A stretch of DNA of 64,000 nucleotides, taken from assembly GCF_038404985.1 (NCBI RefSeq), contig NZ_JBBKBA010000001.1, positions 1,764,001 to 1,828,000 of the forward strand, given 5' to 3'. A program made the translations under genes and the position numbers. Of the stretch, positions 1 through 64,000 are shown in pieces (within the stretch, counting starts at the first letter, position 1; every line of letters begins with the position of its first letter). The DNA comes from Ferrovibrio sp. MS7. Lineage in GTDB: Bacteria; Pseudomonadota; Alphaproteobacteria; Ferrovibrionales; Ferrovibrionaceae. The notes below the pieces were generated by a model. It saw nothing but the letters and a program-made list of their open reading frames with translations. It was not told the DNA's origin and made no database searches.

Positions 1-555
1 GCGTTGCGCCGCGCCCACAAGACGCTCAACACACTGGCCAATACCGATGGCCTCACCGGCCTGCTCAACCGCCGGGCTTTCCTCGGCGAACTGGATAAGC
101 GCCTGGCACGGCATTTCCGCAACCGCCTGACCGGTACGCTGATCTATTTCGATCTCGACAATTTCAAGAAGGTCAACGACGTGCATGGCCATCAGGCCGG
201 CGACGAGGTGCTGAAAGCGGTGGCCGAGGCGGTACGCAAGGGTCTGCGCGTGGTCGATCTGGCCTCGCGTATCGGTGGCGATGAATTCCTGCTCTGGCTG
301 GAGGAAACCGGCCGCGACAGTGCCGCCTCGATGGCGGCACGCCTCACCGAAGCGGCGGCCGAGATCAACAGGCAATGGGGAGTCGAAGGCTTTCCGCTTG
401 GCCTTTCCATCGGTGCGGTATTCGCCCGCTTGGATGCGGCCGAAAACGCCGAAGCCCTGGTGGCGCGCGCCGATGCGGCGATGTATGTCGCCAAGAAGGG
501 CGGCAAGGGCCGCACCCATATCGCCGAATATGTCGAGGAAGGCGGGCAAGCGTAA
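1..555 (+). CDS. GGDEF-domain diguanylate cyclase, C-terminal part (5'-truncated by window edge)
   Basis: The reading frame is open from the first base, so the start and any sensory N-terminus lie outside the window. The visible ~184 residues are one complete GGDEF domain, which makes cyclic di-GMP from two GTP. The active-site signature RIGGDEF is intact at about residues 89-95, the metal-binding segment YFDLDNFKKVND is present, and an RVVD sequence a few residues before GGDEF matches the product-inhibition I-site. The protein therefore looks catalytically competent and feedback-inhibited. Its stop codon overlaps the start of the next gene (TAATG), which suggests co-expression with the DUF2336 protein. 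Confidence 0.93.
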   Translation, partial: ALRRAHKTLNTLANTDGLTGLLNRRAFLGELDKRLARHFRNRLTGTLIYFDLDNFKKVNDVHGHQAGDEVLKAVAEAVRKGLRVVDLASRIGGDEFLLWLEETGRDSAASMAARLTEAAAEINRQWGVEGFPLGLSIGAVFARLDAAENAEALVARADAAMYVAKKGGKGRTHIAEYVEEGGQA

Positions 556-1820
556 TGGAGTATGATCGCGCCAAGGAACTCGCGGCATCGCCCGATCCCG
601 CCGTGCGCCTGGAATTGGCCCAGCGCCAGGATGTGCGCCCCGAGATTCTGTATTTCCTCGCCATCGACGAAGCCACCGATGTGCGCCGGGCCATCGCCGC
701 CAATATTTCGACGCCGAGCCAGGCGCATCTGCTGCTTGCCAACGATGCCGACGAGGAGGTGCGCGCGCAGCTTGCCGACAAGGTGGCGCGGCTGCTGCCC
801 AGCATGCCAGAGGACGAAGCCGGAGCGGCGCGCGAATATGCCGTGCAGACCGTGGAATTGCTGGCGCGCGATGAACTGACCCGTATCCGTGCCATTCTTT
901 CCCAGGCGCTGAAATCGGCGGTCAATGTTCCGCATCATGTGGTGAAGCAACTCGCGCTGGACGTGGAGCTGATCGTCTCCGCTCCGGTGCTGGAATTCTC
1001 GCCGCTGCTCACCGACGAGGATTTGCGCGAGATCGTTGAAGGTGCGGCGCAATCGGGCGCGCTTTCCGCCATTGCCCGCCGTGTTGGCCTGTCCTCCGGC
1101 GTATCGGATGCCATCGTCGCCACCCGCGACGTCTCGGCGGTGGCGGCTTTGCTGGCGAATGACTCGGCACAGATCCGCGAGGAGACGCTGGACCTCATCC
1201 TCGATGCCGCGCCGAGCGTGGAAGCCTGGCACGAACCGCTGGTGCAGCGCCCGAACCTGCCGGGCGCGGCGGCCAAGCGTATCGCTGGTTTCGTGGCGCA
1301 ATCGCTGCTCAGCCGCCTGATGGCGCGCAGCGACCTGCCAGCCGAGGCGCTGGCCGAGATCAAGACCGTGATGCAGAAGCGCCTGAACGTGGCGTTGCCC
1401 GAGGAGCCGGCGGCCGAGGCTCCTGGCGCGGCCGGCAAGGAAAAGGAAAAAGAAAAAGACCCCAACTCGGCGATGGCCGAGGCGGAGACAGCGGTGAAGA
1501 AGCTGCTGAAGCTCAACAAGCTCGACAACGATGTGATGCAGGACGCCATCGAGCGGCTGGACCGCAATTTCGTGCTGCAGGCGCTCGCGCAGGCCGGCAA
1601 GGCACCGGTGCCGGTGGTCCAGCGCGCACTGGAGTCCCGCAATGGCCGGCTGATCACCGCCCTGGTCTGGCGCGCCAAGTTCAGCATGCGCACGGCGGTG
1701 ATGGTGCAGCGTGATATCGCCAAGGTGCCGCCGAAGCAGATGCTGAATGCGCGCAACGGCACGGATTATCCGCTTGGCAAGGGCGAGCTGGAAGAACAGC
1801 TCAAGGTGCTGGGGCTGTAA
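555..1820 (+). CDS. DUF2336 domain protein
   Basis: A 421-residue soluble protein resembling the DUF2336 family, which is largely alphaproteobacterial and of unknown function. It is mainly alpha-helical, with HEAT-like helical pairs in the N-terminal half (for example DPAVRLELAQRQDVRPEIL). A charged low-complexity linker with KEKEKEKD at about residues 300-308 separates a C-terminal helical part. There is no signal peptide or membrane segment. The start ATG overlaps the stop of the upstream diguanylate cyclase gene (TAATG), so the two are probably translationally coupled; a role in cyclic di-GMP signalling is inference from this neighbour only. Confidence 0.85.
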   Translation: MEYDRAKELAASPDPAVRLELAQRQDVRPEILYFLAIDEATDVRRAIAANISTPSQAHLLLANDADEEVRAQLADKVARLLPSMPEDEAGAAREYAVQTVELLARDELTRIRAILSQALKSAVNVPHHVVKQLALDVELIVSAPVLEFSPLLTDEDLREIVEGAAQSGALSAIARRVGLSSGVSDAIVATRDVSAVAALLANDSAQIREETLDLILDAAPSVEAWHEPLVQRPNLPGAAAKRIAGFVAQSLLSRLMARSDLPAEALAEIKTVMQKRLNVALPEEPAAEAPGAAGKEKEKEKDPNSAMAEAETAVKKLLKLNKLDNDVMQDAIERLDRNFVLQALAQAGKAPVPVVQRALESRNGRLITALVWRAKFSMRTAVMVQRDIAKVPPKQMLNARNGTDYPLGKGELEEQLKVLGL

Positions 1821-1843
1821 CTAGCGGCCCTATTTCCGGGAAG

Positions 1844-1913
1844 ATCCTCGGGCCAAGCCCGAGGATGACGAATCCAAATAATACCTCGTCATGCCCGGGC
1901 TCGACCCGGGCAT
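1844..1913. repeat. Two palindromic intergenic hairpins (REP-like)
   Basis: The gap between two convergent genes holds two perfect palindromes. The first is ATCCTCGGG-ccaag-CCCGAGGAT (1844-1866). The second is ATGCCCGGG-ctcga-CCCGGGCAT (1891-1913), preceded by CGTC. The second recurs nearly unchanged at 26509-26531 and 26553-26575 and in a variant at 59226-59248, so it is a dispersed repeat. Neither hairpin is followed by a T-run, so intrinsic termination is uncertain. Confidence 0.75.
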
Positions 1914-1928
1914 CTCATGCCGCGTGGC

Positions 1929-3242
1929 TCATTCCTTGAATTCGGCCTCGTCCGGAATCCGGTTGAAGGCGATCTTGGCGCCCATGAAATCGGTTTCCGG
2001 TTTCTTGCCCTTGCGCTGACCCGGCAGCGGGCCGATATGCACCGTGTCGCGGGTATATTTGGCGTTCAGCTTGTCGATTGCCTTGGCCAGTTTCACGCGC
2101 TTCTCGCTCAAGGCCGGATCGGCCTCGAAGCCGCTGCCGCCGCCGAACAGGTCGCCGGTGATTTCCGTCTCCGGCACCAGATCGGTCAGCGCCACGCCCA
2201 CCTTGCGCAGGCGGCGGCCCTGATCGGCCTGGCTTTCGGCCACCATGCGCTGCCACAGGCGGTCCACCGCATCCAGGATCACGAAGCTGTCCTGGGTTTC
2301 GGTGAGGCGGAAATCGGCCGACCATTTCTCATGCGCGCGGTCATCGAAGCGCACCGAGAGATGCAGCAGGCGTGCGGCACAGCCGATGCGCCGCACCCGG
2401 GTCGCGGCTTTCGCCGCCAGCCGCCGCGCCACGCCCTGCGCCATGTATTCCGGCCGCAGCGAGGGCGGCAGCACATGGCTGTGGCTGACGCTGTGGCGAC
2501 CCTCGGCGGCGCGGTGCACCGCCTCGCCGCGCAATTCGCGCCAGAACATCTCGCCGCCGATGCTGCCCCAGATGCGGCGTGCCTCGCGCGGCCCCAGATC
2601 CCACAAGGCCGGCAGGCTGTCGATACCGGCATCCAGCAGCCGCTGCTCCATGTTGGCGCCGATGCCGGGCAAGTCGCGCGGTTTCAGATTGAACAGCGGC
2701 CCGGGCAGGTCGGCGGCTTCCAGCACGGTGAGGCCATCCGGCTTCTTCAGGTCGCCGGCCACCTTGGCGAGGAAGGCATTCGGTGCGATGCCGATGGAGC
2801 AGCGCACATATTCGCCGATATTCTGGCGCAGGCCGGCCTTGATCCGCCCAGCCAGGGCCACGGCTTCCGATTTCAGTTTCTCGCGCCCCATCAACTCGCA
2901 GGCCATCTCGTCGATGGAGCCGACCTTGGCCACCGGGATATGGCGGTCGATCTCCTTCAGGATGCGGTGGTGGTAGCGGGAATACATGTCGTGTCGCGCC
3001 GGCACGATCAGGATGCCGGGGCAGCGCCGCTTGGCCTCCCAGATCGGCGTGCCGGTGCGGATGCCATAGGCCTTGGCCTCATAGCTGGCGGCGATGGCCG
3101 AGGTGGTGTCGGTCATCACCGGCGAGACCACCACCGGGCGACCGCGCAGGCGCGGCTGCTCCTGCTGCTCCACGCTGGCGAAGTAGCTGTTGAAGTCGAT
3201 ATAGAGCCAGTTGAGGCTCGACTCCGCCCAGGCCGGTTTCAT
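1929..3242 (-). CDS. Y-family (DinB-like) translesion DNA polymerase
   Basis: A 437-residue protein of the Y-family (UmuC/DinB/ImuB group), which copies damaged DNA. The first metal-binding motif reads YIDFNSYFASVEQQ and the second reads GSIDEMA, keeping the catalytic Asp and Glu. A helix-hairpin-helix stretch (LPGIGANMEQRLLDAGI) and a little-finger domain follow. DFNSYFASVEQQ differs from the usual DMDAFFAxVE of DinB, so this is probably a separate DinB-like branch rather than canonical Pol IV. The ATG at 3242 has a weak GAGAG ribosome site; an upstream ATG at 3269 would add nine residues but has none. The IS1595 element begins 43 bp upstream of this start and probably replaces the native promoter. 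Confidence 0.88.
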   Translation of the reverse strand: MKPAWAESSLNWLYIDFNSYFASVEQQEQPRLRGRPVVVSPVMTDTTSAIAASYEAKAYGIRTGTPIWEAKRRCPGILIVPARHDMYSRYHHRILKEIDRHIPVAKVGSIDEMACELMGREKLKSEAVALAGRIKAGLRQNIGEYVRCSIGIAPNAFLAKVAGDLKKPDGLTVLEAADLPGPLFNLKPRDLPGIGANMEQRLLDAGIDSLPALWDLGPREARRIWGSIGGEMFWRELRGEAVHRAAEGRHSVSHSHVLPPSLRPEYMAQGVARRLAAKAATRVRRIGCAARLLHLSVRFDDRAHEKWSADFRLTETQDSFVILDAVDRLWQRMVAESQADQGRRLRKVGVALTDLVPETEITGDLFGGGSGFEADPALSEKRVKLAKAIDKLNAKYTRDTVHIGPLPGQRKGKKPETDFMGAKIAFNRIPDEAEFKE

Positions 3243-3276
3243 GGCCCGACTCTCTCGCCCCAGGTCCATGGGGTCA

Positions 3277-3284
3277 ATCGGATT
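3277..3284. repeat. Left target-site duplication of the IS1595-type element
   Basis: ATCGGATT directly abuts the left inverted repeat and recurs at 5357-5364 directly after the right inverted repeat. Eight bp is the duplication length known for the IS1595 family. Confidence 0.85.
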
Positions 3285-3309
3285 CGCGATTATATCTTTG
3301 ACTGAACAG
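3285..3309 (+). repeat. Left terminal inverted repeat of the element
   Basis: It begins CGCGATTATATCTTTGACTG and matches the reverse complement of 5332-5356 at 22 of 25 positions. The mismatches are at the outermost base and at two adjacent central bases. Confidence 0.88.
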
Positions 3310-3316
3310 GTGGGTT

Positions 3317-3562
3317 ATGGAAAATAGCAAGCGACATGCAGAAGAGATCGAAATTACTCAAGAAATGGTCGAGGCGGGATGTTCAACTCTTTTGGAAAGT
3401 GGGGTCCTTCCTAATGATTATCTTTCGTCCGCAGACCCTCTTCTAGTGCAGCGAATTTTTGTGGCAATGTGGGATTGCCGACCTCATGGAACGTGGCGAA
3501 AAGCCGATTTACATCATCTACGCGTTCGACTTGCCACCGGGCCTTTTTCGCGCCTTGCATAA
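3317..3562 (+). CDS. Small hypothetical protein, cargo of the transposon
   Basis: An 81-residue ORF that starts 8 bp inside the left inverted repeat, with a plausible ribosome site (AGGTGGG) just before the ATG. The N-terminal half (EIEITQEMVEAGCSTLLESG, then DPLLVQRIFVAMW) resembles short uncharacterised alphaproteobacterial proteins of the type ITPEMIEAG...IFxAM. From about residue 32 the frame runs antisense to the 3' end of the HEPN-like gene (152 bp convergent overlap), so the natural C-terminus may be disturbed or the tail may be non-conserved. Function unknown. Confidence 0.5.
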   Translation: MENSKRHAEEIEITQEMVEAGCSTLLESGVLPNDYLSSADPLLVQRIFVAMWDCRPHGTWRKADLHHLRVRLATGPFSRLA

Positions 3563-4187
3563 TCGAGGATGCCGTTAGGCCGGGCGGTTGCCCTGTTTTG
3601 GCTATATGTCTGCCAACTCGGTTTTGATCGAAAACAGGAGAGCAAAGCCGAGCATGATTGCGTCCGCGAATTGTTAGGGTGACGGGCATGCCATGGGCGA
3701 TGTTGTTGCGCATTTTGCGAGTACTGCGAAAATCCTCGTAAAGTTTAGACCAAAGCGGACTAAGATCGGCAATCCGAGGGTTTTCGTTAATTAATTGCTT
3801 AATGACGTTATCGACGATCTCAGTGCGCGCGTCAAAACCATTGGGGCTGTAGTAGATGGCATACGCGACTTGACTATGTTTTATGTCGAGGGCGCTATAC
3901 AGGAGCGCACTAAGCGCAAGTTCCATTTCGTTGAATGTTGCGTTGAAAGCCCAAATAGCATTTCGAAGTTGGGTGTGTTCTGTTTTGAGGCGGTCATGAT
4001 CATGGTTGATTTTGCGCCGTTCGTCGTGAGTCAGGGGGCGTAGTAATTCAGGAGGCACCGGATGAGCTTGACGAAATGCGATTACCTCAGGGTTGTCTTC
4101 GGACAATTCCTCCTCAGCATGCCCGGCTTGGGCCAAGGAAAATAAGCCCGTAACTTCACCCTTCCAATTTCTTTGGACAAAAGGCAT
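3411..4187 (-). CDS. HEPN-like protein, cargo of the transposon
   Basis: A 258-residue protein. The ATG at 4187 is preceded by GGGGG at good spacing; an upstream TTG at 4208 is less likely. Residues 1-38 (MPFVQRNWKGEVTGLF ... AEEELSEDNPEVIAFR) follow a pattern I associate with phage-type and rhizobial hypothetical proteins. The rest is helical and contains RKMRNNIAHG, an R-x4-H motif as found in HEPN domains, many of which are RNases in toxin-antitoxin and antiphage systems. No known antitoxin is recognised beside it. Nuclease function is inference; the motif also occurs in non-catalytic HEPN proteins. The start codon overlaps that of the divergent small gene. Confidence 0.68.
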   Translation of the reverse strand: MPFVQRNWKGEVTGLFSLAQAGHAEEELSEDNPEVIAFRQAHPVPPELLRPLTHDERRKINHDHDRLKTEHTQLRNAIWAFNATFNEMELALSALLYSALDIKHSQVAYAIYYSPNGFDARTEIVDNVIKQLINENPRIADLSPLWSKLYEDFRSTRKMRNNIAHGMPVTLTIRGRNHARLCSPVFDQNRVGRHIAKTGQPPGLTASSIMQGAKKARWQVERVDDVNRLFATFHEVGNPTLPQKFAALEEGLRTKDNH

Positions 4188-4356
4188 GACAAATTCCCCC
4201 CAAGACAATCAGCGAGACGAGGTATTGAGGCGAATGCTCAATACCCCGCCAAAGCCGCATGAGCCTAAGGGTAAAAAGGCTAAGAGTCCCGCGAAAGACG
4301 TTTCTTCCAATAAGCAATCCAGCCGCGCAACTGGCAACGGGTCAATTTCTTCTTAG
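4186..4356 (+). CDS. Small basic protein with RMLNTPPKPH motif, cargo of the transposon
   Basis: A 56-residue protein: an acidic start, then DEVLRRMLNTPPKPHEPKGK and a Lys/Ser-rich tail. Short proteins with an RMLxTPPKPH core are, as I recall, widespread in alphaproteobacteria; no function is known to me. An AAAAGG ribosome site lies just upstream. Its ATG (4186-4188) shares the tetranucleotide CATG with the ATG of the HEPN-like gene on the other strand, and its stop overlaps the transposase stop by 4 bp, so it exactly fills the gap between the two minus-strand genes. Confidence 0.6.
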   Translation: MTNSPQDNQRDEVLRRMLNTPPKPHEPKGKKAKSPAKDVSSNKQSSRATGNGSISS

Positions 4357-5294
4357 GCGGCAGCGCCGTTAGTCCGCCGATAGGTCAGGCGCTTGCCTTG
4401 GGAGCCCAGAAGCGCAAGATCGCGGCGTTCGTTGTCGCTGATTTCCAGCGCGATACGGTTGTTATAACGGAAGTCAAATTCGACAAGGTAGCGGTGCAGG
4501 TGCTGCTCCCCGCACTGCTGATAAACGCCCTTCATGCCGCGCTTAAAGATGGAGAAGAAGCCTTCCACGGTGTTGGTCGAAACCTTACCGCGCGCATATT
4601 CCTTCTTGGAATGCAGAATGGTTTCGTGCTTCTCAAAATGCTTGCCGGCATGGATATAGTGGCGCGCTTCATCGGTCATAAGGGTGCTGTCCTGGGCCAA
4701 GTTCTTGACCAGCAATTCCTTAATCTCGTTGTAGCGCAGATTTTCAACCTTGATCGAGCGAGCCTTACCGCCACGCTCCACCAGTGAAACAATTTTCTTC
4801 ATGCCGGCGCCGCTGCGTTGCTTCTGCCAGCCCTTTTCGTTGCTGTAGGTATCGCGGTTCTGCCCGATAAAGGTTTCATCGGCTTCCACAATCTTGCCAC
4901 CACCACCCAGCGGGCCGGTCGGGGCTTCAATCATGGACTCGCGGATGCGATGGGCCATGAACCAAGCCGACTTGTAGGTAACGCCCAGCATGCGATGAAG
5001 CTGGTGGGCGCTCATACCCTTTTTGGAAGCGCAAAGCAGGTGGGTTGCCAGTACCCACTTGTGCAACGGGATATGGCTGCGCTCGTACACGCTGCCGACG
5101 CGGACAGTGAACTTCTTGCGGCAGTCCGGGCAGTGATACCAACCATCGCCCATGCTCTTGCCACCCAAAGCCTTGGCATTGCCCACAACGCCGCAATAGG
5201 GGCAGCTAACCACCCCGTTCGGCCAGCGGATGCGTTCCAGGTGCAGCCGGGCGGCGGTTTCGTCGGTAAAGATGGGATTGGTCAGGTCGGTCAT
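4353..5294 (-). CDS. IS1595-family (ISXO2-like) transposase
   Basis: A 313-residue transposase. An N-terminal zinc ribbon (CPYCG ... CPDCRKKF) is followed by the ISXO2-like catalytic domain with the DDNK-type residues: VEADETFIG, MTDEARHY, STNTVEGFFSIFKRG. The gene appears complete. The ATG at 5294 has a clear AGGAGA ribosome site; the longer TTG start at 5315 is less likely. It lies 37 bp inside the right inverted repeat, as expected for the single transposase of this family. Confidence 0.93.
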   Translation of the reverse strand: MTDLTNPIFTDETAARLHLERIRWPNGVVSCPYCGVVGNAKALGGKSMGDGWYHCPDCRKKFTVRVGSVYERSHIPLHKWVLATHLLCASKKGMSAHQLHRMLGVTYKSAWFMAHRIRESMIEAPTGPLGGGGKIVEADETFIGQNRDTYSNEKGWQKQRSGAGMKKIVSLVERGGKARSIKVENLRYNEIKELLVKNLAQDSTLMTDEARHYIHAGKHFEKHETILHSKKEYARGKVSTNTVEGFFSIFKRGMKGVYQQCGEQHLHRYLVEFDFRYNNRIALEISDNERRDLALLGSQGKRLTYRRTNGAAA

Positions 5295-5331
5295 GGGCTT
5301 ATCTCCTAGGCCCAAAACTACCCCGTCACGG

Positions 5332-5356
5332 CTGTTCAGTCAAGTATATAATCGCC
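5332..5356 (-). repeat. Right terminal inverted repeat of the element
   Basis: The reverse complement begins GGCGATTATATACTTGACTG, pairing with the left end at 3285-3309 (22 of 25). Confidence 0.88.
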
Positions 5357-5364
5357 ATCGGATT
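5357..5364. repeat. Right target-site duplication
   Basis: ATCGGATT, identical to 3277-3284 and directly adjacent to the right inverted repeat. Confidence 0.85.
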
Positions 5365-5563
5365 CGTACAGAAAAAGAACATTTGCTGGATTGTGGAGAA
5401 CATTGCCGCTTTCGCGGGCAGGGCGGGAATCGCATAAAAATTGCCCAAGAAATGTTTACACTTCCGCGTCCGTCATGCTTACAATCCGTGCTTGTGTGCA
5501 GCGCAATATCAGGGGGCAAGGCATGGCGCAGCGGTATCCGACCCGGCAGGGCGGGGACATTTG

Positions 5564-6367
5564 ATGCAGGACAGCACCAGCTCTGCCTTCGTCACCCTCG
5601 ACAAGGTCTCCCTCGTCTACCAGCAGGCGGAAACTTCCACCCTGGCGGTTGAGGACCTCTCGCTTGGCATCAAGAAGGGCGAATTCGTTGCCGTGGTCGG
5701 CCCGTCGGGCTGCGGCAAGTCCACCCTGATGAAGCTGGTCACCGGCCTGATGCCGACGACCAAGGGCGCCATCACCATCGAAGGCAAGCCGGTGAACGGC
5801 CCGACGCCCGGCGTCGGCATGGCCTTCCAGAATTCCACCCTGCTGCCCTGGCGCTCCACCATCGACAACGTGATGCTGCCGCTGGAGATCGTGAAGCCGC
5901 ACAAGCACCAGCTCCGCCGCGAGCGCGACCGCTATGTCGCCCGCGCCATGAACCTGCTGCGCACCGTTTCCTTGCATGAATTCGCCGACAAATTCCCCTG
6001 GCAGCTTTCCGGCGGCATGCAGCAGCGCGCCAATGTCTGCCGCGCCATCATCCACGATCCCAGCCTGCTGATGCTGGACGAGCCGTTCGGCGCGCTCGAT
6101 GCCTTCACCCGCGAGGAATTGTGGGGCGTGATGCAGAAGCTGTGGATGGAGCGCCAGTTCACCGCCATCCTGATCACCCATGACCTGCGCGAAGCCGTGT
6201 TCCTCGCCGACCGCGTTTTCGTGATGAGCAAGCGGCCAGGCCGCATCGTCTATGAGCGCGAGGTGGATATCCCGCGTCCGCGCACGCTGGACACTACCTT
6301 CGAGCCGTATTTCGGCCAGATCGTGCATGAACTGCGCGAGCGCATCGTGGAGGTCAAGCACTCATGA
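5564..6367 (+). CDS. ABC transporter ATP-binding protein (nitrate/sulfonate/taurine type)
   Basis: A 267-residue ATPase of the SsuB/TauB/NrtD type. All motifs are intact: Walker A GPSGCGKST, Q-loop FQNSTLLPW, signature LSGGMQQR, Walker B LLMLDEP and H-loop ITHDLREA. The ATG at 5564 follows GGGGAC; a longer frame from 5441 lacks a convincing start. The next gene overlaps it by ATGA. No periplasmic binding protein is encoded nearby, so the substrate is unknown; the directly following xanthine dehydrogenase genes hint at a purine or related N-heterocycle. The ~200 bp upstream holds only a weak TTTACA/TACAAT promoter-like pair at 19-bp spacing. Confidence 0.92.
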   Translation: MQDSTSSAFVTLDKVSLVYQQAETSTLAVEDLSLGIKKGEFVAVVGPSGCGKSTLMKLVTGLMPTTKGAITIEGKPVNGPTPGVGMAFQNSTLLPWRSTIDNVMLPLEIVKPHKHQLRRERDRYVARAMNLLRTVSLHEFADKFPWQLSGGMQQRANVCRAIIHDPSLLMLDEPFGALDAFTREELWGVMQKLWMERQFTAILITHDLREAVFLADRVFVMSKRPGRIVYEREVDIPRPRTLDTTFEPYFGQIVHELRERIVEVKHS

Positions 6368-7137
6368 ACCGCGAGAAGATCATTCTCCGCCTGATGCCGT
6401 GGGCCGTCACCATCGGCTTGTTCGTGATCTGGGAAGTCGCCTGCCTGGTCACCGGCGTAGCCGAATTCGTGCTGCCGGCGCCGACCAAGGTGTGGGAGGC
6501 GACAGTGAAATTCGCGCCGCAGATCCTGCATCATTCGCTGCAGACGCTTTATACCACCACTGCCGGCTTCGTGCTGGCCGTGGTCGGCGGCATGCTGCTT
6601 GGGGTGTTCATCGGTGCGTCCAAGCTGGTCTATACCGGACTCTATCCGGTGCTGGTCGGCTTCAACTCGATCCCAAAGGTGGCGATCGTGCCGGTGCTGG
6701 TGATCTGGTTCGGCATCGGCACCATTCCGGCCATCATCACGGCCTTTGTCATTTCCTTCTTTCCCATCGTGGTGAACGTGGCCACCGGCCTTGCCACCAT
6801 CGAACCGGAATTGCGCGACGTGCTGCGCTGCCTTGGCGCCACGCGCACGGAAATCCTGTTCAAGATCGGTATTCCGCGCGCCATGCCCTACCTGTTCGCC
6901 TCGCTCAAGATCGCCATCACCCTGGCTTTCGTCGGTTCCGTGATCGCGGAAACCGTGGCGTCGAACGAGGGCATCGGCTACCTGATGCTGTCTGCTTCTT
7001 CCAGCTACAATGTGCCGCTGGTCTTTGCAGGCCTGGTGGTTGTCGGTATCATGGGCGTGCTGATGTATGCCGTTGCTGCGGCTTTCGAACGCCGGATGAC
7101 CGGCTGGGCGTTCCGTGGCAGCGATCTGATGACCTGA
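6364..7137 (+). CDS. ABC transporter permease (SsuC/TauC type)
   Basis: A 257-residue inner-membrane protein of the binding-protein-dependent permease family, with an N-terminal membrane helix (WAVTIGLFVIWEVACLV) and about five more. The cytoplasmic EAA-like loop, which contacts the ATPase, is visible as LRCLGATRTEILFKIGIPRA. It overlaps the ATPase gene by 4 bp and is followed after 43 bp by xdhA. The pair would form a homodimeric transporter core needing a periplasmic binding protein from elsewhere. Confidence 0.92.
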   Translation: MNREKIILRLMPWAVTIGLFVIWEVACLVTGVAEFVLPAPTKVWEATVKFAPQILHHSLQTLYTTTAGFVLAVVGGMLLGVFIGASKLVYTGLYPVLVGFNSIPKVAIVPVLVIWFGIGTIPAIITAFVISFFPIVVNVATGLATIEPELRDVLRCLGATRTEILFKIGIPRAMPYLFASLKIAITLAFVGSVIAETVASNEGIGYLMLSASSSYNVPLVFAGLVVVGIMGVLMYAVAAAFERRMTGWAFRGSDLMT

Positions 7138-7180
7138 GCCGGGCCGGAGGCGCAAGCCTCGGGCCGGAGGAGCGGACGGG

Positions 7181-8641
7181 ATGCCGGAAACGGTACGCTT
7201 CCTGCTGCGTGGCGAGGTGGTGACAGTGGGGCCTGAATTGCCCCACACCACCACGGTCCTCGACTATCTAAGGCTCAGCCAGCGTCTTTGCGGCACCAAG
7301 GAAGGCTGTGCCGAGGGCGATTGCGGCGCCTGCACCGTGGCGGTGGCGGAACTCGACGGTGACAAGTTGCGCCATCGCGCCGTCAATAGCTGCATCCAGC
7401 TTGTCGGCCAGCTCGATGGCAAGGCCCTGATCACGGTCGAGGACCTCGCGGAAGGCGACATGCTGCATCCGGTGCAGCAAGCGATGGTCGATTGCCATGG
7501 CTCGCAATGCGGCTTCTGCACCCCGGGCTTCGTGATGAGCCTGTTCGCGCATTACAAGTCCGGCATGCCGACCGATAACGACAGCCTCTGCGATACGCTG
7601 GCCGGCAATCTCTGCCGCTGTACCGGCTATCGCCCGATTCTGGAAGCCGGTCAGAATATGGGCCAGGGTGAGGTCGGGGCACCGGATAAATTCTCCATCC
7701 TGGAAGCCGACTGGATTGCCAAGCTCAAGGCGATGCAGCGCAGCGAGGGCTTGCGCCAGGAGACGCCGGCTGGCCGCTTCCTGGCGCCGATCAGCCTGGA
7801 TGAATTGATGACGCTGCTGCGCGGCGTCGACTGGGACGATACCTGGGTTTTGGGCGGCGGCACCGATGTCGGCCTGTGGATCACCAAGCAGCATCGCCGC
7901 ATCGGCACTATCCTGCATCTCGGCAAGATCGCGGCACTCAAGCGGGTGGAGATTTTACCCGACGAAGTGAGCATCGGCGCCTCTGTCACCTACACCGAGG
8001 CGATGCCGGCAATTGCCGCGCTGCATGCCGATTTCGCCGCCATGGTGCGGCGCCTCGGCTCGACGCAGATCCGCAATGCCGGCACCATCGGCGGCAATAT
8101 CGCCAATGGCTCGCCGATCGGCGACAGCATGCCGCCGCTGATCGCGCTGGGGGCGCGGCTGCAATTGCTCAGCCCGGCGGGCGAACGCTTCCTGCCGCTG
8201 GATGAATTCTTCCTCGGCTACCGCAAGACCTATCTGCGCCCGCGCGGCGTCGTCGCCAAGGTGATCGTGCCGCGTCCGGGGCCGGATTCGCGCTTCGCGG
8301 TCTACAAGCTGTCGAAACGGCTGGATCAGGATATCTCTGCCGTGCTTGGCGCTTTCCATGTCGTAATGGATGGCGACCATATCGCCTCGGCGCGCATTGC
8401 CTATGGCGGCATGGCAGCGATCCCGCAGCGGGCGCACGCCGCCGAGCAGGCTTTGCTGGGCCAGAAGCTGACCGTGGAAGCTGTGGAGCCCGCCGTTGCC
8501 GCCCTGGCGCAGGATTTCACGCCACTCAGCGACATGCGCGCCTCGGCACGCTACCGCCTGCTGGCGGCGCAGAATCTGTTGCGCAAATTCGCCGCCGAGC
8601 AACAGGCGGGCAGGCCGATCCGGATCGAGGCTGCAGAATGA
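7181..8641 (+). CDS. xdhA: Xanthine dehydrogenase small subunit (2Fe-2S and FAD domains)
   Basis: A 486-residue electron-transfer subunit. The N-terminal ferredoxin domain has GCAEGDCGAC (Cys43, 48, 51) with Cys71, and the second cluster domain has CGFCTPGF and NLCRCTGY (Cys110, 113, 145, 147). The FAD domain follows, with GGGTDVGLWITK and TIGGNIANGSPIGDSMP. Together with XdhB it oxidises hypoxanthine and xanthine to urate. The GGAGG-preceded ATG sets the start. The gene overlaps xdhB by ATGA. Confidence 0.95.
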   Translation: MPETVRFLLRGEVVTVGPELPHTTTVLDYLRLSQRLCGTKEGCAEGDCGACTVAVAELDGDKLRHRAVNSCIQLVGQLDGKALITVEDLAEGDMLHPVQQAMVDCHGSQCGFCTPGFVMSLFAHYKSGMPTDNDSLCDTLAGNLCRCTGYRPILEAGQNMGQGEVGAPDKFSILEADWIAKLKAMQRSEGLRQETPAGRFLAPISLDELMTLLRGVDWDDTWVLGGGTDVGLWITKQHRRIGTILHLGKIAALKRVEILPDEVSIGASVTYTEAMPAIAALHADFAAMVRRLGSTQIRNAGTIGGNIANGSPIGDSMPPLIALGARLQLLSPAGERFLPLDEFFLGYRKTYLRPRGVVAKVIVPRPGPDSRFAVYKLSKRLDQDISAVLGAFHVVMDGDHIASARIAYGGMAAIPQRAHAAEQALLGQKLTVEAVEPAVAALAQDFTPLSDMRASARYRLLAAQNLLRKFAAEQQAGRPIRIEAAE

Positions 8642-10962
8642 CACGGGTGGTGGCCAAGCCGCTGAAGCATGACAGTGCCGCCAAGCATGTCTCGGGCAGC
8701 GCGCGCTATATCGACGATCTGCCGGAGCCGGAAGGCTGCCTGCATGGCGCCTGCCACATGGCGGCGATTACCCATGGCCGCATCAAGTCGATAGACCTCT
8801 CGGCGGCGCGCGCCCTGCCGGGGGTGGTCGATGTCATCACGGTCGCCGATGTGCCGGGCGATCCCGATATCGCGCCGGTATTTCCCGGCGACCCGGTGCT
8901 GGCATTGGACACAATCGAATTTCACGGCCAGCCGGTGGTGGCTATCGTTGCGCGGGACCTGCAGACGGCGCGGGCGGCGGCGCGGCTGGTGAAAGTGGAA
9001 TACGAGGAATGGCCACCGCTGCTCTCGGTGGCCGAGGCCATCGAACGCCAGGCCTGGGTCGGCGATCCGCTGACCATGCGCCAGGGCGATGCAGCGGCGG
9101 CCCTGGCCCGCGCGCCGCATCGGCTTAAGGGCGAGTTCAATCTCGGCGGCCAGGATCATTTCTATCTCGAAGGCCAGATCAGCCTGGCGCAGCCATCCGA
9201 AGATGGCGATGTACATGTCTGGTGCTCGACGCAGCACCCCTCCGAAGTGCAGAAGCTGGTGGCGCGGGTGCTGGCGCGGCCGATCCATGCCGTCACCGTG
9301 GAATGCCGCCGCATGGGTGGCGGCTTCGGTGGCAAGGAAACCCAGGCGGCGCAATTCGCCTGCCTGGCGGCCATCTTCGCCACGCGCACGAAGCGGCCGG
9401 TGAAATTCCGCCTCGACCGCGACGAGGACATGATCGCCACCGGCAAGCGCCATGATTTCCTGGTGCGCTACGATGTCGGCTTCGACGACGAGGGCCGCAT
9501 CCTCGGCTATGACGTGACGCTGGCCGGGCGCGGCGGTTCTTCGCCGGACCTGACCAATGCGGTGGTCGATCGCGCCATGTTCCATGCCGATTCCAGCTAT
9601 TTCCTGCCCGATGTGCGCATCACCGGCCTGCGATGCAAGACCAACACGGTGTCGAACACCGCCTTCCGTGGCTTCGGTGGCCCGCAGGGCATGGCCGCCA
9701 CCGAATACGTGATCGACCAGATCGCGCGCTATCTCAAATGCGATGCGCTGGATGTGCGGCTGCGTAATCTCTATGGCACGACAGAGCGAAACGTCACCCC
9801 CTACGGCCAGACGATCCGCGACAATATCCTGCCCGAGCTGCTGGCCGAACTGATCGAGTCTTCCGACTATCGCCGCCGCCGCGCCGAGGTCGATGCCTTC
9901 AATGCCGCCAATCCTTATCTCAAGAAGGGCCTGGCCATCGTGCCGGTGAAATTCGGCATTTCCTTCACCACCAGCTTCCTCAACCAGGCCGGCGCGCTGG
10001 TGCTGATCTACGAGGATGGCTCGGTGCAGCTCAATCATGGCGGCACCGAGATGGGGCAGGGGCTCTATATCAAGGTGGCGCAGGTGGTGGCGGAAGTGCT
10101 GGGCCTGAAACCGGAGGCCATCCGCATCACCGCCACGCGCACCGACAAGGTGCCGAACACTTCGGCCACGGCGGCTTCCTCGGGCGCCGATCTCAACGGC
10201 AAGGCCGCCGAGGATGCGGCGCTGATCCTGCGCGGGCGCCTGGCAGAGGTTGCGGCAGCGAAGTTCGGCGTGCCGGCGGAGGCGGTGGTCTTCGCCGATG
10301 GCATGGTCAGTGGCGGCGGCAAGGCGCTGCCTTTTGCCGAGATCGCGCATCATGCCTATCTGCAGCGGGTACCGCTTTCCGCCAATGGTTTCTACGCCAC
10401 GCCGGGCCTGACTTTCGACCGCAAGGCTGCTACCGGTACGCCGTTCTATTACTTCGCCTATGGCGCGGCGGTGACCGAGGCGTTGATCGATACCTTCACC
10501 GGCGAATACCGCTTTCCGCGCGCCGACCTGCTGCATGATTGCGGCTCCAGCCTCAATCCGGCGATTGATCGCGGACAGGTCGAGGGCGGCTATCTGCAGG
10601 GCCTGGGCTGGCTGACCATGGAAGAATTGTGGTGGGACGAGAAGGGCCGGCTGCGCACCCATGCGCCCAGCACCTACAAGATTCCGACCGCGCGAGACCT
10701 GCCGGCGGATTTCCGCGTGCAGCTGGTTTCCGGCCGCGCCAATCCGGCTGATACAATCTTCCGTTCCAAGGCGGTGGGCGAGCCGCCCTTCCTGCTCGGC
10801 GTCTCGGCCTGGCTGGCGCTCAAGGATGCCGTTGCCGCCGTGGGCGATCATCGCCTGCTGCCCGATCTTGATGCGCCGGCAACGCCGGAGCGCGTGCTGC
10901 TGGCGGTGGAGGCGTTGCGCCGGAAGCGGGCAGCCATGCCGGAACAGGCGGCAGCGAAATGA
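8638..10962 (+). CDS. xdhB: Xanthine dehydrogenase large, molybdopterin-binding subunit
   Basis: A 774-residue catalytic subunit of the molybdenum hydroxylase family. Characteristic segments are the moco-binding GGGFGGKE, FRGFGGPQGM, QDHFYLEGQ, and C-terminal KAVGEPPFLLG, whose Glu matches the catalytic Glu of xanthine dehydrogenases. Length is normal for bacterial XdhB. It overlaps both neighbours by ATGA, so xdhABC is one translation-coupled unit. Related aldehyde oxidases share these motifs; the xdhC partner and overall similarity favour xanthine. Confidence 0.94.
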   Translation: MTRVVAKPLKHDSAAKHVSGSARYIDDLPEPEGCLHGACHMAAITHGRIKSIDLSAARALPGVVDVITVADVPGDPDIAPVFPGDPVLALDTIEFHGQPVVAIVARDLQTARAAARLVKVEYEEWPPLLSVAEAIERQAWVGDPLTMRQGDAAAALARAPHRLKGEFNLGGQDHFYLEGQISLAQPSEDGDVHVWCSTQHPSEVQKLVARVLARPIHAVTVECRRMGGGFGGKETQAAQFACLAAIFATRTKRPVKFRLDRDEDMIATGKRHDFLVRYDVGFDDEGRILGYDVTLAGRGGSSPDLTNAVVDRAMFHADSSYFLPDVRITGLRCKTNTVSNTAFRGFGGPQGMAATEYVIDQIARYLKCDALDVRLRNLYGTTERNVTPYGQTIRDNILPELLAELIESSDYRRRRAEVDAFNAANPYLKKGLAIVPVKFGISFTTSFLNQAGALVLIYEDGSVQLNHGGTEMGQGLYIKVAQVVAEVLGLKPEAIRITATRTDKVPNTSATAASSGADLNGKAAEDAALILRGRLAEVAAAKFGVPAEAVVFADGMVSGGGKALPFAEIAHHAYLQRVPLSANGFYATPGLTFDRKAATGTPFYYFAYGAAVTEALIDTFTGEYRFPRADLLHDCGSSLNPAIDRGQVEGGYLQGLGWLTMEELWWDEKGRLRTHAPSTYKIPTARDLPADFRVQLVSGRANPADTIFRSKAVGEPPFLLGVSAWLALKDAVAAVGDHRLLPDLDAPATPERVLLAVEALRRKRAAMPEQAAAK

Positions 10963-11756
10963 GCGAGTGGCTCAACCGGCTGATCACGCTGGAACAGCTC
11001 AACGTCCCCTGCGTGCTGGTGACGGTGGCGGCTGTGGATGGCTCGGCGCCGCGCGAGGCCGGCGCCAAGATGGTGGTGACGGTGGCGGAAAGCACCGGCA
11101 GCATCGGCGGCGGCGAACTGGAATTCCAGGCGATCCAGATCGCGCGCCGCATGCTGAAGGGCCGTACCGAGCCGGCGCTCCGCCGCTTTCCGCTAGGCCC
11201 CGCCCTGGGGCAATGCTGCGGCGGCCATGTCACCTTGTTGTTCGAGCCACGCCGGGCTGAGAATTTCACCGTTGCCCTGTTCGGCGCCGGCCATGTTGGC
11301 CGCGCGCTGGCGAATATCCTCGGCACCTTGTCCTGCCGGGTGCGCTGGATCGATCCGCGCCCCGATGCCTTCCCGGACCATGTGCCGCAGAATATCGATG
11401 TCGAGGTGTCGCCGGCGCCTGAGCGCGAGGTGGCGGCTCTGCCCGATGGCGCCTGGGTGATCGTGATGACCCATAACCATGCGCTTGATCTTGGCATCGT
11501 TGCCCGCGCCCTGCAGGAAGGCCGCTTCGGCTATGTCGGCCTGATCGGCTCGGATACCAAGCGGGCGCGGTTCGAGAAGCGGTTCCGCGAACTCGGCATC
11601 GCGGAAGACCGCATCGCCTCCCTGGTCTGCCCGATTGGCATTTCCGGCATCACCGGCAAGCAGCCGGGCGAAATCGCCATTGCCGTCGCCGCCGATATCC
11701 TGCGCCGCCGCGAGGCCCTGCTGGCCGGCCTGCCGCTGGAAGAGGCGGAAGCCTAG
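10959..11756 (+). CDS. xdhC: Xanthine dehydrogenase accessory protein XdhC
   Basis: A 265-residue chaperone that binds molybdenum cofactor and helps insert its sulfurated form into XdhB. It has the N-terminal XdhC/CoxI domain with LGQCCGGHV and a C-terminal Rossmann domain with LFGAGHVGRALA. It is the last gene of the xdhABC unit and overlaps xdhB by ATGA. The following 120 bp to the next gene show no clear terminator. Confidence 0.93.
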   Translation: MSEWLNRLITLEQLNVPCVLVTVAAVDGSAPREAGAKMVVTVAESTGSIGGGELEFQAIQIARRMLKGRTEPALRRFPLGPALGQCCGGHVTLLFEPRRAENFTVALFGAGHVGRALANILGTLSCRVRWIDPRPDAFPDHVPQNIDVEVSPAPEREVAALPDGAWVIVMTHNHALDLGIVARALQEGRFGYVGLIGSDTKRARFEKRFRELGIAEDRIASLVCPIGISGITGKQPGEIAIAVAADILRRREALLAGLPLEEAEA

Positions 11757-11876
11757 CCGCCGGCCAACCTAAAGGTAGGGTGGCGTTTCCGCGCTGGCAG
11801 CGTTGCGCCTGGCCCAGGGCAACCGCTAACATTCAGCCATAATCCAGAGGAAACGCTGTAGCGAGGAGATGCCGCC

Positions 11877-12866
11877 ATGTCCGTGCCCGCCTTGTTCAAG
11901 GGCCGTCTGTCGATCCCGGTGATCGGCTCGCCGATGTTCATTGCCTCGACACCCGACCTGGTGATCGCGCAATGCAAGGCCGGTATCGTCGGTTCTTTCC
12001 CGGCGCTGAATGCGCGGCCCAAGGAAGTGCTGGAAGACTGGCTGAAGCGCATTGCCGGCGAGCTTGGCGAGTATGCCGCCAAGCATCCGGACAAGCCGGT
12101 GGCGCCGTTTGCCGTGAACCAGATCGCGCATCACTCCAATGACCGGCTGATGCATGACGTGGAAATCTGCGTCAAGCACAAGGTGCCCATGTTCATCACC
12201 TCGCTGAAGGCGCCGGTGGAAGTGGTGCAGGCGGCGCATAGCTATGGCGGCATCGTGATGCATGATGTGATCAATGTGCGCCATGCCCGGAAGGCGATAG
12301 AGGCCGGCGTCGATGGCCTGATCCTGGTCTGCGCCGGGGCCGGCGGCCATGCCGGCACGCATTCGCCTTTCGCCCTGGTGTCTGAGGTCCGCCGCTTCTT
12401 CAAGGGGCCGATTGCACTCTCAGGTGCGATCTCGAATGGCGCCCAGGTGCTGGCGGCGCAGGCCATGGGTGCCGATTTCGCCTATATCGGCACCCGCTTC
12501 CTTGCCACCAACGAAGCCAGCGTGGTGCCGGAATACAAGCAGATGCTGATCGATAGCGCGGCGGCAGATATTGTCTACACCTCGCTGTTCTCCGGTGTGC
12601 ATGCCAATTACCTGAAGAAGAGTGTCGCCGCTTCCGGCATGGACCCGGAAAATCTGCCCGAGGCCGACAAGAGCAAGATGAATTTCGGCACCGAGGGCAG
12701 CAGCCACAAGAAGGTGTGGCGCGATATCTGGAGCGCCGGCCAGGGCACTGGCACCATCGACGAGGTGCTGCCGGTGGCCGATCTGGTGGCGCGTATGCGG
12801 CGCGAATACGATGCCGCCCGCGCCGCCCTTGCCGCCGGCGTGGCGGCTGATCAGGCAGCGGAGTGA
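11877..12866 (+). CDS. Nitronate monooxygenase (2-nitropropane dioxygenase family)
   Basis: A 329-residue FMN-dependent TIM-barrel protein of the nitronate monooxygenase family, which oxidises alkyl nitronates. Motifs include GSPMFIASTPDLVIAQCKAG at the N-terminus and the FMN-phosphate segments GAGGHAGTHSPFAL, SGAISNGAQVLAAQAMGAD and YIGTRFLAT. The ATG follows a GCGAGGAG ribosome site. It is separated from the following acyl-CoA synthetase gene by only a few bases and probably shares its transcript. Physiological substrate unknown. Confidence 0.88.
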   Translation: MSVPALFKGRLSIPVIGSPMFIASTPDLVIAQCKAGIVGSFPALNARPKEVLEDWLKRIAGELGEYAAKHPDKPVAPFAVNQIAHHSNDRLMHDVEICVKHKVPMFITSLKAPVEVVQAAHSYGGIVMHDVINVRHARKAIEAGVDGLILVCAGAGGHAGTHSPFALVSEVRRFFKGPIALSGAISNGAQVLAAQAMGADFAYIGTRFLATNEASVVPEYKQMLIDSAAADIVYTSLFSGVHANYLKKSVAASGMDPENLPEADKSKMNFGTEGSSHKKVWRDIWSAGQGTGTIDEVLPVADLVARMRREYDAARAALAAGVAADQAAE

Positions 12867-12871
12867 AGGCC

Positions 12872-14776
12872 ATGACCCTGCGCTACAAGACCCTCTATGC
12901 CGAGGCCAAGAACGATCCCATCGGCTACTGGCAGCGCCAGGCGCAGCGTGTCGCCTGGAGCAAGCCGCATGAGCGCGTGCTCGATGACAGCAATCCGCCC
13001 TTCTATCGCTGGTATCCCGGCGCCGAACTCAACACCTGCTACAATGCGCTCGACCGCCACATCGAGGCCGGCCACGGCGCGCGTGCGGCGCTGATCTACG
13101 ACAGCCCGGTCACGAATACGGTGAAAAGCTACAGCTACACCGAATTGCGCGAGCAGGTGGCGAAGCTGGCCGGTGCCATCCGGGCGCTCGGTGTGAAGAA
13201 AGGCGACCGTGTCATCATCTACATGGCGATGACGCCGGAAGCGGTGATCGCCATGCTGGCCTGTGCCCGCATCGGCGCGGTGCATTCGGTGGTGTTCGGC
13301 GGCTTCGCGCCGCGCGAACTCGCCACCCGTATCGATGATGCCAAGCCGGTGCTGATGATCGCCTCATCCTGCGGCCTGGAGCCCGGCCGCGTGGTGGAAT
13401 ACAAGCCGCTGCTGGATCAGGCCATCGAGATCGCTGCGCACAAGCCGCAGGCCTGCCTGGTCTTCCAGCGTCCGATGTGCCAGGCGGCGATGATCGCCGG
13501 CCGCGACCATGACTATGCCGCTGCGGTCGCAGCCGCAGCCCCGGTGGATTGCGTGCCTGTCGCCGCCACTGATCCGCTCTATGTGCTCTACACCTCCGGC
13601 ACCACCGGTATCCCCAAGGGCGTGGTGCGGCAGAATGGCGGCCATGCCGTGGCGCTGCACTGGTCGATGGAGCATATTTATGGCGTGAAGCCCGGTGAGG
13701 TATTCTGGGCCGCGTCCGATGTCGGCTGGGTGGTCGGCCATTCCTATATCGTCTACGCGCCGCTGATCTTCGGCGCCACGTCGCTGCTCTACGAAGGCAA
13801 GCCGGTCGGCACGCCCGATGCCGGCGCCTATTGGCGGGTGATCCAGCAGCACAAGGTGGTGGCCCTGTTCACCGCGCCCACGGCTTTCCGCGCGATCAAG
13901 AAGGAAGACCCGCGCGGCGAACTGGTAAAGAAATACGATCTTTCCCATTTCCGCGCCCTGTTCCTGGCCGGCGAACGCGCCGATCCGGATACTGTGCACT
14001 GGGCCGAGGATATCCTGAAGAAGCCGGTGATCGACCATTGGTGGCAGACCGAAACCGGCTGGCCGGTCTCGGCGAATTTCATGGGCCTGGAACTGCTTCC
14101 CGTGAAACATGGCTCGGCCACCTGCGCGGTGCCAGGCTATGATGTGCAGGTGCTGGATGATGACGGCAAACAGGTGCCCGAACCCGGCACCATCGGCAAT
14201 ATCGCCATTAAGCTGCCGCTGCCGCCGGGCTGCCTGCCGACGCTGTGGAACAACGACGAGGGCTTCAAGAAAAGCTATCTCGCGCGCTTCCCCGGCTATT
14301 ACAACACCGGCGATGCCGGCTTCATCGATGAGGATGGCTACATCTACATCATGAGCCGCACCGACGACATCATCAACGTCGCCGGCCACCGTCTTTCCAC
14401 CGGCGGCATGGAGGAAGTGCTCTCGGCGCATCCTGATGTCGCCGAATGCGCCGTGGTCGGCGTGGCGGATCAACTGAAAGGCCAGGTGCCGCTCGGCTTC
14501 GTGGTGCTGAAATCCGGCACGTCCAAGGCCGAGGACCAGATCGTGCGTGAACTGGTGGGGCTGGTGCGCGATAAGATCGGCCCGGTCGCTGCCTTCAAGC
14601 AGGCCGTGGTGGTGAAAAGGCTGCCCAAGACGCGCTCCGGCAAGATCCTGCGCGGCACCATGCAGAAGCTGGCCGACGCCCAGGAATTCCGCATGCCGGC
14701 GACCATCGACGACCCGGTGATCCTCACCGAGATCGAGCAGGCTTTGCAGCCGATAGGCTATGCGAAGAAGGGGTAG
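12872..14776 (+). CDS. prpE: Propionyl-CoA synthetase-type acyl-CoA ligase (PrpE)
   Basis: A 634-residue ANL-superfamily ligase that activates a short-chain acid, most likely propionate, to acyl-CoA via an acyl-adenylate. The ACS N-terminal domain is followed by the AMP-binding motif YTSGTTGIPKGVV, the TGDAGFIDEDGYIYIMSR hinge region and the conserved acetylatable lysine in PKTRSGKILRG. PrpE-like features are the WWQTETGWP and GHRLSTGGMEE segments. The ATG at 12872, preceded by GGAGTGAAGG, is preferred to a GTG at 12863 that overlaps the preceding stop. Confidence 0.88.
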   Translation: MTLRYKTLYAEAKNDPIGYWQRQAQRVAWSKPHERVLDDSNPPFYRWYPGAELNTCYNALDRHIEAGHGARAALIYDSPVTNTVKSYSYTELREQVAKLAGAIRALGVKKGDRVIIYMAMTPEAVIAMLACARIGAVHSVVFGGFAPRELATRIDDAKPVLMIASSCGLEPGRVVEYKPLLDQAIEIAAHKPQACLVFQRPMCQAAMIAGRDHDYAAAVAAAAPVDCVPVAATDPLYVLYTSGTTGIPKGVVRQNGGHAVALHWSMEHIYGVKPGEVFWAASDVGWVVGHSYIVYAPLIFGATSLLYEGKPVGTPDAGAYWRVIQQHKVVALFTAPTAFRAIKKEDPRGELVKKYDLSHFRALFLAGERADPDTVHWAEDILKKPVIDHWWQTETGWPVSANFMGLELLPVKHGSATCAVPGYDVQVLDDDGKQVPEPGTIGNIAIKLPLPPGCLPTLWNNDEGFKKSYLARFPGYYNTGDAGFIDEDGYIYIMSRTDDIINVAGHRLSTGGMEEVLSAHPDVAECAVVGVADQLKGQVPLGFVVLKSGTSKAEDQIVRELVGLVRDKIGPVAAFKQAVVVKRLPKTRSGKILRGTMQKLADAQEFRMPATIDDPVILTEIEQALQPIGYAKKG

Positions 14777-14789
14777 TGCCTCATCGTCT

Positions 14790-14833
14790 TCATGGTCGGC
14801 CTGCGCCAACCATGACGGTTTAACTAACCGTCA
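14790..14833. terminator. Candidate bidirectional terminator between convergent genes
   Basis: Two overlapping inverted repeats: TCATGGT...ACCATGA (14790-14815) and TGACGGTT-taact-AACCGTCA (14813-14833). The second includes the stop codon of the minus-strand lipoprotein gene. There is no long T-run, so this is tentative. Confidence 0.35.
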
Positions 14834-15235
14834 CTCCCACTTGCGGAAGGCTTCGACGAACTTCTCTTCGCCGCAGGCGATGAAGTAGCCGCGGCGCACG
14901 CAATTCTCGGACTCGCCGAGCCGCTGGCGTACCGCCTTGAGGGCGGGGAGCATTTCCTCGGCGGTTTTCAATTCGGTAAAGCGGAACACTTCGCCTTCCG
15001 TGCGCGCGCCTTCGTAGATCACGCCGAGCCCGCTATCGGCGACGATCTGGTTGCGCGACTTCGGATAGGTCTTCATGCCCTTCATGCTGCCGGTCTTGTT
15101 GATGAAGCGCTCGAAGTCGGAGATGCCGGTATGGCGCTTGGTCGGCGCCGACGTATCCTCGTTGCAGCCAGCAAGCAGCAGGGTGGAAACGGCCAGAGCG
15201 GCGAGGGTGCGGGGGAAAGTAGACATCTTAAGCAT
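14831..15235 (-). CDS. Small putative lipoprotein, unknown family
   Basis: A 134-residue protein with a lipoprotein signal peptide ending in the lipobox LLLAGC, so it is probably acylated and anchored in the inner or outer membrane. The mature part is soluble and charged, with two further cysteines (ENCVRRGYFIACGEE) that could form a disulfide in the periplasm. I do not recognise the family. Starts at 15235 and 15226 are both possible. It lies 23 bp downstream of priA on the same strand and may be read through from it. Confidence 0.7.
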   Translation of the reverse strand: MLKMSTFPRTLAALAVSTLLLAGCNEDTSAPTKRHTGISDFERFINKTGSMKGMKTYPKSRNQIVADSGLGVIYEGARTEGEVFRFTELKTAEEMLPALKAVRQRLGESENCVRRGYFIACGEEKFVEAFRKWE

Positions 15236-15258
15236 GCAGCCGTTGTATAGACCGTTGG

Positions 15259-17457
15259 TTACAAAAAGCTATACGGATCGACATCGACACTGAGTTTTAC
15301 ACCCGAGGGTAGCGCCACCTGGGATAGCCATACGCGCAGCAGGGCCGGAACATCCACGCCGCGCTCGGCCTTCAGCAGCAGCCGCTCGCGATGCCGGCCG
15401 CGCAGGAAATTCAACGGTGCCGGTGCCGGCCCCAGCACGCGCAAGTCCGGCCCTTGGGGGGCACGGCGTGCCAGGTCGCGCCCGGCCTGGGTGACGCGGG
15501 CCTGGTCGGGGCCGCTGACGATCAATGCCGCCAGCCGGCCGAAAGGCGGCATGCCGGCACGCCGGCGCTCGTCCAGTTCGGCGGCGAGGAAGCCTTGGGC
15601 ATCGCCGCGCGCCATCGCCGCCAGCACCGGATGCTCGGGCATGAAGCTTTGCAGCAGCACGCGGCCGGGCCGTTCGGCGCGACCGGCGCGGCCGGCCACC
15701 TGGGTGAGCAATTGCCAGGTGCGCTCCGAGGCGCGCGGATCGCCGCCGGCCAGGCCGAGATCGGCGTCGATCACGCCGACCAGGGTGAGCAGGGGGAAAT
15801 GGTGCCCCTTGGCGACGATCTGGGTGCCGATCAGGATATCCACCTCGCGCCGTGCCACGCGGTCGAGCAATTCCACGATATGGCGCGGCGTGGTCATGGT
15901 GTCGGAGGCCATCACCGCCACGCGGGCCTCGGGGAACAGTTCGGCGGCCTCCTCGGCCAGGCGCTCGACGCCGGGGCCGCAGGGCTTGAAGCGGTCGGCT
16001 TCGCCGCAGGACGGGCAGGCGTCGGGCTGGCGTGCCTGGAAGCCGCAATGGTGGCAGAGCAGGCGGCCACGCCCGCGATGCTCCACCAGCCAGGCGCTGC
16101 AATTCGGGCATTGCAGGCGGTGGCCGCAGGCACCGCAGAGGGTGAGCGGGGCGTAGCCGCGGCGGTTCAGGAACAGCATCGCCTGCTCGCCCTGCGCCAG
16201 GGTTTCGGTCATCGCCGTCTGCAAGGCCGGGCTGATGAAACGCTGGCGCGAGATGCCCTGCTTGCGCATGTCGATGGCGGCGATATCGGGCAGGCTGGCG
16301 CCGCCATGGCGCTCGGGCAGTGGCACATGGCGGTAGCGGCCACGCTTCACATTCTGCAGCGTTTCCAGGCTCGGCGTCGCGGAAGCCAGGACCACGGGAA
16401 TGCCCTGATGCTTGGCGCGCACCACGGCCATGTCGCGGGCATTGTAGATGGCGCCTTCCTCCTGCTTGTAGGAGGCATCATGCTCCTCATCCACCACGAT
16501 GAGGCCGAGATCGGCATAGGGCAGGAACAGTGCCGAACGCGCGCCCACCACCACGCGGGCGCGGCCCGCGGCGATGGCGCGCAAGGTCTCGCCGCGTCTG
16601 CCGGGACTCAGTTCGGAATGCCAGGCCCAGGCCATGCCGGAGAAGCGGCGCTCGAAACGGTCGAGCCAGGCTTGCGTCAGGGCGATTTCCGGGATCAGCA
16701 CCAGGCTTTGCCGGCCCAGCCGCAGCGCCTCGGCCACGGCCTCGAAATACACTTCCGTCTTGCCGGCACCGGTAACGCCTTCGAGCAGCAGCACATTATA
16801 CTCGCGTGCCGCCACCGCTGCGCTCAATTGCTCGGCTGCCGCCGCTTGGCCTTCCGATAGCTGTGGCCCCGGCGCATCGCCCTCGGGCTCCGGCTGGCGG
16901 CGGTCGCTGGCAACAGCGCGCTGCACCAGGGCGCCAGCCGTCACCAGCCCGCGCACCACGGCGGGCGTGACTCTGGCGGCCTCGGCCAGCTCGGCCTGCG
17001 AAAGGCCGGGGCGTTCGCGGGCTATGCTCAGCACCCGCTGGCGCGCGGCGCTCGGGCGCAGCTCGGGCTGTGTCTCGGCGGCATCCAGCACGATACGGCT
17101 CGGCGCCTCGCCGATCAGCGCGTCGGGCATTGGCAGGCACATGCGCAGCACGGCGCCGGGCGGATTAAGCGTGTACTCCGCCATCCAGTCGATGAAACCG
17201 CGCAAAGCCGGCTCCAGCGGTGGCACTCCCGCAAAAACCGCCTGGATCGCCTTGGTCGTCTTGCCCGGCGCCAACGCCTCTGCGGTGCCATCCCATACCA
17301 CGCCTAAACTCTCGCGGTTGCCCAGCGGCACACGTACCAGCATGCCGGGCTGCGGCAGCGGCTGGTTCGCCGGTGGCGCGTAACTCAGCGGCTGGCCGAG
17401 CGGCAGCGGCAGCAGCACGCGCAGCAGGGGGGGCGAGGGCATTGGCGGGCTGGCCAT
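15259..17457 (-). CDS. priA: Primosomal protein N' (PriA helicase)
   Basis: A 732-residue replication-restart helicase that reloads the replisome at stalled forks. Walker A lies in GVTGAGKTEVYF, the DEAH-type motif is VVDEEHDASYKQE, and zinc-binding cysteines follow the pattern CGACGHRLQCPNC ... CHHCGF ... CPSCG. The start at 17457 gives the usual family length; an upstream frame from 17544 would add an unlikely Ala-rich leader. It is divergent from fsa, with a 101-bp shared promoter gap. Confidence 0.95.
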   Translation of the reverse strand: MASPPMPSPPLLRVLLPLPLGQPLSYAPPANQPLPQPGMLVRVPLGNRESLGVVWDGTAEALAPGKTTKAIQAVFAGVPPLEPALRGFIDWMAEYTLNPPGAVLRMCLPMPDALIGEAPSRIVLDAAETQPELRPSAARQRVLSIARERPGLSQAELAEAARVTPAVVRGLVTAGALVQRAVASDRRQPEPEGDAPGPQLSEGQAAAAEQLSAAVAAREYNVLLLEGVTGAGKTEVYFEAVAEALRLGRQSLVLIPEIALTQAWLDRFERRFSGMAWAWHSELSPGRRGETLRAIAAGRARVVVGARSALFLPYADLGLIVVDEEHDASYKQEEGAIYNARDMAVVRAKHQGIPVVLASATPSLETLQNVKRGRYRHVPLPERHGGASLPDIAAIDMRKQGISRQRFISPALQTAMTETLAQGEQAMLFLNRRGYAPLTLCGACGHRLQCPNCSAWLVEHRGRGRLLCHHCGFQARQPDACPSCGEADRFKPCGPGVERLAEEAAELFPEARVAVMASDTMTTPRHIVELLDRVARREVDILIGTQIVAKGHHFPLLTLVGVIDADLGLAGGDPRASERTWQLLTQVAGRAGRAERPGRVLLQSFMPEHPVLAAMARGDAQGFLAAELDERRRAGMPPFGRLAALIVSGPDQARVTQAGRDLARRAPQGPDLRVLGPAPAPLNFLRGRHRERLLLKAERGVDVPALLRVWLSQVALPSGVKLSVDVDPYSFL

Positions 17458-17558
17458 GGTGGCGACAGATCGGTTTTGATCGGATATTATTAACCAACGG
17501 CTTATAGCATCGCCCGCAGCGGCGGCACACCCGCCCAACAACAAGAGTGTAGAGGACC

Positions 17559-18224
17559 ATGAAATTCTTCGTCGATACGGCTGACGTGACTGAAATTGCC
17601 GCCCTGAGCGAATCGGGGCTGCTCGATGGCGTCACCACCAACCCCACCCTGGTCGCCAAGACCGGCAAGGATTTCCTCACCACGATCAAGGAAATCTGCC
17701 GTCTGGTGCCCGGCCCGGTTTCCGCCGAAGTCACCGCCACCGATTTCGCCACCATGATGGAAGAAGCGCGCAAGCTTGCGGGCCTCGCCGGCAATGTCTG
17801 CATCAAGGTGCCGCTCACCCCCGATGGCCTGCGCACCTGCAAGGCGCTGTCCGATCAGGGCATCATGGTCAATGTCACGCTGTGCTTCTCGCCGGCGCAG
17901 GCGATCCTCGCCGCCAAGGCGGGCGCCACCTTCATCTCGCCTTTCGTCGGCCGGCTCGACGATATCGGCCAGGACGGCATGAGCCTGATCGCCGATATCG
18001 TGCAGATCTACCGCAACTACACCGATTTCAAGACCGAAGTGCTGGTGGCCAGCGTGCGGCATCCGATGCATGTGATCGATGCCGCCAAGATCGGCGCCGA
18101 TGTCTGCACCCTGCCGCCGAATGTGCTGAAGCAGCTCTACAAGCATCCGCTCACTGACAAGGGCCTGGATGCCTTCCTGGCCGACTGGAAGCAGAGCGGC
18201 CAGAGTATCCTGGGCAAGGCGTAA
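17559..18224 (+). CDS. fsa: Transaldolase family protein (fructose-6-phosphate aldolase-like)
   Basis: A 221-residue short transaldolase of the TalC/FSA subfamily. Signature segments are [20 protein letters not shown] and the Schiff-base lysine Lys83 in [11 protein letters not shown]. Length is typical of the small ~215-residue class. Whether it acts as transaldolase or fructose-6-phosphate aldolase cannot be told from sequence. It overlaps the DUF484 gene (TAATG) in an apparent fsa-DUF484-xerC operon. Confidence 0.93.
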
Positions 18225-18955
18225 TGTCGGCGCCGGAACGCCAGAGCGACCAAGCCGCGAACCTCGCCGGGGATCTGGACGAGGCGCGCGTGCTGGCTTG
18301 GCTGAAGCAGCATCCGGATATCCTGAACCGCCACCCTGAACTCTGCGCCATATTGCTGCCGCCGCTGCGCGACGGCAGCGGCGACAATGTCACCGACCTG
18401 CAGCGGGTGATGGTGCAGCGGCTGCAGGGCCAGCTTGCCCGCGCCAACCAGGTGGGCGTGGCGCTGATCGATGCCGGCCGACAGAACATGACTGCCACGG
18501 CACGCGTGCATGAAGCGGTACTGCTGCTGCTCGATGCCACCAGCTTCGAGCATATGATCCATATCGCCACCCAGGACTGGACCGATCTGCTGGATGTGGA
18601 TGTGGTCAGCTTGTGTGTCGAGGGCGACCCGCGCCGTGCGCTCGGCCTTTCCGCCAGCAGCGTTTATGTGCTGCCGCCCGGCAGCATCGATGATCTGCTG
18701 GGGGCGGGCGTGCCGAACTTGCTGCGCGAACACAGTGGCGTGGCGCCGAAACTCTATGGCCCGGCGGCGGAACTGGTGCAGTCCGATGCCCTGGCGCGGC
18801 TGCAGATCGGGCCGAACATGCCGCAGGTGCTGCTGGCGCTCGGCTCGCGCGAGGCCGGCAAATTCCAACCGGCCCAGGGCACCGAGCTGCTGGATTTCGT
18901 TGCCCGCGTCCTCGAACGCACGATCCGCACATGGCTGAAACTGCGGCGCCTCTAG
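18224..18955 (+). CDS. DUF484 family protein
   Basis: A 243-residue protein of the DUF484 family, with a short N-terminal helical part (VLAWLKQHPDILNRHPELC) followed by a GAF-like fold. Function is unknown, but the gene is commonly found directly before xerC in proteobacteria, as here. It overlaps the start of xerC by 25 bp, indicating coupled translation. Confidence 0.9.
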   Translation: MSAPERQSDQAANLAGDLDEARVLAWLKQHPDILNRHPELCAILLPPLRDGSGDNVTDLQRVMVQRLQGQLARANQVGVALIDAGRQNMTATARVHEAVLLLLDATSFEHMIHIATQDWTDLLDVDVVSLCVEGDPRRALGLSASSVYVLPPGSIDDLLGAGVPNLLREHSGVAPKLYGPAAELVQSDALARLQIGPNMPQVLLALGSREAGKFQPAQGTELLDFVARVLERTIRTWLKLRRL

Positions 18956-19905
18956 GCGATACGCCGCCGCCTTTCTTCATCCTGGCCGGTGAAGATACGC
19001 AGCGGGCTGCCGCCCGCTGGTATGACTGGCTGGCCAAGGAGAAGCGGTATTCGCGCCACACTTTGCGAGGCTATGGCCAGGATCTGGCGCGTTTCTTCCT
19101 TTTTCTCTCCCAGCATCTCGGCGAACCGGCCAGCCTCAAGGACCTGGCCGAATTGCGCACCGCCGATTTCCGCGCCTATCTCAACCGCTGCCGCATGGAT
19201 GGCCTGGAATCGACCTCGCTGGCGCGGCAACTGAGCAGCATCCGCGGCTTTTTCCGCCGCCTGCAGCGCGAGGGCCATGCCGTGCCGGCGGCCGCTTCGC
19301 TGATCCGCACGCCGAAGCTGAAGCAGGCCCTGCCCAAGCCGCTGACCCAGGCGGCGGCGCGCGATGTGATCGACATGGTGGAATCCAGCCGCGACGAGCC
19401 CTGGCAGCAGGCCCGCGATGCCGCCCTGCTGCTGCTGCTCTATGGTGCCGGTCTGCGCATCGGCGAGGCTTTGGGCTTGAACAACGCCGACCGACCGCGC
19501 GGCAACAGCCTCACCGTCACCGGCAAGGGCAACAAGCAGCGCGTGGTGCCGATCCTGCCCGTCGTGCGCGAGGCCATCGAAACCTATCTCAAGCTCTGTC
19601 CCTATCCGCAGGATGCCGGGGCGCCGCTTTTCTACGGCGCGCGCGGCAAGCGGCTCGATCCGGGCATCGTGCAGAAGGCGATGCGCGATGCCCGCCGCGC
19701 CCTGATGCTGCCGGAAACCGCCACGCCGCATGCGTTGCGCCATTCCTTCGCCACCCATCTGCTGGGCGGCGGCGGCGATCTGCGCACGATCCAGGAACTG
19801 CTCGGCCATGCCTCGCTCTCGACCACCCAGCGCTATACCGATGTGGACGCCGAGGCGTTGTTAAATGTGTATAAAACTGCCCATCCCCGCGCTACGATGG
19901 GGTAA
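18931..19905 (+). CDS. xerC: Tyrosine recombinase XerC
   Basis: A 324-residue site-specific recombinase that resolves chromosome dimers at dif with XerD. It has an N-terminal SAM-like core-binding domain and a C-terminal catalytic domain with Arg in GAGLRIGEAL, Lys in TGKGNKQR, HALRHSFATHLL, GHASLSTTQRYT and the Tyr nucleophile in the last. Context (DUF484 upstream, no att sites or phage genes) marks it as the housekeeping recombinase, not a prophage integrase. Its stop overlaps the yejA start (TAATG). Confidence 0.92.
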   Translation: MAETAAPLGDTPPPFFILAGEDTQRAAARWYDWLAKEKRYSRHTLRGYGQDLARFFLFLSQHLGEPASLKDLAELRTADFRAYLNRCRMDGLESTSLARQLSSIRGFFRRLQREGHAVPAAASLIRTPKLKQALPKPLTQAAARDVIDMVESSRDEPWQQARDAALLLLLYGAGLRIGEALGLNNADRPRGNSLTVTGKGNKQRVVPILPVVREAIETYLKLCPYPQDAGAPLFYGARGKRLDPGIVQKAMRDARRALMLPETATPHALRHSFATHLLGGGGDLRTIQELLGHASLSTTQRYTDVDAEALLNVYKTAHPRATMG

Positions 19906-21722
19906 TGCGAATCTCCTGCCTGCTCGCCGGCCTTGCCGCCGGCATCATCGCTACCGCTGCTATTGCGCAGCCGAAGCATGGCCTCTCCGCCTTTGGCGAC
20001 CTGAAATATCCGGCCAATTTCAGCCATTTCGACTATGTGAACCCGCAGGCGCCGAAAGGCGGCGAGTTGCGCCAATGGCAGCTTGAGACCTACGACAATC
20101 TCAACCCGCTGATCATCAAGGGCGTGACGGCGCAGACGCTCAGCCTGGTCTACCAGAGCCTGATGAGCCGGGCGGCGGACGAGCCTGATGCGCTCTATGG
20201 CCAGATCGCCGAAAGCGTGGAACTGGCGCCAGACCGCGCCTGGGCGGCGTTCAACCTCAATCCCAAGGCACGTTGGCACGATGGCAGCCCGATCACCGCC
20301 GAAGATGTGGTGTTCACGTTTGACGCTGTGCTGAAGGATGGCCACCCGCAATACCAGCTCATCCTGCAGGACATGGAGAGCGTGACGGCGGAAAATCCGC
20401 GCCGCGTGCTGTTCCGCTTCAAGCCGAGCGAAAGCCGCCGCGACCTGCCGCTGATCGTCGCCGGGATTCCGATCCTGGCGAAGAAATGGTTCCAGGGTCG
20501 CGACTTCGCCCGTGCCACCATCGAGCCGCCGCTGGCCAGCGGGCCGTACCGCGTCGACCGTGTCGATGCCGGCCGCAGCCTGACTTTCCGCCGTGTCGCC
20601 GATTGGTGGGCCAAGGATCTGCCAACCAATCGTGGCATGTATAATTTCGACTCCGTGCGCGATGATTATTACCGCGACCGCGACATCGCCGCCGAGGCGC
20701 TGTTCGCCGGCGAATACGATTACCGCGTCGAGGTGACGGCGCGGGTCTGGGCCACCAGCTACGATCCCAAGCCCGCCGTGCAGCAGGGCCGCATCAAGCG
20801 CGAAGTGCTGCCGGATGAAACGCCTTCCGGCGTGCAGGCTTTCTTCCTCAACACGCGCCGCCCGCATCTGGCCGATCCGCGCGTGCGCGAGGCACTGAAC
20901 TACGCCTTCGACTACGAGTGGATGAACAAGACGCTGTTCTACGGCCTTTATAAGCGCAACCGCTCGATGTTCGAGAATTCGCCGCTGGCCGCCACCGGCT
21001 TGCCGGCTGCCGACGAACTGGCGCTGCTCGATCCCTACAAGGCGCAACTGCCGCCGCGCGTTTTTACCACCGAATATCAGCCGCCGATGAGCGACGGTTC
21101 GGGCGCCAACCGCGATAACCTGCGCAAGGCACAGGCTTTGCTGCGCGAGGCCGGCTACGATATCCGCGATGGCAAGGCTTATGCCAAGGGTGCGACCGAG
21201 CCGTTGACCATCGAATTCCTGCTCTACGAGCCGAGTTTCCAGCGCGTGATCGGGCCGTTCACCGCCAGCCTGCAGCGCATCGGCGTGCAGTCGCAGGTGC
21301 GGGTGATCGACCTCACGGCATACGAAAACCGCATGCGCTCATTCGATTACGACGTGATCCTGCGCCGCTTCACCCAGCCGCTGACGCCCGGCGTGGAGCA
21401 GCGCAACTACTGGGGCAGCCGCGCCGCCGATATCACCGGCAGCTTCAATTTCTCCGGCATCAAGAACCCGGCCATCGATGCGCTGATCGAGCGGATCGTC
21501 GCGGCCCGGAGCCGCCAGGAATCCGTCACCGCCGCCAAGGCGCTGGATCGTGCCCTGATGTGGGGTTTCTACGTCATCCCCAACTGGTATAGCGGCACCT
21601 ACAAGCTCGGCTACTGGGACCGTTTCGGCCGCCCGGCGGTCAAGCCCAGCTACGACCTCGGCCTGCTGGAAACCTGGTGGATCGACGAGGCCAAGGACAA
21701 GGCCATCGGCTTGCGGCGGTAG
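19905..21722 (+). CDS. yejA: Oligopeptide ABC transporter substrate-binding protein (YejA-like)
   Basis: A 605-residue periplasmic binding protein of family 5 (SBP_bac_5). A signal peptide (ending AAIAQ at about residue 22) precedes the mature part, which begins with the YejA-type segment HFDYVNPQAPKGGELR. First gene of a yejABEF importer whose other members follow directly. In enterobacteria Yej takes up peptides such as microcin C; here the substrate is inferred as oligopeptides. A paralogue of equal length lies at 26597-28414. Confidence 0.9.
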   Translation: MRISCLLAGLAAGIIATAAIAQPKHGLSAFGDLKYPANFSHFDYVNPQAPKGGELRQWQLETYDNLNPLIIKGVTAQTLSLVYQSLMSRAADEPDALYGQIAESVELAPDRAWAAFNLNPKARWHDGSPITAEDVVFTFDAVLKDGHPQYQLILQDMESVTAENPRRVLFRFKPSESRRDLPLIVAGIPILAKKWFQGRDFARATIEPPLASGPYRVDRVDAGRSLTFRRVADWWAKDLPTNRGMYNFDSVRDDYYRDRDIAAEALFAGEYDYRVEVTARVWATSYDPKPAVQQGRIKREVLPDETPSGVQAFFLNTRRPHLADPRVREALNYAFDYEWMNKTLFYGLYKRNRSMFENSPLAATGLPAADELALLDPYKAQLPPRVFTTEYQPPMSDGSGANRDNLRKAQALLREAGYDIRDGKAYAKGATEPLTIEFLLYEPSFQRVIGPFTASLQRIGVQSQVRVIDLTAYENRMRSFDYDVILRRFTQPLTPGVEQRNYWGSRAADITGSFNFSGIKNPAIDALIERIVAARSRQESVTAAKALDRALMWGFYVIPNWYSGTYKLGYWDRFGRPAVKPSYDLGLLETWWIDEAKDKAIGLRR

Positions 21723-21767
21723 GGTATCGCCGGTATCCTTGGCCCAGTCCCCCATTGACGGTGAACG

Positions 21768-22889
21768 ATGCTCGCCTATATCGCCCGCCGCCTTGCCCTG
21801 ATCCTGCCGACCCTGTTCGGCATCATGGTGATCAATTTCGTGGTGGTGCAGTTCGCGCCGGGCGGACCTGTCGAGCAGGTGATCGCGCAAGTGACTGGCA
21901 CGGCGGTGGACGCCACCTCGCGGATTTCCGGCTCGGCCGGCGGCGGCGAAATGCCCGGTGGCGGCGCCCCCCCGCCCGGCATCATTGGCGGCGGCGGCGA
22001 TGTTTCGAAATACCGTGGCGCCCAGGGTCTCGATCCGGCCTTCATCAAGAAGATCGAGCAGCAATTCGGCTTTGATAAGCCGGCGCATGAGCGGTTCTTC
22101 CTGATGCTGAAGAATTTCGTGCGGCTGGATTTTGGTGAAAGCTATTTCCGCTCCCGGCCGGTGATTGATCTGATCGTCGAGAAGCTGCCGGTCTCGATTT
22201 CGCTCGGGCTGTGGACCACCTTGCTGGTCTATTTCATCTCGATCCCGCTCGGTATCCGCAAGGCGGTGAAGGACGGCAGCCGTTTCGATATCTGGACCTC
22301 CGGCATCATCGTTGTCGGTTATGCCATTCCAGGCTTCCTGTTCGCCGTGCTGCTGGTGGTGCTGTTCGCCGGCGGCAGCTTCGTGCAATGGTTCCCGCTG
22401 CGCGGCCTCACCTCCGATAACTGGGCTGATCTCAGCCTGATGGGCAAAGTGCTGGATTATTTCTGGCATCTGGTGCTGCCGGTGGTGGCGATGGTGGTGG
22501 GCGGCTTCGCCAGCCTCACCATGCTGACCAAGAATTCCTTCCTGGAAGAGATCAACAAGCAATATGTGCAGACGGCGCGCGCCAAGGGCCTGCCGGAACG
22601 CCGCGTGCTCTATGGCCATGTCTTCCGCAATGCCATGCTGATCGTGATTGCCGGCTTCCCGGCCGCCTTCATCGGCATCCTGTTCACTTCCTCCATGCTG
22701 ATCGAGGTGATCTTCTCGCTGGATGGCTTGGGCCTGCTTGGCTTCGAGGCAGCCTTGAAACGCGATTACCCGATCATGTTCGGCTCGCTGTTCATCTTCA
22801 CCTTGCTGGGCCTCATCGTCGGGCTGATTTCAGACCTGATGTATGTCTGGATCGATCCGCGCATCGACTTCGAAAGCCGCGACGCCTGA
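21768..22889 (+). CDS. yejB: Oligopeptide ABC transporter permease YejB
   Basis: A 373-residue inner-membrane permease. The first membrane helix is LALILPTLFGIMVINFVVV. A Gly/Pro-rich periplasmic insertion (about residues 56-78, with GGGAPPPGIIGGGGD) is a feature of YejB relative to OppB. The EAA-type loop is visible near VQTARAKGLPERRVLYGHV. It overlaps yejE by 1 bp (GATG). Confidence 0.93.
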   Translation: MLAYIARRLALILPTLFGIMVINFVVVQFAPGGPVEQVIAQVTGTAVDATSRISGSAGGGEMPGGGAPPPGIIGGGGDVSKYRGAQGLDPAFIKKIEQQFGFDKPAHERFFLMLKNFVRLDFGESYFRSRPVIDLIVEKLPVSISLGLWTTLLVYFISIPLGIRKAVKDGSRFDIWTSGIIVVGYAIPGFLFAVLLVVLFAGGSFVQWFPLRGLTSDNWADLSLMGKVLDYFWHLVLPVVAMVVGGFASLTMLTKNSFLEEINKQYVQTARAKGLPERRVLYGHVFRNAMLIVIAGFPAAFIGILFTSSMLIEVIFSLDGLGLLGFEAALKRDYPIMFGSLFIFTLLGLIVGLISDLMYVWIDPRIDFESRDA

Positions 22890-23917
22890 TGCAGCTTTCC
22901 GCCATCAACCAGCGCCGCTGGCGCAACTTCACCAACAACCGGCGCGGTTACTGGTCGCTGTGGATTTTCCTGGCGCTGTTCGTCTTCAGCCTGTTCGCCG
23001 AACTGATCGCCAACGACCGGCCATTGCTGGTGCGCTACGACGGCAAGTTTTATACGCCGGTCTTCGTCGCCTATCCAGAAACCACCTTTGGCGGCGATTT
23101 CGAGACCGAGACGAAATACCGCGATCCTTTCGTCGCCGACCTGATCAAGGAAAAGGGTGGCTGGATGCTGTGGCCGCCGGTCCGCTATTCCTACAGCACG
23201 ATCAACCTCGATCTGCCGGTGCCGGCCCCGGCGCCGCCGAGCCGCGACAACTGGCTCGGCACCGATGACCAGGGCCGCGATGTGGTGGCGCGGCTGATCT
23301 ACGGTTTCCGCATCTCGGTGCTGTTCGGCCTCATTCTCACCATTGCCTCCTCGATCATCGGCGTGATGGCCGGTGCGGTACAGGGCTATTTCGGCGGCCT
23401 CACCGATCTGCTGTTCCAGCGTTTCATCGAAATCTGGTCCGGCCTGCCGACGCTTTACCTGCTGATCATCCTGGCTTCCGTGGTACAGCCGAATTTCTGG
23501 TGGCTGCTCGGCATCATGCTGCTGTTTTCCTGGATGGCGCTGGTCGGCGTGGTGCGCGCCGAGTTTCTCCGGGCGCGCAATTTCGATTATGTCCGCGCCG
23601 CCCGTGCGCTGGGCGTTCGCGACGCCCAGATCATGTTCCGCCACCTGCTGCCCAATGCCATGGTGGCGACGCTGACCATGCTGCCCTTCATCCTCAACGG
23701 CTCGATCACCACGCTCACGGCGCTGGATTTCCTCGGCTTCGGCCTGCCGCCCGGCTCGCCCTCGCTCGGCGAATTGCTCAGCCAGGGCAAGACCAACATC
23801 CAGGCGCCCTGGCTGGGTATCACGGCCTTCGCCGTACTCGCCGTGATGCTGAGCCTGCTGATCTTTATCGGCGAAGCGGTGCGCGATGCCTTCGACCCGC
23901 GGAAGATCTTCAAATGA
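22889..23917 (+). CDS. yejE: Oligopeptide ABC transporter permease YejE
   Basis: A 342-residue permease of the OppC/DppC type with an N-terminal helix (GYWSLWIFLALFVFSLFAEL), a periplasmic loop ending in the conserved LGTDDQGRDVVARL segment, and the EAA loop VRAARALGVRDAQIMFRHLL. It pairs with YejB. The stop overlaps the yejF start (ATGA). Confidence 0.94.
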   Translation: MQLSAINQRRWRNFTNNRRGYWSLWIFLALFVFSLFAELIANDRPLLVRYDGKFYTPVFVAYPETTFGGDFETETKYRDPFVADLIKEKGGWMLWPPVRYSYSTINLDLPVPAPAPPSRDNWLGTDDQGRDVVARLIYGFRISVLFGLILTIASSIIGVMAGAVQGYFGGLTDLLFQRFIEIWSGLPTLYLLIILASVVQPNFWWLLGIMLLFSWMALVGVVRAEFLRARNFDYVRAARALGVRDAQIMFRHLLPNAMVATLTMLPFILNGSITTLTALDFLGFGLPPGSPSLGELLSQGKTNIQAPWLGITAFAVLAVMLSLLIFIGEAVRDAFDPRKIFK

Positions 23918-25545
23918 GCGACCTTCTGCTTGAGGTCAGCGGTTTGGGTGTCGATTTCGATGTCGGCGGGCGGAAGGTTTCTGCGCTCCGCGATGCCGCT
24001 TTCACGCTCCGGCGCGGCGAGACTTTGGCCCTGGTGGGCGAAAGCGGCTCGGGCAAGTCGATCACCGCGTTGAGCGTGCTGCAATTGCTGCCCTACCCAA
24101 CGGCGAGCCACCCGCCCGGCTCCTCGATCCGTTTCCGTGGCCAGGAGCTTGTCGGTGCCGGCGAGGCTGTGCTGCAGACCGTGCGCGGCAACCGCATCGC
24201 CATGGTATTCCAGGAGCCGATGACCTCGCTCAATCCGCTGCACACGATTGAGCAGCAGATCAATGAGGTGCTGTTCCTGCACAAGCGGCTCAATCCGCAG
24301 GCGGCGCGCGCCCGCACGCTTGAATTGCTTACCCTGGTTGGCTTGCCGCAGGCGGAAAAGCGGCTCGATGCCTATCCGCACCAGCTTTCCGGCGGTCAGC
24401 GCCAGCGTGTCATGATCGCCATGGCCCTGGCCAATGAGCCGGATATCCTGGTGGCCGACGAGCCGACCACGGCGCTGGATGTGACCGTGCAGGCGCAGAT
24501 ATTGAAGCTGCTCAAGGAATTGCAGCAGCACCTCGGCATGGCGATCCTACTGATTACCCATGATCTCACCATCGTGCGCAAATTCGCCGATCAGGTCTGC
24601 GTAATGACTCAAGGGGAAATCGTCGAGGCCGGCAAGGTGGCCGATGTCTTTGCCGCGCCGGCCCATGCCTATACCCGCAAGCTGCTGGCCGCCGAGCCGA
24701 AGGGCAAGCCATCGGAAGCCCGTGCCGATGCGCCGGTGGTGCTGGAAGCGGAAGCGGTGAAGGTCTGGTTCCCGATCAAGGCCGGCTTTTTCCGTCGCAC
24801 CATCGGCCATGTGAAGGCAGTGGATGGCATCAGCATCTCGATCCGGGCCGGCGAGACCCTCGGCGTGGTCGGCGAGAGCGGTTCGGGCAAGTCGACGCTC
24901 GGTTATGCGCTGCTGCGGCTGCAGCGGGCCGAAGGCCGCATCGCCTATGCCGGGCGCAACCTGCAGGGCCTCACCTGGGCCGATATGCGGCCACTGCGCC
25001 GCGAGATGCAGGTGGTGTTCCAGGATCCGTTCTCCAGCCTCAGCCCGCGCCTCTCGGTATTCCAGATCATCGAGGAAGGCCTGCGCGTGCATGGCCTCGG
25101 CGGCTCGGAGCCTGAGCGCCGCGAGCGTGTCGCCTCGGCGCTGCGCGAAGTCGGGCTCGATCCCGCCAGCATGGACCGCTACCCGCATGAATTCTCCGGC
25201 GGCCAGCGCCAGCGCATCGCGATTGCCCGCGCCATGGTGCTGGAGCCGCGTTTCGTGGTGCTGGACGAGCCGACCTCGGCGCTGGACATGAGCGTGCAGG
25301 CGCAGATTGTCGATCTGCTGCGCGACCTGCAGCAGAAGCATGGCCTGGCCTATCTGTTCATCAGTCATGATCTGCGCGTGGTGCGCGCGCTGGCCGACCG
25401 CGTGCTGGTGATGAAGGATGGCCGCGTGGTGGAAGAGGGCGCGGCAAAAGCGCTGTTCACCGCGCCGCAAACCGATTATACCCGCGCCCTGATCGCTGCC
25501 GCCTTCGACCTGGCGGTGACGCATGAACACGCGGTGCGTGGCTGA
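23914..25545 (+). CDS. yejF: Oligopeptide ABC transporter ATP-binding protein YejF (two fused ATPase domains)
   Basis: A 543-residue fusion of two ABC ATPases. The first domain has [18 protein letters not shown] and [10 protein letters not shown]; the second has [18 protein letters not shown] and LDEPTSALD. Both Walker A, signature and Walker B motifs are intact. The ATG at 23914 overlaps the yejE stop. An H-loop (ITHDL and ISHDL) is present in each half. Confidence 0.95.
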
Positions 25546-25563
25546 TACCAGTACGGGACTGAT

Positions 25564-26493
25564 ATGGCGCTTCTGATTTACACGCTGATCCACGATGCCG
25601 ATGAATGGGCGGAGACGCTTGCAGCACAACTGCCCGGCCTCGATATCCGCGTCTATCCCAATATCGGCGACCCGGCCGATATTGACATGGCCCTGGTGTG
25701 GAAGCCGCCTGTCGGTTTCCTGGCCGGCTTTCCGAACCTGAAATTCGTGCACAGCTTCGGCGCCGGTGTCGATGGCATCCTGGCCGATCCGAAATACCCC
25801 CGCCATGTGCCGATGGCCCGCGTGGTCGATGCCGGGCTGGCCAACGGCATGGCCGAATATGTGGTGCTGCATGTGCTGCGCTTCCATCGCCAGGTGCAGG
25901 CGATGCAGTTCAACCAGCGCAACAAGACCTGGAAATGGCTGCCCCCCGTGGATGCTTCCGAACGCACCATCGGCATCATGGGCATGGGCGCGCTGGGCGC
26001 TGTCGCCGCGAAGCGGCTGACCGATTTCGGCTTCCAGGTGGTTGGCTGGAGCCGCCGTCTGAAAGCCATCGAGGGTGTTGCCAGCTTCCATGGCGAGGAT
26101 CAGCTCGAAGGCTTCCTGCGCCATTGCAACGTACTTGTCTGCCTGCTGCCGTTGACGCCGGAAACCACCGGCATCATCAGCCGCCGCACCATGTCACTGC
26201 TGCCGCGCGGTGCCTATATCATCAATGCCGGCCGCGGCGGTCATGTGGTCGAGGCCGACCTGCTGCATGCGCTGGACAATGATTATCTCTCCGGCGCCAC
26301 GCTGGATGTTTTCGCCGAGGAGCCGCTGCCGGAAGACCATCCGTTCTGGACCCATCCCAAGGTAACGGTGACGCCGCATAACGCCGCTGACAGCATTCCC
26401 AGCCTAGTGGTGCCGCAGATCGTCGAGAACATCCGCCGCCACCGCGAAGGCAAGCCTTTGCTGCGCGTGGTGGATCTGACGGTGGGTTACTAA
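25564..26493 (+). CDS. ghrA: Glyoxylate/hydroxypyruvate reductase (D-2-hydroxyacid dehydrogenase)
   Basis: A 309-residue NAD(P)-dependent dehydrogenase of the GhrA group, reducing glyoxylate and hydroxypyruvate. The Rossmann motif is GIMGMGALG, and the catalytic segments INAGRGGHVV, LDVFAEEPLP and TVTPHNAA carry the expected Arg/Glu/His positions. It starts 18 bp after yejF and is probably the last gene of that transcript, ending at a double REP palindrome. Confidence 0.87.
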   Translation: MALLIYTLIHDADEWAETLAAQLPGLDIRVYPNIGDPADIDMALVWKPPVGFLAGFPNLKFVHSFGAGVDGILADPKYPRHVPMARVVDAGLANGMAEYVVLHVLRFHRQVQAMQFNQRNKTWKWLPPVDASERTIGIMGMGALGAVAAKRLTDFGFQVVGWSRRLKAIEGVASFHGEDQLEGFLRHCNVLVCLLPLTPETTGIISRRTMSLLPRGAYIINAGRGGHVVEADLLHALDNDYLSGATLDVFAEEPLPEDHPFWTHPKVTVTPHNAADSIPSLVVPQIVENIRRHREGKPLLRVVDLTVGY

Positions 26494-26508
26494 CCATTCA
26501 AAGGCGTC

Positions 26509-26575
26509 ATGCCCGGGCTTGACCCGGGCATCTTTCTCCGCTGGACATCGAGATGCCCGGGTCGAGCCCGGGCAT
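26509..26575. repeat. Inverted pair of REP palindromes between convergent genes
   Basis: Two copies of ATGCCCGGG-N5-CCCGGGCAT (26509-26531 and 26553-26575) stand in opposite orientation, the first preceded by GCGTC and the second followed by GACGA. They lie in the gap between ghrA and the convergent second yejA-like gene, and may end transcription from both sides. The same unit occurs at 1891-1913. Confidence 0.8.
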
Positions 26576-26596
26576 GACGAAAATAAAAAAGAAGCC

Positions 26597-28414
26597 CTAC
26601 CGCCGCGCCTCGCGCAGCTTGGCTTCCTTGGCGGCATCGACCCACCAGGCCATGAAGTCGTTGCCGTATTTCGGCGTCTTCTCCGGATGGCCGAACTTGT
26701 CCCAGTAGGCGATGCGATCATAGCCGAAGGTCCAGCCATGGATCAGGTAGAAGCCCCAGGTTAGCGCGCGGTCGAGTGCCCGCGTGGCGGTGATCAGTTC
26801 GTCGCGGTCCTTGGCGTAGATCACCGCATCCACCAGCTTGTCGATGGCCGGGCTCTTGATGCCGGCGAAATTGCGGTTGGAGGGATTGTCGGCGGCGGCC
26901 GTGGTCCAGAAGCTGCGCTGCTCGTTGCCGGGTGAATCCGACTGGCCCCAGCCGCCGGAGATCATGTCGTAATCAAAGGCGCGCAGTCGGTTGGTGTATT
27001 GCGAGGAATCGACAATGCGCAGATTCAGCTTGATGCCGACGCGTTCCAGGCTTTTGCCCCAGGCGGCGGCGATACGCTCGAAGGCGGGATCGACCAGCAG
27101 CATCTCGATCTCGAACGGCTTGCCGGCCTTGTCCACCAGCTTGCCGTCCTTGACGCTGTAGCCGGCCTCGGTGAGTAATTCGCGGGCTCGGCGTAGCGTG
27201 GCGCGGTCGGTGCCGCTGCCATCGCTCACCGGCGGCTGGTAGGCCGGGCCGAACACGCGCGGCGGCAATTGCGCACGCATCGGCTCCAGCAGTTTCAGTT
27301 CGGCAGCCGAGGGCTCGCCGCGCGCGGCGAAATCGGAATTCTGGAAGAAGCTCTGCGCCCGGCTGTATTCGCCGAAGAAGAAATTCTTGTTCGCCCATTC
27401 GAAGTCGAAAGTGTAGGTTAGCGCCTCGCGCAATTTCGGATCGGCGAATTTGTCGCGCCGCAGGTTGAAGACGAAGCCGGAGAGGCCGCCCGGCCGCTCA
27501 TGCTTGATCTTCTCCATCTTCACCAGGCCGTTCTGCCGCGCCGGGAAATCGTAGCCGGTGGCCCAGACGCGGGCGATGTTTTCCGGCCGGTAATCGTATT
27601 GCCCGGACTTGAAGGCTTCCAGCGTCACCGTGTTGTCGCGGTAGATGTCGTAGCGGATGCGGTCGAAATTGTAGCGACCCTTGTTGATCGGCAGATCCTT
27701 GGCCCACCAGTTCGGATCGCGCTCATAGACGATGAAGCGGTTGGCCTCGAATTCCTTGATTCGGTAAGGGCCTGAGCCGGTCCAGGGCTCCAGCGTCACC
27801 TTGTCGAACTCACGCTTCTGCCATTGCGCCTTCTGGATCACCGGCAACTGGCCCATGATCTGCGGCAATTCGCGGTTCGGCGGGCCGTCGAAATGGAACT
27901 TGATCTGGCGCGGCCCCAGTACTTCGGCGCGGCTGACATTGGCATAGTAATACTGCATCGCCGGTTCGCCCTTTTCCTTGATCTGGGCGAAGCTATAGGC
28001 GACATCCTCGGCGGTGATTGCCGAGCCATCGGCCCATTTCGCTTCCGCGCGCAGGCGGAAGCTGACCCATTTCAGGTCGTCGGGCACTTCCACGCTTTCG
28101 GCGATCAGGCCGTATTCGGCTGACACATCATCCATCGGCGAGGTCATCAGCGTCTGATAGATCAGGCCAAGGCCCGGCGCCTCGTCGCCCTTCGGGATGA
28201 AGGGATTGAGGCTGTCGAAGCCGCCCAGGCCGACCAGCTTGATTTCGCCGCCCTTCGGCGCCGCCGGATTGACATAGTCGAGCTGCTTGAAGTCGGCGGC
28301 GTATTTCGGCGCCCCAACCAATGAGAGGGCATGGCTGCTGGTTTGCGCTTGCCCAAGATTGGGCAGCAAGGCAAGGCAGCAGGCAGAAGCAAGGGCAGCC
28401 AGACGCAGCATCAC
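26597..28414 (-). CDS. Second YejA-like substrate-binding protein (family 5)
   Basis: A 605-residue periplasmic binding protein with a signal peptide (LALLPNLGQAQ). It shares with YejA the layout KQLDYVNPAAPKGGEIK, YQPPVSDGSGTDRATLRRA and a C-terminal Trp-rich region, so the two are diverged paralogues. It stands alone and convergent to yejABEF-ghrA, with no permease or ATPase of its own nearby. It may supply an alternative substrate to YejBEF or serve a distant transporter; this is inference. Confidence 0.9.
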   Translation of the reverse strand: MMLRLAALASACCLALLPNLGQAQTSSHALSLVGAPKYAADFKQLDYVNPAAPKGGEIKLVGLGGFDSLNPFIPKGDEAPGLGLIYQTLMTSPMDDVSAEYGLIAESVEVPDDLKWVSFRLRAEAKWADGSAITAEDVAYSFAQIKEKGEPAMQYYYANVSRAEVLGPRQIKFHFDGPPNRELPQIMGQLPVIQKAQWQKREFDKVTLEPWTGSGPYRIKEFEANRFIVYERDPNWWAKDLPINKGRYNFDRIRYDIYRDNTVTLEAFKSGQYDYRPENIARVWATGYDFPARQNGLVKMEKIKHERPGGLSGFVFNLRRDKFADPKLREALTYTFDFEWANKNFFFGEYSRAQSFFQNSDFAARGEPSAAELKLLEPMRAQLPPRVFGPAYQPPVSDGSGTDRATLRRARELLTEAGYSVKDGKLVDKAGKPFEIEMLLVDPAFERIAAAWGKSLERVGIKLNLRIVDSSQYTNRLRAFDYDMISGGWGQSDSPGNEQRSFWTTAAADNPSNRNFAGIKSPAIDKLVDAVIYAKDRDELITATRALDRALTWGFYLIHGWTFGYDRIAYWDKFGHPEKTPKYGNDFMAWWVDAAKEAKLREARR

Positions 28415-28467
28415 GGTCTCCCGGAAAGCGGTGAGGGCGTAAAACGAGCGTATACTATATAGAGGCT

Positions 28468-29250
28468 TCAGGCGCCCGCGAGTATGGCCTTCGCGGCATC
28501 GTGAAGGCCGGCATTGGCGGCAGCCAGCACGCGGGCCGGGTTCCTGGTATCGAGCCGGCGGCCTTCCCAGTCGGTGACGATGCCGCCGGCACCTTCGATC
28601 ACCGGGATCAGCGCGGCGTAGTCATAGGGCTGCACCTTGCCGTCCAGCACGATATCGGCAAAGCCGGAACTGATCAGGGCATAGGCGATGCAGTCACCGC
28701 TCATGCGGTTCAGCCGGCAGGATTTGCGCAATGTCGTGAAGGCGGCGGCTTCGCTGTCGGTGAAGCCGTCGACATAGGTGGTGAGCAGGGCCGCATCGGC
28801 CAGCGCGGTGCCGCTATTGGCCTTGGTCGCCACGCCGTTATAGGTGGTGCCGTGGCCCTCGGCGCCGATCCAGCGGTCGCGCATGATCGGCTGGTCGATC
28901 ACGCCCAGCAGTGGCCGGCCCTCATAGGTCAACGCGATCAGAGTGCCGAAGATCGGCAGACCGGTGACGAAGCTCTTGGTGCCGTCGATCGGATCGAGAA
29001 TCCATTGCCACGGCGCTTCGGGGCGCGCATGGCCGTATTCCTCGCCATAGATGCCGTGGTCGGGATAAGCCTGTTCGATGGCCTTGCGCATCGCGGCTTC
29101 AGCGCCACGATCCGCCACCGTCACCGGCGAGGCATCGGCCTTGCTCTCCACCGCCATGCTGCGCTGGCGGAAATGCGGGCGAATAGCTTCCCCGGCCAGA
29201 TCGGCCAGGTGACCGGCGAAGCGAATCAGGTCAGCGGGGCAGGACTGCAC
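28468..29250 (-). CDS. hisN: Inositol-monophosphatase family protein, probable histidinol-phosphatase HisN
   Basis: A 260-residue Mg-dependent phosphatase. Metal-binding motifs are GEEYG, WILDPIDGTKSF and the C-terminal PYDYAALIPVIEGAGG. The C-terminal segment and overall pattern match the alphaproteobacterial HisN type, which dephosphorylates histidinol phosphate in histidine synthesis; other IMPase substrates are possible. It lies 8 bp downstream of the cytochrome gene on the same strand. Confidence 0.82.
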   Translation of the reverse strand: MQSCPADLIRFAGHLADLAGEAIRPHFRQRSMAVESKADASPVTVADRGAEAAMRKAIEQAYPDHGIYGEEYGHARPEAPWQWILDPIDGTKSFVTGLPIFGTLIALTYEGRPLLGVIDQPIMRDRWIGAEGHGTTYNGVATKANSGTALADAALLTTYVDGFTDSEAAAFTTLRKSCRLNRMSGDCIAYALISSGFADIVLDGKVQPYDYAALIPVIEGAGGIVTDWEGRRLDTRNPARVLAAANAGLHDAAKAILAGA

Positions 29251-29258
29251 CGGCAGTG

Positions 29259-29801
29259 TTACTGCAGCGGCTTCGGGCTATCCGACTGGGCGTTCAGATA
29301 GGCGATCAGGTCGGCGCGCTCCTTGGCGCTCTTGATGCCGGCGAAGGCCATCTTGGTGCCCGGGGCATAGGCCTTCGGGTTGCCGATGAACTTGAACAGG
29401 CTGTCGGTGCTCCACTCGCCGCCGGTCTTCTTCAGGCCGTCGGAATAGGCGAAGCTGGCGATATGGCCCTTCGCGGCGCCGACGATGCCGTACAGGTTCG
29501 GGCCGACCTTGTTGGCACCGCCCTTGTCGAAGCTGTGGCAGGCTGCGCACTTGGCAGCAGCCTTCTGGCCGGCTTCGACGCTGGCGGCGGCGAGCAGTGG
29601 GCCAACCGGCTGCTCCGGCTCGGCGGCGGCCGGGGTGGCAGCGCCACCGGCGGGCGGCTGATCCGGCACGTCGATCTTGTAGGCCTGCTCGGCCAGCTTC
29701 TTCGGATGGATCACCATGTTGCCGATCTGGTTCAAACCGGTGATCACCAGCAGGCAGGCGAGGGCGGCGCCGGCGATCTTATTCAGCTCGAAACTATCCA
29801 T
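29259..29801 (-). CDS. cycM: Membrane-anchored cytochrome c (CycM-like)
   Basis: A 180-residue class I cytochrome c. An uncleaved N-terminal helix ([19 protein letters not shown]) anchors it, followed by an Ala/Pro-rich linker and a heme domain with CAACH and the distal Met ligand in [10 protein letters not shown]. Proteins of this layout carry electrons from the bc1 complex to terminal oxidase in alphaproteobacteria. It is divergent from kdsB. Confidence 0.9.
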
Positions 29802-29980
29802 TCGACAACTCCATAGGGCTGCGGCGCTCCCCAGTCAGCGAGAGGGCCGGAAATTGCGCGCAGATTACCGGCTTCCCCCCGCCATCCGCAACCCGTATAA
29901 AGCCGGCGGGACGGGCCGGCGGCGGCCCCATCCTGCGGCGAAGTGCCGCATCCCCCGCGATTCGCAAGCCTTTGAAACTC

Positions 29981-30748
29981 ATGCCCCAATCCGCCCAAGC
30001 CCAATCTGCTCTGCCCCAGAACCCGATCGTGCTGATTCCGTCACGGCTGGCCTCCACCCGGCTGCCGGACAAGCCGCTGGCCGATATCCATGGCAAGCCG
30101 ATGATCGTGCATTGCCTGGACCGGGCGCGCGAGGCCGGATTCGCCCGCGTGGCGGTGGCCTGCGGCGACCAGGCAATTGCCGATGCGGTGCGGGCCGCCG
30201 GCGGCGAGGCGGTGATGACCGACCCGGCGCATCCCTCGGGCTCCGACCGCATCTTCGAGGCGCTGACCCGGCTCGACCCCAAGGGTGAGCATGACGCGAT
30301 AATCAATCTGCAGGGCGACCTGCCGGCCATCGATCCCAAGGTGGTGCGCGCGGCGCTGGCGCCGCTGGCCGATGCCGCCATCGACATTGCCACGCTCGCG
30401 ACGCCCATCGTCGACCGCCATGAGATCGACGATCCCAATGTGGTGAAGGCGGTGCTGAGCCTGGAGCCCGGCCAGAGCATCGGCCCGGCGCTGTATTTCA
30501 GCCGCCGCCCGGTGCCTTCGGGCGACGGGCCGCTGTGGCACCATATCGGCATCTATGCGTATCGCCGCGCCGCGCTGGTGCGTTTCGTGGCGCTGAAACC
30601 ATCGCCACTTGAGCGGCGCGAGAAACTGGAGCAGTTGCGTGCGCTTGAGAATGGCATGCGCATCGCGGCAGCCGTCGTTGACACCCTGCCGCTCGGCGTC
30701 GATACTCCCGGCGACCTTGATCGCATCCGCCAAGTCATGGCGAAATAA
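29981..30748 (+). CDS. kdsB: 3-deoxy-manno-octulosonate cytidylyltransferase
   Basis: A 255-residue enzyme activating Kdo with CTP for lipopolysaccharide synthesis. Motifs are [35 protein letters not shown] and HIGIYAYRR. The ATG at 29981 is preferred to a TTG three codons upstream. It is followed after 22 bp by pheA, probably in one transcript. Confidence 0.94.
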
Positions 30749-30770
30749 AGAAAAAATGTAAGGCCCAGGC

Positions 30771-31649
30771 ATGTCTCCGGTCGCAACTCTCGCCACGTCT
30801 TCCACCGATCCGGCCCGCGTCGTGGCCTTCCAGGGGGCTGCTGGCGCCTATTCGCATCTGGCCTGCCGCGAAGCCTTGCCCGATCTGGTGCCGCTGCCCT
30901 GCGCCACTTTCGAGGATGCTTTTGCCGCCGTGCGCGAGGGCCGCGCCACCTGCGGCCTGATCCCGATCGAGAATTCCACCGCCGGCCGCGTCGCCGACAT
31001 CCATCACCTGTTGCCGGAAGGCGGGCTCTACATCACGGCAGAGCATTTCCTGCGCGTACGGCACCAGCTTCTGGCGCCGAAGGGCGCCAGCCTCAAGACG
31101 GTGCGCCGGGTCTACAGCCATGTGCAGGCATTGTCGCAATGCCGTGGCGTGATCCGCGAGTTGGGCCTGGAGGCGATTGTCTCCACCGACACCGCTGGTT
31201 CGGCCAAGGATGTGGCGGAACGCAACGATCCGGCGGAAGCCGCTGTTGCCTCCACCATCGCCGGCGAACTTTATGGCCTGCAGGTGTTGCGCCCCGATAT
31301 CGAGGACAACGACACCAACACCACGCGCTTCGTGAAGCTGGAGCGTCAGCGCCTTGATCCCGATCCGGTGCAGGCCGCTGATTGCCTCACCAGCCTGATG
31401 TTCAAGGTGCGCTCGGTGCCTGCCGCGCTCTACAAGGCGCTGGGCGGTTTCGCCACCAACGGCGTCAATGTCGTGAAGCTGGAAAGCTACATGACCGATG
31501 GCTTCCGCGTCGCGGAATTCTATTGCGAGATCGAAGGCCATCCCGCCACCAAGAGCGTGCAGTTGGCGCTGGACGAGCTCGGCTTCTTTTCCCGCCAGCT
31601 CAAGATTCTCGGCGTCTACCGCGCGCATTCCTATCGTTCCAGTTTGTGA
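30771..31649 (+). CDS. pheA: Prephenate dehydratase with C-terminal ACT domain
   Basis: A 292-residue enzyme converting prephenate to phenylpyruvate. The catalytic domain begins with VAFQGAAGAYSHLACREA, keeps the NTTRFVKL segment with the Thr-Arg-Phe catalytic motif, and is followed by an ACT domain (VRSVPAALYKALGGFATNG ... KLESYM) that senses phenylalanine. No chorismate mutase domain is fused. The ATG lies 22 bp after kdsB. Confidence 0.94.
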   Translation: MSPVATLATSSTDPARVVAFQGAAGAYSHLACREALPDLVPLPCATFEDAFAAVREGRATCGLIPIENSTAGRVADIHHLLPEGGLYITAEHFLRVRHQLLAPKGASLKTVRRVYSHVQALSQCRGVIRELGLEAIVSTDTAGSAKDVAERNDPAEAAVASTIAGELYGLQVLRPDIEDNDTNTTRFVKLERQRLDPDPVQAADCLTSLMFKVRSVPAALYKALGGFATNGVNVVKLESYMTDGFRVAEFYCEIEGHPATKSVQLALDELGFFSRQLKILGVYRAHSYRSSL

Positions 31650-31660
31650 GCCGGGCCGGG

Positions 31661-33019
31661 ATGCGGCGCGCCTCCCGGTCACTCCTGTCGCGGCGCCGGC
31701 TTCTGGCGGTTGCCCTTGGCAGTGGATTGCTGCCGCGGTTTGCGCGCGCACAGGCCGTGCCGGCCAAGGTGGATGTGGCCATATTGGGTGCCGGCATCGC
31801 CGGCCTGGCGGCGGCACGGCTGCTGAAGGATCGTGGCCTTTCCATTGCGGTGCTGGAAGCACGCAACCGTATCGGTGGTCGCGCCCATACCGATACGCAG
31901 CGTTTCGGCTTCGCCGTCGATCTCGGTGCCCTGCATCTGCGTTCGCTGGAAGTGAATCCGCTGGTGCCGCTGATCCGCGAGGCGCGCGTTGCCAACCAGA
32001 TCGAGGATGGCGATTTCTGGCTCTACGAACCCGGCCATGAAGCGTCGGCCGGCGATTACGACGCGCTTGGCGCCGCGCTCGACCGCATCGACGATGCTCT
32101 GAACGATGCCAAGGCCGCGCACCAGGACCGCGCGCTCGCGGCCCTGGTGCCGGTGATGGAAACGCGCTGGGCCGATGCTGCCCGTGCGCTGGCCGGGCCG
32201 TTGCATGTCGGTATCGAATTCGCGCAAGTATCGGCACTGGATGCGCCGCGCCTCACCGGCACCGGCAATGATCTCTGGCTGCCGGGCGGCCTCGGCGCCT
32301 GGGTCTCAAGCCTCGGCGCCGGCCTGCCGATCTTCCTCGAGAAACCAGTACATGCCATTGAATGGAGTGAGCGCGGCGTCAGCATCGGCCATGCCGGCGG
32401 CAGCCTGGAGGCGCGCGCCTGCATCGTGGCCGTGCCGCTCGCCGTGCTGGCCACCAATGGCGTGAATTTCCGTCCCGAATGGCCCGGGCCGCGCCGCGAG
32501 GCACTGGGCCGGCTGCAGGTTGGCGCCATCGAACGCATCGCCCTGCGCTACCGGCCGGGCAGCTTCGATGCCGCGCCAAGTACGCAGCTTTTCGGTCCCG
32601 GTCCTGGCGGCGATGTGGATATCGCGCGCCAGGCGATGCAGTTCCGGCTCAACGCACTTGGCCAGCCGGTGGTGCTGGCCAGCGTCGGCGGCGCCTACGC
32701 CCGCGACCTGGTGCGGGCGGGCGAAGAGGCGATGATCGAGGCCGCGCGGCGCCGCCTGGCGAAATTGCTCGGATCGCAGATCGATGCCAGCTTCGTCGAT
32801 GGCATGGCCTCGCGCTGGGGCGCCGATCCCTACAGCCTCGGCAGCCATTCGGTGGCCCGGCCTGGCGCCGTGGCGGCGCGGCGGGCGCTGGCGCAGCCTT
32901 TGGGCCGCGTCTTCTTCGCCGGCGAGCATGTGGCGCCGCCGGAATGGGTCAGCCAGCTGCCCGGTGCCTGGGCCTCGGGCCGCGAGGCGGCGCTGGCGGT
33001 ACTGAAAGCCCTGGCTTGA
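31661..33019 (+). CDS. Tat-exported flavin amine oxidase family protein
   Basis: A 452-residue FAD enzyme. The N-terminus carries a twin-arginine-like signal (SRRRLLAVALGSGLL ... ARA), pointing to folded export to the periplasm. The dinucleotide-binding motif is ILGAGIAGLAAARLL with RIGGRAHT, and the C-terminal FAD segment is FFAGEHVAPPEWVSQLPGAW. It belongs to the monoamine oxidase/protoporphyrinogen-oxidase-like superfamily; the substrate is unknown. A GTG at 31646 overlapping the pheA stop is an alternative start. Confidence 0.87.
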   Translation: MRRASRSLLSRRRLLAVALGSGLLPRFARAQAVPAKVDVAILGAGIAGLAAARLLKDRGLSIAVLEARNRIGGRAHTDTQRFGFAVDLGALHLRSLEVNPLVPLIREARVANQIEDGDFWLYEPGHEASAGDYDALGAALDRIDDALNDAKAAHQDRALAALVPVMETRWADAARALAGPLHVGIEFAQVSALDAPRLTGTGNDLWLPGGLGAWVSSLGAGLPIFLEKPVHAIEWSERGVSIGHAGGSLEARACIVAVPLAVLATNGVNFRPEWPGPRREALGRLQVGAIERIALRYRPGSFDAAPSTQLFGPGPGGDVDIARQAMQFRLNALGQPVVLASVGGAYARDLVRAGEEAMIEAARRRLAKLLGSQIDASFVDGMASRWGADPYSLGSHSVARPGAVAARRALAQPLGRVFFAGEHVAPPEWVSQLPGAWASGREAALAVLKALA

Positions 33020-33065
33020 GTTAAACTGGCATGAGTTAAACTGTGTAATCCAGGGGGAGGGACGC

Positions 33066-33977
33066 ATGACATCGGCAATGATCCGCGTACTGGCCTTGAT
33101 GCTGCCGCTGCTGCTGGCGGCCGTGCCGCTGCGGGCACAGGAGGATGCGGCGGCGGTGCAGCAGTTGCTCAGCCTGAACCGCGATTTCCGCAGCGCCTAT
33201 GAAGCAACCCGCAAACAGATGGAAGCCGGCGCCGAGCCGGTGCTGATCGTCGGCGGCAGCCAGCTCGAACTCTACCGCCGGGGCGTGCGCGAATGGAGCG
33301 CCGATATCACGCCGCCGCTCTACACCCGCTACAAGGCGATGGCGCATATCCCGTTCGCAGTGGAACTGACCCTCGCGCCGTGGCTGGGGCGCCAGGAGGC
33401 CGGCTGGCTGCCGGCGTTGCAGGGCTACCGCGACAAGGTGGCGGCTTTGCGCGACCGTCTCGGTCAGCTCGGTTTCCCCAGCGATCAGTTGCCGCGCCAG
33501 CAGGCCATTGCGGAGTATGCGCTGCGCTACATGGACACGCTGTTGCAGAGCCGGCGGCTGGACCCGGCCGACCTGCGCTCGTTTGCGCGTGGCATCGCGC
33601 CCGACCTGCTGGCCAATGCCGATGCAGCCGCAGCGTTGCAGCTTGACCTGATGCATGCCGAGACGGCGCGGCTGCGCGCCCGCTTGGGTGAGGCGGATTG
33701 GGCGAAGCTGTGGATCCTGGTGCCGGGCCCGAAATCGCCGCGCGCGGGCAATCTGCAATACAGCTACTACAGTCGCCTGCTGCGCGGCACTGAAGATGAA
33801 AAGCGCCTGCTGTATTTCGAGGGCATGTTTGATGCGCAGCCTTCCCTGAACCAGCTTGGCCGCTATATCACCGACAGGCAGGCGGCGGAGCTGTTCTTCG
33901 GCGACGCTTACCGCCTGGATCGCGACCTGCTTGCCGATGGCGCCGCCCGCCATCTCGACCGCCTATTTCCCAAGTGA
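33066..33977 (+). CDS. Secreted protein of unknown family
   Basis: A 303-residue protein with a clear signal peptide (VLALMLPLLLAAVPLRAQ). The mature part looks largely helical and ends in a segment rich in Arg and Asp (DRQAAELFFGDAYRLDRDLL). I do not recognise the family and see no catalytic motif. The ATG follows GGGGGAGGG, a strong ribosome site, 46 bp after the amine oxidase gene. Confidence 0.8.
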   Translation: MTSAMIRVLALMLPLLLAAVPLRAQEDAAAVQQLLSLNRDFRSAYEATRKQMEAGAEPVLIVGGSQLELYRRGVREWSADITPPLYTRYKAMAHIPFAVELTLAPWLGRQEAGWLPALQGYRDKVAALRDRLGQLGFPSDQLPRQQAIAEYALRYMDTLLQSRRLDPADLRSFARGIAPDLLANADAAAALQLDLMHAETARLRARLGEADWAKLWILVPGPKSPRAGNLQYSYYSRLLRGTEDEKRLLYFEGMFDAQPSLNQLGRYITDRQAAELFFGDAYRLDRDLLADGAARHLDRLFPK

Positions 33978-34014
33978 AACGCTCCCCGTTAAGTAAAAAG
34001 AGGAAACCCCAGAG

Positions 34015-34686
34015 ATGGCGAAAAAGATCATCGATTACCTGCAGCAGCGCAGCAGCATCCGCGCCTTCAAGCCGGATCCGGTGCCCGCCGAGGTGCTGCA
34101 GCGGCTGCTGGCTGCTGGTTCGGAAGCGCCGAGCTGGAGCAATACCCAGCCCTACCGCGTCGCCGTGGCGCAAGGCGACCTGCGCAACCGCATCGCCAAG
34201 GCGCTGTGCGACCGCTTCGATGGCGAGGTCGAGCATGGCCGTCCCCGCGAATACCATGTGCCGGACAAGTACCCGGCCGAATTGCAGCCGCGCCGCGTCG
34301 CCTGCGGTTTCGGCCTCTATGGCGCGCTCGGCATCGAGCGCCAGGACATGGCGGCGCGAGCCCAGCAGATGCGGCGCAATTTCCATTTCTTCGACGCGCC
34401 GGTGGGCCTGTTCATCTATGCCCATGGCGCGCTGGATGCCTATGCCGCGCTGGATGCCGGCGCCTACATGCAGTCGGTGATGCTGGCGGCGCTGGACGAA
34501 GGCCTTGGCACTTGTGCCCAGGCGGCGCTGGCCACCTGGCCGGAGGCGGTGACGCCGTTCTTCGATGTGCCGCCGGAATACAAGCTGCTCTGTGGCATGG
34601 CGGTCGGCTATCCGGCCGAGCATGTGGTGAACAAGTTCCGGCCGCATCACCTGCCGCCGGCGGACCTCAGCATCGCGCCGAAGTGA
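34015..34686 (+). CDS. Nitroreductase family protein
   Basis: A 223-residue FMN-dependent oxidoreductase. The N-terminal segment QQRSSIRAFKPDPVPAEVLQ and SEAPSWSNTQPYRV are typical of the family, as is the C-terminal LLCGMAVGYPAEHV. Nitroreductases reduce nitroaromatics and quinones using NAD(P)H; the natural substrate here is unknown. The gene ends at a set of palindromes shared with the convergent DUF465 gene. Confidence 0.9.
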   Translation: MAKKIIDYLQQRSSIRAFKPDPVPAEVLQRLLAAGSEAPSWSNTQPYRVAVAQGDLRNRIAKALCDRFDGEVEHGRPREYHVPDKYPAELQPRRVACGFGLYGALGIERQDMAARAQQMRRNFHFFDAPVGLFIYAHGALDAYAALDAGAYMQSVMLAALDEGLGTCAQAALATWPEAVTPFFDVPPEYKLLCGMAVGYPAEHVVNKFRPHHLPPADLSIAPK

Positions 34687-34706
34687 TTGCTCAATAGTGG
34701 TGGTCG

Positions 34707-34772
34707 CTCTCGCGCAAGCGAGAGTCCCATTTTCCGGCAGGCGTGAAATGGGATACCCGCTTTCGCGGGTAT
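34707..34772. repeat. Compound palindrome between convergent genes
   Basis: Three nested hairpins: CTCTCGC-gcaa-GCGAGAG (34707-34724), CCCATTTT paired with AAATGGG further on, and ATACCCGC-tttc-GCGGGTAT (34753-34772). It is different from the ATGCCCGGG family. The TCCCATTTT step after the first stem resembles the TCCCATTTTTT at 59340-59350, so it may act as a terminator for the nitroreductase gene. Confidence 0.6.
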
Positions 34773-34789
34773 GACGCCAACCCTATGGC

Positions 34790-35005
34790 TCAGGCGATGA
34801 TGTCGGGCAGCAGCAGGCTTTCCAGCTTGATAATCTGGTCCTTCAGGGCCAGCTTCTTCTTTTTCATGCGCTGGATCTGGAGCTGGTTGATATGCGCCTG
34901 GCCGGCCAGCGCGTTGATCGCGTCGTCAAGATCGCGGTGTTCCGACATCAGGTCGGCCAACTGGCGCTGCAGGGCTTCAAGGTCGAGGGAGCCGGAAAAA
35001 TTCAT
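34790..35005 (-). CDS. DUF465 (YdcH-like) small coiled-coil protein
   Basis: A 71-residue helical protein of the DUF465/YdcH family, with the pattern DLDDAINAL ... QIQRMKKKKLALKDQI typical of it. Function unknown; it forms short helical hairpins. A second, differently charged member lies at 36331-36495. Confidence 0.88.
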   Translation of the reverse strand: MNFSGSLDLEALQRQLADLMSEHRDLDDAINALAGQAHINQLQIQRMKKKKLALKDQIIKLESLLLPDIIA

Positions 35006-35059
35006 GTCTGCGGTCTACGCCTGTTCACGGAACGCGCGGGGCGGGTATCTTAACACGGA

Positions 35060-35548
35060 ATGACGGGTCCGGGCATGGCATTCTGGCGGTTTTCCCTGGC
35101 GCTTTATGGCCGGCCCGGGGTGGCGGATTCCTGCCTGAAATTGCAGGACGAGGCCGGGGCGGACGTCAACCTGCTGCTGCTGGGCTTCTGGCGCGCGGAA
35201 CAGGGCCTGGCACCCTGGACAGCGGCGGAAATCGCGGCTCTTGCGGCAGCCATCGACCCGGTAAACGCGGTGTTGCGGCCTTTCCGGCAGGCACGCCGGG
35301 GCCTCAAGGCCCTGATCGCCACCACGGCAGACGCCGGCGACCTCTATGAACAGGCCAAGGCGCTGGAATTGCGGCTTGAGCAACTGGTGCAGGCGCGGCT
35401 TGCCGAACTGACACCGGTGTCCGCCACTGCCCATGCCGGCAGCGACTCGGCCGAGGCACATCTCGCGGCCTACATGGCGACCCTGCCGCAGCCCGGCCAT
35501 CCTGCCGCCGCCGCTCTGTTGGCGGCTGCCGGCTTTAGCGTTTCTTGA
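35060..35548 (+). CDS. TIGR02444 family (DUF2390) protein
   Basis: A 162-residue cytosolic protein matching the TIGR02444 family pattern FWRFSLALYGRPGVADSCL ... QDEAGADVNLLLLGFW. Function unknown. It ends 14 bp inside the convergent ubiX gene (tail-to-tail overlap). Confidence 0.85.
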   Translation: MTGPGMAFWRFSLALYGRPGVADSCLKLQDEAGADVNLLLLGFWRAEQGLAPWTAAEIAALAAAIDPVNAVLRPFRQARRGLKALIATTADAGDLYEQAKALELRLEQLVQARLAELTPVSATAHAGSDSAEAHLAAYMATLPQPGHPAAAALLAAAGFSVS

Positions 35549-36179
35549 GCGGGCTGCCCTGCCAGCGCCGCACCAGGCCGGACTCAATGCCGAAAAGATC
35601 GAGCACGCGGCCGACGCTGTGGTCGATCAGATCGTCCAGCGTCTTTGGCTCGGCATAGAAGGCCGGCATCGGCGGCGCCACGATGGCGCCGATTTCCGTC
35701 ACGCTCACCATGTTGCGCAGATGCCCGAGATGCAGCGGCGTTTCGCGCGGCACCAGCACCAGGCGGCGGCGCTCCTTCAGCACCACATCGGCGGCCCGCG
35801 TCAGCAGATTGCCGGTAACCCCGGTGGCGATCTCGGCCAAAGTCTTCATCGAGCAGGGTGCCACCACCATGCCCAAGGTCTGGAACGAACCGGATGCTAT
35901 CGCGGCGCCGACATCCTCCAGCGGATAGACCTTGTCGGCCAGGGCTTTGACGTCCTTCGCCGTATACGGTGTTTCATAGGCGATGGTCATTTCCGCAGCG
36001 CGGGTGACGACGAGATGGGTTTCGATCTCGGAATTTTTGAGCGATTCCAGTAACCGGATACCGTAGATCACGCCGGAGGCGCCGCTGATACCGACGATCA
36101 GGCGTTTTGCCACTTTTGATCGCGCAACCCTTGTCGGGATTGGCGATGGCGGTTGCGTATGATTTTTGCGGCGCGTCAT
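35535..36179 (-). CDS. ubiX: Flavin prenyltransferase UbiX
   Basis: A 214-residue enzyme making prenylated FMN, the cofactor for UbiD decarboxylase in ubiquinone synthesis. The segments GISGASGVIYGIRLLESL, APCSMKTLAEIATG and VPRETPLHLGHLRNM are diagnostic. The ATG at 36179 is preferred to a TTG at 36212. An N-terminal tail of about 25 polar residues precedes the Rossmann-like core. No ubiD gene is in the window. Confidence 0.93.
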   Translation of the reverse strand: MTRRKNHTQPPSPIPTRVARSKVAKRLIVGISGASGVIYGIRLLESLKNSEIETHLVVTRAAEMTIAYETPYTAKDVKALADKVYPLEDVGAAIASGSFQTLGMVVAPCSMKTLAEIATGVTGNLLTRAADVVLKERRRLVLVPRETPLHLGHLRNMVSVTEIGAIVAPPMPAFYAEPKTLDDLIDHSVGRVLDLFGIESGLVRRWQGSPLKKR

Positions 36180-36330
36180 ATCCACAAGATAATGCTTGAA
36201 AGGGGCTGACAAAGCGAGGGGGCAGTGCTTACATGAATATCAAGCGCATGCCTGAGCGGTTGCGCAAGCCACCGCGCCGGTCATCGCGCTCCCGGATCAT
36301 CCCTGGTCCGGAGAACGGAGGAGGATAGCG

Positions 36331-36495
36331 ATGGCTACTGAAGCCCATATTGAGAGCCTCGTCGAAAAACATGCCCATCTGCAGGCGGTCATTGACGACG
36401 AAACGCACCGCCCACTCCCAGATCCTGTCCGCGTCAGCCAGTTGAAGCGCGAAAAGCTCAAGCTCAAGGAGGCGATTGAACGCCTCAAGCAGTGA
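36331..36495 (+). CDS. Short DUF465 (YdcH-like) protein
   Basis: A 54-residue ORF, MATEAHIESLVEKHAHLQ at the start and SQLKREKLKLKEAIERLKQ at the end, with the strong ribosome site GGAGGAGG six bases before the ATG. The helical hairpin pattern matches the DUF465 family. Confidence 0.85.
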   Translation: MATEAHIESLVEKHAHLQAVIDDETHRPLPDPVRVSQLKREKLKLKEAIERLKQ

Positions 36496-36535
36496 GCCTT
36501 ACTGGACTAGCCTGAAACATCTCACCTGAAACAAA

Positions 36536-36563
36536 ACTGGCGCCGGATTGCTCCAGCGCCAGT
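36536..36563 (-). terminator. Intrinsic terminator of the acyl-CoA ligase gene
   Basis: An 8-bp inverted repeat ACTGGCGC ... GCGCCAGT; on the minus strand it is followed by TTTTGTTT. It lies 41 bp beyond the stop of the minus-strand ligase gene. Confidence 0.7.
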
Positions 36564-36603
36564 GGTGAGGTTCGTTCGTTGCACGTACAAGCCGGACCCG
36601 GCG

Positions 36604-38229
36604 TTAGCCGAGATTCTTGGCCTTCTCGCGCAATTCGAATTTCTGAATCTTGCCGGTCGAGGTTTTCGGCAGTTCGCTGAACACCACAGTCTTCGGCACC
36701 TTGAAGCGCGCCAGATGCTCGCGGCAGAAGGCGATGATGTCGTCTGCCGTCGCCTTGCCGCCCTGCTTCAGCGTGACGAAGGCGCAAGGCGTCTCGCCCC
36801 AATGCGCGTCGGGCCGCGCCACCACGGCGGCTTCCATCACGTCCGGATGCATGTAGAGCACGCCTTCCACTTCCAGCGTCGAGATATTCTCGCCACCGGA
36901 AATGATGATGTCCTTCGAGCGGTCCTTGATCTGCATGTAGCCGCCGGGATAGGCAACGCCGAGATCGCCGGAATGGAACCAGCCGCCGGCGAAGGCTTCC
37001 TGGGTCGCCTTCGGGTTTTTCAGGTAGCCCTTCATCACGATGTTGCCGCGGAACATGATCTCGCCCATGGTCTCGCCATCGGCGGGTACGCGCTGCATGG
37101 TCTGCGGGTCCAGCACCGCCACGTCTTCCTCGACATGATAGCGCACGCCCTGGCGCGCCTTCAGCTTGGCGCGCTCGGGCAGATCCAGCTTTTCCCATTC
37201 CTCATGCCAGTCGCAGACCACGGCGGGGCCATAGACTTCCGTGAGGCCGTAGACATGGGTGATGTCGAAGCCCATTTCCTCCATCGCGGCGATCACGGCG
37301 GCGGGCGGCGCGGCACCGGCGGTCATGCATTTCACGCCCGGCTTCAGCTTGGCGCGCACCTCGGCGGGTGCATTGATCAGCATGCTCAGCACCGTCGGTG
37401 CACCGCAGAAATGCGTCACGCCGAGATCGGCGAAGCTGGAGAACACGGCGGCCGGCTCGACCTTGCGCAGGCAGACATGCACGCCGGCCAGCATGGTGAT
37501 GGTCCAGGGGAAACACCAGCCGTCGCAATGGAACATCGGCAGCGTCCAGAGATAGACCGGATGCTTCGGCAGGTTCCAGGTTACGGCATTGCCCATGGCA
37601 TTCAGGTAGGCGCCGCGATGATGCGTCACCACGCCCTTGGGATTGCCGGTGGTGCCCGATGTATAGCCGAGCGCGATGGCATCCCACTCATCCAGCGGGC
37701 CCTGCCAGGGATATTCATAGTCGCCGAGCTTGAGGAAATCCTCGTACTCGATGCTGCCGATGCGTTCGCCAGCAGTGACGGCGGCATCGTCGATGTCGAT
37801 CACATAGGGGCGCACTTTCGCCAGGGCCAGAGCCTGCTCGGCAATGGCAGCGAATTCGCGGTCGACGAACAGCACCTTGGCTTCGCCGTGATCGAGGATG
37901 AAAGCGATGGCTGCCGGGTCCAGGCGTGTGTTGATCGAGTTCAGCACCGCGCCGGTGGCCGGCACGCCGAAATGCGCTTCCAGATGCGCCGGGGTATTCG
38001 GCGCGATCAGCGCCACGGTGTCGCCGCGCCGGATGCCGCGCCGCGCCAGTGCCGAGGCAAGGCGGCGGCAGCGGACATAGAGCGTCGCATAGTCATAGCG
38101 CCAGGCGCCATGCACCACCGCCAGGCGGTGCGGGAAAACCTCCGCCGTACGCCGCAGGAAACTCAAGGGCGACAGCGGCTCGTAATTCGCCGGGTTCTTG
38201 TCGAGATCACGATCATAAATTGTTGTCAT
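36604..38229 (-). CDS. Acyl-CoA synthetase (medium/long-chain fatty acid CoA ligase-like)
   Basis: A 541-residue ANL ligase. AMP-binding motif GYTSGTTGNPKGVVTHHRGA, the NSINTRLD segment common in methylthiopropionyl- and medium-chain acyl-CoA ligases, HSGDLGVAYPGGYMQIKDRS and the C-terminal lysine in PKTSTGKIQKFELR are all intact. The exact acyl chain is not predictable. The ATG at 38229 follows GGGGAGTG at good spacing; the frame upstream to 38289 is not expected to be translated. Confidence 0.9.
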   Translation of the reverse strand: MTTIYDRDLDKNPANYEPLSPLSFLRRTAEVFPHRLAVVHGAWRYDYATLYVRCRRLASALARRGIRRGDTVALIAPNTPAHLEAHFGVPATGAVLNSINTRLDPAAIAFILDHGEAKVLFVDREFAAIAEQALALAKVRPYVIDIDDAAVTAGERIGSIEYEDFLKLGDYEYPWQGPLDEWDAIALGYTSGTTGNPKGVVTHHRGAYLNAMGNAVTWNLPKHPVYLWTLPMFHCDGWCFPWTITMLAGVHVCLRKVEPAAVFSSFADLGVTHFCGAPTVLSMLINAPAEVRAKLKPGVKCMTAGAAPPAAVIAAMEEMGFDITHVYGLTEVYGPAVVCDWHEEWEKLDLPERAKLKARQGVRYHVEEDVAVLDPQTMQRVPADGETMGEIMFRGNIVMKGYLKNPKATQEAFAGGWFHSGDLGVAYPGGYMQIKDRSKDIIISGGENISTLEVEGVLYMHPDVMEAAVVARPDAHWGETPCAFVTLKQGGKATADDIIAFCREHLARFKVPKTVVFSELPKTSTGKIQKFELREKAKNLG

Positions 38230-38312
38230 GGGTTTCACTCCCCAAAGCGTTTCAGCACCCCTAGATCGGCGGGGAGAAACTAATGACAACCGGGCAGCCG
38301 GGCAACCGCCGC

Positions 38313-38346
38313 TGGCGTCAGTTTTGCCTTATTGGCGTCAGTTTTG
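38313..38346. repeat. Short direct repeat TGGCGTCAGTTTTG, two copies
   Basis: Copies at 38313-38326 and 38333-38346, 20 bp apart. The second contains the stop codon and last codons of the anti-sigma gene, so the 3' end of that gene looks tandemly duplicated. Confidence 0.6.
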
Positions 38347-39126
38347 TTTGTGCAGAGCCAAAACGGTTTTGTGGCCAGGAGCGGCCTGCACCACGGCAGC
38401 ATGGAAGCTGTCCTTGGTTGGCGCCTGCAGATGCAGGTCAATCTCGGCCTTGCCGCGGTTGACCACGGTGAGCTGGTCGCCCTTGGCCGGCTCGTGCAGC
38501 GTGGCGTAACGCACCTTGCCCTGGTCGAGATGATGCGTCAGGTCGCGGCGGCCCTGGCGCAGATGGGTCAGTGAGGCAGCCAGCTCCTCGCGGCTCTGGA
38601 TGCGCAGATGCACCGGATCCTTGTTGTCCACCTGCACGTCGAGATTGAGCTTTTCGCCCGGCTTGAGGCGATAGTCATGGGTCCAGTCCATCGCGTCGGC
38701 GGCAGCATGGAAATGCACCGCCACCACCTGCAGGCGCGGCTGGGTATGGTCGATATTGTGCTGCACCACCGCGAGCGTCACGGCGGCGGTGATCGCGGCC
38801 CCGACCAGACCGCCCAGCGCGGTGCGCAATTGTGGTGGCTGTCGCAGCCAGGTGAGCAGGCTGGCCAGACGGGCCGCCAGGGGGGTGGGCTGCGGCCTTG
38901 CCAACGGCGCGGCGAGGCTGGCCGGCAGCGGCACGGCTTCGCTCATGCGCGCCAGGTCGCCGAGATCCTGCTCCAAAGCCGCCAGCGCTGCCGCTTCGGG
39001 CAGCTTCTCCGGATGCGACGCCAGTTCGGCCAGAAGCTCTATCCGCTCCTGCCGGCTGAGGTCGCCATCGATATATCGGCCGAGCCGCTCTTCGAACACG
39101 CCCGTACTTCTCCTCAAGAAATTCAT
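38338..39126 (-). CDS. Putative membrane anti-sigma factor
   Basis: A 262-residue protein with a cytoplasmic N-terminus typical of anti-sigma factors (ERLGRYIDGDLSRQERIELL), a transmembrane helix (LGGLVGAAITAAVTLAVV at about residues 107-124) and a C-terminal domain presumably in the periplasm. The HxxxCxxC zinc motif of ZAS anti-sigma factors is absent. It lies 91 bp downstream of the ECF sigma gene on the same strand, which suggests a cognate pair. Start chosen at the ATG at 39126; the longer frame to 39213 runs into the spacer. Confidence 0.7.
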   Translation of the reverse strand: MNFLRRSTGVFEERLGRYIDGDLSRQERIELLAELASHPEKLPEAAALAALEQDLGDLARMSEAVPLPASLAAPLARPQPTPLAARLASLLTWLRQPPQLRTALGGLVGAAITAAVTLAVVQHNIDHTQPRLQVVAVHFHAAADAMDWTHDYRLKPGEKLNLDVQVDNKDPVHLRIQSREELAASLTHLRQGRRDLTHHLDQGKVRYATLHEPAKGDQLTVVNRGKAEIDLHLQAPTKDSFHAAVVQAAPGHKTVLALHKQN

Positions 39127-39217
39127 GGCTGGGCGGTCGCTTGCCGCCCGGCATGCACTAACCCGTAGACTTGAGTGTCGGCAGCGGCGGGATAGTTCCC
39201 GCCGCCGCGACATTTTT

Positions 39218-39721
39218 TCACGCCAGCGCCGACCGCAGCAATTGCCGGGCCCGGAAAACCCGGCTGCGGATCGTTCCGATCGGCACGCCGAGGATTTCGG
39301 CGGCCTGTTCGTAGGTCAATTCTTCCAGCGATACCAACAGGATGGCCTCGCGGAATTCACCCGGCAACGTGGCGATGGCGCGGTGCAGGCGCTGCAATTC
39401 ATCGCGCACCACATAATGCTCGGCCAGCGGCGGGTCGTTCGAGGGCACCGCCTCCAGCGCCTCCTCGCCGACAAAGCGCCGGTTGCCGGCGGCCATGCGG
39501 CGGTGGCTGCGCACCATGTTGAAGGCAATGCCGATCACCCAGGTGGAAAGCGCCGCGTCCTGGCGGAAGCTTTGCAGATTTTCCAACGCCACCAGGATCA
39601 CGCGCTGGGTCAGGTCTTCCGCATCGCCGGCATGGCCGATGGCCTTGAGGATGAAACGGAATACCCGCGCCCTCAGTTGTGCCACCTCATTGGCTCTCGA
39701 ATCGAGCAACACTATCCCCAC
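39218..39721 (-). CDS. ECF-type RNA polymerase sigma factor
   Basis: A 167-residue sigma-70 family factor with regions 2 (GDAEDLTQRVILVALENLQ ... AFNMVRSHRR) and 4 (LPGEFREAILLVSLEELTYE, then GVPIGTIRSRVFRARQLL), and no region 3. The annotated start is a GTG at 39721; a GTG at 39712 or TTG at 39709, better placed after GGTGGGG, is possible. A TTGGCG/CATACT pair at 18-bp spacing lies upstream on the minus strand. Its likely anti-sigma is the next gene. Confidence 0.88.
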   Translation of the reverse strand: MGIVLLDSRANEVAQLRARVFRFILKAIGHAGDAEDLTQRVILVALENLQSFRQDAALSTWVIGIAFNMVRSHRRMAAGNRRFVGEEALEAVPSNDPPLAEHYVVRDELQRLHRAIATLPGEFREAILLVSLEELTYEQAAEILGVPIGTIRSRVFRARQLLRSALA

Positions 39722-39857
39722 CGGTTTTTACGCCATGAGTATGAGGGCATTCCGCCCGGCCCGCCAAGCCTAGCGGAAATGAAAACGCGCGCCGCCGGGA
39801 ACCATCGCCGCGCCTGCCGCACTCATGGCCTGAAGCCGAGAAACAGCAGAGGACAGG

Positions 39858-39983
39858 ATGAGAGAAGTGAAACACAGGCAGCGACGCCGACCGGCGCGGC
39901 GGAGTGTCAGCACACTTCCCTGGCGTCCGCTGGCCTGGCTGATCCTACTGCTGCTGGCGCTGGGGCCGTTGGCGCAACCATGA
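39858..39983 (+). CDS. Possible small membrane protein (41 aa)
   Basis: A short ORF with a basic N-terminus (KHRQRRRPARR) and one hydrophobic helix (LAWLILLLLALGPLA), preceded by AGAGGACAGG. It lies divergent from the ECF sigma gene. No homologue is recognised; it may be a real membrane peptide or chance. Confidence 0.35.
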   Translation: MREVKHRQRRRPARRSVSTLPWRPLAWLILLLLALGPLAQP

Positions 39984-40065
39984 ACTCGGCAGATTGATCC
40001 ACTGCCACCCGCCCGGACAGCCTGTCCCCGTATCACTCGTCCCGGCGGGTCTTTTCTTTAAATCC

Positions 40066-40830
40066 TCAAAGCCCGAAGCCATCGGCCAGCAACTTCAGGC
40101 CGCAGAGGAAAGTGATGCCGTAGATGATGCGGTAGAAGGTGGTGTCGCTGAGAAACTTGTGCAGATACATGCCGAGAAAGACACCGCCGACCGCGACCGG
40201 CGCCAGGATCGCGGCGGTGCCGAGATTCTCCGGGCTGAATTGCCCGAGCCAGGCATAGGGGATCAGCTTCACATAGTTGAGGATGGTGAAATACACCACG
40301 GTGGTGCCGAGGAAGAGCGTCTTGTCCAGGCGTTGCGGCACCAGATAGACCGAGAGAGGCGGGCCGCCGGCATGGGCGATGAAGCTGGTGAAGCCGGAAA
40401 TGATGCTCCAGAACACGCCTTTCTTCACATTGCGCGGTGCCGGCTGCGGGCTGCCCTTGCGCAGCAGCTTGTCGAGCACGAAGGCAATGGCGACGATGCC
40501 GATGATCACCTGCACGCCGCGATTGCTTACCCAGTCGGCGGTGAGCGTGCCGATCAGGATGCCGAGCAGCGCGCCGGGCAGGATGATCGCCATGTTGGCG
40601 CGGTCCCAATGCTTGCGGAACCCCCATAGTCCGGCGAGATCCATGACGCAGAGTACCGGCAGCGTGATGGCGGCGGCCTGCAGCGGCGGAATGGTCAGGC
40701 TCATCAGCGGCAGCGCCAGCATGCTGGTGCCGGGGCCGAAGCCGCCCTTGCTCAGGCCGATGATGATCACCGCCGGCATCGCGGCGGCATAGAACCAGGG
40801 GTCGTGCAGGATCGGCAGGGCTTCGAGCAT
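40066..40830 (-). CDS. TauE/SafE family permease (DUF81)
   Basis: A 254-residue integral membrane protein with about eight helices. The repeated TauE/SafE pattern is visible in PAVIIIGLSKGGFGPGTSML and GFTSFIAHAGGPPLSVYLV. Members export sulfite, sulfoacetate or other organosulfur anions; the substrate here is unknown. The start at 40830 is chosen because the first helix follows directly; the frame upstream to 40920 is low-complexity and unlikely. Confidence 0.88.
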   Translation of the reverse strand: MLEALPILHDPWFYAAAMPAVIIIGLSKGGFGPGTSMLALPLMSLTIPPLQAAAITLPVLCVMDLAGLWGFRKHWDRANMAIILPGALLGILIGTLTADWVSNRGVQVIIGIVAIAFVLDKLLRKGSPQPAPRNVKKGVFWSIISGFTSFIAHAGGPPLSVYLVPQRLDKTLFLGTTVVYFTILNYVKLIPYAWLGQFSPENLGTAAILAPVAVGGVFLGMYLHKFLSDTTFYRIIYGITFLCGLKLLADGFGL

Positions 40831-40878
40831 GGGGCTGTGGATAACTTGCGCGGATGGCGATGCGGGCAGGTGGTTTGG

Positions 40879-40908
40879 TTGACGCTGAGGGGAAGCGACG
40901 CTTATCCT
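40879..40908 (+). promoter_or_regulatory. Candidate sigma-70 promoter for the coiled-coil/zapA pair
   Basis: TTGACG (40879-40884), an 18-bp spacer and TATCCT (40903-40908), 45 bp before the ATG at 40953. Confidence 0.4.
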
Positions 40909-40952
40909 GCCTCTCAGCAAATCGCGACAACATCATAAAGCAATTGACGATC

Positions 40953-41579
40953 ATGGAAACCGGTGTGGCGGCAGCTTCGGCTGCTTTGGAAAAGGCATTG
41001 CGGCGGCTGGATGCCGCGCTTGCCAACCGCGCCGTGGCCTATCGTGCCCTGGCCGAGCAGTATGGTCAGGCGACACTCGAACTGCGTCAGACGCGCGAGG
41101 CATTGCAGACGGCCCGTGCCGAGGCCGATTCTTTCCGCGAGCGCGCTGCCCTGGTGGATGCGCTGCGCCAGGAATTGGCGATCCATCAGGCCGAAGCGGA
41201 AGCGCCGGCCGCGACAGCGACCGACAATTCGGTGGATGCCGGCAGCGAAGTCCTTGCCGCGCTGGAGCGCGAGAATGCCAGCCTGAAGCGTGAATGCGGG
41301 GATTTGCAGAACCGCCTTTCAGCCGCCTTGGCGGCGCAGGAGCAGTTGCGCCTTGCTGCCGAGCGCCCCGCAATGCCAGCACCGGTGCCGGTGACCGTGG
41401 CTGCCGCCGAGGAAGGCGACACCGCCGAGCCCATCGCTGCCGCACTGCGTGCCGAGCTTGATGCCGCACGCGCCGCCCAGGCCGAGGCCAAGGCCTTCGA
41501 GGCCAGCCTGCTGGCGCGTCTGGATGCCACCATGGACCGCTTGCGCCGCTCGCTCGAGAGCGCCGGCGGCACCGCTTGA
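40953..41579 (+). CDS. Coiled-coil protein upstream of zapA
   Basis: A 208-residue, Ala/Glu/Arg-rich, almost wholly helical coiled-coil protein (for example ALEKALRRLDAALANRAVAY and LEVLAALERENASLKRE-like heptads), without signal peptide or membrane segment. Alphaproteobacteria often have a small coiled-coil protein of unknown function before zapA, and this one probably fills that place. It is separated from zapA by 10 bp. Confidence 0.72.
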   Translation: METGVAAASAALEKALRRLDAALANRAVAYRALAEQYGQATLELRQTREALQTARAEADSFRERAALVDALRQELAIHQAEAEAPAATATDNSVDAGSEVLAALERENASLKRECGDLQNRLSAALAAQEQLRLAAERPAMPAPVPVTVAAAEEGDTAEPIAAALRAELDAARAAQAEAKAFEASLLARLDATMDRLRRSLESAGGTA

Positions 41580-41589
41580 GGAGGGCGTC

Positions 41590-41925
41590 ATGGCCGAGGT
41601 GAATGTTACCATCAATGGCCGTATCTACCCGATCGGCTGCGACGATGGCGAGGAAGCCCAGGTCACGCGGCTATCCGCCCTGGTGGATGCCCGCGTGCGC
41701 GAACTGGCCGCCCTGGTCGGCCAGGTGGGCGAGGCGCGGCTGATGCTCATGGCATCGCTGACCATGGCCGACGATCTGGAAGTGGCGCAGCGTGACCTGG
41801 CGCAGTTGCGCGAGGATGTTGCCACCCTGCGGCGCGGCCAGGAAGCCGACAAGAGCGGCGCCGATGCGCTCATCGGCCTGGCGCAGAAGCTCGAAGACAT
41901 CGCGGCCAAGCTCGAGACGCCCTAG
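41590..41925 (+). CDS. zapA: Cell division protein ZapA
   Basis: A 111-residue protein. The start AEVNVTINGRIYPIGCDDG matches the ZapA globular domain, followed by a coiled coil. ZapA bundles FtsZ filaments at midcell. The ATG is preceded by GAGG. It lies just after the coiled-coil gene and before a convergent monooxygenase; the usual downstream 6S RNA is about 2.4 kb away here. Confidence 0.9.
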   Translation: MAEVNVTINGRIYPIGCDDGEEAQVTRLSALVDARVRELAALVGQVGEARLMLMASLTMADDLEVAQRDLAQLREDVATLRRGQEADKSGADALIGLAQKLEDIAAKLETP

Positions 41926-41929
41926 ATTC

Positions 41930-43240
41930 TCAGGCTAAGCCGGCGCGGCCACTCGCCATGTCGGCGCGCAGGGCGCCGGCATAGTCGCGGAAATCCACTT
42001 CCAGGGTATAGCGCGCGCTGTTCACATAGCGGCGCTTGACGCCGGCATGATGCGCCGCGATTTCGGCCTCCATCGTCCCACGGTCGGGCAATGCGATGCG
42101 GCCCGCCAACACGCCGGCAAGCCAGCGCGCCTGGATTTCCACCAGCGGAATAGTGGCGCCAATCGGCTGCACCAGCCCGACGAAATAGAGTCCGGGATGC
42201 GCGGGGCTTAGCATGCGGCGGTAGAGTTTTACTGGCTCGCCATCGCGCACGCTGAAGATATCGGATTTCAGAAACGGGAAGCTGGTGCGGTAGCCGGTGG
42301 CATGGATGATGGCGTCAACGCGGCTTTCCGCGCCATCGGCGAACAGCACCTTGTCGCCCCGCAATTCGCTGACATTCGGCCGCATGGTGATCCAGCCATG
42401 GCCGATATAGGGCAGCAATTCCTGGCTGATGGTGGCGTGTTCGCGCCACATCGGATGCGGCGGCTTCTTCACGCCATAGCGTTCCTGATCGCCGACGGTG
42501 AGGTACATCAGCTTCGACACGATGGCGCGCGCGACCACGGTCGGCAGTTTCAGCTTGCGGATCAGGAAGGCCGACCAGCGGTCGGTGGGAATGCCGAGGA
42601 TGTATTTCGGCATGATCCAGGCGCCGCGCCGTGTGGAAAGCTGCACGCTGGCGGCGCGGCGGCAGAGGTCCACCGCGATATCAACGGCGGAATTGCCCAG
42701 GCCCACCACCAGCACATGCTTGCCCTCGAAGGGCGCGGCGGTCTTGTAGTGGTGCGAATGGATCTGCTCGCCATCGAAGTTACCGGGGAAACTGGGCCAG
42801 CGCGCATCCCAGAGATGGCCGTTGGCCACCAGCACGGCGCGGTAGAGCCTGCTTTCGCCATTCTGCAGCGTGACGCGCCAGTTGCCGGCTTCCGGCGAAA
42901 CATCAGTTACCGTGACCTGGAACCGGATATGCTCCAGCACGCCGAAACGCTCGGCATAGGCTTGCAGATACTGCATCACCTGCCAGTGGCTGGGAAAATC
43001 CGGCCAGTCGTCGGGCGTCGGGAAATCCGGGTATTGCAGGTTCTTGCGGCTGGTATCGATATGCAGGCTGCGATAGGCCGAGGACAGCCCGTTGTCATTT
43101 TCGTAGCGCCAGTTGCCGCCTATCCTCGAGCCGATCTCGAAACACTCGAAAGCAATGCCGGCCTGTTTCAGGGCCTTCGCCGCCGCCACGCCGCTCGAGC
43201 CGGCGCCGATGATACAGACGGGCAGTGTCGTATCGCTCAT
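41930..43240 (-). CDS. Flavin-containing monooxygenase family protein
   Basis: A 436-residue FAD/NADPH monooxygenase. The FAD motif is IIGAGSSGVAAAKAL, the NADPH motif is VLVVGLGNSAVDIAVDL, and an ATG-type motif HATGYRTSFPFL is present. The family oxygenates nitrogen or sulfur in soft nucleophiles or acts as a Baeyer-Villiger enzyme; the substrate is unknown. It starts 4 bp inside the epimerase gene end on the same strand (overlap ATGA) and is likely co-transcribed. Confidence 0.9.
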   Translation of the reverse strand: MSDTTLPVCIIGAGSSGVAAAKALKQAGIAFECFEIGSRIGGNWRYENDNGLSSAYRSLHIDTSRKNLQYPDFPTPDDWPDFPSHWQVMQYLQAYAERFGVLEHIRFQVTVTDVSPEAGNWRVTLQNGESRLYRAVLVANGHLWDARWPSFPGNFDGEQIHSHHYKTAAPFEGKHVLVVGLGNSAVDIAVDLCRRAASVQLSTRRGAWIMPKYILGIPTDRWSAFLIRKLKLPTVVARAIVSKLMYLTVGDQERYGVKKPPHPMWREHATISQELLPYIGHGWITMRPNVSELRGDKVLFADGAESRVDAIIHATGYRTSFPFLKSDIFSVRDGEPVKLYRRMLSPAHPGLYFVGLVQPIGATIPLVEIQARWLAGVLAGRIALPDRGTMEAEIAAHHAGVKRRYVNSARYTLEVDFRDYAGALRADMASGRAGLA

Positions 43241-44226
43241 GCGCTGGCCAGATAATCCTGGATGATCGCGTCCATGTCGGCATCGGGCAGGATGCCGAGG
43301 CGGCGGGCGCGGGCGGAATCGAAGCGTTTCGGCCAGCCGGCGACAATGCGGATCAGTTTTTCGTCCGGCGCCCAGCCGATGGGGCCGAGGCGGCGGTCGC
43401 CGGCAACGCGGCGCAAGCTCTCGATCATCATGGCGATTGTAACGCTCAAGGCCGGCAGGTTGATGGCACGGCTGATCCCGAAAGCCTCGCGCGGCAATTC
43501 ATGCACGCCAATCAGGCCGCGCGCCACGGCACCGACAGAGGCGACAGTGAGCCAGCTTTCCGGCGGCAGCGGGCAGGCAACGGGCTCGCCGCGCAAAGGT
43601 TCACGCAAAACGGCGGCAACGCGGTCGGAAACGGAGTCGACCGCTGCACCGGGGCGGATCAGCACGATGGGCAGGCGCAGCGCGCGACCGTCCAGCACAC
43701 CGTGGCGGCTATGATCATCCAGCAGCAACTCGGTGATCAGCTTATGCGTGCCGTAGGAGGTCTGCGGCCGCTGCACGCAATCATCCTCAACGGTTTCCGG
43801 CAGCGCGCCGCCGAAGGTGGCAATCGAACTGGCGAAGATGAATTTTGGCGGCGCCGCCTGCTGGCGGCAGAGCTGCAGTAGCTCCAGCAGGCCACCGACA
43901 TTGACACGCAGGCCGGCTTCGATGTCGCGCTCGGCATCGGTGGTCAGCGTTGCCGCCAGATGGAACAGGCTGTCGAAGGGCTGGGCGAAGGCGCGGGCGC
44001 GGAAATCGGCATCGGCGAGATCGCCGGCGGCGGTGCGGATGCCGATGCGGGCGGCTTCCGGCGGCAGATTCCAGTCCGGCAGGTCGATGGTGGCGCGGTC
44101 GAGCAGCAGCAGGTCGGTAATGGCGCGCTCATGGCCCATGGCATCGCGCAGCCGGCCCCGGCTTACCAGTTCACGCACCAGGCGCCGGCCGATGAAACCG
44201 GCCGCTCCCGTCACCACTACGCGCAT
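43237..44226 (-). CDS. NAD-dependent epimerase/dehydratase family protein (DenD-like)
   Basis: A 329-residue short-chain dehydrogenase with the N-terminal NAD motif VVTGAAGFIGRRLV, the catalytic YGTHK (Tyr-x3-Lys) at about residue 160 and FIFASSIATFGG. The pattern (LFHLAATLTTDAERD, RLPIVLIRPG) fits the D-erythronate dehydrogenase (DenD) branch, but the substrate is not certain. It overlaps the following monooxygenase by 4 bp. Confidence 0.87.
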   Translation of the reverse strand: MRVVVTGAAGFIGRRLVRELVSRGRLRDAMGHERAITDLLLLDRATIDLPDWNLPPEAARIGIRTAAGDLADADFRARAFAQPFDSLFHLAATLTTDAERDIEAGLRVNVGGLLELLQLCRQQAAPPKFIFASSIATFGGALPETVEDDCVQRPQTSYGTHKLITELLLDDHSRHGVLDGRALRLPIVLIRPGAAVDSVSDRVAAVLREPLRGEPVACPLPPESWLTVASVGAVARGLIGVHELPREAFGISRAINLPALSVTIAMMIESLRRVAGDRRLGPIGWAPDEKLIRIVAGWPKRFDSARARRLGILPDADMDAIIQDYLASA

Positions 44227-44366
44227 TGCCTGATCCCGAGTATGGGTTCGATCCCGATATTGGCCCGTTTTCCGCCTTCTGCTTTAGCAAGGTTGCGGGG
44301 CGGGGCCAAGCGCCCTACATTCCCCGCCGGACGGTGTTTCCTGCCCGGTGCGTTAGGTTTTCACAA

Positions 44367-44530
44367 CCCTGGGGCCAATGCTGATCTCTAGGGAGCTGTC
44401 CCTGGCCGGGACCGAGGTTTCGGACATACGGCGCCCACCTGGTACGCCAGGCCTACAGAGGTTGGATTCATGCCGACGGCCACGGTGGGCACCGTCCACT
44501 CTTCGCCCTAAAGAAGCCGATGCCCCAGTC
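44367..44530 (+). ncRNA. ssrS: 6S RNA (ssrS)
   Basis: About 160 nt between the epimerase and fau genes. CTGGGGC at 44369-44375 can pair with GCCCCAG at 44522-44528 to close the molecule, and the inner part (GGGAGCTGTCCCTGGCCGGG ... ) has the partly paired, bulged architecture of 6S RNA. Position next to 5-formyl-THF cyclo-ligase, and in the general zapA neighbourhood, is the conserved proteobacterial site. The 3' stem overlaps the first codons of fau. Ends are approximate. Confidence 0.7.
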
Positions 44531-45155
44531 AGATAGCCTCGATGATATCCAGGCCGCCAAGGCGGCGCTCCGGCCGAAACTGCGCCAGCGCCGCCAGGAA
44601 GCGGCCAAGGCCAATGGCGCGGCGATTGCCGGCGTGGCGGCGGAGCGGTTCATCGCCGGCATTCCGCTGACGCAAGGCATGGCCGTGGCTGGTTACTGGC
44701 CGCTGCCGAGCGAGATCGACCCGCGGCCCCTGCTGGCGCGGTTGCGCGCCGAGTTTGGCGCGCGCATCCTGTTGCCGACGGTGCAGCCCGATAGCCTGGG
44801 TTTGACTTTCCGGCCCTGGAATGGCGACGACGCAATACTTGAGCCGGGGCGTTACGGCATCCCGGCACCGCCGGAGGCCGCTGGCGCGGCACGACCCGAT
44901 CTGGTGATCGTGCCGCTGGTCGGCTTCGACCGTCAGGGCCGGCGGCTCGGTATGGGCGCGGGTTATTACGATGCCACGTTGAGCGCGTTGCGCCGCGATG
45001 CGGCGAACCGGCCGCTTTGCGTCGGCTATGCCTTCGCCGTGCAGCAGGTGCCAAAGGTGCCATGCTGGGCCCAGGATGAGAGACTGGATTGGGTAGTGAC
45101 CGAGCGCGGCGCTATCAGATGTGAAGATAAGGTTGAAGAACGGGAAGGCAGGTAG
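44520..45155 (+). CDS. fau: 5-formyltetrahydrofolate cyclo-ligase
   Basis: A 211-residue enzyme converting 5-formyl-THF to 5,10-methenyl-THF. The N-terminal AAKAALRPKLRQRRQE and the ATP-binding [19 protein letters not shown] segments are diagnostic. No alternative ATG, GTG or TTG lies nearby, so the start is at 44520 even though it falls inside the 3' stem of 6S RNA. It is followed at 4 bp by a ymdB-like gene. Confidence 0.93.
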   Translation: MPQSDSLDDIQAAKAALRPKLRQRRQEAAKANGAAIAGVAAERFIAGIPLTQGMAVAGYWPLPSEIDPRPLLARLRAEFGARILLPTVQPDSLGLTFRPWNGDDAILEPGRYGIPAPPEAAGAARPDLVIVPLVGFDRQGRRLGMGAGYYDATLSALRRDAANRPLCVGYAFAVQQVPKVPCWAQDERLDWVVTERGAIRCEDKVEEREGR

Positions 45156-45159
45156 GCGG

Positions 45160-45975
45160 GTGAAGCTGCTGTATTGTGGAGATATTGTCGGGCGCTCCGG
45201 GCGCGATGCGGTGATCGCGCGCATTCCCGTACTGCGCCGCGAACTCGGCCTCGATTTCGTGGTGGTGAATGGCGAGAACGCCGCCGCCGGTTTCGGCATT
45301 ACCAGCCGTATCTGCGCCGAACTCTACGAAGCCGGCGTCGATGCCATCGTGCTCGGCAACCATTCCTGGGACCAGCGCGAGACGCTGTCCTATATTCAGT
45401 CTGACGCGAAGCTGATCCGGCCGCTGAACTACCCGAAGGGTACGCCGGGCCGTGGCTCGGCGATGTTCACCACGCCGCAGGGCAAGCGCGTGCTGGTGGC
45501 GCAGGTGATGGGCCGCGTGTTCATGGACCCGCTGGATGATCCCTTCGCCACCATCGACACCGAGCTGGCGAAATACCGCCTCGGCGCCAGTGCCGACCTG
45601 ATCCTGGTCGATATCCATGCCGAGGCGACCTCGGAAAAGATGGCGATGGGACATTTCCTCGATGGCCGCGTCTCCATAGTCTGCGGCACCCACAGCCATA
45701 TCCCGACAGCGGATGCGCAGATCCTGCCGGGCGGCACCGCCTATCAGACCGATGCCGGCATGTGCGGCGACTACAATTCGGTGATCGGCATGGAAAAGAC
45801 CGAGCCCTTGAGCCGCTTCCTGCGCAAGATTCCCTCGGGCCGCTTCGAGCCGGCCAATGGTGAAGCGACGCTCTGCGCCGTCTATCTCGAAACCGATGAC
45901 CGCACCGGGCTTGCCACCCGCATCCAACCGGTCCGCCTCGGTGGCCGTCTTGCCCAAAGCCCGGTCGTCCTTTGA
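45160..45975 (+). CDS. ymdB: YmdB-like metallophosphoesterase (TIGR00282)
   Basis: A 271-residue phosphodiesterase of the TIGR00282/YmdB family. Metal-binding motifs are CGDIVGRSGRDAV, VNGENAAAGFGIT, LGNHSWDQRE, DIHAEATSEK and GTHSHIPTADAQIL. In Bacillus YmdB hydrolyses cyclic nucleotides and affects RNA decay; the role here is not known. The start is a GTG at 45160 after AGGTAGG; an in-frame GTG at 45121 would overlap fau. Confidence 0.9.
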   Translation: MKLLYCGDIVGRSGRDAVIARIPVLRRELGLDFVVVNGENAAAGFGITSRICAELYEAGVDAIVLGNHSWDQRETLSYIQSDAKLIRPLNYPKGTPGRGSAMFTTPQGKRVLVAQVMGRVFMDPLDDPFATIDTELAKYRLGASADLILVDIHAEATSEKMAMGHFLDGRVSIVCGTHSHIPTADAQILPGGTAYQTDAGMCGDYNSVIGMEKTEPLSRFLRKIPSGRFEPANGEATLCAVYLETDDRTGLATRIQPVRLGGRLAQSPVVL

Positions 45976-46543
45976 GGCCCTGCTTGCCGAGATCGCGGCC
46001 TGCCGGGTCTGCGCCGCTGAGCTGCCGCTCGGGCCGCGCCCGGTGGTGCGCCTCGGGCCCAGCGCCCGGCTGCTGATCATCGGCCAGGCACCTGGCACCC
46101 GGGTGCATGAAACCGGCATTCCCTGGAATGACCGCTCCGGTGATCAGCTCCGCGCCTGGCTCGGCCTCGACCGGGATACCTTCTACGACACCAGCCGTAT
46201 CGCCATCATGCCGATGGGCTTCTGCTATCCGGGAGTGCTGCCGCAGGGCGGCGATGCACCGCCCCGGCCGGAATGCGCCCCGCTCTGGCATGACCGGCTG
46301 CGCCGCCATCTGCCTGCGATCAAGCTCACCCTGCTGGTCGGCTCCTATGCCCAGGCGCGCTATCTCGGCACACGGCAGATGACCGAAACTGTGCGCGACT
46401 TTGCCACCCACCTGGCTCGGGGTTTCTTCCCGTTGCCGCATCCTTCCTGGCGGAATACCGCCTGGCAGAAACGCCAGCCCTGGTTCGGTGCCGAGGTGTT
46501 GCCGGCTTTGCGTCGGCAACTGGCCTGTCTCTGGGCCGATTGA
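45941..46543 (+). CDS. Uracil-DNA glycosylase-like family protein
   Basis: A 200-residue member of the UDG-like superfamily (COG1573-like): LLIIGQAPGTRVHETGIPW (motif A region) and LPHPSWRN (motif B region). Only CRVC of the iron-sulfur Cys set of family 4 enzymes is obvious, so it is probably a small UDG-like protein of uncertain activity. It starts at GTG 45941, overlapping ymdB by 35 bp; TTG 45950 is possible. The stop lies within a 17-bp tandem duplication. Confidence 0.75.
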   Translation: MAVLPKARSSFEALLAEIAACRVCAAELPLGPRPVVRLGPSARLLIIGQAPGTRVHETGIPWNDRSGDQLRAWLGLDRDTFYDTSRIAIMPMGFCYPGVLPQGGDAPPRPECAPLWHDRLRRHLPAIKLTLLVGSYAQARYLGTRQMTETVRDFATHLARGFFPLPHPSWRNTAWQKRQPWFGAEVLPALRRQLACLWAD

Positions 46544-46560
46544 GTCTCTGGGCCGATTGA
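46527..46560. repeat. 17-bp perfect tandem duplication at the UDG-like gene stop
   Basis: GTCTCTGGGCCGATTGA occurs twice without a gap (46527-46543 and 46544-46560); the first copy ends the gene. Confidence 0.9.
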
Positions 46561-46703
46561 GCGGCCAGCGGCGGCTTGCTTTTCGCCGCATCTGGCTTTA
46601 TCCGACGGCCCAACCGGGCTGCCTGCAAACCGGAAAATATGGTAAACATGCCCGATTCGCAGCAGCCGCAGCTTCACCCCCGTTTTTGCCGCGCAGGTAG
46701 ATC

Positions 46704-47453
46704 ATGGCCGGTCATTCCCAGTTTAAGAACATCATGCACCGCAAGGGTGCGCAGGATGCCAAGAAGGCGAAGGTCTTCACCAAGCTGATCCGCGAGTTGA
46801 CCACCGCGGCGAAGATGGGCCAGCCGGACCCGGCGACCAATCCACGCCTGCGTGCCGCGATCCAGGCTGCCCGCGCCGCCAACATGCCCAAGGACACGGT
46901 GGACCGTGCCATCAAGCGCGGTGCCGGCGGCGATGGTCAGGATAATTACGAAGAGGTGCGCTACGAGGGTTATGGCCCGGGCGGCGTGGCGGTGATCGTC
47001 GAGGCGCTGACCGACAACCGCAACCGCACCGCCGGCGAAGTGCGCGCCGCCTTCTCGAAGAATGGCGGCCAGCTTGGCGAAACCAATTCGGTGTCGTTCA
47101 TGTTCGACCGCGTCGGCCTGATCGTGTTCCCGGCCAGCATCGCCAATGCCGACAAGATGATGGAGGCCGCCATCGAGGCCGGCGCCGAGGATTGCCAGTC
47201 GAACGACGAGGAACATGAAGTCACCTGTGGCCAGGATGATTTCGCCGCCGTGCGCGAGGCGCTGGAAAAGGCGGTCGGCGAGCCGAAATCGGCCCGCATC
47301 GTGTGGCGCCCGAAGAATCTCACCCCGGTATCCGGCGACAAGGTGGAAACCTTGATCAAGATGCTCGACACGCTGGAAGATTCCGACGACGTGCAGCAGG
47401 TCTACGCCAATTTCGAGATTTCGGAGGCCGAGCTGAGCAAGCTCGCCTCCTGA
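46704..47453 (+). CDS. yebC: YebC/PmpR family protein
   Basis: A 249-residue protein of the YebC family, starting [18 protein letters not shown], with [15 protein letters not shown] and [12 protein letters not shown] segments. Members act as transcriptional regulators, and some relieve ribosome stalling on proline-rich tracts. It is followed 8 bp later by ruvC, an order common in proteobacteria. Confidence 0.95.
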
Positions 47454-47461
47454 GGCCGGCA

Positions 47462-48001
47462 ATGGCGGGGCTGCAGCGCATCATCGGCCTCGACCCCGGC
47501 CTGCGGGCCACCGGCTGGGGCGTGATCGAGGCCGAAGGCAACCGCCTGCGCCACATCGCCCATGGCACCATCCGCATCAACCCGGATGAGGAGCTGGCCT
47601 ACCGCCTGCGTTTCCTGCATGACGCGCTGGTGCAGGTGCTGGCCGAATGGCAGCCGCAATCGGCGGCGGTGGAAGAAACCTTCGTGAACCAGAATCCGGC
47701 TTCCACGCTGAAACTCGGCCAGGCGCGCGGCATCGTGCTGCTGGCGCCGGCCCAGGCCGGCCTGCCGGTGGCTGAATATGCGCCTAACCTGATCAAGAAA
47801 GCGGTGGTCGGCGTCGGCCATGCCGAGAAGGAACAGGTGCATGCCATGGTCAAGCGCCTGCTGCCCGGTGTGGCGGTCAAGGGTGCCGATGCCGCCGATG
47901 CGCTGGCTGTCGCCATCGCCCATGCCCATCTCGCCGCCACCCAGGGCCGCATTCGTGCCGCCGAGACGGCGGCTTATCTGGCAACGCAGGCCGCGCGATG
48001 A
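47462..48001 (+). CDS. ruvC: Holliday junction resolvase RuvC
   Basis: A 179-residue endonuclease that cuts Holliday junctions. The acidic active-site positions lie in [35 protein letters not shown] and [17 protein letters not shown]. First of the ruvCAB set; it overlaps ruvA by ATGA. Confidence 0.95.
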
Positions 48002-48624
48002 TCGCCAAGCTGAAGGGCCTGCTCGATAGTGTTGGCGAGGGCGCGCTGGTGATCGATGTCGGCGGCGTCGGCTACCAGGTGTTCTGCTCGGCGCGCACTT
48101 TGCGCGGGTTGCCCAAGGTTGGCGAAGCCGTGCAGCTTCACATCGAAACCCATGTGCGCGAAGACCATATCCACCTGTTCGGTTTCCTCTCTCAGGCCGA
48201 ACGCGCCTGGTTCACCCTGCTGCAGACCGTGCAGGGCGTCGGTGCCAAGGTGGCGCTCGGTATTCTCGGTTCGCTCAGCCCTGATGAACTGACCCGCGCC
48301 CTGGCCTCGGGCGACAAGGCGATGCTGACGCGCTGCGATGGCGTTGGCCCAAAGCTGGCGGCGCGGCTGGTGACGGAACTGAAGGACAAGATGGGCGGCC
48401 TCGAGCTTGGCGCCGCTGCCGCCGGCCTGCCGGAAGCGGCTGCCGACGCTCCGGCGGCGGGCGAAGGCCAGGGAGCCGTCTCCGATGCGCTCTCGGCCCT
48501 GGTCAATCTCGGCTATAAGCGCGCCGACGCCTTCGGCGCCGTGATGCAGGCGGCGCGCAGCCTCGGCGACAAGGCCGATGTGTCGTCGCTGATCCGCCTT
48601 GGCCTCAAGGAACTGGCGAAATGA
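47998..48624 (+). CDS. ruvA: Holliday junction branch migration protein RuvA
   Basis: A 208-residue protein with the N-terminal OB fold ([19 protein letters not shown]), helix-hairpin-helix motifs ([31 protein letters not shown]) and a C-terminal RuvB-binding domain. It targets RuvB to junctions. It overlaps both neighbours by ATGA. Confidence 0.95.
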
Positions 48625-49673
48625 GCGACGCTAATCGTCTGATTTCGTCCAAGGCCGCCGAAGGCGACGATCTCGACCGCCATCTGCGGCCGCAGGTCTT
48701 GAGCGATTTCGTCGGCCAGGCGCGGGCGCGGGAGAATCTGTCCATCTTCATCGCCGCCGCCCGCGAACGCGGCGAGGCGCTGGACCATGTGCTGCTGCAT
48801 GGGCCCCCAGGCCTCGGCAAGACCACGATGGCGCAGATCGTGGCGCGCGAACTCGGTGTGAATTTCAAGGCCACCTCCGGCCCGGTGATCGCCAAGGCCG
48901 GCGACTTGGCCGCCTTGCTGACCAATCTCGAAGCCCGCGATGTGCTGTTCATCGACGAAATCCACCGCCTCAACCCGGCGGTGGAGGAAATCCTCTATCC
49001 CGCCATGGAGGATTTCCAGCTCGACCTGATCATCGGCGAAGGGCCCTCGGCGCGCAGCGTGCGCATCGACCTGCCGCCGTTCACCCTGGTCGGCGCCACC
49101 ACGCGGTCGGGCCTGCTGACCACGCCGTTGCGCGAGCGGTTCGGCATTCCGCTACGGCTGAATTTCTACGAAGTCGCCGAGCTGGAATTCATTGTCAGCC
49201 GGGGCGCGCGGATCCTGAATCTTAATCTCGATGCCTCCGGCGCCCATGAGATCGCCAAGCGCTCGCGCGGCACGCCGCGCGTCGCCGGCCGATTGCTGCG
49301 CCGGGTGCGCGACTTCGCCGTGGTTTCCAAGGCGCCGGTGGTCGGCGCCAAGGAGGCGGATGCGGCACTGACCCGGCTGGAAGTCGATGGCCGCGGCCTC
49401 GATGCCATGGACCGGCGCTACATTTCGGTGATCGCGCGCGATTTCGGCGGCGGCCCGGTGGGTGTCGAGACCATCGCGGCGGCCTTGTCCGAGCCGCGCG
49501 ACGCGCTGGAAGACATTATCGAGCCCTACCTGATCCAGCAGGGCTTCCTGCAGCGCACCCCGCGCGGCCGGCTGCTGACCCCGCAGGCCTTCGCCCATCT
49601 CGGGCTGGCGGCGCCGAAGCGGCCGGATGCGGCGCAGCTCGGTCTGCTGGATGGCGAGGATATGGATGCCTGA
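48621..49673 (+). CDS. ruvB: Holliday junction branch migration helicase RuvB
   Basis: A 350-residue AAA+ motor. Walker [13 protein letters not shown], Walker [13 protein letters not shown], sensor [17 protein letters not shown] and a C-terminal winged helix ([14 protein letters not shown]) are all present. It overlaps ybgC by 8 bp, linking ruvCAB to the tol-pal operon. Confidence 0.96.
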
Positions 49674-50142
49674 CGTTGCGGAAAGACCCCAGGAACGCCC
49701 CCTGGGCCACCTCTATCCGTTGCGTGTGCAATGGGAGGACACGGACGCCGCCGGCATCGTCTATTATGCCAATTATCTCCGATTCGCGGAGCGGGGGCGG
49801 TCAGACGTGCTGCTGAGCCAGGGGGTGAGCCAGGACAGGTTGCTGCAGGAGCAGAAGATCGCTTTTGCCGTGCGGGCCTGCGCCATCGAATACCTCAAAC
49901 CCGCCCGGCTGCATGACGAACTGCTGGTGGCGACCCGCCTGAAAGCGGCCCGGGGCGCCACCCTGGTGCTGGATCAGGCGGTGTGGCGCGGGAGGGATAA
50001 GCTGGCGGTGGCCGAGGTGACCCTGGCCTGCATGGGGCTGGAAGGCCGTCCACGGCGGATTCCGGCGGCGATTACGGCGCTGTTCGCCACACTTTCAACA
50101 AATTCTTCGCAATCCTCTGGTACCCAGACTGAAAAGGAATGA
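49666..50142 (+). CDS. ybgC: Tol-Pal-associated acyl-CoA thioesterase YbgC
   Basis: A 158-residue hot-dog-fold thioesterase with the family motif [20 protein letters not shown], where the Asp is catalytic. It heads the tol-pal cluster, as in most proteobacteria. The ATG lies inside the last codons of ruvB. Confidence 0.92.
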
Positions 50143-50148
50143 GGCGTT

Positions 50149-50883
50149 ATGGATAGAACTGTGAGTGCGGCGGCCCTTGGTGGCGCCGGTCCTGCTGCCG
50201 ACCTGTCGATGTGGGCGCTGTTCTGGCAGGCCGACTGGGTCGTCAAGTCGGTGATGCTGATGCTGGTGATTGCGTCTTTCTGGTCCTGGGCGATCATTTT
50301 CGACAAGCTGATCAAGATCCGCCGCACTTTGCGCGAGACCGATCAGTTCGAGCATGATTTCTGGTCCGGCGGTTCGCTCGATACGCTTTACGACCGCCTG
50401 TCGCAGATGGGCCCGCAGCACCCGATGGCGGTGCTGTTCGTTGCCGCCATGCGCGAATGGCGCCGCTCAACCGAGCGCGGTCTGGTGCGCGGCAAGCAGG
50501 GCCTGGGCTCGCTGCAGGTGCGCATCGGCCAGGTCATGCGCGTCTCCATCGACCGCGAGATGGAGCGCCTGGAACGCTATCTCGGCTTCCTCGCCTCGGT
50601 CGGTTCGGTGGCGCCCTTCGTCGGCCTGTTCGGCACCGTGTGGGGCATCATGAATTCCTTCCACTCCATCGCCGCCAGCAAGAATACCTCGCTGGCTGTG
50701 GTGGCGCCCGGCATCGCGGAGGCTTTGTTCGCCACCGCGCTCGGCCTGCTCGCCGCGATTCCGGCGGTGATGGCTTACAACAAATTCTCCAACGATCTTG
50801 GCCGGCTGAATATCCGGCTGGAGGGTTTCGCCGGGGAATTCCAGGCGCTGATGAGCCGTCAGCTTGACGAGGAGGCGGCCTGA
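50149..50883 (+). CDS. tolQ: Tol-Pal system protein TolQ
   Basis: A 244-residue inner-membrane ExbB/MotA-type protein with three helices ([55 protein letters not shown]). With TolR it forms the proton channel that energises TolA. It overlaps tolR by 1 bp. Confidence 0.95.
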
Positions 50884-51347
50884 TGGGCGCCCAGCTCGCC
50901 GGCGGCGATACCCGCGGCCACCGCATGCGGCGGCGGCCGATGTCGGACATCAATGTGACGCCGCTGGTCGACGTCATGCTGGTGCTGCTGATCGTGTTCA
51001 TGGTGACGGCGCCGTTGCTCACCGTCGGCGTGCAGGTCGACCTGCCGAAAACCCAGGCCTCTGCGATACCGGGGCAGGATGAGCCGCTCACCATCACCAT
51101 CGATTCCAAGGGTGGCGTGTTCCTGCAGGAGACCGGCGTGGAACTGGATGCCCTGGTGCCGCGTTTAACCGCTATCGCCAATGGCGCGCTGGATCGCCGC
51201 ATCTTCGTGCGCGGCGACCAGGCGGTGAATTACGGCAAGGTGCTGGAAGTGATGGGTGTGGTGAATGCCGCTGGCTTCACCAAGGTCGCCCTGATCGGCA
51301 ATCCGCCGCAGGGCGGCAGTGGCAGCAGCAACACCCGGCGCCGCTAG
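50883..51347 (+). CDS. tolR: Tol-Pal system protein TolR
   Basis: A 154-residue ExbD-type protein with one N-terminal membrane helix (TPLVDVMLVLLIVFMVTAPL) that carries the proton-handling Asp, and a periplasmic domain with KTQASAIPGQDEPLTITI. Confidence 0.95.
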   Translation: MGAQLAGGDTRGHRMRRRPMSDINVTPLVDVMLVLLIVFMVTAPLLTVGVQVDLPKTQASAIPGQDEPLTITIDSKGGVFLQETGVELDALVPRLTAIANGALDRRIFVRGDQAVNYGKVLEVMGVVNAAGFTKVALIGNPPQGGSGSSNTRRR

Positions 51348-51377
51348 GGCCGGGCGAAGCGTAGAGGATAGAAGGCA

Positions 51378-52292
51378 GTGCAGCGTCGCTCTTATGTGTA
51401 TTCCGCAGCTTTCCACGCGAGTCTGGTCGCGGTGGGAATCTTCGGCCTGCCGTATTTCGAGCGCGAGCGCATTCCTGAGCCGCCGGTGATCCTGGCCGAG
51501 CTGGCGCCGATTGCCGAAAAGAGCAACGTGCCGAAGCCACAGCCGCTGCCGGTGGAAGCCAAGCAGGAACCGAAGCAGGAGCCGGAGCCGCCGAAGCCCG
51601 AGGCCAAGCCGGAGCCGCCCAAGCCGGTAACCGCCGCGCCACCACCACCTCCGCCGCCCCCTCCGCCACAGCCGCCCAAGCCGGTGGAAGTCGCCAAGCC
51701 GACCCCGCCGCCGCCAGAGCCGCTGCCGAAGCCGGAAGTGAAGGCCGAGCCGCCGAAGCCGGTGGCCAAGCCGGAACCGCCGAAGCCGCCGGCGCCGCCG
51801 CAGCAGACCCAGGCCAAGGCGCCGGATTTCAGTTCGGTGGCCGCCCTGGTGAACAAGATGCAGAAGCCGGCGCCCGCGCCGGCACAGCCGGCCCCGGCCC
51901 AGCCGCAGGTGGCGCAGCGCACGCCGGCGCCGCCGGCACCGCGCGCCGTCGGCCCATCCGACCCGAGCCAGCCGCTGTCGATTTCCGAGAAGGATTTCAT
52001 CGCCAGCCAGATCTATGACAAATGGGCACTGGATTGCGGCCGCCGCGATGCCCGCGAGCATGTCGTGCGCGTGCAGTTCCAGCTCAATCCCGATGGTTCG
52101 CTCAAAACCCAGCCGGAAGTGCTGGATGCAGTGAAGCTCTACACCCAGGATAATTATCGCGCCTCGGCGGAAGCCGCGCGCCGCGCCGTGTTCAAGGCGG
52201 TGCCGTTCAAGTTCCCGCCGAACACCGACATCGCCAAATTCACGCAAGAAATCATTTTGAACTTCGATCCGAGGACGCAATGCAATTCCTAA
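51378..52292 (+). CDS. tolA: Tol-Pal system protein TolA
   Basis: A 304-residue protein: an N-terminal membrane anchor ([20 protein letters not shown]), a long Pro/Lys/Glu-rich periplasmic spacer (about residues 45-190, rich in PPKP and APAPAQP), and a C-terminal TonB-like domain ([20 protein letters not shown]). The start is GTG at 51378. It overlaps tolB by 13 bp. Confidence 0.92.
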
Positions 52293-53638
52293 AAGGCGAA
52301 ACTGCCGCCGTGTCCAGGCTGCTGGTTCTGCTCTCGCTCTTCCTGTTCGCCGCCCAGAATGCCGAAGCGCGGGTGGAGATCGATATCACCAAGGGCAATA
52401 TCCGCCCGGTGCCGATCGCGATTTCCGATTTCGACGCCGATAACCCGCAGGCGACCAAGCTTGGCAGCGATGTCGCCCGCGTTATCCGCGCCAACCTGGA
52501 ACGCTCCGGCCTGTTCGCCCCGGCCGATCCCAGGGCGCATATCCAGCAGCCCGCCGCGATGCGGGTGCAGCCGCGCTTCCAGGATTGGCGCGTGATCAAC
52601 ATGGATGCGCTGGTGACGGGCCGCATTGAGCTGCAGGCCGATGGCAGGCTGCGCGGCGAATTCCGCTTGTGGGATGTCGCCGCCGAGCAGCAGATGACCG
52701 GCCTGGCGCTGTTCACCACGCCGGATAACTGGCGCCGCCTGGCGCATCTGATCTCGGATGCGATCTACAAGAAGGTGACCGGCGAGGACGGCTATTTCGA
52801 TACCCGCGTCGTCTATGTCGCCGAGAGCGGTCCGCCGGACAAGCGCGTCAAGCGCCTCGCCATCATGGACCAGGACAGCGAGAATCACCGCTTCCTCACC
52901 GATGGCCGCTTCTTGGTGCTGACCCCGCGCTTCAGCCCGAGCCAGCAGGAAATCACCTATCTCTCGTATTTCAACGACCGCCCGCGTGTGTATCTGTTCA
53001 ACATCGATACCGGGCAGCAGGAACTGGTTGGCGACTTCCCCGGCATGACCTTCGCGCCGCGTTTCTCGCCCGATGGCAACCGCGTGATCATGTCGCTGGC
53101 GGTGGATGGCAATTCCGATATCTACATGATGGATCTGCGCACCCGTGCGCGCAGCCGGCTGACCTCCGATCCGGCCATCGACACCTCGCCGAGCTTCTCG
53201 CCCGATGGCCGCCAGGTGACCTTCAACTCGGATCGCGGCGGCACCAAGCAGCTTTACGTGATGGAATCCGATGGCTCCAACCAGCGCCGTATCAGCTTCG
53301 GCCAGGGCCGCTATTCCACCCCGGTCTGGTCGCCGCGCGGCGACCTGATCGCCTTCACCAAGGAAGGCGGCGGCACCTTTGCGATTGGCGTGATGCGCCC
53401 GGATGGTTCCGGCGAGCGCATCCTCACCACCTCGCCGATGGTGCAGGAAGCCCCGACCTGGGCGCCGAACGGCCGTGTACTGATGTTTTACCGGGAACGC
53501 CCCTCCGATTCGCGGGGCCGGGGCCAGCGCGTGAAGCTGTACTCAATCGACCTCACCGGTTTCAACGAACGCGAGATTCCGACCCCGATCGATGCCTCCG
53601 ATCCGGCCTGGTCGCCGCTCTCGGCCCTCATCCGATAG
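52280..53638 (+). CDS. tolB: Tol-Pal system beta-propeller protein TolB
   Basis: A 452-residue periplasmic protein: signal peptide ([17 protein letters not shown]), an N-terminal domain ([17 protein letters not shown]) and WD40-like repeats with the recurring FSPDGxxVxF pattern. It binds Pal. It ends 341 bp before pal, an unusually long gap with its own promoter. Confidence 0.95.
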
Positions 53639-53979
53639 GTTGAAATCGGGTGGAACTGTTGCAGAAATGCCGCAGTAATGCGGCATCCGTTACGTGGAGT
53701 GTGGATTAGCCCCCGCCAACCTTGATTCGTGTATAGGCGGTGGATATGATTAAAAGTGACGCAGTGGCTTGAACCGTCGGTTCCGGCATCGTTTTCCTCT
53801 GGCGCAGGTTAAGTCGCAAGACCTAAACCGCTGGCGGAGCGGATCGCAGACGGAACGGGTTGAGGCTTAAGGCGGCGGGTTATGGTCGGTTGTCCTCCAA
53901 AGGAGGCACGGCAATGGCCTGCAAGTTGGAATAACAGGTACCTGATCACCAAACCAAACCCTTGGAGGGGTAAAACATT
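53639..53979 (+). promoter_or_regulatory. Intergenic leader of pal: hairpin, promoter and long 5' UTR
   Basis: This 341-bp stretch holds no credible gene. A hairpin ATGCCGC-agtaat-GCGGCAT (53667-53686) lies just after tolB but lacks a T-run. The promoter at 53722-53750 then gives a leader of about 220 nt. In it CCTCC-aaa-GGAGG (53894-53906) forms a small hairpin, and CCTCCAA (53894-53900) is also complementary to TTGGAGG (53962-53968), the pal ribosome site. Confidence 0.6.
53722..53750 (+). promoter_or_regulatory. Sigma-70-type promoter upstream of pal
   Basis: TTGATT (53722-53727), a 17-bp spacer and TATGAT (53745-53750), a near-consensus pair at ideal spacing. It would start a ~220-nt leader, allowing pal to be made at a higher level than tolQRAB. 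Confidence 0.65.
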
Positions 53980-54507
53980 ATGCGCCTCAACACCTTCGGC
54001 ACCAAGTTCCTGGCCGTTGCCGCCGTGGGCCTGTTCCTGGCCGCTTGCGAAAAGGCTCCGGAACCGGCTGCCAGCACCAGCGGCAGCGGCACCTCCGCCG
54101 CTCCGGCCACCGCCACCGCTCCGGCCGCTACCGCCACCACCATCGCCCCGGGCTCCGTGCAGGACTTCCAGGTCAATGTCGGCGACCGCGTGTTCTTCGA
54201 CTATGACAAGTTCGACGTGAAGCCGGCCGGCAAGGCCACCCTGGACAAGCAGGCCGCCTGGCTGAAGCGCTATGGCCAGTGGAAGGTCGTGATCGAGGGT
54301 CATGCCGACGAACGCGGCACCCGCGAGTACAACCTTGCTCTCGGCGAGCGTCGCGCCAACTCGGTCAAGGCCTACCTGGTCAACCAGGGCATCCCGGCCA
54401 ACCGCGTGACCACGATCTCCTACGGCAAGGAGCGCCCGGTCGCTCTCGGCTCGAACGAAGCCGCCTGGGCGCAGAACCGCCGCGGCGTGACCGTTCTGTC
54501 GAACTAA
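53980..54507 (+). CDS. pal: Peptidoglycan-associated lipoprotein Pal
   Basis: A 175-residue outer-membrane lipoprotein: lipobox LAAC (Cys near residue 23), an Ala/Thr-rich linker and an OmpA-like peptidoglycan-binding domain (FFDYDKFDVKP; EGHADERGTREYNLALGERR). It ties the outer membrane to peptidoglycan and is the target of TolB. The ATG follows GGAGGGG. Confidence 0.96.
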   Translation: MRLNTFGTKFLAVAAVGLFLAACEKAPEPAASTSGSGTSAAPATATAPAATATTIAPGSVQDFQVNVGDRVFFDYDKFDVKPAGKATLDKQAAWLKRYGQWKVVIEGHADERGTREYNLALGERRANSVKAYLVNQGIPANRVTTISYGKERPVALGSNEAAWAQNRRGVTVLSN

Positions 54508-54561
54508 GCTGATCCAGCCTTGGCCGGCTCCGTGCCGGCCAGAGCGTGGCTCAAGAGATTG

Positions 54562-54611
54562 CACCCGCCTAGCCCCTGACCTGTTCAGGCGGCAGGCGGG
54601 TGTTTTCGTTT
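54562..54611 (+). terminator. Rho-independent terminator downstream of pal
   Basis: CACCCGCC (54562-54569) pairs with GGCGGGTG (54595-54602), followed by TTTTCGTTT. A second GC-rich stem GGCCGGC-tccgt-GCCGGCC lies just before it. Confidence 0.8.
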
Positions 54612-54753
54612 GCAGGGGTCGGAAATCCACGCCCAGGCCGGTTCCATGGCTGGCGAGACGCCTTGGTTTCGCCGTAAAAATCGCGCACCCTATTCGCTGA
54701 TTCGCGCCCTCTGGCGCGCCCCGCATACCGCCAGCCCATACAGGGGTGAGCCC

Positions 54754-55833
54754 ATGTTTCGCATCCTGCCTTCGCTTGTTTTCTCCAGCCTCCTCAGTGT
54801 GGGCCTGGTGAGCGCCGCCTTTTTGGCGCCGGCTGCCCATGCCCAGAGTGATCAGGCGCTCTACGACCGCATCAACCGGCTGGAGACCGATCTGCGCACG
54901 CTGCAGCGCCAGGTCTATCGCGGCGGCCCCATACCCCAGACTGGGCCCCAGGGTGCCGCGCCGGCGCCAAGCGGTTCGCTGACCGAATCCGGTGAAGGCG
55001 AAACCAGCGCCGCCAACCGGCTGAACTCCCGCATCGACCAGCTCGAGGGCCAGATCCGCGACCTGATCGGCCGCTTCGAGGAAGTGGAATACAAGAACAT
55101 CCAGACCCAGCGCCGCCTCGACAAGCTGGTGGAGGATATCGACTTCCGCCTCAATGCGCTGGAGCGCACGCAACCGGCACCGGGCAGTGCGCCGGCTGCT
55201 GCGTCGGCGCCGGCTTCCGGCGGTGGGGCCCAGGCCCAGGCCCCGGCCCAGGCTGTGGCCGGCGCGCCCGGCCAGTCGTCGTCGAACCCGAATCAGGCGC
55301 CGAGCCGCGAAGGCGTGCTCGGCAGCATGCCGGTGGATGCGCAAGGGCGGCCGCTGCCGGGCAATGCCCAGTCCGGCGCTCCGGCCCGCACCGCCGCGGC
55401 ACCGGCGGCCCCCGCTGCCTCGGCCCGCGCCCGGCTGCCGGCCGGCAGCCCTAAGGAACGCTACGACTACGCCTACAAGCTGCTGGTGCAGAGCGACTAT
55501 GCCGATGCCGAAGCCGCTTTCCGCGAATTCATCGCCGCCCATGGCCAGGATCCGCTGGCCGGCAATGCGCAATACTGGCTCGGCGAGACCTACTATGTGC
55601 GCGGCCAGTATGAGCAATCGGCCTCGGCCTTCCTGCAGGGCTACCAGGGCTATCCGAAGAATGCCAAGGCGCCCGACAGCCTGCTCAAGCTCGGCATGTC
55701 GCTCACCGCGCTGAAGAAGACGGCGGAGGCCTGCGCCGCCTATGGCCAGCTCGCCAAGGAATTCCCCAACGCGCCGCCGCATGTGAAGGACGCCATGGGC
55801 CGCGAACGTGCCAAGGCCGGCTGCCGCGCCTAA
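54754..55833 (+). CDS. cpoB: Cell division coordinator CpoB (YbgF)
   Basis: A 359-residue periplasmic protein: signal peptide (LVSAAFLAPAAHAQ), an N-terminal coiled coil (about residues 30-115, NRLETDLRTLQRQ; LEGQIRDLIGRFEEVE), an Ala/Pro-rich linker, and C-terminal tetratricopeptide repeats (YDYAYKLLVQSDYADAEAAF). It links Tol-Pal to peptidoglycan synthesis. The ATG at 54754 is preferred to an in-frame upstream start at 54610. It overlaps tilS by 26 bp. Confidence 0.92.
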   Translation: MFRILPSLVFSSLLSVGLVSAAFLAPAAHAQSDQALYDRINRLETDLRTLQRQVYRGGPIPQTGPQGAAPAPSGSLTESGEGETSAANRLNSRIDQLEGQIRDLIGRFEEVEYKNIQTQRRLDKLVEDIDFRLNALERTQPAPGSAPAAASAPASGGGAQAQAPAQAVAGAPGQSSSNPNQAPSREGVLGSMPVDAQGRPLPGNAQSGAPARTAAAPAAPAASARARLPAGSPKERYDYAYKLLVQSDYADAEAAFREFIAAHGQDPLAGNAQYWLGETYYVRGQYEQSASAFLQGYQGYPKNAKAPDSLLKLGMSLTALKKTAEACAAYGQLAKEFPNAPPHVKDAMGRERAKAGCRA

Positions 55834-57094
55834 TACATCATCGCGACCGCTGGCGGCGGCTGAATTCGGCCGCCTGCTGGCGCCGCTGGTGGCTGATGCC
55901 GGATCGCTGGCTGTTGCCTGTTCCGGCGGCGCCGATTCCCTCTGCCTGACACTGCTGAGCCATGACTGGGCGGCCCGGCGCGGTATCGCGCTCACCGCGC
56001 TGATCGTCGATCACGGCCTGCGGCCGGAGTCGCGCAGCGAAGCGCGCCAGGTGGCGGCCTGGCTGCGCGATGCCGGCATTGCCGCCGAAATCCTCCCCTG
56101 GACCGGCACAAAACCCACCGCCAACCGCCAGGCGGCGGCGCGCGACGCCCGCTATGCCCTGCTCGAAGCCTGGTGCCGGCGCCATGGTGTCGCGCATCTG
56201 CTGCTGGCGCAGCATCGCGACGACCAGGCCGAGACTTTGCTGCTGCGCGCCGCGCGCGGTTCCGGCGTCGATGGCCTCAGCGCCATGGCGCCTTCGCTGG
56301 AGGTGAACGGCATCCGGCGGCTGCGGCCATTGCTGGGCATCCCGAAAGCGCGGCTGCTCGCCACCCTGCGGGCGCGCGGCCAAAGCTGGATCGAGGACCC
56401 GAGCAACCGGCATCCGGCCTATGCCCGCACCGCCATGCGTGCCGCGCTTGCCGGCCTTGGTGATGACGCAGCGGCGCATCTGGCGCAGACGGCCGCCAAC
56501 ATGGCGCGGGCGCGGGCGGCACTGGAGCAGATCACGGCGGAGCGGCTGGCCCAGGCCGTGGCCTATGACGATGGCGCCGGCATCGCCTGGGTGGATGCAG
56601 CAATGCTCTGCCATGGCCCCGACGAGATCGCGCTGCGGGCGTTAAGTACTGTGCTGAAACGCATCGGCGGCGAGGCGTTGCCGCCGCGCCTCGAACGCCT
56701 GGAACGCCTGCTGGCGAAACTGCGCGGTGGCGATTTCAGTCACACTTTGCACCGCTGCCGGCTGCTGCCTTGGGATAATCGCCTCTTGATCCTGCGCGAG
56801 GCCCGCCATCTGGCACCGCCGCTGGCGCTGAAAGTTGGGCAGGAACAGGTCTGGGATGGGCGCTGGCGCGTGCTGGCTTTGCACAAGCTGCCGCGTGGCT
56901 TGCGGCTTGGCGCGTTCGGTGAGGGCGCATTGGAGCGAAACGGCGCTTTTCCGGGCCTCATGGAACGCCGCCTGCCGGCCCCGGCGCTGCCTGTGCTGCC
57001 GGCGCTGTTGCTAGGGCGGCGGGTGATCGGCCTGCCCAGCCTGGGGCTGGGCGCCAATCCGGGTGTCATGCTGGCCTGGGGTCATGCCGGCTAA
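55808..57094 (+). CDS. tilS: tRNA(Ile)-lysidine synthase TilS
   Basis: A 428-residue ATP-dependent enzyme that modifies C34 of tRNA-Ile2 to lysidine. The PP-loop SGGADS is at residues 39-44, with VDHGLRPESRSEA and LLAQHRDDQAETLLLR. The start is GTG at 55808, inside cpoB. The order cpoB-tilS-ftsH is conserved. Confidence 0.93.
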   Translation: MPRPAAAPNTSSRPLAAAEFGRLLAPLVADAGSLAVACSGGADSLCLTLLSHDWAARRGIALTALIVDHGLRPESRSEARQVAAWLRDAGIAAEILPWTGTKPTANRQAAARDARYALLEAWCRRHGVAHLLLAQHRDDQAETLLLRAARGSGVDGLSAMAPSLEVNGIRRLRPLLGIPKARLLATLRARGQSWIEDPSNRHPAYARTAMRAALAGLGDDAAAHLAQTAANMARARAALEQITAERLAQAVAYDDGAGIAWVDAAMLCHGPDEIALRALSTVLKRIGGEALPPRLERLERLLAKLRGGDFSHTLHRCRLLPWDNRLLILREARHLAPPLALKVGQEQVWDGRWRVLALHKLPRGLRLGAFGEGALERNGAFPGLMERRLPAPALPVLPALLLGRRVIGLPSLGLGANPGVMLAWGHAG

Positions 57095-57144
57095 GCTGTA
57101 ACCATTGCTCATAATTTCGTGAGCCGAAGCACAAAATAAGGTGC

Positions 57145-57172
57145 TTGTTTCAGCTCCATGGGCTCTTATGTA
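57145..57172 (+). promoter_or_regulatory. Possible promoter of ftsH
   Basis: TTGTTT (57145-57150), 16-bp spacer and TATGTA (57167-57172) in the 182-bp gap before ftsH. Moderate match only; a heat-shock promoter could not be made out. Confidence 0.3.
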
Positions 57173-57276
57173 ATGAGGACGAGGCAGTGGTGCCGCCGGC
57201 TTCCGGCCGCTACACTATTGCCCGACCGGGCGGACAGATGCCGTCTGGTGCTTCGTCGAGAAAGGGTAAGGCCTCC

Positions 57277-59211
<1,935 letters not shown>

Positions 59212-59225
59212 TGCTATCTCGCGTC

Positions 59226-59248
59226 ATCCCCGGGCTTGACCCGGGGAT
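59226..59248. repeat. REP-like palindrome after ftsH
   Basis: ATCCCCGGG-cttga-CCCGGGGAT, preceded by GCGTC: a variant of the ATGCCCGGG unit at 1891 and 26509. Confidence 0.75.
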
Positions 59249-59263
59249 CTCGTGCCACAGACC

Positions 59264-59296
59264 AAAAGCCCGGCAGCAATGCCGGGCTTTTTCTTT
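59264..59296 (+). terminator. Rho-independent terminator of ftsH
   Basis: AAAAGCCCGGC-agcaat-GCCGGGCTTTT, an 11-bp perfect stem followed by TCTTT. Confidence 0.9.
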
Positions 59297-59317
59297 GCCT
59301 AACTCCCTCCTGCCGTC

Positions 59318-59350
59318 ACCCCGGGCTTTCGAGCCGGGGTCCCATTTTTT
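59318..59350. repeat. Palindrome with T-run before the GST gene
   Basis: ACCCCGG ... CCGGGGT followed by CCCATTTTTT. It resembles a terminator but also the dispersed palindrome family (leading CGTC). Confidence 0.6.
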
Positions 59351-59388
59351 GTGTTACGATTTTCCATTCGATCACTCAGGGAATCGCC

Positions 59389-60024
59389 ATGCTCACCGTG
59401 CATCATCTCGGCAAGTCGCAATCCGAACGCATCGTCTGGCTCTGCGAGGAACTGGGCATTCCCTATGACCTCAAGGTCTACCAGCGCGCGCCGCGCCTGG
59501 CGCCGCCGGATTACAAGGCGCTGCATCCGATGGGCAGCGCACCAGTCATTACCGATGGTCCGGTTACGCTTGCGGAATCAGGCGCCGTGGTGGAATACAT
59601 CCTGGCGAAATACGGCGAGGGTCGCCTGGCGCTCGGCAAGGATCATCCGAATTTCGCCGACTATCTCTACTGGCTGCATTTCGCCAATGGCACGCTGCAG
59701 CCCGGCTTCATGCGGCTGATGGTGACAACATTGCTCGATGCCCCGGTTGATAACCCGACGCGGCAATGGGGCGAGAAGCGCCTCGCCCAGGCGCTCGGCC
59801 TGATGGATCAGCGCCTCGGCGCCACCCCCTGGCTCGCTGGTGCTGAATTCACAGCGGCAGACATCATGTCGGTGTTCTCCCTCACCACCATGCGCCACTT
59901 CCAGCCCTACGACCTCACGCCTTATCCGCATATCCGCGCCTACCTGCAACGCGTCTCTGCGCGACCGGGCTACAGCCGAGCGATGGCGAAGGGCGATCCG
60001 GGGATGGAATTGCTGTTGGGGTGA
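59389..60024 (+). CDS. Glutathione S-transferase family protein
   Basis: A 211-residue protein with the N-terminal thioredoxin-like domain (LTVHHLGKSQSERIVWLCEE; PVTLAESGAVVEYI, with the glutathione-contacting ESGA) and the C-terminal helical domain. The ATG follows TCAGGGA. Substrate unknown. It is the last gene before the AT-rich TIR gene, to which it is convergent. Confidence 0.9.
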   Translation: MLTVHHLGKSQSERIVWLCEELGIPYDLKVYQRAPRLAPPDYKALHPMGSAPVITDGPVTLAESGAVVEYILAKYGEGRLALGKDHPNFADYLYWLHFANGTLQPGFMRLMVTTLLDAPVDNPTRQWGEKRLAQALGLMDQRLGATPWLAGAEFTAADIMSVFSLTTMRHFQPYDLTPYPHIRAYLQRVSARPGYSRAMAKGDPGMELLLG

Positions 60025-60074
60025 GGGACGCCCACTAAAATGAGCGAACGTCTCGACTAATCTAAAGTATATAT

Positions 60075-62630
60075 CTAGTGCCTTCGCATGTCTCCCGTCT
60101 TGTGGTTCTTAGCCCATTCTTGCATTTCGGTATCAGCTTCGCGTGGAGTTGCAGAAATATGCCTCGCCAGTTGATCAAGCAAACGTACTTTCAGAGAGTT
60201 GGAAATGTGTTTGGCGTTGTTGATGTGGTTGCGTGCATCACGAAATCGCTTTCGTTCCATAAAAATGCGAACCTCGAGCTCCTCTACAGCCCCTTCTTCT
60301 CCTTCCGATGATCCTGCTTCTGCAAGTATGCGTGTTAGAGCCTTAAGATCAGCTTCCGCTGCCTCACAATCCGATGCGGCTAGATGAATCTCTGCCCTAA
60401 TAAAATAAGCATCAGGCAGGTTTGGGGTTCTTTCAATTGCGCGATTGATTGATGAGAGCGCTTCTTGACGGTTTTTATTCTTCAATTTTTGCTGTGCGTC
60501 CCGAACCAAGAAGAATGACGAGCCGGGCGCATCTCCATATATCTTTAATTGGTCCATTATGTGGGAAAGCTCTTTTTGATCAACGCGCAACCCCATTCCA
60601 AGTTTCCCCAGTAGGGTGTCCGCAAAAATATCAAGAATGAATGGATTGGTTGGTGCAATCTTATACGCAGCTCGAGCGTGTACCTCTGCATCTTGATAGC
60701 GGCGCTGTCGGCAATACAAGCTTGCTAGCTCTCTGTTTACGCTTTCATTAGATGGAGTGAGTTTCCATGCCTCTTTGAATTTTCCTTCAGCAATATCGAG
60801 TTGTCCTCTGCGTCTTGCTTCGAATCCTTCCAAAAAGAATCCTACGCGCTTCGCGATTGGGCTCGCATACTGTTTGAGTTGTTCTAGGATGTGGTCAATC
60901 ATTTGACGTTTCTTTAATCTTACTGCGGAAAGCCCCCACAATCTAAGGGCCTCTACCTGTGCATCTATGGGTAGGCGGTTTTTCATTCCATATGCGCGTT
61001 CGCAGAATTCCATGCACGGCCCTCTCTTGCCGGCATCATAATATTCTTTAGCGATGCGCAGGAGGTGGGAGGGCAATACTAGCGTGGATAAAAAAGCAGG
61101 TGGGTTTACTGCTCTGGCAGCTGCCAAAGTTGCGCTTTGAATAATTGTAACTGGCATATGGTCGTCATCTTCATAGCCGTCAATTAAAGCGCAGATTGCT
61201 TGTCCTATTTGTTGTTTCCAGGAATCATCCCTATGAAATCGATCGTCTCTCCTCATTCCATCTCGAATTGGAGGGGAGATGTGGAAGTAATGCTCTCGCA
61301 GCTCTACGCAGCAATGCTCTTGAAGTCTTTTTATTGCTTGCGTCACTACTATTGAATCCTCATCTAATGCCGCAATTAATGTATGTGAATCTAAGTATTG
61401 ATACTCGGAAAGAATGGCCATTAAATCTTCTTCAATGGCGCTAAATTTTATTTTCCGCAAGAAATCGACGGCTCGTCTATTCTTCCAGTCGATTAAATCG
61501 CTGGGGTCAGTTAGCAAAGAATCAATTCCAAAATTGAGGATAAACTGGATAACAAATCGTATGTTATACGGGTGCCCGTCAATCAAATTGGCTATTTCAC
61601 TTACTTGGGCTTCTGAAAAGCTAATTCCAAATTCCTTAAGCGTAAGACTAACAAGCTCTATTATTGTTTCAGTAGATAGGGGTTTTAAGTATTGGTGAAA
61701 TGTGCGCCCAAGGTTTTGGCGACGTGAAAATGGCATCATTCTAGTCTGAATGAATCCGAGAGAAGGCTGCCCTGCTGATTTAAGTTGATCGAGTAGATCG
61801 GCGAGAAATGGTTGCAGTTCGCCGTCATCGGTTAGAGCTCCGCCATTATCTATGACAATGACAAACTCATTGTGCAGGGCCATATTTCTAATTACACGTC
61901 CGATTTCTGCCGCTTGATTGATGGCTGGCATCTTTGAGAAAGATAAGAACGCATTGTATGTTTCATCAGCGGAAGCAACTTCACTTAGGGTGAATAATTG
62001 TCGATAAAGTTCTTCTGGCCCTTCAAATTGCCCCAAGGTTACTTCAACGAAAGTGTTGTACAAACGTGGGAAAAATTTTGATAGGGATTTGGAAAGAAAA
62101 GTGCGCCTACCAATGCCATAATGGCCAACGGCATGTAGATATATTGGCGTACTCTCTGGCGGTGCTATAATAGCCTTCCTAAGATCGCTCTCGTCTGTTT
62201 CCCTGCCAAGATACAGCCCAATGCCTTGGTCTTCTTGGGCTTCTAGCTCCATTAAGGCAACTTGTATTTGTCGCGCACACATTTTTGGAGAGCTGATTTT
62301 TCGAACTATGTTTATATCTTGCAGCCACCCCGGTAGGGCTTTGTGGGATGTTTGATCAAGAGCAAATATTAATACTCGTTTAATAAGCCCTTTCCCTCTA
62401 TTCTCTAGGGCAGCTCTAAGTTCTTCGTTGACATAAGAAGATGCAATGGAATTTTGAGATAGAAAAAAAACAAAAAGATTGCAACGGTTTAGCGCATTGT
62501 GAATGGCTTGAACATTTAATTTGTACTCAAATGTCCATTCATCATATTCAATTTGAGTCTTTCCAAGTTGCTCCGCAACTTGCCGAATGAATGCTTTATC
62601 TTTGCTGCTGTGGGATAGAAACGCAGTCAT
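60075..62630 (-). CDS. TIR-STAND NTPase-TPR (NLR-like) protein, putative defence gene
   Basis: An 851-residue protein with three parts. Residues 1-125 are a TIR domain beginning MTAFLSHSSKDKAFI, with a likely NADase Glu at residue 70 (SSYVNEEL). Residues ~160-480 are a STAND/NB-ARC-like NTPase with P-loop GHYGIGRRTFL (169-179, the Walker A Lys being Arg175), Walker B VIVIDNGG (D261) and the GxP-type motif IDGHPYNIRF, then a winged-helix region. Residues ~500-760 carry TPR-like helical repeats. The gene is much richer in A+T than its surroundings. Sensing by repeats and TIR NAD depletion is known of related antiphage proteins; here it is inference. The ribosome site is AGGGGAA. Confidence 0.85.
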   Translation of the reverse strand: MTAFLSHSSKDKAFIRQVAEQLGKTQIEYDEWTFEYKLNVQAIHNALNRCNLFVFFLSQNSIASSYVNEELRAALENRGKGLIKRVLIFALDQTSHKALPGWLQDINIVRKISSPKMCARQIQVALMELEAQEDQGIGLYLGRETDESDLRKAIIAPPESTPIYLHAVGHYGIGRRTFLSKSLSKFFPRLYNTFVEVTLGQFEGPEELYRQLFTLSEVASADETYNAFLSFSKMPAINQAAEIGRVIRNMALHNEFVIVIDNGGALTDDGELQPFLADLLDQLKSAGQPSLGFIQTRMMPFSRRQNLGRTFHQYLKPLSTETIIELVSLTLKEFGISFSEAQVSEIANLIDGHPYNIRFVIQFILNFGIDSLLTDPSDLIDWKNRRAVDFLRKIKFSAIEEDLMAILSEYQYLDSHTLIAALDEDSIVVTQAIKRLQEHCCVELREHYFHISPPIRDGMRRDDRFHRDDSWKQQIGQAICALIDGYEDDDHMPVTIIQSATLAAARAVNPPAFLSTLVLPSHLLRIAKEYYDAGKRGPCMEFCERAYGMKNRLPIDAQVEALRLWGLSAVRLKKRQMIDHILEQLKQYASPIAKRVGFFLEGFEARRRGQLDIAEGKFKEAWKLTPSNESVNRELASLYCRQRRYQDAEVHARAAYKIAPTNPFILDIFADTLLGKLGMGLRVDQKELSHIMDQLKIYGDAPGSSFFLVRDAQQKLKNKNRQEALSSINRAIERTPNLPDAYFIRAEIHLAASDCEAAEADLKALTRILAEAGSSEGEEGAVEELEVRIFMERKRFRDARNHINNAKHISNSLKVRLLDQLARHISATPREADTEMQEWAKNHKTGDMRRH

Positions 62631-62653
62631 TGAATTTCCCCTATTTTAGTTTT

Positions 62654-63271
62654 CTATGGCTCCGTCACTGCCAGCTTAACACCAAGCCCGACGAAGGCCG
62701 CCGCAAAAGTCCGCCGCAGCCACAGCATCACGCGCGGGCGCGTCAGCACATGGTCGCGCATGGCGGCGGCGAACAGGCCGTAGACGGCGAAGACCGCAAA
62801 CGTCATCGCCATGAAGACGGCGCTTAAGGTCAGCATGCTGCCGAGCGGCGCCGGGTCGTTGGCCGCGATGAATTGCGGCAGGAAGGCGAGGAAGAAGATC
62901 GAGAGCTTGGGGTTGAGGATGTTCACCAGCACTGCCTCGAGCGTGATCTGCCAGCCGGAACGGGGCGCACCGTTGGCCTGAGCGGAGAAGCTCATGGCGC
63001 CGCGCTCGCGCCAGGTTGCCCAGGCCATGTAGAGCAGGTAGGCGACGCCGGCATATTTCACGATCTCGAAGGCCAGCGCGCTGGCATGCAGCAGGGCGGC
63101 GAGGCCGGTGATGGCGGCAAGCATATGCGGCACGATGCCGAGCGTGCAGCCGAAGGCCGCGATCACGCTGGCGCGGCTGCCGCGCCCCAGACCGGCGGCG
63201 ATGGTGTAGACCACGCCGGTGCCGGGCGTGGCGACGACGATCAGCGAGATAATCAGGTAATCCAGGCTCAT
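62654..63271 (-). CDS. LysE/RhtB family amino acid exporter
   Basis: A 205-residue inner-membrane protein with about six helices and the family pattern VVATPGTGVVYTIAAGLGRG, in which the more common PGP is PGT, plus NILNPKLSIFFLAFLPQFI. It exports amino acids such as homoserine or threonine; the substrate is unknown. The TIR gene starts only 23 bp beyond its stop on the same strand and could be read through from it. Confidence 0.9.
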   Translation of the reverse strand: MSLDYLIISLIVVATPGTGVVYTIAAGLGRGSRASVIAAFGCTLGIVPHMLAAITGLAALLHASALAFEIVKYAGVAYLLYMAWATWRERGAMSFSAQANGAPRSGWQITLEAVLVNILNPKLSIFFLAFLPQFIAANDPAPLGSMLTLSAVFMAMTFAVFAVYGLFAAAMRDHVLTRPRVMLWLRRTFAAAFVGLGVKLAVTEP

Positions 63272-63288
63272 GACGATGCCGCTCCAGG

Positions 63289-64000
63289 TCAAGCCGCCGC
63301 TGCGAGCCCCGCGATCCGTTGCCGGCGCCAGCGCAGCAGCATCCAGCCGATGATAGCCACATTGAGCAGGTTGAAGGCAATGCCGTTCAGCAGGGCGGCC
63401 TGATAGCTCCCCGTCAGGTCGAAGATGGCGCCGGACATCCAGCCGCCCAGGCTCATGCCGGCAAGCGTGGCGGCGATGGCGACCGAGACGCGCAGGCCCG
63501 ATTGCTCGGGCGGAAACAGTTCGCGCACGATGAAGGCATAGCTCGGCACGATGCCGCCCTGTACCAGGCCGAAGAAGGCCGAGACGATGTAGAGCGAGGC
63601 GAGGCCATCGAAGGGCAGGTAGAAGGTCAGCGCCAGGCCCTGCAAGGCCGAGCCGAGCAGCAGCGTAGCGAGTCCGCCGATGCGGTCGAGGATCCAGCCC
63701 GAGGCCAGCCGGCTGATGATGCCGAAGGCCAGCATGAGTGAGAGCATCTCGGCGCCGCGCGCCGGGCCATAGCCGAGATCGACGCAATAGGCGACGATAT
63801 GCACCTGCGGCATCGACATGGCGACGCAGCAGGCAATGCCGGCGATCAGCAGCAGGCCCTGCACGCCATTCGGCGCCAGCCCGAGCGGGCGATGCGCACC
63901 GGCCTTGTTCAAGCCCGCGCTGGCCTGCGGCAGCGGCGGCTGGACCGGCGGGCGGCGGCGCAGCACAAAGCTCAATGGCACCATGGTGACGAGGCAGAAC
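63289..64000 (-). CDS. MFS transporter, C-terminal part (5'-truncated by window edge)
   Basis: The reading frame remains open to the last base, so the N-terminal half is outside. The visible ~236 residues hold six or seven helices, with the inter-helix motif GWILDRIGGLATLLLG typical of the major facilitator superfamily. A central loop with Pro/Arg-rich sequence (RRRPPVQPPLP) marks the middle of the protein. Substrate not predictable (monocarboxylate/oxalate-type MFS possible). Confidence 0.88.
   Translation of the reverse strand, partial: FCLVTMVPLSFVLRRRPPVQPPLPQASAGLNKAGAHRPLGLAPNGVQGLLLIAGIACCVAMSMPQVHIVAYCVDLGYGPARGAEMLSLMLAFGIISRLASGWILDRIGGLATLLLGSALQGLALTFYLPFDGLASLYIVSAFFGLVQGGIVPSYAFIVRELFPPEQSGLRVSVAIAATLAGMSLGGWMSGAIFDLTGSYQAALLNGIAFNLLNVAIIGWMLLRWRRQRIAGLAAAA

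Follow-up and report, generated by a model that had tools for sequence, protein, structure and literature searches.

The gene at positions 60075-62630 of the window (the whole 64,000-nucleotide stretch of Ferrovibrio sp. MS7 DNA that was analysed) encodes a TIR-STAND-TPR protein. We interpret it, with a probability of roughly 0.83, as a single-gene system that was acquired horizontally and belongs, as a divergent member, to the anti-phage family TIR-NLR, and which would combine TPR sensing, STAND oligomerisation and Glu70-dependent depletion of NAD+. This reading is favoured by the family match, the foreign composition, the absence of the gene from sister genomes and the defence context of its relatives.

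The gene forms a single intact open frame of 851 codons on the minus strand, with its ATG at 62630 and its stop at 60075. The initial annotation had these coordinates right, and the strand required correction; a plus-strand reading of the same positions meets 46 stops and is ruled out. As had also been proposed, the gene stands alone, in a compositionally distinct interval with the following layout:

59380..60024, plus strand: glutathione S-transferase (GST) gene, the conserved left border of the slot (Pfam, relatives)
60025..62653: GST-LysE interval with foreign, low-GC cargo, GC 43.7% against ~65.6% in the flanks
60075..62630, minus strand: TIR-STAND-TPR (TIR-NLR family) gene, 851 aa (open reading frame, Pfam, PADLOC, alignment, model)
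62631..62653, minus strand: the 23 bp that separate the stop of LysE from the TIR-NLR gene, including an AGGGG that resembles a Shine-Dalgarno sequence and lies 7 nt ahead of the start codon (sequence)
62654..63271, minus strand: LysE-type translocator gene, the conserved right border, codirectional with the TIR-NLR gene (Pfam, relatives)

Given this short distance from the stop of a codirectional gene, the TIR-NLR gene may be read from the LysE transcript. A promoter and terminator scan around the gene gave matches at chance level and none above it. The TIR-NLR gene is the sole TIR_2 match found in a search of the Ferrovibrio sp. MS7 genome.

Its composition marks it as foreign to the host chromosome. 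The gene has a GC content of 44% and a GC3 of 39%, compared with 63-71% and 76-88% for its neighbours. One flank holds pal, ybgF/cpoB, tilS, ftsH and GST, the other LysE and an MFS-like gene. Nine genomes of the same genus lack the TIR-NLR gene; among them is a conspecific genome with an assembly that is only 72% complete. In that same-species genome the GST-LysE locus is present and is filled differently, with a Sll1717-family P-loop ATPase (481 aa) in DNA of 41.5% GC.

Comparison of the interval in eight genomes, Ferrovibrio sp. MS7 and seven others (L064-L070), extends this picture. The cargo of the others includes a HigB/HTH pair matching PD-Lambda-2 A/B, and an Mrr_cat-like nuclease that lies just at the Pfam cut-off and has a PADLOC candidate match. 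Further cargo comprises a HigB-like toxin accompanied by an HTH protein, a 238-aa protein and metabolic hydrolases, and four genomes have in common a gene beside GST, in shared DNA, whose sequence suggests a GATase-like product. The cargo across the eight genomes is mostly low in GC. Since the seven same-genus genomes carry unrelated cargo, the slot is best described as a variable cargo space that is not exclusively devoted to defence. The placement between housekeeping genes that was originally described is thus correct for the core-gene flanks, but the setting is not a plain housekeeping one. No integrase was found at the slot, and no convincing flanking repeats at the TIR-NLR insertion.

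The protein itself divides into three regions, all on the minus strand:

62301..62630: TIR domain, residues 1-110, holding Ser6, His7, Tyr66 and the putative catalytic Glu70 (Pfam TIR_2, alignment)
61236..62213: STAND NTPase core and winged helix, residues ~140-465, with a G142-R143 box, a non-canonical P-loop G169-HYGIG-R175-R-T177, Walker B D261 and G352-H-P354 (alignment, model)
60081..61073: TPR superhelix, residues ~520-849 (~850) (Pfam TPR matches, helix-pair pattern in the model)

The initial annotation had recognised all three in the one chain, with an NB-ARC-like module at the centre. Pfam detects the outer two, TIR_2 at residues 4-107 (6.6e-14) and TPR_16 (4.9e-8), both above cut-off, but returns no NB-ARC match at E<=1 and no NACHT match. 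The STAND core is assigned despite this because the PADLOC TIR-NLR model PDLC03015 gives a full-length match (residues 2-769 of 851, 5.2e-38) and because of the AlphaFold model (pLDDT 80.8, pTM 0.70), in which a central STAND NTPase fold with a winged helix is predicted. A search of the whole genome with PDLC03015 also recovers the gene. Structure prediction points the same way: against the PDB, the best matches of the model include the STAND-TPR protein 6mfv (1e-12), the plant TIR-NLR RPP1 (2e-7) and Apaf-1 (3e-7), and generic TPR proteins are returned alongside them. Because the TM-scores over the whole chain are low (0.22-0.34 by query), these matches support domain identity and not overall shape. 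Searching a viral structure library with the model gave generic TPR/AAA matches only.

Among solved structures the best relative is the 824-aa chain 9m0n/9umd, matched at 4e-36 by the single sequence; a profile built from 12 relatives brings the match to 9m0n to 2e-227. An E. coli homologue of 824 aa matches both the PADLOC model and 9m0n end to end (1-824 in each case). In E. coli FEX669 the gene for this homologue is flanked by psu, which encodes phage polarity suppression, and by a tyrosine integrase beside tRNA-Leu; judged from its gene order, this layout is that of the P4-like satellite hotspot in which TIR-NLR was discovered. Rousset et al. (2022; PMC9122126) describe a TIR-STAND-TPR single gene, cloned from a P4-satellite hotspot, that protects against phages, including P2-like phages; in the portion of that paper dealing with this gene, NAD+ loss is proposed rather than measured. 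By sequence, 9m0n is likely to be the very protein of that study. The kind of system seen here is therefore already validated as anti-phage, and the Ferrovibrio gene is a divergent TIR-NLR member, not a new system; the earlier interpretation was essentially correct, but of a kind already known.

How far does the resemblance extend? The two proteins share the TIR-STAND-TPR order, the single-gene organisation, residence in a variable genomic slot and a similar length (851 aa and 824 aa), together with the conserved TIR glutamate, an arginine at the Walker-A lysine position and the GxP motif. They differ in location, a chromosomal GST-LysE slot here and a P4 satellite there, and in sequence. Identity between the Ferrovibrio and E. 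coli proteins is 22% over 787 columns, with the divergence greatest in the C-terminal tail, so that function is inferred across a long distance. A near-identical E. coli gene occurs in 26 of 5,426 complete E. coli genomes when a viral-contig relative is used as the query. The copies of a near-identical E. coli-type relative on a viral contig (L086:7998-10471) and in APEC IMT5155 are split into two frames; intact copies are present in other genomes among those listed.

Homologues near defence genes, which the initial annotation took as a mark of a defence system, are found. The closest chromosomal relative (32% identity) has a GC content of 50% among genes of ~0.6-0.67 and adjoins an EcoRII-C endonuclease, Vsr, a C5-methyltransferase and a phage integrase. 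On an Acetobacter plasmid the relative adjoins type I R and S genes, in Komagataeibacter it adjoins UvrD and PD-(D/E)XK genes, and two relatives on viral contigs lie near lysozyme-type genes. These neighbourhoods, as read from the sequences, fit a mobile defence gene. Among GenBank phage records there is no match to the protein, and a contig search of genomes with the single protein gave one fragment only. Upstream of a Zymomonas plasmid relative is a 904-aa HD-CE/HATPase protein (L058:2246-4960) that has no PADLOC match.

Residue conservation was counted in an alignment of 25 non-redundant full-length sequences that includes the Ferrovibrio protein. Glu70, the putative catalytic residue, as had been suggested, lies within a W/Y-V-x-x-E motif and is kept in all 25. 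Ser6 is invariant, His7 is present in 24/25, and position 66 is always Trp or Tyr, Trp being the commoner and Tyr, as here, occurring in five. Within the STAND core, Gly142-Arg143 (25/25), Walker-B Asp261 (22/25) and Pro354 of the G-x-P motif (25/25) uphold the Walker B and GxP elements first described; the P-loop is present but is not canonical. The loop, G169-HYGI-G174-R175-R176-T177 (window 62097-62126 for residues 169-178), departs from the Walker A consensus GxxxxGK[ST] and follows a family pattern, G-x4-G-R175-[R/K]-[T/S], in which every sequence has Arg at the lysine position and 21 of the 25 follow it with Arg or Lys instead of Ser/Thr. The solved relative 9m0n has GLIGVGRRS. A first AlphaFold model, from 6 sequences, left the P-loop unresolved; a second, from 12, to which the pLDDT and pTM given above belong, resolved it as a strand (164-169), a loop and a helix from 175, placing R175 at the lysine site. 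With arginine in this position, NTP hydrolysis may be weak or absent, and this one feature calls for caution before a normal ATPase cycle is assumed. Mean pairwise identity is highest in the TIR domain (38%), compared with 18-25% in other segments and 15% in the C-terminal tail, a profile that would be expected of a constant effector and a diversifying sensor.

By analogy with the TIR-NLR family, the STAND core would keep the TIR domain inactive in the resting state. Binding of a phage-made protein or other infection cue by the C-terminal TPR superhelix would open the STAND/winged-helix module and allow it to oligomerise; the clustered TIR domains could then consume NAD+ through Glu70, and the infected cell would stop growing ahead of phage release, in an abortive infection.

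AVAST (Avs) STAND defence proteins, plant TIR-NLRs such as RPP1, and Apaf-1 follow the same general plan, in which the STAND switch links an effector at the N-terminus to repeats at the C-terminus. RPP1 and Apaf-1 are fold matches to the model, but no sequence-level match to any of these proteins was found, and the Ferrovibrio protein has TPR in place of LRR/WD40 repeats and an arginine at the site of the Walker-A lysine. Thoeris ThsB and other bacterial TIR effectors have in common with it a TIR_2 domain with a conserved Glu, whereas here the TIR is fused to STAND-TPR in one chain.

Some TIR domains make signal nucleotides from NAD+. The TIR domain here could likewise produce such a signal (e.g. 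a cADPR isomer) for a separate effector, as in Thoeris, instead of depleting NAD+ itself, and it does have weak ThsB-type profile matches (Pfam 0.002, PADLOC 3e-6). We consider this improbable, as no ThsA or other partner gene adjoins the gene in its interval and the E. coli TIR-NLR acts as a single gene in the account of Rousset et al. (PMC9122126); a genome search for the Thoeris-associated STALD domain gave no match, a result that carries no weight because its controls were silent too. More improbable still is a regulatory or house-keeping TIR-TPR signalling protein unrelated to defence. Detection of TIR and TPR alone by Pfam, and the metabolic or transport functions of the flanking genes, would suit such a role, but it accords poorly with a full-length match to a validated defence family, with foreign GC and absence from sister genomes, and with relatives on viral contigs, on plasmids and beside restriction genes. 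Both proposals rank low, below NAD+ depletion by a TIR-NLR.

Could the gene instead have been acquired and since decayed, or be inactive? The arginine at the Walker-A lysine site and Tyr66 in place of Trp might suggest so, but relatives share both substitutions, the 851-codon frame is open behind a plausible ribosome-binding site, and the conserved TIR and STAND residues are kept. Decay is accordingly the least probable of these explanations.

As a highly divergent TIR-NLR, and a single gene that is easily cloned, it broadens the known range of a validated bacterial NLR immune system. It also brings to attention a Walker A that is non-canonical and, within the sampled family, apparently invariant. 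The GST-LysE slot, in turn, is a small chromosomal place in which to seek other defence genes. None of these findings overturns current knowledge. We offer tentatively, and as a joint proposal that is rather doubtful, that TIR-NLRs are STAND receptors of a class in which Arg invariably replaces the Walker-A Lys (and Arg/Lys usually replaces the Ser/Thr after it), and which may switch when nucleotide is bound or released, or in response to ligand by itself, with no normal ATP hydrolysis, and that the chromosome in this genus has, in the GST-LysE gap, a hotspot that takes up small defence cargo and lacks an integrase. Finally, on one viral contig a second TIR-domain protein, of 267 aa (L103:223-1026), is encoded ~750 bp from a TIR-NLR relative.
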